36,364 bases of DNA from Candidatus Rokuibacteriota bacterium. GTDB lineage: Bacteria; Methylomirabilota; Methylomirabilia; Rokubacteriales; CSP1-6. The stretch is from NCBI GenBank assembly GCA_016179925.1, contig JACPCG010000104.1, positions 1-36,364 on the forward strand. The letters are read 5' to 3'. Positions 1-36,364 of this stretch are shown here, in pieces (the first letter of the stretch is position 1; the number at the start of each line of letters is the position of its first letter). A program made the position numbers and the translations under genes. Below the pieces are notes generated by a model that worked only from the letters and a program-made list of their open reading frames with translations, searched no databases and was not told the origin of the DNA.

Positions 1-1013
1 CACTCGCGGATCACCTCGAGCTGCCAGGGCGCCGCTTCCGTGCGCCGGATCTGGTGCGCGGAGTGGCAGTCGGTGCAGACGGGCGCGATCGGGTTCCCCC
101 TGGCCACGGCTAGGCCGTGGACCGACTGCGTGTACTCCCGTTGGACCCCGGCGTGGCACGTCCCGCACGTGGCGGGCACGTTCGCGCGGAACACCCTCGA
201 GGTCGGCTCGGTCCGCGGCTGGATCTCGTGGGCGCCGTGGCAGTCCGAGCAGTTGGCAGCGACGAGGAGCCCGCTCTTGCTGACCGCGCGGCCGTGGATC
301 GAGTCCATGTAGAGCTGGTACACGTTGCCGACGGCGATGTTGTGGCGCCTGGCCAGCTCGACATCGGCGTGGCACGCGGCGCAGGTGCGCGGCAGATTCA
401 GGTGATACGTGGGCGCCCGCGGGTCCGATTTGGCGAGCAGCTCGTGGGAGGTCCCGTGGCACGACCGGCAGGTGGCCGCCTCGGAGTCGCCGCGCCCCCG
501 TGACTTGCCGTGAACGCTGCCGCGGTAGGCCTCGACCTGCGTCCGGTGGCAGGCCGCGCAGCCGTCGATCGAGAGCGCGGCCGCCGGCCGGACGTCGTGG
601 GTGGAGTGGCAGGAGACGCACGTCGGCGCCGGGGCTCTCGCCGGTACCTTCCGGCTCCCGTGGGCGCCCTCGGCGAGGGCGGCGGGCACCTTGACGTGGC
701 AGTCGGCGCAGCGCACCCGCGGCAGCGCCTCGTGCGGCGCCGTCGCGGTCTTGTGGCACGCCACGCACTCGAGCCGGCCGTGCGCCGAGGCCTTCACCGC
801 CTCGTGGTCGACGAAGAGCGACGCGGGACGCCCCGGCGCGGGCGTGGAGCGCTTGAGCTCACGGTCGGCGTGGCAGGCCAGGCAGTCCTCCGCCTTCGGC
901 GCGTCCGCGGCCCACGCCGCGCCGCCCGCGAGGAGCGAGACGCCGAGCACGCAGGCGGCCGCGAGGCCGCGGGTCAGAGCCTGTGAACGAATCGCGTTGT
1001 CGAAGGGCGCCAC
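1..1013 (-). CDS. Multihaem (at least decahaem) cytochrome c, 3' end outside window
   Basis: Exported multihaem cytochrome, cut by the left window edge after about 337 codons. Ten CXXCH motifs are visible, among them CLACH, CVACH, CADCH, CVSCH, CAACH, CRSCH, CSDCH, CGTCH and CTDCH. Blocks of the type SVHG...PVCTDCHSAH resemble the NapC/c554-like multihaem proteins found beside bc-type and ferric/nitrogen respiratory complexes. The best start is GTG at 1013, which gives a signal peptide ending AAWA before ADAPK. No ATG is available, and the first 14 codons lie inside the 107-bp dispersed repeat, so the start is uncertain. It is the last visible gene of the 1-6467 operon. I infer a periplasmic or surface electron carrier taking electrons from the bc complex; the exact partner is unknown. 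Confidence 0.85.
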   Translation of the reverse strand, partial: MAPFDNAIRSQALTRGLAAACVLGVSLLAGGAAWAADAPKAEDCLACHADRELKRSTPAPGRPASLFVDHEAVKASAHGRLECVACHKTATAPHEALPRVRCADCHVKVPAALAEGAHGSRKVPARAPAPTCVSCHSTHDVRPAAALSIDGCAACHRTQVEAYRGSVHGKSRGRGDSEAATCRSCHGTSHELLAKSDPRAPTYHLNLPRTCAACHADVELARRHNIAVGNVYQLYMDSIHGRAVSKSGLLVAANCSDCHGAHEIQPRTEPTSRVFRANVPATCGTCHAGVQREYTQSVHGLAVARGNPIAPVCTDCHSAHQIRRTEAAPWQLEVIRE

Positions 1014-1079
1014 GGCTGTGCCGGGGCGCCCTGAGCGCCAGGGGGCTTGGGGGGCGCCCGGAGCCCCCCATGTACTCAG
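973..1079 (-). repeat. 107-bp dispersed repeat, copy 1
   Basis: About 90% identical to 16922-17029. On the minus strand it begins at the stop codon of the upstream trihaem cytochrome gene and runs into the decahaem gene. It contains a G-rich hairpin (GGGGGGC stem) and a second GGCGC/GCGCC hairpin, then a conserved unpaired tail reading CGACAACGCGATTCGTTCAC. The hairpin loops differ between copies while the arms stay complementary. Confidence 0.85.
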
Positions 1080-1426
1080 TTCCTGTGGCACGAATCGCAC
1101 TGATCGGCCGCGAAGACGACGGCGCCGCCCATCGTCGTCTTGCCGTCGTGACAGGCGCCGCAGAGCTTACCCTCCTGCTTGGCCAGGAGCGTGACCTTCT
1201 CGGACTGGCCCCGCTTCATCTTGAAGTGCTTCATGTGGCAGGTCGTGCACTTGTCCACCTTCGCCCTGTGCTTCTCGTGGCTGAAGGTCACCTCGCCCGG
1301 GCTCGAGTCCGCCCTGTCCATCGTGAAGTCCGGCGGCACCTTGACCTGCGCGGCGGACGGGCTCCCGGTCACGAGACCGATCCCGAGTCCGACGGCGAGC
1401 AGACCGACGATCGCGGCGGTCCTCAT
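1076..1426 (-). CDS. Trihaem c7-type cytochrome
   Basis: Small periplasmic electron carrier of 116 residues with three CXXCH sites (CTTCH, CGACH, CDSCH). A signal peptide of about 25 residues ends near SPSAAQ, followed by VTFSHEKH, where isolated His residues can serve as distal haem ligands as in the cytochrome c3/c7 family. ATG at 1426 overlaps the stop codon of the preceding dihaem gene (ATGA), indicating translational coupling. It is clearly paralogous to the protein at 2078-2440 (FTFSHEKH-type blocks, FKMK, CGACHDGKT). It probably shuttles electrons between membrane complexes and the large multihaem proteins of the same operon; this role is inferred from context. Confidence 0.88.
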   Translation of the reverse strand: MRTAAIVGLLAVGLGIGLVTGSPSAAQVKVPPDFTMDRADSSPGEVTFSHEKHRAKVDKCTTCHMKHFKMKRGQSEKVTLLAKQEGKLCGACHDGKTTMGGAVVFAADQCDSCHRN

Positions 1427-2100
1427 GGTCCGCCGCGGAGGAACCCGAGGAGGTGCGCCATCTCGTCTCCCGAGAAGCGCGGATAGAGCACGGCCAGCCG
1501 GATCGCCGCGGCCGCCATGCGGGGCGTGTGCGCCCACACCGTCGCCCCCCACGTCGCCGCCGGCGCGAGGGCTGCGCGCCGCTCGGCGAGGTCGGGGCCG
1601 ACGCGGCCGCCTTCCTTCCTGAAGCTGTGGCACTTGAGGCACCCCTTGCTCACCAGCACCACCTGCCCCCGAGCGAGATCCGGCGACGGATCGCGCTTCG
1701 GATCCGCTCCGAGGAACGCCATCAGGTCGGCCATCTCGGCGACGCCGATCTGCGGCCACGCGACGCCCTCCTGCGTGAGCGCCGTGAACATCGCCGGGGC
1801 GTGGTTCCAGAGCCGCCCCGTCAGCTCGTAGGCGCCCTGGGGTCGGCGCACCTCCTCGAGCGCGGGCCCCATGCCGCGTTGCCCGCGCGGGAGGTGGCAG
1901 CGCGCGCACTGCCGGCTCGCGAAGACCTGCTGCCCGCGCACGGCGTCGCCGGGCGCCTCGGCGGCGGCCCCACGCCCGAGCGCCGCCGCGCAGAGCGCCC
2001 CGCCGAGGACCAGCGCGCCGAGGGCTCGCGCCGGAGTCACGGGAGCGCGGGCCGGCGATCCGTGCGCGCGGATTCCCTCACTTCTTGTGGCAGATCGCAC
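1423..2100 (-). CDS. Dihaem cytochrome c with two WNH-type haem units
   Basis: Exported cytochrome with two haem sites, CARCH and CLKCH. Each unit repeats the local signature: CXXCH, then a GP[AD]L turn, then LWNHAPAM or VWAHTPRM, then a terminal helix (VAEMADLMAFL, GDEMAHLLGFL). It is therefore a two-unit, partly diverged version of the tandem cytochromes at 5280, 17074, 18588 and 33454. The ATG at 2100 gives 225 residues and overlaps the upstream gene by 23 bases. The GTG at 2040 (205 residues) gives a more ordinary signal peptide ending RGAAA, so the start is unsettled. The gene overlaps the next by four bases. Likely a periplasmic carrier for the bc complex encoded upstream. Confidence 0.85.
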   Translation of the reverse strand: MRSATRSEGIRAHGSPARAPVTPARALGALVLGGALCAAALGRGAAAEAPGDAVRGQQVFASRQCARCHLPRGQRGMGPALEEVRRPQGAYELTGRLWNHAPAMFTALTQEGVAWPQIGVAEMADLMAFLGADPKRDPSPDLARGQVVLVSKGCLKCHSFRKEGGRVGPDLAERRAALAPAATWGATVWAHTPRMAAAAIRLAVLYPRFSGDEMAHLLGFLRGGP

Positions 2101-2440
2101 AGCTCTTCTCGTCGCCGACCGCCATGGCGACCTTGTCGCCGAATTTCGTCTTCCCGTCGTGGCAGGCGCCGCACTGCTCGCCCGCCTTCATCTTGGCCAT
2201 CGTGGCCGGGCCCGTGGTCCCCTTCTTCATCTTGAAGATCTTCGTGTGACAGCCGGTGCACTTCTCGACCCTCGTCTTGTGCTTCTCGTGGCTGAAGGTG
2301 ACCTGTCCCGGGCTGTCCTTGCCCTGGTCGAAGGCGAAGTCCGCCGGGATCTTCGGCTGAGCCGCGACGGGAACGACGGCCAGAAACCAGATCGCGACGC
2401 CGCTGATGAACGCGAGCGCCCAGGACCCCATGAGTCGCAC
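2078..2440 (-). CDS. Trihaem c7-type cytochrome
   Basis: 120-residue exported cytochrome with CTGCH, CGACH and CAICH and the VTFSHEKHK block typical of class III/c7 carriers. GTG at 2440 is preceded by a strong ribosome-binding site (GAGGAGG, seven bases before the start), which favours it over the internal ATG at 2431. The signal peptide ends around VPVAAQ. Its first two haem regions align closely with the protein at 1076-1426, so the two arose by duplication, with the dihaem gene now between them. It lies directly behind cytochrome b and is the likeliest soluble electron acceptor of the bc complex; this is inference. Confidence 0.88.
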   Translation of the reverse strand: MRLMGSWALAFISGVAIWFLAVVPVAAQPKIPADFAFDQGKDSPGQVTFSHEKHKTRVEKCTGCHTKIFKMKKGTTGPATMAKMKAGEQCGACHDGKTKFGDKVAMAVGDEKSCAICHKK

Positions 2441-2462
2441 GGTCGTTCCTCCTCAGTGATGG

Positions 2463-3512
2463 TTATTTCGTCGGACTCGCCGTGTAGCCGAGGTACGTCA
2501 GCGCGAGCATGTAGACGATGATCGCGATCCCGATCCACGTGAAGAGCCGGCTCGACTCGCCGCGCGCCGCGCGCCGGTCGAGGAACGGGATGAGTAACAG
2601 GAAGAGGCCGCCCAGTCCGAAGCCGACGACGCCGACGATCTCCCCCTCGATGCCCAGGATGTAGCTCGGCAGGTACTTCAGCGTCTGGAACATGAACATG
2701 AAGTACCACTCGGGCTTGATGCCGACCGGCGCGGACGCGAACGGGTCGGCCTTCTTGCCGAGCTCCGTCGGAAAGACGTCGCGCAGCAGGAAGTTCGGGA
2801 CGAACGGCATCGTGCGCGGCGCCCCGCCACGCCGCTCCACCGCCGGCGGGACGCTCATGCCGTGCTTCTGGACCAGGAAAAGATGGAGCCCGAGGAGCGC
2901 GGTGACGAGCAGCGGCAGGACCGCCACGTGGATCCCGTAGAAGCGGGTCAGCGTCGCGCCGGTCACCTCGTCGCCGCCGCGGAGCAGCCTGAGGAGAAAT
3001 CCGCCGACCACCGGGACCGCGCCCGTGATCTCGGTGCCGACCTTCGTCGCGAAGTACGCCAGCTCGTTCCACGGCAGCAGGTACCCCGTGAAGCCGAACC
3101 CGAGCGCGATCCCGAAGAGCGCCATGCCCGAGAACCACGTGACCTCGCGCGGCGGCCGGTACGCCTTGAGGAGCAGGACGCTGAAGAGATGCACGAACAG
3201 CGTGAAGATCATGAGGTTCGCCGCCCACGCGTGGATCGAGCGGATCAGCCAGCCGAACTCGACCTCCGCCATCAGGAACTGGATGGACTCGTACGCTTCC
3301 TCGGCGCTCGGGCGGTAGTAGAAGAGCAGGAGGACGCCCGTGACCACCTGGATGATGAACAGGAAGAGCGTCATCCCGCCGAAGTAGTACCAGAGCCCGT
3401 GGCGGTGGACCGGGACCTGCTTCTTCCGCGCGAGCTTCTCGAAGTCGGCAAGACCGATGCGCTCGTCGAACCAGGTCCAGAGCCTGCCGCGGGGCGCGCC
3501 GGGCGAGCCCAT
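2463..3512 (-). CDS. Cytochrome b (b6-type N-terminal half fused to a PEWY-containing C-terminal half)
   Basis: Membrane quinol-oxidising subunit of a bc complex, 349 residues. The N-terminal part reads like cytochrome b6 ([23 protein letters not shown]). Haem b ligands are H94/H108 (13 residues between) and H195/H210 (14 between), the second spacing being that of b6f rather than mitochondrial bc1. PEWY at 267-270 marks the Qo site normally found in subunit IV, so both halves are in one short protein. The b6f cysteine that binds the extra haem cn aligns with Tyr43, so that haem is predicted absent. ATG at 3512 lies two bases past the Rieske stop codon, indicating tight coupling. Confidence in function is high; the natural quinone and acceptor are unknown. 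Confidence 0.95.
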
Positions 3513-3514
3513 GC

Positions 3515-3985
3515 TCAGGCGCTCTTGCTGACGACGATCTGCGTCCCGCGCACATTGACGACGAAGCTGTCCAGCGGGCGCGGCGGCGGCCCGGCGATGT
3601 TCTGACCGCTGAGGTCGAAGTGCCCGTTGTGACACGCGCACCAGATGTGGCCGATGTCGGCGCGGTATTGCACGGTGCAGTTGAGGTGCGTGCACACGGC
3701 GGAAAATGCGCGCAGCTCGCCCGCGGGCGTCCGGACGAGGATCCCCGGCCGGTTGCCGAACTTGAAGATCTGCCCCGTGTTCGGCCTCACGTCGGCGGGC
3801 TTGACCGGCAGCGTCACGCTCGCGGCTGCAGACTCCCCGGCCTTCGGGGGAACCAAATAGCGGCCGACGGGATAGAACACCGCGACCAGGAACGCCCCCG
3901 CGCTCGTGCCGAGCAGCCAGTTGACGAAGCTCCGGCGGGTCGCCTCGGGTTCCATCGCCTCGGGTTCCAATGCGTGCTCGGCCAT
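3515..3985 (-). CDS. Rieske [2Fe-2S] protein
   Basis: 156-residue iron-sulfur subunit of the bc complex. The cluster motifs are CTHLNC (98-103) and CACH (116-119). Predicted ligands are C98, H100, C116 and H119, with C103-C118 as the disulfide. The second box continues [10 protein letters not shown] rather than the GSxY of high-potential bc1 Rieske proteins, which suggests a lower redox potential (inference). An RRSFVNWL sequence followed by a hydrophobic stretch (about 18-45) looks like a Tat-type signal anchor. ATG at 3985 follows GAGAGGAGAG. It lies between the nonahaem cytochrome and cytochrome b, the expected position for a bc-type operon. Confidence 0.95.
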
Positions 3986-4002
3986 CGCTCTCCTCTCCGA
4001 TC

Positions 4003-5283
4003 TCAACCCGCGTTTCGCGACTTCGGCCGGCGCTCGATCTGCCGGATCTTGAAGACCAGCCCAGCGATCAGCACCACGATGATCGCGAGCGACACCGCGA
4101 GCCCGTTCCGGCGGAACCGGAGCTCCGCGAAGGCCCGCTCGCCGCGGGCGTGGGCCTTGGCGCTGATGGCGAGCCCCGCGTCGGCCTCCTTCTTCACCGC
4201 CTCGAGGGTGAACGCGTGCACCGCGGCGCGCGCCTTGACGATCGCGTCGTTGGCGCCGTTCAGCTCGAACCGCGCCTGGCTCACTTCCATGCCCGCATGC
4301 TCGGCCCGCTCGAGGAGCGCGCTCGCCTTGGCGTGCTCGCGCCGGAGCGAGTCGATCAGCGCCCGCATCTCGGTCGCTGTCTGGCCGCCCTTGTCGTCCG
4401 CCGCGTGACACTGGGCGCAGATCGCCCTGTCGCCGAGCCCGACCATCTCGACGCTCGCCGGCTGGATGTCGTGGTTGTTGTGGCAGGTCGCGCAGCCGGG
4501 CGCCCCCATCTGGGTGAACACCCGCGCGTGGACGCTCTTGGCGAACAGCTCCGCCATCACCGCGTGGCACTGCCCGCAGACGTTCCCCACCCAGGAGATG
4601 CCGGGCGGCGCGGCGCCATGGTTGCCGTGGCAGCTGTTGCACGTGGGCGCCGAGAGGTCCCCCTTCACCGACATCGTCTTCCAGTGGACGCTCCGCCGGT
4701 ACTTCTCGAGCTGGTCCGTGGGGATCTTGTAGCCCGCCATGTACGTCGCGTTCGCGTGACACGCCCCGCACGTCTCAGCGACCCTCAGCGGATGGATGCT
4801 CGCGGCGGGATCCGACTTCGGCTTGATCGCGTGGACGGCGTGGCAGTTCGCGCACGTCGCGACCTTCGGGTCGTCGAGCTCCCGGAGACGCCGGCCGTGC
4901 ACGCTCGTCGCGTACTCGGTCACCTGATCGACGCGCAGCGAGGGGTTGTACTGCTTCATGAACCGCGCGTCCGAGTGACAGCGCCCGCACACCTGGATGG
5001 TCTGCCGGCGCCCGGGCTTGCCGATGTACCCCTTGGCCGGGTCCATCGCCTCCATCCCGGCCGCGCGCGCGTCGCCGCCGTGGCAGGCGACACAGCCGAA
5101 GCCTTTGGCCTTGTGGATGTCGCCCTCGAACGCCTTCACGGGCTTCACCAGCCGCTCGTCGCCGATCTCGAGGTGGCAGGCGACGCAGCTCTCGCCCGGC
5201 GGCTTCGGCTGCGCGAGCGCCACGCCCGCCCAGGCCGCCAGGGCCGCGAGGACCAGCCCCGCCGGGACCAGGCGCGCCGTCAT
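4003..5283 (-). CDS. Nonahaem membrane-anchored cytochrome c with C-terminal coiled coil
   Basis: 426-residue protein taking the place of cytochrome c1/f in this bc operon. After a signal peptide (ends GVALAQ) come nine CXXCH motifs: CVACH twice, CGRCH, CANCH, CGACH, CNSCH, CGQCH, CATCH and CAQCH. TSVHGRR and RSVHWK blocks resemble c554/NapC-like multihaem proteins. After the last haem there is a charged helical segment (about 300-385) predicted to be coiled coil, then one membrane helix near 395-415 and a basic tail. ATG at 5283 overlaps the stop codon of the tetrahaem gene by four bases. I infer that it receives electrons from the Rieske protein and passes them to soluble cytochromes. Confidence 0.88.
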
Positions 5284-6467
5284 CGCCGCTCGCCGGGGCG
5301 CCGAAGCGACAGGAGAAACGCCACGAGATCGGCCATCTCCGCGGGGCGCAGCTCCGGCCACGCCGCCTTCTCGCGGGCGAGCCTCGGGTCCTTGATGAAG
5401 GCGTGGTTCCACAGCGCCGAGAGCACGGCCGCGGGCGAGTCGAGCCCCTTCGCCCGGGCGAGATCGCCCGCGACCTTCCCGCGCTCGCCGTGGAGCCCGT
5501 GGCAGCCGAGACAGCCCTTCGACGTCGCCACCGCCGCGCCGTTCTTCGGATCACCCGCCTGCGCGAAATAGCCGACGGAGTAGAGGTAGGCGACGATGTC
5601 CGCCATCTCCTCCGGCTTGAGCTGGGGCACCGGAACGGCACGCGCCTTCATCGCGTCCATCATGGCGGGCGCCTTGTTCCACATGGCCGCCGTGAACTCA
5701 CTCAGGCTTCTGTGGAGCCCGCGCTCGGCGAGATCGGGCCCGACCCTGCCCCCCAGCCCGCCGACCGCGTGGCATTCGATGCAGCGCTTCTGGGCGAAGA
5801 GGATGCGCCCCTGGACCGGCCGGCCGGGCAACACGTAGAGCGGGCCCTGCGGCAACACGGGGGAGGCCGCGTTGATGTAGGCGATCAGGTCACGGAGGTC
5901 GGCGTCCTTGAAGGTCGGACGCGCGATCCCCTTGGCCTTCATGACCTCCGCCATCTGCGGGCCGTGGTTCCACATCGCGGTGGCGAGGTAGATCGGCGAG
6001 CCGTACTGCTTGAGGGCATCGAGAGGCGGGCCCACGACGCCGCCGACGCCGCCGACCTGATGGCAGACGACGCACCGCTTCTCACCGAAGAGCCGCCGGC
6101 CGGCATCCTCGTTCCCGCGGGGATCGAAGTAGTCGAGCGTGAAGAGGAACGCGACCAGGTCGCCGGTCTCCCGCGCGTCGAGCTGCGGCCGGGCGATGCC
6201 GAGGTCCGCCATCCGCTGCGCCATCCGCGGCGCGTGGTTCCACATCGCGGCGGCGAGATCGTAGAAGGAGCGGGGACGCGGGATGCGCGCCAGGTCCGGG
6301 CCGACCTTGCCGCCGCTCCCGCTGATCGCGTGACACTTGACGCAGCCCTTGGCGCCGAAGACACGCGAGCCGGCGAGCGGGTCCTGCGTCGGCGTGAAGA
6401 GCGGCTGGGCGGCCGAGAAACCCGGAAGCACCAGAAGCAACGCGACGATGAGGCCTGTGGGCGTCAC
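5280..6467 (-). CDS. Tetrahaem cytochrome c, four tandem WNH units
   Basis: 395-residue exported protein built from four tandem monohaem units (CVKCH, CVVCH, CIECH, CLGCH). In each, the Trp of the WN[HK] motif falls exactly 29 residues after CXXCH, as in AAMWNHAPRM, TAMWNHGPQM, AAMWNKAPAM and SALWNHAFI. Each unit closes with a helix such as ETGDLVAFLF or EEMADIVAYLY. The signal peptide ends FSAAQ and the start is GTG at 6467. It heads the bc operon and is paralogous to 17074-18171, sharing QDPLAGSRVFG and RPRSFYDLA. A periplasmic electron-transfer role is near certain from the haem sites. Which residue is the sixth iron ligand (a Met or His of the WNH motif, or another) cannot be decided from sequence. 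Confidence 0.9.
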   Translation of the reverse strand: MTPTGLIVALLLVLPGFSAAQPLFTPTQDPLAGSRVFGAKGCVKCHAISGSGGKVGPDLARIPRPRSFYDLAAAMWNHAPRMAQRMADLGIARPQLDARETGDLVAFLFTLDYFDPRGNEDAGRRLFGEKRCVVCHQVGGVGGVVGPPLDALKQYGSPIYLATAMWNHGPQMAEVMKAKGIARPTFKDADLRDLIAYINAASPVLPQGPLYVLPGRPVQGRILFAQKRCIECHAVGGLGGRVGPDLAERGLHRSLSEFTAAMWNKAPAMMDAMKARAVPVPQLKPEEMADIVAYLYSVGYFAQAGDPKNGAAVATSKGCLGCHGLHGERGKVAGDLARAKGLDSPAAVLSALWNHAFIKDPRLAREKAAWPELRPAEMADLVAFLLSLRRPGERR

Positions 6468-6506
6468 GGCGTCGCTATCCTATCCGCTCGCTTTCCGAGT
6501 TGGCAA

Positions 6507-6540
6507 ATCGCCGAGAGGGGAACGCTCCCCTCTCGGCGAT
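6507..6540 (-). terminator. Perfect 15-bp hairpin, probable terminator after 6587-7618
   Basis: Arms 6507-6521 and 6526-6540 are perfectly complementary around a four-base loop. Read on the minus strand the hairpin is followed by ATTTGCC, a short T stretch. It stands 47 bases behind the stop codon at 6587 and 40 bases before the tetrahaem gene, so it probably separates the two transcripts. Confidence 0.6.
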
Positions 6541-6586
6541 CGGTTCGGCGCGGAGTGCAGACGCACGAGCGCCGCGGCGGCCTGCG

Positions 6587-7618
6587 TTAGTCGAACACCA
6601 GCTTGAGCACGCCAGGGCTGTACGCGTGGCGGACCTGGGCGTTGTCGAAGACGGCCACGCCGAACGCGTACGGCTTCTTCAGATCGCTGAACTGGACGTC
6701 GAAGTCGCTGTTCGTCACGAGCTTGCGTGCGATCACGTGGGTCCACGCCCCGTCCTTCCAGACGGACTTCACGGCGATATCGCCGCGGTCGCCGGTGAAC
6801 GGCGCGATCACGATGCCGGGCACCTCGTCGCCGGCCTTGTACTTCGAGTCGTCGAACGCCTCCTTCTCGGCGTCCACGATCCAGTAGGGTGGCGCGGGCT
6901 TGTTGGCCGCCAGCGCGAACTTCGGCCCCTTCTTGTCGTCGCTCACGTTGTCCTTGTAGCCGCCGCCGGTCTTCGGATCGCCCTTGCGCCCGGCCTCGGG
7001 GGACTTGTCCTTGTCGTAGCGCGTGCTGTCCACGTACTGATCGTCGATCTGACCGACGGGAGCCGTGCGCACGCCCTTGAGGTGCCACATGTCGAGCAAC
7101 TCACCGGCCTTGTGCGTGTATTTGTTACCGAAGGGCTTGCCCTCGCCGGTGTGGCAGGCGTACATGCAGCCCTTCGCCTCGAAGGCGGGCGAGCTGATGT
7201 TCCAGATCATCGCCATCTTGTCTTCGTAGTACTTGTTGTTGTCACCGCCCTTGTCGTCGGGGTCCTTGAGCTTCTTCCAGGAGCCGTCGGCCTGCTTCAC
7301 CCACGGGCCTCGCCTGTAGCTCTGGGTCGCGTCCTTGTAGGACACAAGGAAGTAGATCGAGTCGCCGGCGTAGACGGAGCGGAGCGTCACCTCGGTCGAG
7401 CCGCCGGGGAGGTTCTTCCCGCCCAGGACCTTGACGGTCATCGGCTTGGCATCCTTCCAGGCGTCGCTCATCGCCGGCTCCATCGGCGGCGGAGCGCTCA
7501 CCTTCTTGGCGACGAGCACGTTCTTCTGCTGGGCGTCGAGCGCCCCGGCAGAGAGGCCGATCACCAGCCCCGCAGTCACGAGGACCGCCGCGGGGATCCA
7601 CTTCCACGAGCGTGTCAT
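6587..7618 (-). CDS. Ethylbenzene dehydrogenase gamma-like haem-binding protein
   Basis: 343-residue exported protein (signal peptide ends about ALDAQ). It resembles the haem-binding gamma-subunit family of type II DMSO-reductase enzymes (ethylbenzene dehydrogenase, chlorate and nitrate-type relatives). Visible marks are an early AWKDAKPMTV strand, the block GCMYACH with a CX3CH arrangement, then LLDMWHLKG, and a C-terminal SPGVLKLVFD strand. In characterised members the domain carries a haem b ligated by Met and Lys; the Cys residues here may or may not bind haem. ATG at 7618 follows AAAAGGAG. No matching alpha/beta dehydrogenase subunits adjoin it, so it appears to be a stand-alone or orphan gamma domain, expressed from its own promoter region and ended by the hairpin at 6507. 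Confidence 0.75.
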   Translation of the reverse strand: MTRSWKWIPAAVLVTAGLVIGLSAGALDAQQKNVLVAKKVSAPPPMEPAMSDAWKDAKPMTVKVLGGKNLPGGSTEVTLRSVYAGDSIYFLVSYKDATQSYRRGPWVKQADGSWKKLKDPDDKGGDNNKYYEDKMAMIWNISSPAFEAKGCMYACHTGEGKPFGNKYTHKAGELLDMWHLKGVRTAPVGQIDDQYVDSTRYDKDKSPEAGRKGDPKTGGGYKDNVSDDKKGPKFALAANKPAPPYWIVDAEKEAFDDSKYKAGDEVPGIVIAPFTGDRGDIAVKSVWKDGAWTHVIARKLVTNSDFDVQFSDLKKPYAFGVAVFDNAQVRHAYSPGVLKLVFD

Positions 7619-7952
7619 ACGTCGTCTCCTTTTCTAGTCCGCTTCTGGTCCGCGGGCGGTGCCAGGGCGGCGCCGCGGACGGCGCGAACGCGTACGGGTG
7701 GCCGCGTGGCCGTTGGTCTAGAAGGAGCAGGCTTTGTGGCCGGCGCGCACCTCCCAGGGCTCTTGTGATCTTGGGCACAAGGAAGGCAACGTCCATGCCA
7801 CGCCGATGGAAGCGCTAAACCCCCGGAATCTGGACACGGAGGGGGGCGGCAGGCGGCTCGTAGCGGGGCGCTCCGGCCCCCCTTGGGGCGGTCGTGCCCC
7901 ACCTGATCGGTCAGTTCAGAGGCTTGCTGCGGGGCGTGCCGCTGAACAGCGG
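7619..7952. other. 334-bp intergenic region
   Basis: No credible gene on either strand. It holds the CRP-like palindrome at 7764-7779, a palindromic CCGCTGAACAGCGG at 7939-7952 directly behind the stop codon of the upstream gene, and a GGGGC/GCCCC hairpin at 7885-7900. The two hairpins could end the upstream transcript but lack a T run. The promoter for the gamma-like gene is expected here. Confidence 0.6.
7764..7779. promoter_or_regulatory. CRP-like palindrome upstream of the gamma-like gene
   Basis: TGTGATCTTGGGCACA matches the CRP-family consensus TGTGA-N6-TCACA at nine of ten defined positions. It lies 146 bases before the ATG at 7618. The neighbouring cyclic-nucleotide-binding protein (7953-8558) has no DNA-binding domain, so any regulator acting here must be encoded elsewhere. 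Confidence 0.35.
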
Positions 7953-8558
7953 TCAGCGCTGTCCGATATGAATCGTGGCCCCCTGAGCGGAACGCCGTCG
8001 GTCCGTCCGGCGCCGGTCCGGAGTCTGCCCCTCCGCACGCTGCCGTCGCTCTCCGACCCGGCGGTCCAACACGACCTCGATTGCGGGTTCCTGAGCGAGA
8101 GCCCGCGACAGAAGCTCACAGAGCCCGGCCTGCTCGTGCGGGAGGACAAGCACATATCGGCGTTCGTCGGAAGTCATGGCGCGCACACCCGGCGACTGTT
8201 TGAGCCGCGACACCTCTTCGCTCAGACGCCGGACCCGCTGCGACATCTCCCGGAGGATCCGGTAGGCCAGGGAGGGATCCTCGTGCACACCCCGCAGGAA
8301 GGCCCGCTTGTCCAGCGTGAGCACCCGCGCGGGACCCTTGGCGCGTACGGTCGCAGACCGTGGCTTCCGGTCGAAAATCGCCATCTCGCCGAAGACGTCG
8401 CCGGCGGAGAGTTCCGTGAGTTGGATTTCGCGCCCGTTCGCCTCGTACACGACCAGCGCGCGGCCGGCCTGGACGACGTACATCCGGTCGCCGGGATCCC
8501 CTTGGCGGCAGATCACCTCGCCATCGCGGTATTCCGTGCCGAGCGCCCCCTCACCCAT
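7953..8558 (-). CDS. Cyclic-nucleotide-binding-domain protein without DNA-binding domain
   Basis: 201 residues. Residues about 8-120 form a CRP-type cyclic nucleotide-binding beta-roll: GDPGDRMYVVQAG, then FGEMAIFDRKPRSATVRA, which matches the phosphate-binding cassette with its conserved Glu and Arg. The segment after it (SQRVRRLSEEVSRLK) is the dimerisation-type helix, but no helix-turn-helix follows. Instead there is a strand resembling a short sensor or adaptor fold and an Arg-rich tail (GERRQR, PDRRRTDRRR). It overlaps the end of the flavoprotein gene by eight bases, so the two are co-translated. A role as nucleotide-responsive adaptor or allosteric partner is possible; the target is unknown. 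Confidence 0.8.
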   Translation of the reverse strand: MGEGALGTEYRDGEVICRQGDPGDRMYVVQAGRALVVYEANGREIQLTELSAGDVFGEMAIFDRKPRSATVRAKGPARVLTLDKRAFLRGVHEDPSLAYRILREMSQRVRRLSEEVSRLKQSPGVRAMTSDERRYVLVLPHEQAGLCELLSRALAQEPAIEVVLDRRVGERRQRAEGQTPDRRRTDRRRSAQGATIHIGQR

Positions 8559-9903
8559 GTCCTGTCACCCCGTTCCGCCGCCCACCATCGCTGGTGACCA
8601 CCGCGGCGCTCTCCCAAGCGAAGCGCGCCAGGAAACGGGGGTCCAGCGTCCGGAAGAAGATCTCCCGGTAGGGCGCGCTCCCCGTGAACATGTCCCACAG
8701 CACGATGCTCATGCGCCGAGCCGCGCGGGCGGCCGCCTGCTCAGCCCCCGCCATCTTCATCACGCCTCTCAGGAGCGGCCTCATGCGCTTGACGCCGTGA
8801 AGGGTGCCGAAGATCACGTGCCCGTACCGGTTGTCCCTCGCAATGGAGCGGTAGAGCCGCCAGTAGTGTCGGTCGAAGTCGGCCGCGGACACGCCACTGA
8901 AGACAGCCGTCCGCGCCGCCGCCCTGGCCGTGCGATACGAGGCACCGATCCCGTCCTTGTAGAGCCGGGTCACGCCGCAATCGCCCACCAGGACGACGCG
9001 GTCCATGAAGGGGCGCGTCGCCTCCCCCACGTTGATCTTCGGGGAGCAATGGCAGGCCCCTTCGCTCGGATCCCACCCCGGAGGAAAGCACCGCCTGACC
9101 GCGGGGCTCGCAAAGAATGTCCTGATCAGCTCCCGGTCGATGTCCTTGCCGAGCAAACACACCGTGAGGAAGTTCCCCTTCGGGATGATGGCTGCGCAGT
9201 CCAGCCGGGGCAGCTCGAGAAGGAACACGTGCATCGAACTGCCGAAATGCCTGGTGATGGTCTCGTCGTCCAGGGAGATCTCCGTGACGTAGGTCTTGGT
9301 GGTCTCGGGCGACCTGGCCCCGAGCCCCAGACGCTCGAAGAGTTGCCAGCCCGTCGAGTTGACGCCGGTCGCTCCGACCAGGAGGTCGTAGGTCTCGGCC
9401 GCCCCGTCAAGGCGCACTTGGGGTCGCCCATCCTCCCAGCCCACTTCGCTGACGCGGATCGGCCGGACCTTGGCTCCGCGCTCCTGGGCGAGATCCAACA
9501 GGTAGGCGTCAAGGCCCCGCCAGGCCAGCGCCTTCACGTCGCGTGGCCCCCCACCCCGATGGAGCGCCGCGATGCGCTTCTCGCGGAGCGGCGTCTCGAT
9601 TCTGAGGCTCTCGTCATCGGTATGCAGGACGTAGGAATCGATCGACCGCTGCACGATGCTCGAGGGGAGATGAATGCCCTCCACGGCCAGAGCCTGGACG
9701 AGCGATTCGGACACGATGCCGCCGCACATGTTGCAGCCGGCCGGTCCCGGCTTCCGGAAGTCGCGCGGCTCGTAGATGTCGACGTGCAGGCTGAGATCGG
9801 CTCGTTCGGCGAAGGTCAGGAGGAAATAGGCGCAGAAGGAGCCGGCGGGGCCGCCACCGATGACGGCGACTCGGGAGCCATCCTCGAGCGTGATGCGACC
9901 CAT
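8551..9903 (-). CDS. FAD-dependent oxidoreductase of the geranylgeranyl-reductase type
   Basis: 450-residue flavoprotein. The N-terminal Rossmann fold VIGGGPAGSFCAYFL binds the FAD ADP moiety and VVLVGDCGVTRLYKDGIG is the second FAD contact motif. CNMCGGIVSES near residue 50 resembles the cysteine-containing block of archaeal/bacterial geranylgeranyl-reductase-like proteins, which saturate isoprenoid chains. ATG at 9903 puts the FAD motif near residue 12; a longer reading from 9963 lacks support. It follows an SDR-DUF2867 gene and is coupled to the cyclic-nucleotide protein. The family also holds many uncharacterised oxidoreductases, so the substrate (lipid or quinone isoprenoid tail) is a guess. 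Confidence 0.8.
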   Translation of the reverse strand: MGRITLEDGSRVAVIGGGPAGSFCAYFLLTFAERADLSLHVDIYEPRDFRKPGPAGCNMCGGIVSESLVQALAVEGIHLPSSIVQRSIDSYVLHTDDESLRIETPLREKRIAALHRGGGPRDVKALAWRGLDAYLLDLAQERGAKVRPIRVSEVGWEDGRPQVRLDGAAETYDLLVGATGVNSTGWQLFERLGLGARSPETTKTYVTEISLDDETITRHFGSSMHVFLLELPRLDCAAIIPKGNFLTVCLLGKDIDRELIRTFFASPAVRRCFPPGWDPSEGACHCSPKINVGEATRPFMDRVVLVGDCGVTRLYKDGIGASYRTARAAARTAVFSGVSAADFDRHYWRLYRSIARDNRYGHVIFGTLHGVKRMRPLLRGVMKMAGAEQAAARAARRMSIVLWDMFTGSAPYREIFFRTLDPRFLARFAWESAAVVTSDGGRRNGVTGHG

Positions 9904-9996
9904 GTCCCGGCCCCTGTCGCGGGAGGCACGTGCAGTTTGGCCTAGGTACCTGCACCTGAGCATCCAGCGGCGCCTCGGGTCAATGGTGCTCCCGGC

Positions 9997-11520
9997 TCAT
10001 TCGCGTGGCCCGCATGCACTATCCGCCTCGGCCGCGGCCCGAATGCCCTCCAGCATCCTGGTGAAGACGACTCGGTGGAACGGCACCATCGCATACCAGT
10101 ACCCGAGCCCCGCCAGACCGAGGGGGCGGAAGCGGGCGATCTGCGTGAGCCGGGATCGCGGGGCCCGGTCGGTCGCCTCCGCTGGTACCGGATCACCCCG
10201 GGAATCGCGCGGCTCGATCTCGAAGTGCAACTCGGCAACGCCCGGGACCTTCATCTCCGCGCGGAGCGTGAGGAGGCGGTTACGCTCGAGTCGCGTAACC
10301 CGCCAGAAGTCGACCGTCTCGCCGAAGCCGAGCTCCTCGGGATCGCGCCGCCCCCGGCGCAGGCCCGGCCCGCCAACGAGTCGATCGATCCCGCCTCGTA
10401 GTCGCCAGAGCCAGTCGCTCCCGTGCCACCCATTCCGGCCGCCAAGGCGACAGAGGGTTCGGTACACCGCGCTCGGCGGGACGCCGAGATCGAGCCATCG
10501 CTCGTCCGTCAGGACGGTCCCGCCGGCCCAGTCCGGACCGCCCGAGATCGGCCCCGCCGAGGACCAGCTGGTCAGCACGTTCCGTTCCTGGATCCGGACG
10601 AGCGCCAGCCGAATCGCCTCACGCACCGTCAGCAGCGGCTGGGGCATGAGCCGGCGGGCCTCATCGGTGCGACAGACGAGGCGACGGCGCAGGCCTTCGA
10701 CGAGGGGCGCTGCGACGCGGTAGCCGATCGGCGTGATCAGATGGATCCAGACCGCGCTCAGGCGGGGGGCTGTGAATGGCATCGGGATCACGATGCGCCG
10801 CCGCAGGCCGCGCTCCTCCGCCATGATGCGCATGAGGTCCAGGTAGGTGAGCCCCTCGGGGCCGCCGATATCGAGGGTGAGGCCCGCGGTCTCCGGCACC
10901 GACAGAGAGCGGACGAGGTAGTCGAGCACGTTCCGCACGGCGATCGGCTGGCACTCGGCCGATACCCACCGGGGCGTCAGCATGATCGGGAGGCGTTCCA
11001 CGAGGTACCGAAGAATCTCAAACGAGGCGGAGCCGGAGCCGATAATCATGGCGGCACGCAGGACGGTCACGGGAGTGCCGTGCGAGGCCAGGATCCGCTC
11101 CACGTTTCGCGGTGAGGCAGGGCCGTCCTCGACCTCACGGAGCGGACGGAGACACACGATGCGGGCGAGCCGGGCGCGTTCTGCAGCCGCGGCGAAGTGC
11201 CCCGCGATCTCGCGATCCCGCGCGCTGTGCTCCCCGCCAGAAGATGAGGCCGCGCGGACCAGGTAGAAGCCGGCCCCACAGCCACACATGGCTTCAGCGA
11301 GCCCGTCGGGAGTGGCGAAATCAACCTGGACGATTTCGACGCGGGGGTCGGCCGCCCACGGCCGATCCGCGAGCTTTCGGGCGGAGCGCACCGGGCAGCG
11401 CACCGCGTAGCCGGCCTCGAGGAGTCGCGGCACCAGGCGGCCGCCGATGTAGCCGGTCGTGCCTGTGACCGCGACGCGCTCCAGAGACCTGGCCGGCGAC
11501 TCGATGATCGCCTCGGTCAT
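9997..11520 (-). CDS. Atypical SDR fused to DUF2867
   Basis: 507 residues in two domains. Residues 15-300 form an extended/atypical short-chain dehydrogenase fold with the NAD(P)-binding motif TGTTGYIGGRL and the segment VTVLRAAMIIGSGSASFEIL typical of the NmrA/SDR_a5 branch. The canonical YxxxK catalytic pair is not evident. Residues about 320-490 match DUF2867 (FWRVTRLERNRLLTLRAEMK, YWYAMVPFHRVVF). This fusion occurs in many bacteria without an assigned reaction. It starts 26 bases after the molybdoenzyme gene and probably shares its transcript; whether it works with that enzyme is not evident. Confidence 0.85.
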   Translation of the reverse strand: MTEAIIESPARSLERVAVTGTTGYIGGRLVPRLLEAGYAVRCPVRSARKLADRPWAADPRVEIVQVDFATPDGLAEAMCGCGAGFYLVRAASSSGGEHSARDREIAGHFAAAAERARLARIVCLRPLREVEDGPASPRNVERILASHGTPVTVLRAAMIIGSGSASFEILRYLVERLPIMLTPRWVSAECQPIAVRNVLDYLVRSLSVPETAGLTLDIGGPEGLTYLDLMRIMAEERGLRRRIVIPMPFTAPRLSAVWIHLITPIGYRVAAPLVEGLRRRLVCRTDEARRLMPQPLLTVREAIRLALVRIQERNVLTSWSSAGPISGGPDWAGGTVLTDERWLDLGVPPSAVYRTLCRLGGRNGWHGSDWLWRLRGGIDRLVGGPGLRRGRRDPEELGFGETVDFWRVTRLERNRLLTLRAEMKVPGVAELHFEIEPRDSRGDPVPAEATDRAPRSRLTQIARFRPLGLAGLGYWYAMVPFHRVVFTRMLEGIRAAAEADSACGPRE

Positions 11521-11545
11521 CCCGTCTGAGCCTTCTCGGCCGCCG

Positions 11546-14500
11546 CTACGCTCTCGTCACCTTCACGTACGTGTCGTAGAAGACCGCGCTCCCACCCGTC
11601 AGGTCGCTGAGCGTGGTGTTCTTGATCACGGGGTCGACGCGCAGCGCGGCATTGGCGTGGACGCCGAAGCCGCGGCGCGGGTCGCCCTTGACCATCTGGC
11701 CGTCGATGACCACGTCGCCGGCCCCGTAGGCCCAGTGACCGTGGCCGAGCGAGAAGGCGATCACGCCCGGCCGGAGGCCCTCGACCACCTTGAGCCTGCC
11801 GACGATCGGGCGCGAGCGGCCATTCTTCAGATCCCAGACGCCGTCCGGGTTCGAGGCCGAGTGGATGCGAATCCGGTCGCCGTCCTTGAGGCCGCGGCGG
11901 TCCGCGTCGCGCCGGTTCATCAGCACGCTGTTCTCGGGCAGGAGCGCGAGGAGCCAGTAGTTGGCCGCCGTCCGGGACTTGGTGTGCATGACCTCCCGGT
12001 ACGTGATGAGCCGGAGATCGTAGCCGGCCCGCTCGTCGTCGATGGTCCGGCCGAGCACGTCCGTCGGCGCCGGGACGTGGGCGGCGATCCCCGGGAAGTA
12101 TTTGCCCGTCATCGAGTTCTTCGTCCTGGCGGTTTTCTCCTGGTACAGGTTGATCAGCGTTCCGTACCTGTTGCGGAGCAGATCGCCGTCGTAGCCCCTG
12201 GCGAAATCGTCGAAGCGCCCGCCGCGGTTGAGCACGTAGACGACCTTCGGCCAGAGCTCGCTGCCGGCGGCCTGCCTCCAGCGCTCGGGGTCGAACACCG
12301 GCTTGGGCAGCTGCCGGCGGCTCTCGAGGAAGATCCGCATCTCCTCCGCGCTGGCCTCGGGGAGCGCCTGATCCGCCCGGTCGCCGGCGGCCAGGTTGGC
12401 GGCCATCCGCAGATAGAGGTGGTCGGGGTGCGTGAAGGGTTTGCCGGGCCCGAAGCCGTCCGCCCCGAACCCCGGGAGGCCGAGCCGCTCGGCGATCGCG
12501 AGCAGCAGGGCTTCGAGGCTGATGGGCATCTCCTGGCCCCACACCTTCACGACCTCCGGGATCGGCGCGATGACCGGCTGGCGGACGGGCTGCACCTTCC
12601 AGATCATGTTGGGGTGCGAGCCCGCGAACTCCCAACGCTCCAGGTTGGAGAGGTCCGGGAAGATGTAGTCGGCGTACATGGAGGTCTCGCCGATGACGAT
12701 GTCGCTCGCGACCACCAGCGGGATCCTCGCCGGGTCGGCCAGGATCTCGATGTTGGTGTGCCCCGCCGGCAGCGAGTACACTGGCGTGCCCATGTAGATG
12801 AACAGCGCCTTCGCCGGGTAGGGGTAGGCGTCCCCGATGGACGGGATGATCTCCTGGTAGATGTCCGAGGACAGCGGGAACCACGGCCGCCGGGCGGGGT
12901 AGCCCCGGAACAGCGTCGTGTCCTCATACTTGTCGCCGTGCCGGATGACGCTGATCCCGAACGGGTTGAGCCGCCTCTCGACCGTGTTCACCGAGTAGGG
13001 CTGGGCCCACGCGACCTCGGTGCCGTCGGGCTGCTTGATCTTGTCGGTCTTGCCCCCGGCGGCGTCGTAGGTGGTGGCTTTGGCCAGGCCGCCCTTCCAG
13101 TCGTAGTTCCCGATGAGGAGGTTCAGGGTGTACCAGGCGAAGACCTGGTAGAAGCCGTTGGTGTGCTGGCTCACGCCGCGGTGGATGTCCGCGACCGCGC
13201 GCTTGCCGTGGCTCGTGAACTCGCGCGCCAGCTCCGCGATGTCCGCCGGCTTGACGTCAGCCTGGGCCGCCCACTCGGCGACGGTCTTGGCGCCGGCGGT
13301 TTCGACCAGAAGCTCGAACGCGGACTTGACGGCAATGCCGTTGATCTCCGTCTTCACGCGCAGCTCGCCCTCCACGGGCGCTTTCTCGGAATACGGATCG
13401 ACGGGCACCGGCGCCCCGTCCTTCCACACCACGAAGGGGTCGAACTCGTACGGGGTCTCCTCCCCGGTCTTCCCGTCCCGGTGGACGCGCTTTTCCTTCG
13501 GCAGACCGACGTCCGAGGCGCGCAGGAAGACTCCGGGCTCACCCTTCTCGATCCTCACGAGCCAGGCGGCGTTGCACCACGTCGGCTCTCCGTCGGCCCT
13601 GGCTGCCGCCTTGTTGGCGTTCGTCAGATAGCGTGCGTCGTGGCGCGCGTGGTCGATGATCCAGCGGATCATCCCGAGCGCCATGGCGCCTTCGCCGCCC
13701 GGCTTGATGGGCACCCACTTCCACGCCTTGGCGGCGGTCTTGGAGGCGCGTGGGTCCACCACGGCGATCTTCAGGGCACCGTCGCCCAGGCGCTGCGCGA
13801 TGCGGCTCGCGCGGTTGGTGGGTCCGTAGTTGGCTTCCAGCGGTGAGGCGCCCACGAAGATGATGAACTCGGCCGACTGCTGGTCCGCCTGCCAGTAGAA
13901 CTTGGCGCCCCGGGTCCACTTCGTCTTCCTGTCCTTGGCGTCCCAGACGTACTGCTCGCTCATCGCCTTGCCGGTGAAGTAGAGCGAGCCCTGGCAGACG
14001 GTGGTGTGGCCGTGGGCGTTCACCGAGCCGAACCCCGCCTCGATGAACCGGCGGACGAGCTCGCCGCGTCCCGCCTTGAGGCGCCCCCACATGAACACGA
14101 GCTGGTTGTTCTTGGGCCCGAGGTCGGGGTGATCGGGGTCGATGAGGTGCTTGAGGCGCTCGCGGTGCCTGGCCTTGAACCCGGCCAGCGTCATCTCCTT
14201 CCTGGCGACTTTCCGGCCGTCCTCGGCCAGCTCATTCATCACCCGGGGATCGCGGACGACCCAGAGGTCGCGGAGCCCCTCGACCTTCCTCTTCTCTTCA
14301 CCCGGCACGTCCTTGAAGAGGAGACCGCCCTCGACGATCTCCGCCACCGCCTGGTCGAAGGGGATCGACCGCCACCTGTTCTCGCCGCGCCGGCCGGCGC
14401 GCTTGAGGACCTTGACGATTCGGTACGGGTCGTACGCGGTCTGGATCGCGGCCTGGCCCTTCGGGCAGAGCAGCGCGTCGACGCCCGCGGCCTGGGTGAC

Positions 14501-14809
14501 GGGGGTCCTGTACGGGAGGTGGGGCATCAGGTTCCAGGGCGAGTAGGGGTTGCCGTCGATCTTCGCGATCACACCGTGTTCGAGCTTCACCTTGATCCCG
14601 CACTGCGTGTTGCACTGCTGGCAGACGGAATAGAGGATGTTCTCCGGCCGGGCGAGCGGGTAGGCCTCCCGGGGTGTCAGGTAACTGCCGGCCTCGGCCG
14701 GGGCGAGGCGCGCCAGGAGGCCGGGCACCTGGCTCGCGGCCGCCGCTGACCCGCCCAGCAGCGCCGCGCTCTTGAGGAACGTTCGGCGGCTCTCGGGGCT
14801 CTCGCTCAT
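11546..14809 (-). CDS. Molybdopterin oxidoreductase, tetrathionate-reductase (TtrA)-like catalytic subunit
   Basis: 1087-residue Tat-exported catalytic subunit (SRRTFLKSAALL at residues 8-19). Cys63, Cys66, Cys70 and Cys115 (CQQCNTQC and LCPKG) bind the [4Fe-4S] cluster. The bis-MGD folds follow, with Cys272 in GHTTVCQGS as probable molybdenum ligand, then a C-terminal dinucleotide-binding domain. Length, Tat signal and the gene order ferredoxin-NrfD-catalytic match ttrBCA of tetrathionate reducers. The same branch includes arsenate (ArrA) and selenate (SrdA) reductases, which cannot be excluded; a nearby arsM is not evidence either way. The enzyme would face the periplasm and reduce an oxyanion or polythionate with quinol electrons delivered by the two upstream subunits. 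Confidence 0.85.
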   Translation of the reverse strand: MSESPESRRTFLKSAALLGGSAAAASQVPGLLARLAPAEAGSYLTPREAYPLARPENILYSVCQQCNTQCGIKVKLEHGVIAKIDGNPYSPWNLMPHLPYRTPVTQAAGVDALLCPKGQAAIQTAYDPYRIVKVLKRAGRRGENRWRSIPFDQAVAEIVEGGLLFKDVPGEEKRKVEGLRDLWVVRDPRVMNELAEDGRKVARKEMTLAGFKARHRERLKHLIDPDHPDLGPKNNQLVFMWGRLKAGRGELVRRFIEAGFGSVNAHGHTTVCQGSLYFTGKAMSEQYVWDAKDRKTKWTRGAKFYWQADQQSAEFIIFVGASPLEANYGPTNRASRIAQRLGDGALKIAVVDPRASKTAAKAWKWVPIKPGGEGAMALGMIRWIIDHARHDARYLTNANKAAARADGEPTWCNAAWLVRIEKGEPGVFLRASDVGLPKEKRVHRDGKTGEETPYEFDPFVVWKDGAPVPVDPYSEKAPVEGELRVKTEINGIAVKSAFELLVETAGAKTVAEWAAQADVKPADIAELAREFTSHGKRAVADIHRGVSQHTNGFYQVFAWYTLNLLIGNYDWKGGLAKATTYDAAGGKTDKIKQPDGTEVAWAQPYSVNTVERRLNPFGISVIRHGDKYEDTTLFRGYPARRPWFPLSSDIYQEIIPSIGDAYPYPAKALFIYMGTPVYSLPAGHTNIEILADPARIPLVVASDIVIGETSMYADYIFPDLSNLERWEFAGSHPNMIWKVQPVRQPVIAPIPEVVKVWGQEMPISLEALLLAIAERLGLPGFGADGFGPGKPFTHPDHLYLRMAANLAAGDRADQALPEASAEEMRIFLESRRQLPKPVFDPERWRQAAGSELWPKVVYVLNRGGRFDDFARGYDGDLLRNRYGTLINLYQEKTARTKNSMTGKYFPGIAAHVPAPTDVLGRTIDDERAGYDLRLITYREVMHTKSRTAANYWLLALLPENSVLMNRRDADRRGLKDGDRIRIHSASNPDGVWDLKNGRSRPIVGRLKVVEGLRPGVIAFSLGHGHWAYGAGDVVIDGQMVKGDPRRGFGVHANAALRVDPVIKNTTLSDLTGGSAVFYDTYVKVTRA

Positions 14810-14820
14810 GGCCGTCTCCC

Positions 14821-15990
14821 TCAGGCGGCGACGCGGCGGCGCTCGCGCCGCTCGCTCCCCCACTCCTCGTGGTTCTTGAGAAACGGCAGCGCCTCGATGG
14901 CGACCAGGAAGGCCAGCGCCGCCGCGCCGATGACGCCGGCGGCCACGTACCACTCCGTCGCGCTCGGGAAATAGGTCACGCTGAGCCGCGGGTCGACGAA
15001 GGCCTCCGGCAGCCTCCGGAACTCGGGGACGAGGAACCCCGGCGCGACCAGGTTCTGCTTCGTGCCGGCATACCCGACGGCGATGAGGAGACCCGCGAGG
15101 CCGAGCCACGCAGGCCTGGCGCCCGCGGGCGAGGCGAGCAGCGCCAAGGGGATCGCCAGCCCCACGGCGAGCTGGAGAACCCAGAACATCCACCAGTACG
15201 GTCCGAACATCAGGAGATGGTAGATCTCGACGACCGGCGGGAGGCCCGTGTAGAGCGTGACCGAAACCTCCACGGCCTCGATGAGGATATTGAGCGCGAG
15301 GAGCCCGAGCAGCGCCCGGCGCAGGAACCATGAGGCGGCCTCATGCTCCGCGTCCGCCGGCCACCGCCGGAAGGCCGCCACCGCGAACGTGACCGCCGCC
15401 ATCCCCGACAGGAAACTGGAGAACAGGAAGCGGATCGGCAGGCTGCCAGAGCTCCAGTAGGGTCTGGCACCGAGGACGCCGAACAGCGCCCCCTCCCCAC
15501 CGCCGAACGTCACGACCAGCACGAAGCCCGTGAAGGCAAGCCACCTGAGCGCGCGCCGGTGCTCGAGCGCCATCGCGACCAGCATCGCGGCCAGCACCAG
15601 GGCGTAGAGCGTGTACACCCAGACCATCCAGCCGAGCAGCGACGCGGCGCTGGTCCGCGTGAAGAGCGTCCAGAAGCGGCCCATCTGGCCGAGGTCGAGC
15701 TGCACCAGCGCGAGGCCTCCCCCGAGGCTCGCGAGCGCGAAGGGAATCGCGTAGCGGCTCGGCCGCCGCATCGACCCGACGTCGAGCGCGTAATAGAGGA
15801 CGGCGACGAGGAACGCGCCGCCCGAGATGCCGACCAGGTAGACGTAAAGGCCGACCCAGAGCCCCCAGGGGATGTAGCTGCCGAAGGCGAGGTACGTCTT
15901 GCCGAACACGAACCGCTGCCACAGCCCGACCCCGCCCACGGCGACGGCCGCGAGCAGGAGAGGAATCAGGAGCTTCGACGCCCTGAGCAT
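14821..15990 (-). CDS. nrfD: NrfD/TtrC-type quinol-oxidising membrane subunit
   Basis: 389-residue integral membrane protein with about nine predicted helices, starting at ATG 15990 ten bases behind the ferredoxin stop. IPWGLWVGLYVYLVGISGGAF near residue 40-60 is the signature start of the NrfD/PsrC fold. Later LVQLDLGQMGRFW and EIYHLLMFGPYWWMFW carry polar residues lining the expected quinone site. It anchors the ferredoxin and catalytic subunits to the periplasmic face and delivers quinol electrons. The C-terminal extension is basic (ERRERRRVAA). Placement between ferredoxin and catalytic genes matches ttrBCA. Confidence 0.9.
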   Translation of the reverse strand: MLRASKLLIPLLLAAVAVGGVGLWQRFVFGKTYLAFGSYIPWGLWVGLYVYLVGISGGAFLVAVLYYALDVGSMRRPSRYAIPFALASLGGGLALVQLDLGQMGRFWTLFTRTSAASLLGWMVWVYTLYALVLAAMLVAMALEHRRALRWLAFTGFVLVVTFGGGEGALFGVLGARPYWSSGSLPIRFLFSSFLSGMAAVTFAVAAFRRWPADAEHEAASWFLRRALLGLLALNILIEAVEVSVTLYTGLPPVVEIYHLLMFGPYWWMFWVLQLAVGLAIPLALLASPAGARPAWLGLAGLLIAVGYAGTKQNLVAPGFLVPEFRRLPEAFVDPRLSVTYFPSATEWYVAAGVIGAAALAFLVAIEALPFLKNHEEWGSERRERRRVAA

Positions 15991-15999
15991 GAGGACCTC

Positions 16000-16881
16000 C
16001 TACGTGAGGTAGAAGACCCGGGGCCGGGTCCCCAGCTCTTCCTTGAGACGCACCACGTTGCGCTTGCCCGCGAGCTCGTGGATCAGGCTCTCCGGGTCGC
16101 TCACGTCGCCGAAGAACGTCGCGTAGCCCACGCACGTCGTGACGCACGCCGGGAGGAGCCCCGCCTCGAGCCGGTGGAGGCAGAAGTGGCACTTCCGCGC
16201 ATTGCCCGCCGGCGAGCGCTTGCCGTCGCGTCTCCAGCTCCGGCCGTACTCGTGCGAGGGCTCGGTCTCGTACGCTTGACGCGCCGGCGTGCCGTCCGTG
16301 TAGAACTCGCCGAAGTCTGCGGTGCGCGCGCCGTACGGGCAGGCCGCAATGCAGTAGCGGCAGCCGATGCACGCCTCGTAGTCGACTTCGACGATGCCGT
16401 CCGGCCGCCTGGAGGTCGCCTTCACCGGGCACACCGGTACGCACGGAGGGTTCTCGCACTGCATGCAGGGGCGCGGGAGGAAACGGCGGCTGACGTGGGG
16501 GTACTCGCCGATCTCCTCGTCGATGACCGGCCGGTAGACGACGCCCGGCGGCAGCTTGTTCTCGACGACGCAGGCGATCGTGCAGGCGGAGCAGCCGATG
16601 CACCGATGGAGGTCGATGGCCATCGCCCACCGGCGCTCGTGGATCGGCTTCCGGAGCGCCGTCTGGACCTCGCGCTGCATCCTGAGCAGCGCGTTGTCGT
16701 CTTCGCGCGGGGGCGGGAGCGGAGCGACCTCGGCCGAGGGCGCCGGCGGGGTGGCGGCTCGGACCTCTTGCGCCAGGAGGGCCGCCGCCCCTGGAGCGGC
16801 CAGGGTGGCGTTCAGGAGCTGGCGGCGGGACCACCGGCGATCCCTGCGCCTGGGCGGAACGGTTTCCGCGGTCGATCCCAT
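16000..16881 (-). CDS. Four-cluster ferredoxin subunit, TtrB-like, Tat-exported
   Basis: 293 residues. A Tat signal (RWSRRQLLN at 17-24) is followed by a Pro-rich linker. Four cysteine groups then bind four [4Fe-4S] clusters: [35 protein letters not shown] and a split group CHFC...CVTTC. It links the NrfD subunit to the catalytic molybdoprotein in the periplasm. ATG at 16881 follows GGAGGTCACC. The reading frame stays open upstream through the 107-bp repeat (to GTG 16962), but that would bury the Tat signal, so the ATG is preferred. First gene of the BCA module. Confidence 0.93.
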
Positions 16882-16921
16882 GGTGACCTCCTCGCCTCGT
16901 CGCTCTCGCGCGTCCGCCGAC

Positions 16922-17029
16922 GTCAGAGCCTGTGAACGAATCGCGTTGTCGAGTGGCGCCACGGCTGCGCCGGGGCGCCCCGAGCGCCGGGGGGCTTGGG
17001 GGGCCCTTCGAGGCCCCCCATGTACTCAG
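16922..17029 (-). repeat. 107-bp dispersed repeat, copy 2
   Basis: About 90% identical to 973-1079. It lies 44 bases beyond the stop codon of the trihaem cytochrome gene and ends 41 bases before the ATG of the ferredoxin subunit, so it would form the 5' leader of the ttr-like operon. The first hairpin has an extra G-C pair compared with copy 1 (GGGGGGCC against GGCCCCCC), a paired change that keeps the stem. Confidence 0.85.
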
Positions 17030-17073
17030 ATCCGCCGGCGGGAGCCGCCGTGCCCTCGTGCGGTCCGGCTACT

Positions 17074-18171
17074 TCATCTGGTCCAGCCGAACGACTGAAG
17101 CAAGGCGACGAGGTCGGCCATTTCTTCCGGACGGAACTCCGGCCACGCGCCCTTCTGTCCGGCGGTGCCGACCGGCTTGACGACCGGGTGGTTCCACAAT
17201 GCCAGACACCCTTTCTCCGTGGCCAGCGCCAGCCCGGTGCGGCTGTTGCCGGGATCGGCGAAGTAGCGGACGGAGTAGAGATAGGCGACGATGTCGGCCA
17301 TCTCTTCGGGCCGGAGCTGCGGGAGCGAGATGCCTTGCGCCTTCATCGCCGCGACCATCGTGGGGGCCTTGTTCCACATCGCGGCTGCGAACTCGACGAG
17401 GCTGCGCCGCACGCCGCGCCCGACGAGGTCCGGACCCACGCCGGCGCCCCCGCCGCCCACGCTGTGGCACGAGCCACAACGTTTCTCGGCGAAGAGCTTC
17501 CGCCCCGTGTCGGCGCGACCGGGCAGGACGTAGACGGGCCCTTCGCGCCCGACGGACGCCGGCGCGAGATACGCGATGAGGTCCTGCAGCTCCGGACCGA
17601 TGAAGGCCGGCCGCTCGATCCCTCCGGCCTTCATGGCCTCCGTCATCTGCGGCCCGTGGTTCCAGACCGCCGCGGCCACGAAGATCGGCGTCCCGAACTG
17701 CCTGAGGAAATCCAGGTTCGGTCCCACCACGCCGCCGGTGTCGCCGACCTGGTGGCACACGATGCAGCGCTTCTCCGAGAAATAGCGGCGGCCGGCCTCC
17801 GGATTGCCCGGCGCGTCGAAGTAGTTGAGCGTGTACAGGAACGCGATGAGGTCACCGACCTCTCGCGGGTCGAGGTGCGGCCGCGGGATGGAGCGCTGCT
17901 GCATCCGCTCCACCATCCGCGGCAGGTGGTTCCACATCGCGGTGGCGAGGTCGTAGAAGGACCGGGGTCGCGCGATACGGCCGAGATCGGGTCCCACCTT
18001 GCCGCCGATCCCGTTCACCGCGTGACACGTGGCGCAGCCCTTGGTGCCGAAGACGCGCGAGCCGGCGAGCGGGTCCTGGCTCGGGCTGAACACCGGTTGA
18101 GCCGAGACCGGGACGAAGGGCCACAGGACGAGCGCGACAGCGAGGACACTCCCCTTCACGGTCCTGTTCAT
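17074..18171 (-). CDS. Trihaem cytochrome c, WNH family, with a relict fourth unit
   Basis: 365-residue exported cytochrome (signal ends PVSAQ). Three complete units carry CATCH, CIVCH and CGSCH with TAMWNHLPRM, AAVWNHGPQM and AAMWNKAPTM, each 29 residues after CXXCH. The fourth unit reads EKGCLALWNH: compared with the paralogue at 5280-6467 (SKGCLGCH...SALWNH), 30 residues including the haem-binding CH are missing in frame, yet its closing helix (EEMADLVALL) remains. It therefore binds three haems, not four. ATG at 18171 follows GGAGGTCGCC. It lies at the end of the ACIII/Qrc-like cluster and just before the ttr-like module, so it may connect the two. Confidence 0.88.
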   Translation of the reverse strand: MNRTVKGSVLAVALVLWPFVPVSAQPVFSPSQDPLAGSRVFGTKGCATCHAVNGIGGKVGPDLGRIARPRSFYDLATAMWNHLPRMVERMQQRSIPRPHLDPREVGDLIAFLYTLNYFDAPGNPEAGRRYFSEKRCIVCHQVGDTGGVVGPNLDFLRQFGTPIFVAAAVWNHGPQMTEAMKAGGIERPAFIGPELQDLIAYLAPASVGREGPVYVLPGRADTGRKLFAEKRCGSCHSVGGGGAGVGPDLVGRGVRRSLVEFAAAMWNKAPTMVAAMKAQGISLPQLRPEEMADIVAYLYSVRYFADPGNSRTGLALATEKGCLALWNHPVVKPVGTAGQKGAWPEFRPEEMADLVALLQSFGWTR

Positions 18172-18231
18172 GGGCGACCTCCTCCCAGGACCACCGAGCG
18201 GGGCGTTGGGCCCCGCCCGGGTGCGCTCCTG

Positions 18232-18570
18232 CTATTTGCCGCCGCTTCCCCTCACGAGCGCCTTCGCGTAGGAGAGCACCGAGTCCATCTCGTCCTTGCT
18301 CAGGCTCTTCGCGAAGGCGGGCATCGGCTTCTTGCCCTCGGCAAGAAGCTTCAGCAGCTCCGCGTTGCTCTTCCCTGCCGAGCCGCTCAGATCAGGGATA
18401 TTGACCTTCAACATTCCCGCCATCTTGGCGTTACCCTTTCCGTCGGCGCCGTGACACGAGGCGCACTTCGCGGCGTAGACCTTCTTGCCGAGCTCGAGGT
18501 CGGCCGCGGCGGCCGTCGAGGCCACGGTCAGAGCGCCGAGCAACGCCACGACGAACGAACGCACGCGCAT
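18232..18570 (-). CDS. Monohaem class I cytochrome c
   Basis: 112-residue small exported cytochrome. After a signal peptide (ends STAAAA) come CASCH and the GADGKGN loop, and KPMPAF near residue 84 supplies the likely axial Met. The terminal helix is KDEMDSVLSYAKAL. This is the standard class I (c5/c6/c551-like) layout, unlike the WNH units around it. It follows the tetrahaem gene by 17 bases. In position it recalls the monohaem ActE of Alternative Complex III, but it could equally be a free periplasmic carrier. Confidence 0.9.
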   Translation of the reverse strand: MRVRSFVVALLGALTVASTAAAADLELGKKVYAAKCASCHGADGKGNAKMAGMLKVNIPDLSGSAGKSNAELLKLLAEGKKPMPAFAKSLSKDEMDSVLSYAKALVRGSGGK

Positions 18571-18587
18571 GGGTTCTCTCCCTCCAT

Positions 18588-19787
18588 TCACTTCTTCGAT
18601 CCATCCTGGACTCGCAGCAGATAGGCGATCAGATCGGCCATCTCGCCTCCCTTCAGCACCGGCCATGCGACGTTCTCCTCCGCCATCATCTCCGTCATCT
18701 GTCCCGCGTGATTCCACATCGCGGTCATGACGGCCAGAGGCGTCTTGAGCTTCTCCACCGCCGCTGCGAGCGGAGGCGCCGCGACCCTGGACGTGGCCGA
18801 TCCGTGGCAGCTCCCGCACCGTTTGTCCTTGTAGACCGCGGACCCTCGGCGCGCGTCGCCCGGGGGGTCGATGAACTGGAAGAAGTAGAGGTAGCTGATG
18901 AGGTCCGACATCTGCTCCGTGCTGAGCGCTGGGACCTCGACGCCGCGCTCCGCCATCGTGGTCCACATCTTGGGGCCGTGGTTCCACATCGCCCCCGCGA
19001 TCTGCATGAGGCTGCCCCTGAGCTGGACGGCGAGGTCCGGCCCGACCTTTCCGCCGTGGCCTCTCACCGAGTGGCACCCGAGGCACCGCTTCTGGGCGAA
19101 GAGCGCCTCCCCGCGCTTGGGACTGCCTGGCGGAGCATAGACCCGCGCCGCGCTTCCCCCTGCGCCCCGGATGTACGCGAGGAGATCGGGGATGTCGCTC
19201 CCTTGAAACGAGGGGCGCGGCACGTTCTTGGCTTCCATCGCCGCGGCCATGGCCTTGCCGCGATTCCAGAGGGCCGTCGTGAGGAAGAGGGGCGAGGCGT
19301 ACCGGCTGAAGCTCGTGAGATCGGGACCGACGCCCCCGCCTCTGCCGTCGAGCGCGTGGCAGCCCTGACATCCCTTCTGCCGGAAGAGGAGCGCGCCCCG
19401 GTCCGCGTCGCCGGGAGGATCGAGCGAGCCGAGGTAGTAGAGGAACGCCAGCAGGCTCGCCATCTCGGGGGGCTCGAAGGTGGGACGGCGGACGTGCTTT
19501 TCCTGAAAGAGGTGCTCCATGCCCGGCGCGTGATTCCACATGACCGCGGCGATCTCCAGGAGGGGACGGTTCAGCGTGCTCCGGCCGAGGTCCGGCCCCG
19601 CCGTCCCGCCCTCGCCGTGGACGGCGTGGCAGCCGAGGCAGCCCTTCGCTGCGAACAGGCGGCTCCCCTCCAGCGGGCTGGCGGGGAGGAGGATCGACAG
19701 GGTCTCGTGACCGCCCGCCGCGGGCCCGGCCTCGAGCGCGATGACCGCGAGCCCACTCAGGGCCGCGAGCAGGAGGCGCCGTCTCAT
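18588..19787 (-). CDS. Tetrahaem cytochrome c, four tandem WNH units
   Basis: 399-residue exported protein with four units: CLGCH, CQGCH, CLGCH and CGSCH. Motifs are AVMWNHAPGM, TALWNRGKAM (His replaced by Arg), GAMWNHGPKM and TAMWNHAGQM, at the invariant 29-residue distance from CXXCH in the units counted. Unit-closing helices include EQMSDLISYLYFF and GEMADLIAYLL. ATG at 19787 overlaps the stop codon of the small membrane protein by four bases, so it is translated as part of the NrfD/ActC complex operon. It is therefore a candidate subunit or immediate electron acceptor of that complex. Confidence 0.9.
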   Translation of the reverse strand: MRRRLLLAALSGLAVIALEAGPAAGGHETLSILLPASPLEGSRLFAAKGCLGCHAVHGEGGTAGPDLGRSTLNRPLLEIAAVMWNHAPGMEHLFQEKHVRRPTFEPPEMASLLAFLYYLGSLDPPGDADRGALLFRQKGCQGCHALDGRGGGVGPDLTSFSRYASPLFLTTALWNRGKAMAAAMEAKNVPRPSFQGSDIPDLLAYIRGAGGSAARVYAPPGSPKRGEALFAQKRCLGCHSVRGHGGKVGPDLAVQLRGSLMQIAGAMWNHGPKMWTTMAERGVEVPALSTEQMSDLISYLYFFQFIDPPGDARRGSAVYKDKRCGSCHGSATSRVAAPPLAAAVEKLKTPLAVMTAMWNHAGQMTEMMAEENVAWPVLKGGEMADLIAYLLRVQDGSKK

Positions 19788-20035
19788 CGCCGGTCCCCGC
19801 CCCGGAGGAGGCCCCAGAACACCGACAGCCCGACGCCGAGGAGCGTGAGGAACAGCGGGATCGCGACCAGCGAGATCCCGATCGACGCCGACGCCACGTC
19901 GCCGAGGCGCCACGCGGTCCGGATCAGGTGGACGATCCAGAGGACGATCGCGGTGATGAAGACGAGCGTCAGGCCGGCGATCGCCCACTGGCACGCTCTC
20001 ACCGCCCGATCGAATGGGGACGGCCGGCCGTTCAT
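19784..20035 (-). CDS. Small two-helix membrane protein of the ACIII/Qrc-like cluster
   Basis: 83 residues with two hydrophobic stretches (AIAGLTLVFITAIVLWIVHL and a second near 50-72) separated by a short polar turn. No recognised domain. It overlaps the genes on both sides by four bases, so it is made in step with the NrfD-type subunit and the tetrahaem cytochrome. It may fill the place of a small accessory subunit such as ActD/ActF in Alternative Complex III, or anchor the tetrahaem protein. The function is inferred only from position. Confidence 0.75.
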   Translation of the reverse strand: MNGRPSPFDRAVRACQWAIAGLTLVFITAIVLWIVHLIRTAWRLGDVASASIGISLVAIPLFLTLLGVGLSVFWGLLRGGDRR

Positions 20036-21393
20036 GTCGGCACCTTCGTGTGGCGGCGAGCGGGTTCGGGCTCCGTCCCGTCCGGCAGGTAGGTGAGCAG
20101 ACGCTCCTCGACCTCCTTGAGCCCGACCTCCCGCCCTTCGCGGATCTCCCAGATCGAGATGATCGGGAAGAACTTGACGAAGAGGACGTAGAAAAGGATG
20201 AAGAGACCGAAGCTGCCCGCCGTCTCGCCCCATTCGACCCACGTCGGCCAGTACATCGTCTCCGGGAACGGCAGCCTCGGATTGGAGAGCGTGGGGACGA
20301 TGATGTTGAACCGTTCCAGCCACATCCCCGCGACGATGCACGCGGAGGCCGCCACCGTCTTTCCGACGGCGTGGTGCTGCAAGCGCACGAGGAGCGCCAT
20401 GGGGATGACGAAGTTGAGCGCGACCATGCCCCAGAAGGTCGGCCAGAAGGGCCCCGTGAATTTCGACCAGAAGACCTTCATCTCCTCCGGCCCGTTCCCG
20501 TAGTAGCCCGTCAGGTACTCGGCGAACGTGAGGTAGAACCAGAGAAGCGTCATGACGAGGAGGAGGTAGCCGAGGTAGCGGAAGTGGATGGGCTTCAGGT
20601 AGGCCTGGAGGCGATGAATCCGGCGGATGACCGCCATGGCGACGATGAGCGCCGCGATCCCGGAGAAGATGGCGCCGGCGACGAAGTAGGGACCGAAAAT
20701 GCTCGAGTGCCACGCCGGCTGAATGGTCATGGAGAACACGAAGGAGACGACCGTGTGGACCGACACCGCGATGGGGATCACCATGATCGCCAGGATGGCG
20801 ATGGCGCGGTTGAGGATCTTCTGCTGTCGCGGGGTACCCGTCCACCCCATGGCCAGGACCGCGTAGAGGAAGCGGTGCTTGCCCAGGTGGTCCCGCAGGA
20901 TCGCGATGTCGGGGATGAGTGGGAGGTAGAGGTAGATCGTGCTCGCGAACAGGTAGGCGCTGATGCTCGTGGCGTCCCACAGCAGGGGAGACTGGTAGCG
21001 GCCGTAGAGGATGATGTTCATCATCCGGTCGGGCCGTCCGAGGTCCACGAGAATCTGGCCGGCGCCGATGAAGAGGACCATCACCGTGATGACCTCGGCC
21101 ATCCGCGTGATGGGGCGTCGCCACTCGGCCTTGGAGAGCCTCAGGATCGCCGAGATCAGCGTCCCGGCATGGCTGATGCCGATGAAGAAGACGAAGTTCG
21201 TGACGTAGAAGCCCCACGACACGGGCTGCTGGAGGCCCGTCACGCCCAGGCCGTACTCGAACTGGGTCCAGTAGGCGACCGCGCCCCACAGGATCGCGAT
21301 CCCGAGGACGACGAGGGTGAAGTAGAAACCACGCCCCGTCTGCGCGATCGGGGCGAAGAGAGCGGCATCGCGCTGGAGGCTCGGATCAGGCAC
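20032..21393 (-). CDS. nrfD: NrfD-family membrane subunit, ActC/QrcD-like
   Basis: 453-residue polytopic membrane protein with about ten predicted helices. The block SWGFYVTNFVFFIGISHAG (about 59-77) is close to the ActC signature of Alternative Complex III, where the His and neighbouring acidic residues line the quinone site. Other marks are DLGRPDRMMNIILYGR and WYLTFAEYLTGYY-like stretches. GTG at 21393 overlaps the ferredoxin gene by eight bases. It should exchange electrons between quinone and the attached ferredoxin/pentahaem subunits. Whether the complex oxidises or reduces quinone is not readable from sequence. Confidence 0.92.
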   Translation of the reverse strand: MPDPSLQRDAALFAPIAQTGRGFYFTLVVLGIAILWGAVAYWTQFEYGLGVTGLQQPVSWGFYVTNFVFFIGISHAGTLISAILRLSKAEWRRPITRMAEVITVMVLFIGAGQILVDLGRPDRMMNIILYGRYQSPLLWDATSISAYLFASTIYLYLPLIPDIAILRDHLGKHRFLYAVLAMGWTGTPRQQKILNRAIAILAIMVIPIAVSVHTVVSFVFSMTIQPAWHSSIFGPYFVAGAIFSGIAALIVAMAVIRRIHRLQAYLKPIHFRYLGYLLLVMTLLWFYLTFAEYLTGYYGNGPEEMKVFWSKFTGPFWPTFWGMVALNFVIPMALLVRLQHHAVGKTVAASACIVAGMWLERFNIIVPTLSNPRLPFPETMYWPTWVEWGETAGSFGLFILFYVLFVKFFPIISIWEIREGREVGLKEVEERLLTYLPDGTEPEPARRHTKVPT

Positions 21394-22063
21394 GGCGATG
21401 GGCCTCCGTCTCGGACAGGTAAATCACCTTCGGCTTGGTTCCGAGCTCCTCGCCGAGCCTGAAGGCCCGGGGGCTCCGGGCGAGCCTGGCCACTTCGCTG
21501 CCGTGATCCGAGAGATCGCCGAAGGCGATGGCCCGGCTGGGGCACGTTTCGGCGCACGCCGGGACGTACTCGCCGGGCGCCAGGTCCCGTCGCTCCGCCC
21601 GCGCGCGCTCGCGGGCCTTCTGCAGCCGGTGGTGGCAGAAGGTGCATTTCTCCACCACACCCTTCGGCCGCACGGACACGTCCGGGTTCTGCCCGGGCGC
21701 TTCCCGCTGGTAGCGGAGCCAGTTGAAGTACTTGGCGGTATACGGGCACGCGGCCATGCAGAACCGGCAGCCGATGCACCGGGCGTAGATCTGGGCGACG
21801 ATCCCTTCCGGATTCCGGTAGGTCGCGTACACCGGACAGACCTTGATACAGGGCGGGTCGTCGCACTGCAGGCACGGCCGCGGCAGGAACCGGGTGCGTT
21901 CTTCCGATTCCTCCGTGAGGACCTGCATCCAACTGATGATCCGCCCACGGGTGGCTTCCTTCGCCCCGACGGCGGGGACATTGTTCTCGGCCTTGCACGC
22001 CATGACGCACGCCTGGCAGCCCGTGCAGCGGTCGAGGTCGATCACCATTCCCCAGAGCGCCAT
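21386..22063 (-). CDS. Four-cluster ferredoxin subunit of the ACIII/Qrc-like complex
   Basis: 225 residues with four [4Fe-4S] binding groups: CTGCQACVMAC, CLQCDDPPCIKVC, CIGCRFCMAAC and CTFC...CAETC. It has no export signal of its own, so it is expected to travel with the Tat-exported molybdopterin subunit, as in other complex iron-sulfur molybdoenzymes. It starts one base after the stop codon of that subunit. It resembles the ferredoxin domain of ActB and the separate QrcC. It passes electrons between the NrfD subunit and the molybdopterin and pentahaem subunits. Confidence 0.93.
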   Translation of the reverse strand: MALWGMVIDLDRCTGCQACVMACKAENNVPAVGAKEATRGRIISWMQVLTEESEERTRFLPRPCLQCDDPPCIKVCPVYATYRNPEGIVAQIYARCIGCRFCMAACPYTAKYFNWLRYQREAPGQNPDVSVRPKGVVEKCTFCHHRLQKARERARAERRDLAPGEYVPACAETCPSRAIAFGDLSDHGSEVARLARSPRAFRLGEELGTKPKVIYLSETEAHRRA

Positions 22064-22064
22064 G

Positions 22065-24479
22065 TCAGGCTCGGTAGACCTTGACGCGAGTCGTGTTGAG
22101 GAGGCCGAAGCCCCGGAAGGCGTCCGGCTCGTTGCCGATCAGATCGTTCTGGTTCGGACCTCCGCCGCCGAAGAGGGGGATGTTGATGACCTCGGGCAGA
22201 GTACCGGCGAAGAGCTTCGCCCTGAGTCTGATCCGGCCTTTCGGGGACTCCACCCAGATCCAGTCGCCGTCCTTGATCCCGAGCTTCGTGGCTGTGTGCG
22301 GGTGGACCTCGGCCCATCGCTCCCAGGCGGCATGGACGTGGACGGCGGGCTGCTCGAGGAGCCACGGCTGATTCCCCCCGCCGCCGATCGGACGGGTGAC
22401 CAGGCGGTACGTGTTGAGACGAAGCGGGAACGCGCCGGCCTCGGCGCGGGCCGGAACGGGGACGACGGGCAGATAGAGCTGATCGCCGCGATCGCGCCCG
22501 CCCAGCGCCCCCACGAGAGCCGCGCGTGCGCCCTCCCGTTTCTCCGCCTCCTCGACTCTCTGCCTGAGCGCGGTGGAGTAGAACTCGAATTTCCCCGACG
22601 CCGTCCGGAGCAGCGCCTTCCGGCTGACGGGAAGGCCCGTGGGATCCCACCACGCTCCGCGCTCGCCGAGGGCGTTCCAGAACTCGTCGTAGGACTCGAA
22701 TTCCGGAGCCCAGTACCCCTGACGCTCGAGGACTTTCCGCAACGACTCTTCCGGGGCGGTGGAGACCACGTGTCCCCGCCCCGCGTCGTAGAGGCCGCGG
22801 GCTCCGGCGTGGAGGACCTTCTCGAAGGTCTCCCACGGGAGGCTCCGCGCGACACCGCCGCCGAGCGACTTCGCGAGCTGGAGCACGAGGTCGGCCGCAT
22901 CGCGGGTCTGATGGAGCGGAGCCGCGGCCGGTCGCGCCAGGCTGAAGCAGGTGAACCCCGCCAGATGTGTGACCTGATCGTCCTGCCAGCGCTCGAGGTA
23001 GGCGTGATCGGGGAGGATCAGGTCGGCTCGGGACGAGCTCTCGTCCAGGAATGGCGAGAAGCTCACGATGAACGGGATCTGCTCGAAGGCCTGCGCGAAC
23101 GCTTCCTTGGCGGGGTGACTGGCCAGCAGGTTGGTGCCGAAGAGGAAGAGCGCGTTGACCGGATAGGGCTTCCCGCCGAGGATCCGCTCGGGAAGGGCCT
23201 GCGGAGCATCGGAGACGAGGAAATACTGGCCCCGTCCGGCTCCGTCGATCCTCGGATGGCCGAGGCCGCGCTTCGCCGCTTCGTCCAGATGGACGGGAGG
23301 AAACGGGCTGAGCGGCAGCTCGCCCTGGAGGAGCACCCCGCCCCGGACGCCGAGACTCCCGACGAGGGCGTTGAGGCTGTGGATCGCCATCCGAGTATGA
23401 AGGTCGTCGGGCCCATACGCGGGGCCTCGCTCGCCGATGACGACCGCGGGCTTGAGCGTGGCGAGGTCGCGGGCGATCTCGAGGATGGTCTTCACGGGAA
23501 CGCCGGTCGCGGTGGACACGGTGAGCAGGCCGTACTCGCTGAGGACGAGGTCCCTGAACCCTTCGTGACGTTGACCGCGCGGGTCCGTCCAGTCGTCGAA
23601 CCCGAACGTGTGCTGCTCGACGAACTCACGGTCGTAGAGTCCCTCGCGGATGAGGGCGTTCGCGATTCCGAGCGCCAGGATCCCGTCGGTCCCCGGGACG
23701 ATGGGAACCCAGCGATCCGCCTTGACCCCCGTGTTCGAGCGGTGGGGATCGATGTGGATCAGGTGCGTCCGCGGGCGCTCCCTCGTCCCGCCGAGCCCGG
23801 CGATCGCGAGGGCGGCGTGGACGGGACCGAGCCAGGCCTCCAGGAGTCCCACGCCGAAGGAGAGGATGCAGCGGGCTTCAGCGAGATCGTAGCCCAGCGG
23901 GCTCGCCACGCCCTGCATCAGTCGATGGGCGAGCGCCGGATGCTCCGGGGCCAGGCACCGGGCGCGGACATAGTTGGGAGTGCCATACGCCTCGGCGAAG
24001 CGCCTCCAGAGCGTATCGCGGTAGCCGCGATACTGACCGCCGAGGACGGCGACGGTGTGGGCGAGGCCTTTGCCCCGGAGCTCGGCGAGGCGCTCCGTCA
24101 CCAGCCGCAAGGCTTCGTCCCACCCGATGGAGCGAAACCGGCCCCGGTCTCCGGCGCGCACCATCGGCCCCTTCAATCGATCGGGATCGTAAAGTAGCTG
24201 GAGCGCCCCGTACGCCTTGGGGCACAGCGCCCCGCGGTTGACGGGATGAAACGGGTTTCCCGAGAGTCCGGCGAGCTGGCCGTCCAGCGTTCTCGCGATG
24301 AGCCCACAGCCGCCCGGGCACTGCTGGCAGATGGACGGGACGGCGGTCTCTTCGGGCGTGGCCCACCGCTCGAAGTCCTGGACTCCCACCTCGGCCCTGG
24401 TCAGACGGCCTCGAACCAGCGCCGCCGCCCCGGCCGTCGCGCCAACCGCTTGAATGAACCCTCGCCGCGTCACTCTCAT
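22065..24479 (-). CDS. Molybdopterin oxidoreductase subunit, QrcB/ActB-like
   Basis: 804 residues with a Tat signal (RRGFIQAVGA at 5-14). Cys51, Cys54, Cys58 and Cys86 (CQQCPGGC, LCPKA) would bind a [4Fe-4S] cluster. Cys175 (VRARCLAPE) stands where this superfamily has its molybdenum ligand. A C-terminal cofactor-binding domain ends with RVKVYRA. By gene order it corresponds to QrcB or the N-terminal half of ActB, proteins reported to lack a molybdenum cofactor; here the cluster cysteines and the probable ligand are kept. It may therefore be a true molybdoenzyme or a less degenerate structural subunit. It starts ten bases after the pentahaem gene. Confidence 0.88.
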   Translation of the reverse strand: MRVTRRGFIQAVGATAGAAALVRGRLTRAEVGVQDFERWATPEETAVPSICQQCPGGCGLIARTLDGQLAGLSGNPFHPVNRGALCPKAYGALQLLYDPDRLKGPMVRAGDRGRFRSIGWDEALRLVTERLAELRGKGLAHTVAVLGGQYRGYRDTLWRRFAEAYGTPNYVRARCLAPEHPALAHRLMQGVASPLGYDLAEARCILSFGVGLLEAWLGPVHAALAIAGLGGTRERPRTHLIHIDPHRSNTGVKADRWVPIVPGTDGILALGIANALIREGLYDREFVEQHTFGFDDWTDPRGQRHEGFRDLVLSEYGLLTVSTATGVPVKTILEIARDLATLKPAVVIGERGPAYGPDDLHTRMAIHSLNALVGSLGVRGGVLLQGELPLSPFPPVHLDEAAKRGLGHPRIDGAGRGQYFLVSDAPQALPERILGGKPYPVNALFLFGTNLLASHPAKEAFAQAFEQIPFIVSFSPFLDESSSRADLILPDHAYLERWQDDQVTHLAGFTCFSLARPAAAPLHQTRDAADLVLQLAKSLGGGVARSLPWETFEKVLHAGARGLYDAGRGHVVSTAPEESLRKVLERQGYWAPEFESYDEFWNALGERGAWWDPTGLPVSRKALLRTASGKFEFYSTALRQRVEEAEKREGARAALVGALGGRDRGDQLYLPVVPVPARAEAGAFPLRLNTYRLVTRPIGGGGNQPWLLEQPAVHVHAAWERWAEVHPHTATKLGIKDGDWIWVESPKGRIRLRAKLFAGTLPEVINIPLFGGGGPNQNDLIGNEPDAFRGFGLLNTTRVKVYRA

Positions 24480-24489
24480 CAGGCTCGCC

Positions 24490-25032
24490 TCAGCGATGGC
24501 AGGCGTTGCAATCGGTGGAGAGGGCGCGCCCGGTCTTCACCACTCCCCGGGCCGCCGTCTTCTCGACCCGCCGCCCCCGCTCCTCGTGGCATGCGAGGCA
24601 GTCGTCCATCGTGAGCGTTCTCAACGGGCGCGCCGGCGGCCGGTCGAGCGTCTCCATCGGGCCGTGGCAGGTCTGGCACTTCACCTCGGCGACGACGACG
24701 TGGGTGCGGTGCGGGAAGAAGACGTGAGGCGGTAACCGCCACACGCGCTTCCAGGGGATCTCCCCGCCTTTCTCGAAGGCCTGAACCTTCTTGATCTCGC
24801 CCGTGGCGTCTCCGCCGCCGTGGCAGCCCAGGCACAGCGCCGTCCGCGGGCGACCCGCGACCGCTTCCTTCTCCGCGCGATCGTGGCAACTCGTGCACTG
24901 GAGGTTCAGCTCGATGTGGGTCTTGTGGGGGAACGCGATCGGCTGCGTGACCTCCGGCGCCCCCCGCAGCCCCAACACGCCCCAGGCGAGCGCGACAATC
25001 GCGAGCATTCCGATCACGGCCGGCCACTTCAT
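24490..25032 (-). CDS. Pentahaem cytochrome c, ActA/QrcA-like
   Basis: 180-residue membrane-anchored or exported cytochrome with five haem sites: CTSCH, CLGCH, CQTCH, CLACH and CNACH. FPHKTH and FPHRTH blocks before haems supply distal His ligands, as in ActA of Alternative Complex III and QrcA. An uncleaved-looking N-terminal helix (about 5-23) probably anchors it. ATG at 25032 overlaps the preceding stop codon (ATGA). It is the first structural gene of the complex, as actA and qrcA are in their operons, and would link the complex to soluble periplasmic cytochromes. Confidence 0.93.
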   Translation of the reverse strand: MKWPAVIGMLAIVALAWGVLGLRGAPEVTQPIAFPHKTHIELNLQCTSCHDRAEKEAVAGRPRTALCLGCHGGGDATGEIKKVQAFEKGGEIPWKRVWRLPPHVFFPHRTHVVVAEVKCQTCHGPMETLDRPPARPLRTLTMDDCLACHEERGRRVEKTAARGVVKTGRALSTDCNACHR

Positions 25033-25403
25033 GTCGCGACCTTCCGTCCGCTCCGCGGCTTGCCCTTCCCGGCGATCGTGCGGATCGCGCGCACCAGCTC
25101 TTCCGGCTTCGAGACCCGGATGGGGAACCCCGTGAAGATCGTCGCTGCGTCGCCCTTCAGGCTGACGGCGACACCCATCACGCCCTCGAGCGATTCGAGA
25201 ATCGCCATCCCTCCGTTGTCTTCGACGACGACTACGTCCGGGTTGAGGCGCTTCAGCCCTCGGACCGAGAGGAGCGCGCGCTCGACCAGGCCGACCGTCC
25301 GCAGGGCCTTTTCACGTTCCAGGAGCTTCTTGATCCCGTGGGCGAACAGCGAATGTTCGTACACGATGCACACCTTCACCGCGGGCGAAGACCTGTTTCT
25401 CAC
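25029..25403 (-). CDS. Degenerate receiver-domain protein
   Basis: About 124 residues resembling a NarL-type receiver (VYEHSLFAHGIKKLLE, then PDVVVVEDNGG, ending VSKPEELVRAI). The acidic pair is Tyr15-Glu16 instead of Asp-Asp, and the phosphorylated Asp aligns with Glu61. It cannot be phosphorylated normally and may mimic a constitutively active state. No output domain. The start is uncertain: GTG 25403 (behind AGAGGTG) is chosen, with GTG 25379 and a TTG at 25472 inside the 68-bp repeat as alternatives. It is coupled by a four-base overlap to the pentahaem gene, so it is made together with the complex; a regulatory or assembly role is a guess. Confidence 0.75.
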   Translation of the reverse strand: MRNRSSPAVKVCIVYEHSLFAHGIKKLLEREKALRTVGLVERALLSVRGLKRLNPDVVVVEDNGGMAILESLEGVMGVAVSLKGDAATIFTGFPIRVSKPEELVRAIRTIAGKGKPRSGRKVAT

Positions 25404-25450
25404 CGCCGCCTTCACCTCTGAGTGGCAGTCTCCTGCGTCGGACTCGGTTC

Positions 25451-25518
25451 CGGTAGTCCCTGGAAGGGCCAACGCGCCGACGAGAAAAGGGCTACCTCGC
25501 GGTAGCCCTTTCGGGTGA
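25451..25518 (-). repeat. 68-bp repeat with hairpin, copy A
   Basis: Matches 31686-31753 at 64 of 68 positions. The minus-strand 5' half is a terminator-like hairpin. The 3' half (about 35 bases, including GGCCCTTCC and GGGACTACCG) is equally conserved but not explained by termination. It sits between a stop codon and the next minus-strand gene, as copy B does. Confidence 0.9.
25486..25511 (-). terminator. Rho-independent terminator of the 25547-26380 gene
   Basis: An 11-bp perfect stem (arms 25486-25496 and 25501-25511) has a GCGA tetraloop on the minus strand and is followed there by TTTTCTCG. It begins 36 bases after the stop codon at 25547. It separates the regulator/channel operon from the ACIII/Qrc-like operon. 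Confidence 0.8.
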
Positions 25519-25546
25519 GGAGGTCGAGGACCTCGCGCTCGCGCCG

Positions 25547-26380
25547 CTAAAATCCTTTTGTCAGGATGACGATGACGTTGTAGTCAAACTCCTTGGCGCT
25601 CGTCACGGGCAACTGGACCCCGGCCCGGAGATTCCACCCCTGGGCCGGCTCCACGCTGACGCCCGGCGTCAGATAGACTTGCGTCCGCTCTTTCAGCTCT
25701 TCGTCGCCTTTCACCACCGTGACAGTGTTCATTTCGAGGATCAGGCCGAGCCGCTCCACGGGGGAGTAGGTGGCCGTCAGGTTAGCGGTCACCGACTGCG
25801 CCTTGTCCGGCCTCACCCGGGGTTCGCCCTCTTCTTCCGCCTCGATGCTTCGAGGCACGTTGACCTGCCAGCTGTAGGCAGCGTCGGCCTGAAGGCTGAA
25901 GGGACCGAATCCCTTGCCGGCTGCAAGGAACGGCGCGACGGCGAGCTCGCCCCCCAGCTCCCGCCGCTCGCTCCCCGTCGGGAAGGTCAGCTTGAGGCCC
26001 CCCGAGAGGGCGAACTGATGCGCGGGCAGGATGACGGGGGCGTACTTCGCCATCAGGCTGACATCGCCGATCCCGCCCACGGTTGGCTCTGAGTCTCGCG
26101 GGTCGCGGACGGCGAACGGGATGGCGAGCTTGAGGCCGAACGAAGGCACAGGCGCGTACTGCAGGCTACTCAGTGCAAACCCGTACGCGCGTTCCGTCCT
26201 CGACTTCGAGGTCGCAAACGTCCCTTCCAGCTCCGTCGCGGGCGTGGCCCCCTCGGTCACCAGGGTCGCCGGCAGGCTCACCTCCTCGGCCTTGTCATTC
26301 CCCTCGCCGGCGAGGGCGGGGGAAGGAAGACCCAAGATCAGAAGGGCGAGGCCAACCACGACGATTCGTGTCGCTCCCAT
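25547..26380 (-). CDS. Predicted outer-membrane beta-barrel protein (transporter-like)
   Basis: 277 residues with a signal peptide ending SPALAG. The mature part alternates short amphipathic strands with glycine turns (GGLKLTFPTGSERRE, APFLAAGKGFGPF, LTATYSPVERLGL) and ends in TKGF with a C-terminal aromatic residue, as outer-membrane barrels do. The pattern recalls the MetA-pathway phenol degradation/transporter family (PF13557), but assignment is tentative. It follows the dihaem cytochrome gene by 43 bases and is the last gene before the terminator at 25486. It may admit a substrate or hold cytochromes at the outer membrane; the latter is speculation. Confidence 0.7.
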   Translation of the reverse strand: MGATRIVVVGLALLILGLPSPALAGEGNDKAEEVSLPATLVTEGATPATELEGTFATSKSRTERAYGFALSSLQYAPVPSFGLKLAIPFAVRDPRDSEPTVGGIGDVSLMAKYAPVILPAHQFALSGGLKLTFPTGSERRELGGELAVAPFLAAGKGFGPFSLQADAAYSWQVNVPRSIEAEEEGEPRVRPDKAQSVTANLTATYSPVERLGLILEMNTVTVVKGDEELKERTQVYLTPGVSVEPAQGWNLRAGVQLPVTSAKEFDYNVIVILTKGF

Positions 26381-26423
26381 TCTCACGGCGGCGTCCTTTT
26401 CGCCTCGCCGTCTACGGTTGATC

Positions 26424-27173
26424 TCACTTCTCCGGCAGCGTCTGAGAGTAGGCCAGGACATCCAGGACATCCTGCAAACTCCACCCCATCTCCACCCCCG
26501 CGGGCATGGGAGGATTCGACCCCGGCTGGCCGAAGCGGACCTTGTGCACGAACTCCCAGGGATTCTCTTTGGCCACCGTCCCGACATATTCGGGATCGTC
26601 CGGCTTTCCAAAGTTCAGGTTTTTCCCTTCGGGCCCGTGGCAGGCGGCGCACACGACCGCCAATTGCTTGCCGCGGGCCTCGTCCGCCTTCACCGGCTTC
26701 TTCGTCTTGCGGTCAATGGCCGGGGACAGATCCAGGAGCCCATGCTTCAAGAAGTTTGCGAGATGGGTCAGTGTGGCGTCGTTCAGGACAGAAGCGAAAC
26801 CATGTTTGGGATTGGCGAAGCCTTTCATGAGCTGATCCGTGCTGTTGCCCTGCGCGGCCAGGACGCCAGGAAAGCCGGTCTTGTGAGAGCCGGAACCGTA
26901 GATGCCGTCCTTCCCCCGGTAATCCCAGCCGTGGCACTCCTTGCACCGCCACGTCGTCTCGCCCTTCCGCTTGTTGGTGGTCTGCAGGGCCCACAGGAGG
27001 TGGTCGCCGGCGGGTGCCTTCATGCCGGCCCCCTCCTTCCACCACTTGTCGTAGAGCCTCCCGCCGGTGGCGATGCTGGCGGGCGATGGGGCCTGTGCCG
27101 CGGCAACGTTCGTGAGGGTAAGTCCCGCCCCCAGAAACCAGACGCAGGTCCAGACGATCCCTGTGCGCCTCAT
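26424..27173 (-). CDS. Dihaem cytochrome c
   Basis: 249-residue exported protein (signal ends NVAAAQ) with two haem sites, CKECH near residue 77 and CAACH near 176. The first lies in RCKECHGWDYRGKDG, followed by GSGSHKTGFPGVL. The second is followed by HGPEGKNLNFG and a Met-rich PPMPAGVEMGW that may supply its axial Met. The two-domain layout recalls dihaem electron carriers such as thiosulfate dehydrogenases, without a firm match. It stands between a degenerate receiver gene (31 bases upstream) and the predicted barrel. Its role could be as terminal carrier controlled by the adjoining sigma-54 system. Confidence 0.85.
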   Translation of the reverse strand: MRRTGIVWTCVWFLGAGLTLTNVAAAQAPSPASIATGGRLYDKWWKEGAGMKAPAGDHLLWALQTTNKRKGETTWRCKECHGWDYRGKDGIYGSGSHKTGFPGVLAAQGNSTDQLMKGFANPKHGFASVLNDATLTHLANFLKHGLLDLSPAIDRKTKKPVKADEARGKQLAVVCAACHGPEGKNLNFGKPDDPEYVGTVAKENPWEFVHKVRFGQPGSNPPMPAGVEMGWSLQDVLDVLAYSQTLPEK

Positions 27174-27204
27174 CGTTCGTCCTCCCTTTCTCCGTCGTGC
27201 ATCT

Positions 27205-27585
27205 TCACGGCGACGCCGTCCGCGCGAGAGCTAGCTTCACGCTCTCCTCCAGGTGCGCGAGGGCGATGGGCTTCTCGAGGACCGAGAGAACGAGTCCCTC
27301 GGTTTCCGCCGCCCGAGCCTCCGGAGTGGCGAGCGAGACCAGCGCGATGATTGCCACATTTGGGAATCCCGATCGGAGCTGGCGAACCCTGCTGAGATCC
27401 TCGCGGCTCAGCTCCTCCATGTCGGTCACCAGCAAGGACACCGGAATCCGCTGAAGCCGGGATTCCGCCTCGTGCCATCCGAACGCCGAGAGCACGGGCC
27501 ATCCGCTCTGCATGAGCGCCCGGGTCAGGCCCTGTAAGGTGGTTGCATCAGACGACACCACCAGGATCGATTCGGGTGGCCTCAT
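27205..27585 (-). CDS. Receiver-domain protein with altered acidic pair
   Basis: 126-residue single receiver domain. The strand ILVVSSDATTLQGL carries Ser11-Ser12 in place of the two acidic residues that bind magnesium, while the phospho-acceptor (LLVTDM, Asp55) and the Lys of VLEKP are kept. Phosphorylation is therefore doubtful. ATG at 27585 follows AAGAAGGG; an upstream TTG at 27684 would add an amphipathic helix. It follows the sigma-54 regulator gene and precedes the dihaem cytochrome. Possibly an adaptor for the neighbouring histidine kinase. Confidence 0.75.
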   Translation of the reverse strand: MRPPESILVVSSDATTLQGLTRALMQSGWPVLSAFGWHEAESRLQRIPVSLLVTDMEELSREDLSRVRQLRSGFPNVAIIALVSLATPEARAAETEGLVLSVLEKPIALAHLEESVKLALARTASP

Positions 27586-27765
27586 CGCGCCCTTCTTCGT
27601 GAGCAGTTCCCGCGCCAAATTCCTTAGGAGATCGGCGGCCGCCCGGATTCCTTCCGCCACCGGGGAGTTGGCTCGGGCAGGCAAGACAACTCGAAGGGAT
27701 GCCCCGATCTCGGAAGCGGTCAGAATGACCTCGGGCGCCGCCGATGATGGGTCAAAACGACCGGG

Positions 27766-29119
27766 TTACTGGAGGCCGAACTCCTGGATCTTTCGGTAGA
27801 GCGTTTTGAGGCCGATGCCCAGGATCTCTGAGGCTTTCCGCTTGTTCCCGCCGGTCGCCACCAGCGTCCGCGTGATGGCCTGGCGCTCCAGCTCACGGAG
27901 CGTGGCGCTGGAGGCGCGATCCCCCGAATCGGCGCTTCGGTCCTCGCCGCGTACGGCCGCGGGAAGATCCGCGGCGGTGATGGGTCCCCCCTTGGAGAAG
28001 ACGAGCATCGACTCGACGACGTGCTGGATCTCCCGGACGTTTCCGGGCCAGGCATAGCGGCAGAGCAGCGCGAGCGCGTCGCCACTCATCTCGGGGAGGG
28101 GCTTCCCCAGGCGCTTGGCGAAAGCCTGGAGGAAGTGAGCCATGAGGGCGGGAATGTCCTCGGCCCGCTCCCTGAGGGATGGGACCCGGATGGGAACGAC
28201 GTTGAGTCGGTAATAGAGGTCTTCGCGAAACGCGCCTTCGGCGACGAGACCCTCCAGGTCTCGATTCGTGGCGGTGATGAGCCTGACATCCACCCGGAGC
28301 GTCTCCGTCCCACCGACCCGCTCGAACTCCTGCTCCTGGAGCACGCGAAGGAGCTTGGCCTGGGTCGGAGGGCTCATGTCGCCCACCTCGTCCAGAAACA
28401 GCGTGCCCCCGTGAGCCAGCTCGAATCGTCCCTTCCTCCGCTCCCGGGCGCCCGTGAAGGCCCCCCGCTCGTGGCCGAACAGTTCCGACTCGAGGAGCCC
28501 CTCGGGGAGCGCGGCGCAGCTCACCTTGACGAACGGGCGGTCGGCCCGGAAGCCGCCATAATGGATCGCCTGAGCCACCAGCTCCTTGCCCGTCCCCGTC
28601 TCGCCGAGAATCAGCACCGCCCTCGGTTGCGGCGACCTGCTGGATCGCCTCGCGGAGGCGCTGCATCGGCGCGGACTGTCCCAGGAGGTGCTTGAGGCCG
28701 AAAGTCTCGCGCAGGCGAAGTCTCAGCTCCCGATTCTCGTGGACCAAGCGCCGGGCCTTCAGCGCGTGCTGCAGCAGCAGCTCGAGCTTGTCGAGGTTGA
28801 TGGGCTTGGTCAGGAAATCGTAGGCCCCCTTCTTCATGGCCTCGACCGCGACGTCCACGGTTCCAAAGGCGGTGAGGATGATCACGATGATCTCGGGGAA
28901 GTCGGCGCGGACCCGTTCCAGGATGGCGATGCCGTCGGCGCCCGGCATCTTGAGATCGGTCAGGAGGATGTCGATGGGTTCGTTTCTCAGGAGAGTAAGG
29001 GCTTCGGCACCATCCGCCGCCGTTCGCGTGTGGTACCCGGCCCGGGTGAGAGCGCGGCCGAGGCCCTCTCGGGTCCGAGCATCGTCCTCGGCCACGAGAA
29101 TGACGTTCCCCACCCTCAA
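27766..29119 (-). pseudogene. NtrC-family sigma-54 response regulator, split by a frameshift
   Basis: The 5' part (from 29119 TTG, or GTG 29113) encodes a normal receiver: VAEDDARTREG, DILLTDLKMPG with the phospho-acceptor, and LTKP. The 3' part in another frame encodes the sigma-54 AAA+ domain: GETGTGKE (Walker A), [15 protein letters not shown] (Walker B), then a Fis-type helix-turn-helix ([20 protein letters not shown]). The frames meet at about 28617-28622. Restoring two bases there (GGGCGGTG to GGGCGCGGTG) gives the usual spacing of the family. A sequencing or assembly slip or a recent mutation are both possible. Its start overlaps the kinase stop codon. As read, the protein would lose its ATPase and DNA-binding parts. 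Confidence 0.88.
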
Positions 29120-30711
29120 CCCCCGTCGCTTGGTGGGGTGAGCGGCAGACGGACCGTGAACACCGCCCCCCCTCCGACCCGGGCCTGACAGGAGACGCTT
29201 CCTCCGTGTGCCTCGACGATTCGCCTGACGATGGGCAGCCCGAGCCCGAGGCCGTCCGTCTTGGTGCTGACGAAGGGCAGGAAGATCAGCTCTCGCTCAG
29301 CCTCGGGGACGCCCGGCCCGGAATCCGCGATGGCGATCTTCACCACCCGCTCGCCGTCCCGGCCGACCTCCACGCCGAGAACGCCGCCGTTGGGCATCGC
29401 TTGAAGGGCATTGTGCGCCAGGTTGAGGAAGACTTGGCGAAGCTGATCCTGATCTCCCCTCACTGAGGCCACGGACACAGGCGTGACTGGTTCGATGCGG
29501 ACTCCAGCCGCGGCCGCCTGGGGTCGCAAGAGCCCCAGGATCTCCTGGAGGAGGGCGCCGATCTCGACGCGCTCGAGCTTGGGGATCGGTAGACGGGCGA
29601 AGTCGACGAACTCTTCGAGTATCCGGTTGATGCGGGTGATTTCGTATTCCAGCGCAGCCAACGCGTCGAGGAGCTCGCGGAAAGACGGTGGCGCGGAGTC
29701 CCCGGACAGCTCACGGCGGAGCAACTGGACGTTGATGGCGAGGGAGTTGAGGGGCGTGCGGATCTCGTGAGTCACACCGGCGGCGATCTGCCCCGTCACC
29801 GCGATCCGCTCGGATCTGATGAGCTCGGCCTGCGTGGCCCGAAGCCTCGCGCTGGTTTCTTCGAGTTCCCGCGTCCGCTCCTTGACCTGCCGCTCCAGTT
29901 CCGCCTCGAAGGTGAGCCGCTCGGCCTCGTGGGCCTCCAGGCGCTCGGCCATCCGGTTGAAGGCGCGGGAGAGCTGCCCGACTTCGTCGCTCGACCTGAC
30001 CGGGACGCGTCGTGAGAGGTTACCGCTCGCGATGTGAACGGCGGCCTCAGCGAGCCGGGTGATGGGAATGACGAGGTTCCGGGAAAGAAAGCGGTCGCCG
30101 AACAGGAGCAGGAGCCCGCCGCTGAAGACGAACGCCACGTAGAGCGCGGAGATGAGGAGCATCTGGCGCTGGGTGGTATTGATCGCACGCTGGAATTTCT
30201 TCCCGTGCACGGCGTGGAGGTCCTCGATGACCACCGAAACCTCGTGTGCCAACTCGCTGGTCAGTGCGACCTCGCCGGGAGTCGGCGCCCGTCCTCGCGT
30301 GGCGGCTTCAATGGCCGCCAGCGAGACGGTCTCGAGCTCGGCCAGCAACGACTTGAGTTTCGCGAGCGGCGCCAGTTCCTGGCCGGCCTCGTCGCTCCCC
30401 TGGGCGCGCTCGAGCGCCTCATAGACCGCGATCCGTGTCCGGAGATCCTCGAGGACGAGGCCGGGCGGCTGGTGGTCTCGGGCCGGGATCCCCCGGAAAA
30501 CGAGGTGCAGGTCGCCGATGAAATGCTGAACGGTGCCGTGAATCCGCTCGATAGCCTGCACCTCCAGGCTTCGCTGTCGTCCCTCCTCCACCCCGACATA
30601 GATCGTCCTGGCAAGGAGGACAGAGATGCCCCCGACGAGCAGCACGAGGACGAACGCGAGCCTGACGGCGAGATTGATCCGTCGGCCGATTCCCGCGCGT
30701 ATGGCGTCCAT
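29116..30711 (-). CDS. Membrane sensor histidine kinase (NtrB/HAMP type)
   Basis: 531 residues. Two membrane helices (about 12-36 and 182-202) enclose a periplasmic, mostly helical sensor. Then follow a HAMP domain (PITRLAEAAVHIASGNLSRR), a coiled linker, the H-box GVTHEIRTPLNSLAIN with the phosphorylated His, and an ATPase domain with NLAHNALQAM (N box), DSGPGVP (G1) and GLGLGLPIVRRI (G2). ATG at 30711 follows GCGAGGGACGG; longer readings lack support. Its stop codon overlaps the start of the NtrC-type regulator, its evident partner. The signal sensed is unknown, but the regulon presumably includes the following cytochrome and barrel genes. Confidence 0.92.
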   Translation of the reverse strand: MDAIRAGIGRRINLAVRLAFVLVLLVGGISVLLARTIYVGVEEGRQRSLEVQAIERIHGTVQHFIGDLHLVFRGIPARDHQPPGLVLEDLRTRIAVYEALERAQGSDEAGQELAPLAKLKSLLAELETVSLAAIEAATRGRAPTPGEVALTSELAHEVSVVIEDLHAVHGKKFQRAINTTQRQMLLISALYVAFVFSGGLLLLFGDRFLSRNLVIPITRLAEAAVHIASGNLSRRVPVRSSDEVGQLSRAFNRMAERLEAHEAERLTFEAELERQVKERTRELEETSARLRATQAELIRSERIAVTGQIAAGVTHEIRTPLNSLAINVQLLRRELSGDSAPPSFRELLDALAALEYEITRINRILEEFVDFARLPIPKLERVEIGALLQEILGLLRPQAAAAGVRIEPVTPVSVASVRGDQDQLRQVFLNLAHNALQAMPNGGVLGVEVGRDGERVVKIAIADSGPGVPEAERELIFLPFVSTKTDGLGLGLPIVRRIVEAHGGSVSCQARVGGGAVFTVRLPLTPPSDGG

Positions 30712-30840
30712 CCGTCCCTCGCCTGGTGCTTGGCCCCGAGGCCACCGGAAGAGCGAGATCCGGGCCTTGCAGCGAGAAGCGCGCCTGAAGAGGATTGCGC
30801 CCTCAGGGACCAGGTGCCACAACCTCTTGGTCACGACCGA

Positions 30841-31575
30841 TCACGGCCGCCTCCCCGGTGAAGCACCCCCGAACGTGACCGTCACGGTCACGTCGCCAGC
30901 CGCGCCGACGGTGACCGGCACCCGTCTCGTCCCCAGCACTTCGTGCCAGACCCCGAGGGTGTGCGGGCCCTGGGGGACGTCGGGAAGGCGGAAGCGCCCC
31001 TCGTCGTCGGAGAGCGCGTAGTACGGATGGCTTGCGACCACGATCCAGGCCCGCATCACGCCTTCGCCGTGGAGATCGCACTTGACCGGGATGATCTCCG
31101 GGTGCTCGAAGGTGACCCTGAGGGGCCTCGCCCTGCCCGGGTGGCCCAGGTTCAGGCGAGGATTGAGGGTGCTCAGCGTGTGGAAGTTGTGGAGAATGCC
31201 GTCGCTGTTGAGGATCTCCACCGTCGACCCCGGAGGGACGATCAGCACGCGGGGAACGAAGACACACCGGCGCTGGTCGATCTGAAACGTCGTGGCCGAC
31301 CTCCAACCCTCGAGCCGCTCGTCAGCGATGAACACCACGGCGTTCATCACGCCGCCCGAGGACGAGAGCAGTAGCTCCTCGGACCGCCGCGGCTCCGAGC
31401 CGCAGACGGCGTGATCGACCGTGGGGTAGAGCACCCTCGGGGCTGGAGCCTCCCCGATGAGCTTGATCGTGCCCGCGACGCCTCCCGGCTCGGCCGCCAC
31501 GGCCCTCGGTGCTCCGAGGACGGCTGCGATAAGAAGGACGCTCCCGAAGACAGCGCCCCGCCGCCTGGCACGCAT
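30841..31575 (-). CDS. Exported cupredoxin-like protein with C-terminal carboxypeptidase-regulatory-like fold
   Basis: 244 residues with signal peptide (ends PRAVAAE). A first beta domain contains LHNFHTLS and, further on, VKCDLHGEGVM. The His plus C-xx-H-xxxx-M arrangement matches type 1 copper sites such as plastocyanin. The end (YALSDDEGRFRLPDVPQGPH) resembles the carboxypeptidase regulatory-like fold seen in methylamine-utilisation-type cupredoxins. ATG at 31575 is chosen; the frame stays open back to a TTG at 31707 inside the 68-bp repeat. It could be a copper electron carrier of the same respiratory network; copper binding is predicted, not shown. Confidence 0.75.
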   Translation of the reverse strand: MRARRRGAVFGSVLLIAAVLGAPRAVAAEPGGVAGTIKLIGEAPAPRVLYPTVDHAVCGSEPRRSEELLLSSSGGVMNAVVFIADERLEGWRSATTFQIDQRRCVFVPRVLIVPPGSTVEILNSDGILHNFHTLSTLNPRLNLGHPGRARPLRVTFEHPEIIPVKCDLHGEGVMRAWIVVASHPYYALSDDEGRFRLPDVPQGPHTLGVWHEVLGTRRVPVTVGAAGDVTVTVTFGGASPGRRP

Positions 31576-31685
31576 GACGCTCGCTCCTGTGCGGCACCGC
31601 TCCGGCGACGCGCGATTGCAGCCCCGGGTGGCGGCGCGTGCCGGTGCCGACCCGCGCCACCACTGTCGCCCTACCACCCGCGTCT

Positions 31686-31753
31686 CGGTAGTCCCCGGAA
31701 GGGCCAAGCCGCCGACAAGAAAAGGGCTACCTCGCGGTAGCCCTTTCGGGTGA
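31686..31753 (-). repeat. 68-bp repeat with hairpin, copy B
   Basis: Second copy of the element at 25451-25518, differing at four positions, all outside the hairpin. It lies between the stop codon of the NarL-type regulator gene and the cupredoxin gene on the minus strand, 110 bases before the latter's ATG. Confidence 0.9.
31721..31746 (-). terminator. Rho-independent terminator of the NarL-type operon
   Basis: An 11-bp stem (31721-31731 with 31736-31746) has a GCGA tetraloop, followed on the minus strand by TTTTCTTG, 28 bases behind the stop codon at 31774. Confidence 0.8.
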
Positions 31754-31773
31754 CCCGGCCGACCCGGGGCGGA

Positions 31774-32439
31774 CTACGGCGCGTCGCGCGGCTTCACGAG
31801 GCCCTCCCGGAGTGCCCAGGCGACCACCTGCACGCGGTTCTCGAGATGGAGCTTCTCCATGATGCTCTTGAGGTGATTCTTGACGGTGTTCTCGCTGATC
31901 TCGAGCGCGGCGGCGATCTCCTTGTTGACAGACCCGCGCGTGAGGAGCTCGAGGACCTCCTGCTCGCGCGGGCTCAGCCCGGCCGATGGCGTCCCCTTCT
32001 GGGGGGGTCGGACCTGCCGCGTGAACTCCTCGAGGATCTTGACCGCCATCGAGGGCGTGACGAACGCTTCACCGCGGACGACACCCCGGAGCGTCCGGAA
32101 CAGCTCCTCCGGCTCCACGTTCTTGAGGAGGTAGCCATGTGCCCCCGCTCTCAGCGCCTCGAAGAGCTTCTGGTCCTCTTCGGACACGGTCAGGACGACG
32201 ATCTTGGTGGACGGCAGCGCCGCCTTGATGCGCCGCGCGGCCTCGATACCGTCCATCCCCGGCATGTAGACATCCATGAGGACGACGTCCGGCAGAAGGG
32301 CCAGGGCCTTCGCCACGGCGTCCCGCCCGTCCTGGGCTTCTCCCACGACGGTGAAGCCGTCCGCGGCTCGGAGAAGGCCGGTGACGCCCTTTCGGAAGAG
32401 CGCGTGGTCGTCCGCCACGAGCACCCGAGTGGACTTCAT
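31774..32439 (-). CDS. NarL/FixJ-family response regulator
   Basis: 221 residues. The receiver has Asp10-Asp11 (VADDHALF), phospho-acceptor Asp56 (PDVVLMDVYMPG), Thr in VVLTVS and Lys in LLKN. The C-terminal LuxR-type helix-turn-helix (LSPREQEVLELLTRG, NKEIAAALEISENTVKNHLK) spans about 150-210. It is complete and has all catalytic residues. ATG at 32439 overlaps the kinase stop codon by four bases, so kinase and regulator are coupled. Probably controls respiratory genes in response to a redox signal; targets are not evident. Confidence 0.95.
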   Translation of the reverse strand: MKSTRVLVADDHALFRKGVTGLLRAADGFTVVGEAQDGRDAVAKALALLPDVVLMDVYMPGMDGIEAARRIKAALPSTKIVVLTVSEEDQKLFEALRAGAHGYLLKNVEPEELFRTLRGVVRGEAFVTPSMAVKILEEFTRQVRPPQKGTPSAGLSPREQEVLELLTRGSVNKEIAAALEISENTVKNHLKSIMEKLHLENRVQVVAWALREGLVKPRDAP

Positions 32440-33341
32440 GGCCGCTGGCTCCTCGTCTTGTCCAAGGGAAGCTGGACTTCCACGGTTGTCCCCTCGCCCT
32501 GGCGGGAGCTGAGCGTGAACTTCCCGCCGACCGCCTCGGCGCGCTCGCGCATGGTCTCGATGCCGAAACGGTCCTCTCCCGAAATGGTGGGCGGATCGAA
32601 CCCGATGCCGTCGTCGCGGATCGACGCCCGTGCGTACTCTCGATCGCGCTCGATGCTGACGAGGACGCGCCGGGCGCCGGCGTGCTTCCTGATATTGGCC
32701 ATCGCCTCCTGGATGATCCGGATGAGCTGGACCTCGACGACCGGCGGGAGCGCGATCGCCTCGTCGGGCTCGACCTTCAGGTCGACGGTGATTCCCGTTT
32801 GCCGGCTCCAGTCGTGAAGGTACTCGGTGAGCGTCGGAGTCAGACCGAGACTGCGCGCCACCATGCTCCGCAGTCCGAAGATCGCCTGGCGCGCCTCCTC
32901 GTAGGCCTCGCGGGCCGCCTTCCGGAGCTCCGCCAGCGTCTCCTCCACCCGCGCGGTCCTGCCGGCAGCGATCTCCGCCTCCAGCGTGGCCAGGCCCAGA
33001 TGAAGATAGCCGAGGTTCTGAGCGATACTGTCGTGCAGCTCGCGGGCGATCCGCTGACGCTCTCTCACGACCGCCAACGCCTCGTTCATCTCGGCGAGCT
33101 CCCGGGTGCGGCGGACGATCTCCTCCTCCTGCTGCTGCACGCGGGCGAACACGAAGCGCGAGAAAAAGAACGTTCCCGCCGCGCTGAGCGCGAGCAGGAC
33201 GAAGAAGGCGGGCCAGAACGGGGGGAGGGGATGCGGATGATTGTAGAGGACGAGCACGCTCAGCAGCGCGAGGTAGGCGGCGGGACCGCAGACGGTGAGC
33301 CAGCGCAACCCTGTCCGACCGAGCACGAAACGCTTGTCCAC
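32436..33341 (-). CDS. DesK/NarX-type sensor histidine kinase
   Basis: 301 residues. Two hydrophobic stretches (about 15-33 and 42-66) form a short membrane anchor with almost no periplasmic loop, so sensing is likely within the membrane or cytoplasm. A coiled segment leads to the HisKA_3 motif RQRIARELHDSIAQNLG (phosphorylated His in ELHD). The ATPase domain has QEAMANIRKHAGA (N box), DDGIGFDPP (G1) and RFGIETMRERAEAVGG (G2). GTG at 33341 follows GAGGAGGCGC. Partner of the NarL-type regulator behind it. Confidence 0.93.
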   Translation of the reverse strand: MDKRFVLGRTGLRWLTVCGPAAYLALLSVLVLYNHPHPLPPFWPAFFVLLALSAAGTFFFSRFVFARVQQQEEEIVRRTRELAEMNEALAVVRERQRIARELHDSIAQNLGYLHLGLATLEAEIAAGRTARVEETLAELRKAAREAYEEARQAIFGLRSMVARSLGLTPTLTEYLHDWSRQTGITVDLKVEPDEAIALPPVVEVQLIRIIQEAMANIRKHAGARRVLVSIERDREYARASIRDDGIGFDPPTISGEDRFGIETMRERAEAVGGKFTLSSRQGEGTTVEVQLPLDKTRSQRP

Positions 33342-33453
33342 GCGCCTCCTCCCCGCCCTCAGCGCTGGGGCGCTCCCCCACGGCGACCGCGCCGGCTCAT
33401 GCGTGCTCCCGTGGCAGACAAGGTAGCACTGATGAGACCGGGATGCCGGCGGG

Positions 33454-34698
33454 TTACTTCGGCTGCGACTTCGGGGTGCCGGCCCTCAACAGCGAATTGA
33501 GATACGCCGCGAGGTCGGCGAGCTCCTGGCCCTTGAGCACGGGCCAGGCGATGTTCTGCGTCTGGGCCTTGGCTTCCATGTAGATCGCGTGGTTCCACAT
33601 GCCCGCGATCAGGCTCGCCGGCGATCCCACGACGGTCGAGACGGCGAAGTCGGCGGCGAGCTTGCCCCCCTTGCCTCGGACGGAGTGGCAGGTGGTGCAG
33701 CCCCGATCCTGGACGAGCTTCTGGCCGCGCTCGCGGCTCCCGGTCAGCTCGAAGTAGTGGGAGACGTAGAGATACGAGAGGATGTCGGCCATGTCCTGGC
33801 CGGCGAGCCTGGGCACCTCGATCCCGCGCTCCTTCATCTTGGCCCACATCGCGGGCCCGTGATTCCACATGAGCGCCGCCAGCCGCGTGAGGCTGACGTG
33901 GTGGCCGCTTCGACCGAGGTCGGGGCCGACCTTCGCGCCCTTGCCGCCGATGGAGTGGCAGGCGACGCACTGGCGCTCGGCAAAGAGTCGCTCGCCGCGC
34001 TCCGGCGTGCCGGGCACGACCTGCGCGGTCTCCCCGCCGGCTTCCGTTGCGGCCTGGACGACGTAGGCGATGACGTCGACCATCTCGCGGCCCTGGAACG
34101 TCGGGCGCGGAATGCCCTTCGCCTTCATCACCTCGGCCATCTGCGGGCCGTGGTTCCACATCGCCGCCGCGACGAGGACGGGCGAGTTGGCGCGCCGCAT
34201 CGGGTCGAGCCCCGGGCCCACGCTGCCGCCCCTGCCGCCGACGGCGTGGCACTGGACGCAACCCTTCGCGGCGAACAGCTTCTCGCCGGCCCTGGCGTCG
34301 CCCAGCTCGTCGAAGTACTGGGCGGTGAAGATGAAGGCGATCAGGTCGGAGGCCTCCTTCGGCGTGAGCTGCGGCCGCTCGATCCGGACCGCGCGCATCC
34401 GCTCGCCCATGCGCGGCAGGTGATTCCACATCGCGGCGCCGATCTCGAAGAAGCTCTTCCCGGCCTCGATCCGGCCGAGGTCGGGTCCGACGCCGCCGCC
34501 GAAGCCGCGGATCGCGTGGCACTTGCCGCAGCCCTTGTTGGCGAAGACGTCCCAGCCGGCGATCATGCCCCACGCGGGCCCGAACGGCTGCGAGGGCGCG
34601 GGCGGCGACGGCGCCTGCTGAGCCACGGCGGGAGCGAGCGCGGCGACCACGACGAGGACGAACGCGGCGAGCACCGTCACACCACGGAAGAGGGGCAC
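33454..34698 (-). CDS. Tetrahaem cytochrome c, four tandem WNH units
   Basis: About 414 residues, exported (signal ends APAVAQ). The four haem sites are CGKCH, CVQCH, CVACH and CTTCH. The associated motifs AAMWNHLPRM, AAMWNHGPQM, ALMWNHGPAM and AGMWNHAIYM lie 29 residues behind CXXCH in the units counted. Closing helices include KEASDLIAFIF and QELADLAAYLN. The start is uncertain: GTG 34698 gives a compact signal peptide, while TTG 34734 adds 12 residues. Unlike its paralogues it is not inside a complex operon; it follows arsM by 24-60 bases and precedes a two-component pair. Probably a free periplasmic carrier. Confidence 0.88.
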   Translation of the reverse strand: MPLFRGVTVLAAFVLVVVAALAPAVAQQAPSPPAPSQPFGPAWGMIAGWDVFANKGCGKCHAIRGFGGGVGPDLGRIEAGKSFFEIGAAMWNHLPRMGERMRAVRIERPQLTPKEASDLIAFIFTAQYFDELGDARAGEKLFAAKGCVQCHAVGGRGGSVGPGLDPMRRANSPVLVAAAMWNHGPQMAEVMKAKGIPRPTFQGREMVDVIAYVVQAATEAGGETAQVVPGTPERGERLFAERQCVACHSIGGKGAKVGPDLGRSGHHVSLTRLAALMWNHGPAMWAKMKERGIEVPRLAGQDMADILSYLYVSHYFELTGSRERGQKLVQDRGCTTCHSVRGKGGKLAADFAVSTVVGSPASLIAGMWNHAIYMEAKAQTQNIAWPVLKGQELADLAAYLNSLLRAGTPKSQPK

Positions 34699-34752
34699 GG
34701 CAGTCAATCTACGGCCGGCCCTCCGATCCGTCAAGCGCCGCGAAGCAGTATG

Positions 34753-34767
34753 ATCGCACTATGCGAT
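34753..34767. promoter_or_regulatory. Short palindrome at the arsM end / cytochrome start
   Basis: ATCGCA-CTA-TGCGAT is a perfect inverted repeat with a three-base centre. It overlaps the arsM stop codon and lies just before the tetrahaem gene. Possible operator; nothing else supports it. Confidence 0.25.
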
Positions 34768-35628
34768 ACGACCCGCCCTTCCGCGCCGAGCACACGATTG
34801 CGGCTTCACACTCGTGAACTTAACGCTGGCCACCTTCCCTTCCACAAGAGCACGATCTTCCTTGCTCGGAGGCGGGGTGAATTCTTCACCTGGACAACAG
34901 GCCATTGCTTCCAATTCCTCTGGCGTCAGCAGGTGACGGGCCACAATCTGAATCTCAGCAAAGCCCGCCTTCCTCACCGTCTGCCAGTACTCATCCTCTG
35001 GAACCGCCCCTCCCAAACATCCTGCCCACGTTGATTGGAAGCGCTCTCGGAGCTCCAGATTGATGTTCTCTGTCAGGACGATATCGGAGATGGCGAGCCG
35101 CCCACCGGCTCTCAGGATACGAAAAGCCTCTTCGTACACCGCCGCCTTGTCCGGGCATAGGTTGATCACGCAGTTGGAGATCACGACATCCGCGAGACTG
35201 TCTGGAAGCTGTGTTCTCTCCATGTCCGCCTCGCGGAGTTCGATATGGCGGTCTTGCAAGCCCGCCTCGGTCACGGCCTGCCTGGCCCGCTCGATCATTT
35301 GAGGCGCGAAATCCACTCCCACGACTCTCCCCTGCGGTCCGACTTTGCGAGCAGCCAGGATGACGTCTATCCCCCCACCGCAACCGAAATCCACCACCAC
35401 CTCATTGGGCTGCAGGTGTGCGAACCCGGTGGGGTTGCCGCAGCCCCGAGAGAGATTGAGGGCAACCTCCGGCACCAAGGAAAGCTCCGTCTCTCCATAG
35501 AGTCCCTGATCCACTGCGTAGCCCGAACTGGGCTGCCTCTTACTGGGTCAGCAGGCCTCCTTGCGGCCACCTGTCTCGGCGAACTTCCCATACCGGCTCC
35601 TTACAAGTAACTTGACCTGCTCGCTCAC
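34759..35628 (-). CDS. arsM: Arsenite methyltransferase ArsM, probable selenoprotein (in-frame UGA at 35548-35550)
   Basis: Transfers methyl groups from S-adenosylmethionine to trivalent arsenic in the cytoplasm. Clear ArsM marks: LSRGCGNPTG, the SAM motif VVDFGCGGGIDVILAA, SNCVINLCPDK with a catalytic Cys, AGCLGGA and ACCPG. A frame read only from GTG 35514 lacks the N-terminus. Reading on upstream in the same frame gives MSEQVKLLVRSRYGKFAETGG, then RKEAC, UGA, PSK, ending at GTG 35628 behind AGGGGGAGAAG. This aligns with the family's N-terminal SCCG region, and UGA occupies the second Cys. A hairpin suited to selenocysteine insertion follows. Total 289 residues if read through. The coding stretch is less GC-rich than its surroundings, suggesting transfer. 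The alternative is a nonsense mutation. Confidence 0.85.
35520..35534 (-). promoter_or_regulatory. Candidate bacterial SECIS hairpin behind the arsM UGA
   Basis: On the minus strand the bases AGCCC-AGTTC-GGGCT form a five-pair stem with a GU-containing apical loop that begins 18 bases after the UGA. This meets the usual bacterial SECIS pattern (loop 16-37 bases downstream, short GC stem, G near the loop start). The stem is short, so the call is tentative. Confidence 0.55.
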
Positions 35629-35674
35629 CTTCTCCCCCTCCCTTCGCCTTTGCGCCCCGTCGATTCGCTGGATG

Positions 35675-35711
35675 ACTTGTAGCACTACTTGTCCCCCTAT
35701 ATAAGGCAAGT
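35675..35711. promoter_or_regulatory. Candidate operator/promoter of arsM with three ACTTGT half-sites
   Basis: Half-sites ACTTGT occur at 35675-35680 and 35687-35692 (spaced 12 bases) and, inverted, as CAAGT at 35707-35711. An AT-rich TATATAA (35699-35705) lies between and could serve as a -10 region for minus-strand transcription. It lies 47-83 bases before the arsM start. Arsenic-responsive control is inferred from context only; no regulator gene is in the window. The rest of 35629-35888 shows no gene. Confidence 0.3.
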
Positions 35712-35888
35712 TCATTATTTTCGTAGGGCGTGATCCCTCGACCCAGAGCCACGGGCGCGAATCCTCGTGTCAGTTCCGCGGCTCTCGTAACTCTGAGCAT
35801 TTCAAGGCCGCCATCTCTTCCAGTAGTGGGGACCCACACGAAAGCCGGTAAAGCCATAAACGGGAATCCAGTGCATTTTCGGGTGAAA

Positions 35889-36364
35889 ATGGCGACCGTG
35901 AAGCTGCTCTTCTATGCCCTCGCCCTCGCCGGCGGCTTCCTCCTCGCGAGTCTCCTGAGCTTCTGGATCGCCGTGCGCCCGCCGCGCATCGCCATCCCGC
36001 TTCACCCGAAGGACTTCCGCCTCGCCGTCGAGGAGGTGACGATCACCGCGGAGGACGGCGTGCGCCTCGCCGCCTGGCTCGTCCCGCGCCCGGGCGCTCC
36101 CGCGGTCATCCTGCTCCACGGCTACCCGGCCGAGAAGGCCGACCTGCTGCCGATCGCCGGGGCGCTCGCGCCGCGGTTCACCGTGCTGCTCGTGGACCAG
36201 CGCTACTTCGGCCGGAGCGGAGGGCGCGCGACCACGCTCGGCGTGAAGGAACGGCAGGACCTCAAGCGCGCCATCGACTTCCTCGCGGCGCGCGGGTTCC
36301 ACGCCGTCGGCGTCTTCGGCTTCTCGCTGGGCGGCGCCGTGGCGCTGCTGACGGCCGCCGAGGA
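35889..36364 (+). CDS. Alpha/beta hydrolase, 3' end outside window
   Basis: The only convincing plus-strand gene; 158 codons are visible. An N-terminal hydrophobic segment (LLFYALALAGGFLLASLL) suggests a membrane anchor or signal. Then come VILLHGYPAEKADLL (oxyanion-hole HG motif), VLLVDQRYFGRSGG, and GVFGFSLGGAVAL with the nucleophile elbow G-F-S-L-G-G. This is the esterase/dienelactone-hydrolase-like layout; the acid and His of the triad lie beyond the window. ATG at 35889 is chosen, with GTG 35883 equally in frame. Divergent from arsM; no functional link is apparent. Confidence 0.85.
   Translation, partial: MATVKLLFYALALAGGFLLASLLSFWIAVRPPRIAIPLHPKDFRLAVEEVTITAEDGVRLAAWLVPRPGAPAVILLHGYPAEKADLLPIAGALAPRFTVLLVDQRYFGRSGGRATTLGVKERQDLKRAIDFLAARGFHAVGVFGFSLGGAVALLTAAE

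Follow-up and report, generated by a model that had tools for sequence, protein, structure and literature searches.

An arsM-like gene of a Candidatus Rokuibacteriota bacterium carries a TGA codon near the beginning of its reading frame. This raises the question of whether the codon ends the protein or is decoded as selenocysteine (Sec) and, in the latter case, what selenium would do at that position of an arsenite methyltransferase. The gene is located in positions 1-36,364 of contig JACPCG010000104.1 (assembly GCA_016179925.1), and "the window" is used here for this whole stretch of 36,364 nucleotides.

The interrupted arsM frame and its product

The arsM frame runs on the reverse strand (35628-34759). 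In translation its sole interruption is the TGA at 35550-35548, and the frame is open on either side. The N-terminal part of the product reads VSEQVKLLVRSRYGKFAETGGRKEACUPSKRQPSSGYAVDQGLYG..., and the frame continues to a normal stop. A first-pass annotation of this DNA had described the single UGA in an otherwise open frame and a GTG start with a ribosome-binding site. Both descriptions hold, the ribosome-binding site being a purine-rich Shine-Dalgarno stretch. The features of the gene are as follows.

34759..35628, reverse strand: gene for an ArsM-like SAM-dependent methyltransferase, from the GTG start through the stop; product of 289 residues if the TGA counts as Sec
35629..35642, reverse strand: purine-rich Shine-Dalgarno stretch 5' of the GTG, from the sequence
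35551..35553, reverse strand: Cys26, the Cys half of the Cys-Sec pair, nearly invariant in the alignment
35548..35550, reverse strand: in-frame TGA, read as Sec27 (ACUPSK); TGA in 14/14 close orthologues, aligned with CmArsM Cys44
35520..35534, reverse strand: putative SECIS hairpin of the bacterial type (AGCCC-AGUUC-GGGCU), its apical loop lying 18 nt past the UGA
35440..35442, reverse strand: Cys63 (GCGNP), equivalent of CmArsM Cys72 by alignment
35170..35172, reverse strand: Cys153 (SNCVIN), equivalent of CmArsM Cys174 by alignment
35017..35019, reverse strand: Cys204 (CLGG), equivalent of CmArsM Cys224 by alignment
34894..34899, reverse strand: Cys244-Cys245 (MACCPGEEF), C-terminal Cys pair, clade-typical by alignment

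When the TGA is read through, the top NCBIfam match of the protein is the arsenite methyltransferase family NF008823, with a score of 239 bits that does not reach the curated cut-off of 263 bits. The predicted fold has a mean pLDDT of 84, and its best Foldseek matches are ArsM structures, with CmArsM first and CrArsM and human AS3MT close after. According to the alignment and the predicted structure, all four ArsM cysteine positions and the SAM-binding fold are kept, the first of the four as Sec27. No arsenic gene was recognised beside arsM within the window. The product of the neighbouring gene at 33454-34734 has four CxxCH haem-binding motifs and is of the multihaem cytochrome c type.

Because of the sub-cut-off score and the lack of a recognised arsenic neighbour, the substrate has to be deduced from the family, and we infer that the enzyme would methylate arsenite. 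Both observations would also suit a selenoprotein clade whose substrate is a different metalloid or soft nucleophile, bound directly by Sec27, as would the fact that the known Sec-bearing relatives are fusions with other domains. Such a substrate is unlikely, given that the four ArsM-diagnostic cysteine positions are all retained and that the nearest solved folds are those of ArsM. In addition, two clade members with cysteine in place of Sec27 pass the NF008823 cut-off (L087, 265.7 bits; L088, 265.0 bits) and a third falls narrowly short of it (L086, 259.7 bits).

Cys/Sec pairing and the conserved hairpin

Relatives of the gene were collected in a scan with one genome per species, which found 28. 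TGA occurs at the identical codon in all 14 genes that reach 67% identity, the window gene included, the 13 orthologues being 67-83% identical to the window ArsM. The hosts of the TGA type come from five phyla and are Rokubacteria CSP1-6, several Desulfobacterota, 'Deltaproteobacteria' (some now Myxococcota), two Chloroflexota and one Nitrospiraceae (Nitrospirota). Seven more distant homologues, with 56-66% identity over the alignment, have TGT or TGC at this codon and belong to Phycisphaerae, Gammaproteobacteria, Nitrosomonadales and Parcubacteria. Every one of the 22 aligned proteins has Cys or TGA in the Sec27 column, in agreement with the earlier claim that the UGA directly follows a Cys codon and stands at a conserved cysteine. 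In a tree of 22 rows, one branch, with a support of 91/91, separates the 12 full-length TGA rows from all the others. The Syntrophaceae orthologue (L084:5001-5825) keeps the TGA and has a shifted and longer hairpin; its frame is broken further 3', possibly as a sequencing error or in a decaying copy.

The codons 5' of the TGA have a median dN/dS of ~0.12, which is near the core value and indicates purifying selection on either side of the TGA, so the N-terminus appears to be translated in frame. These comparisons bear on the simplest alternative, in which the TGA is a true stop that arose by nonsense mutation or sequencing error and arsM is a pseudogene. The window's own assembly lacks selA, selB and selC, and arsM lies in a lower-GC island of laterally acquired look, as such a history might leave behind. 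The same codon is nevertheless TGA in 13 other assemblies of several phyla, with nearly all frames intact on either side rather than disrupted as they would be in decaying sister genes. The shared TGA refutes this explanation for the clade as a whole, and with purifying selection on both sides and a conserved hairpin it is very improbable for the window gene.

Even less credible is a model in which a short peptide ends at the TGA and an internal GTG (35514) serves as a second start, yielding a 251-residue enzyme without the N-terminus. The window does have a GTG 12 codons past the TGA, and the core domain is complete 3' of the TGA. The orthologues, however, have GTG, GTT, GTA or ATT at that codon, so that no start is conserved, and the 26 conserved residues before the TGA correspond to the N-terminus of the Cys-type ArsM. 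The dN/dS upstream of the TGA, this N-terminal match and the variable GTG together make both the pseudogene and the restart models unlikely.

Reading the TGA as Sec calls for a SECIS element. The published rules for bacterial SECIS elements specify an upper stem of 4-16 bp, a loop of 3-9 nt with a G in the first two loop positions, a loop 16-37 nt after the UGA and an MFE of at most -7.5 kcal/mol (PMC13188914). The window hairpin satisfies these rules with 5 bp, the loop AGUUC, a distance of 18 nt and -11.1 kcal/mol. The five-pair hairpin of the first-pass annotation is real, and the 18 nt given there for its beginning is the distance to the loop, the stem itself beginning 13 nt after the TGA.

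Hairpins within these rules also occur at about 11.5% of codon positions in the same genes, and the fold of the window hairpin is not significantly stable (z = -0.48), so that the single hairpin is weak evidence. The comparison among genes is strong evidence, since such a hairpin follows the TGA in 14/14 TGA genes and the Cys codon in 0/7 Cys genes, and the hairpin region is free of synonymous variation. Codons +5 to +9, which form the hairpin, have zero synonymous differences among 12 full-length sequences (gene mean 0.43), the lowest variation among 129 five-codon segments of arsM. The hairpins of the TGA genes have 5-7 pairs, a loop with G followed by U or G, and a loop 18-19 nt past the TGA. 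A covariation test of the hairpin gives a weak result, since the helix shows almost no variation, with one compensatory pair change, in L093, where a two-sided change (AACCC/GGGTT) retains the helix. A search of the arsM hairpin region in Rfam gave no match to a SECIS family.

Selenocysteine machinery and spread of the gene

The window's own assembly is 81% complete and consists of 223 contigs. Among the sel genes that the first-pass annotation had linked to its reading, selD is present on contig 102 (L011:1501-2442) and is itself of the Sec type, with its usual Sec position encoded by an in-frame TGA (CAGUASKM); selA, selB and tRNA-Sec (selC) were not found in this assembly. The neighbours of selD are an apparent LysR-type regulator and a PhnD-like binding protein. 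The best selB-like match in the own genome lies in the IF-2 gene and the rest are partial matches to the model that score under the cut-off, while the tRNA-Sec candidates proved to be tRNA-Ser, tRNA-Leu and similar.

Across the 60 genomes searched, selA was found in 57, and the window's own genome is one of the three without it. All TGA genomes tested (L073-L075, L077-L084, L093) have a selA sequence, in one case as two fragments only, whereas selA is absent in 6/7 Cys-type genomes. The genome search found selA, selB and tRNA-Sec all present in CSP1-6. In the family, tRNA-Sec lies close to selA in 9/9 members examined and selB adjoins selA in 8/9, the ninth contig (L110) ending within selA. 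Together with a small conserved gene, the tRNA-Sec gene, selA and selB make up a compact cluster of ~6 kb with conserved neighbours (L053:2164-6950; L104-L111). When three of these neighbours were sought in the own assembly, two had no match and the third a weak match only. Since the neighbours are missing together with the three sel genes, one assembly gap is likely and best explains the absence of selA, selB and selC.

That absence would also fit a suppressor or an altered code that inserts Trp or Cys at the UGA, a reading that is very improbable with an otherwise invariant Cys column, a specifically retained SECIS-like hairpin and selA in the TGA-bearing genomes. The shared TGA, the Cys/Sec pairing, the conserved SECIS and the co-occurrence of selA identify arsM as a selenoprotein gene by sequence criteria. 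The apparent stop thus almost certainly codes for selenocysteine, and the selenoprotein reading of the first-pass annotation is borne out. By the same comparisons, we infer that selenium would be incorporated at residue 27. SelB with Sec-tRNA would decode the UGA at 35550-35548, aided by the hairpin just 3' of it. We are confident, short of certainty, that the gene encodes a selenoprotein of the ArsM type, a putative As(III) methyltransferase with a hairpin-aided Sec27 and the arsenic-binding cysteine trio kept.

The gene is carried by 2/95 genomes of the window's class, and the arsM stretch (window 34700-35900) has a GC content of 55-63% between flanks of about 69-76%. The narrow occurrence and the low GC content make it likely that the window arsM was acquired laterally. 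The plasmid records searched contain ArsM only at <60% identity, with no close plasmid-borne relative, and no ArsM relative was found in the viral contigs searched.

These observations suggest that standard gene callers would end such ArsM genes at the Sec codon, and that the Sec type may tie arsenic detoxification to selenium supply.

Position of Sec27 and other ArsM selenoproteins

An exchange of Sec and Cys points to those cysteines of an enzyme that take part in redox catalysis. AS3MT is a human arsenic-metabolising enzyme, and the role of the N-terminal cysteine of ArsM/AS3MT (Cys44/Cys32) has been less clear than the roles of the arsenic ligands. We take Cys32 of human AS3MT to be the equivalent of CmArsM Cys44. 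The profile alignment with CmArsM pairs Sec27 with Cys44, Cys63 with Cys72, Cys153 with Cys174 and Cys204 with Cys224. These CmArsM residues make up the set of four cysteines conserved in ArsM (PMC5552862), and the members named as arsenite-binding are 72, 174 and 224. Cys32 of human AS3MT takes part in a disulfide whose reduction precedes catalysis (PMC4211708).

Sec27 would take the place of the first of these cysteines, with Cys63, Cys153 and Cys204 as the arsenic-binding trio. The first-pass annotation was correct in placing Sec at a conserved cysteine; its description of the position as arsenic-binding probably needs correction, since Cys44/Cys32 lies outside the trio. Because this position is not among the three usual ligands, a redox role is likelier than ligation. 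By analogy with human AS3MT, Sec27 probably works as a redox (resolving) residue instead of binding arsenic directly. It could act as a fast one, with a Se-S bond made and broken during the thiol/disulfide steps of methylation. Its partner in this bond may be Cys26, Cys63 or the C-terminal Cys pair. In the predicted structure, Sec27 adjoins Cys26 in a segment predicted to be poorly ordered. A natural Sec exactly at Cys44/Cys32 would provide independent evidence for the redox activity of that residue.

The fold and the four cysteine positions are common to the window ArsM, CmArsM (4FR0, 4FS8, 4FSD) and human AS3MT (8XT7), although the latter two have all cysteines, no Sec and longer chains. The Cys-type clade members (L085-L090, L092) have the cysteine pattern of the window ArsM and differ from it in the TGT/TGC codon, the missing SECIS-type hairpin and the predominantly selA-free hosts.

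Selenoproteins of the ArsM family are already known. Fomenko et al. (2007) is reportedly the source attached to one of them, the Sec arsenite methyltransferase WP_011987699.1. This protein is on record with the motif UxxG, as are ArsM/AhpD and ArsM/DUF2284 fusion selenoproteins (PMC13188914). Like the window ArsM, WP_011987699.1 (NF008823) is an ArsM-family protein with one Sec for a conserved Cys. Its UxxG motif appears to fit the CLGG cysteine of the CmArsM Cys224 type, an arsenic ligand, whereas the window ArsM has a Cys codon there (Cys204) and Sec at the Cys44 position (CUPSK). The selenoprotein families NF041537 (ArsM/AhpD) and NF041536 (ArsM/DUF2284) share the ArsM-like core and the recoded TGA. 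They differ in the Sec motif, UxxG, and in a fused second domain; the window ArsM ends at residue 289, its matches cover the methyltransferase part only, and it scores far under both curated cut-offs.

Sec at a Cys44-type position of ArsM is unrecorded in the sources searched, a set that leaves two key papers outside, and at the level of sequence it would be a new variant. It seems fairly likely that a laterally spread, multi-phylum ArsM clade carries selenium at the Cys44/Cys32 redox position rather than at an arsenic-ligand position, and that Sec thus serves two steps of one reaction.

Two further ArsM-like genes with an in-frame TGA are found on contig 143 of the same assembly (L054:1634-2577 and L054:3504-4337). 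Their TGAs are at the Cys224-type position (LAGULAGT, WTAUIGGA). Both proteins have Gly (SNGV) in place of the Cys174-type residue, which suggests altered substrate binding. TGA genes similar to this pair recur across the window's class.
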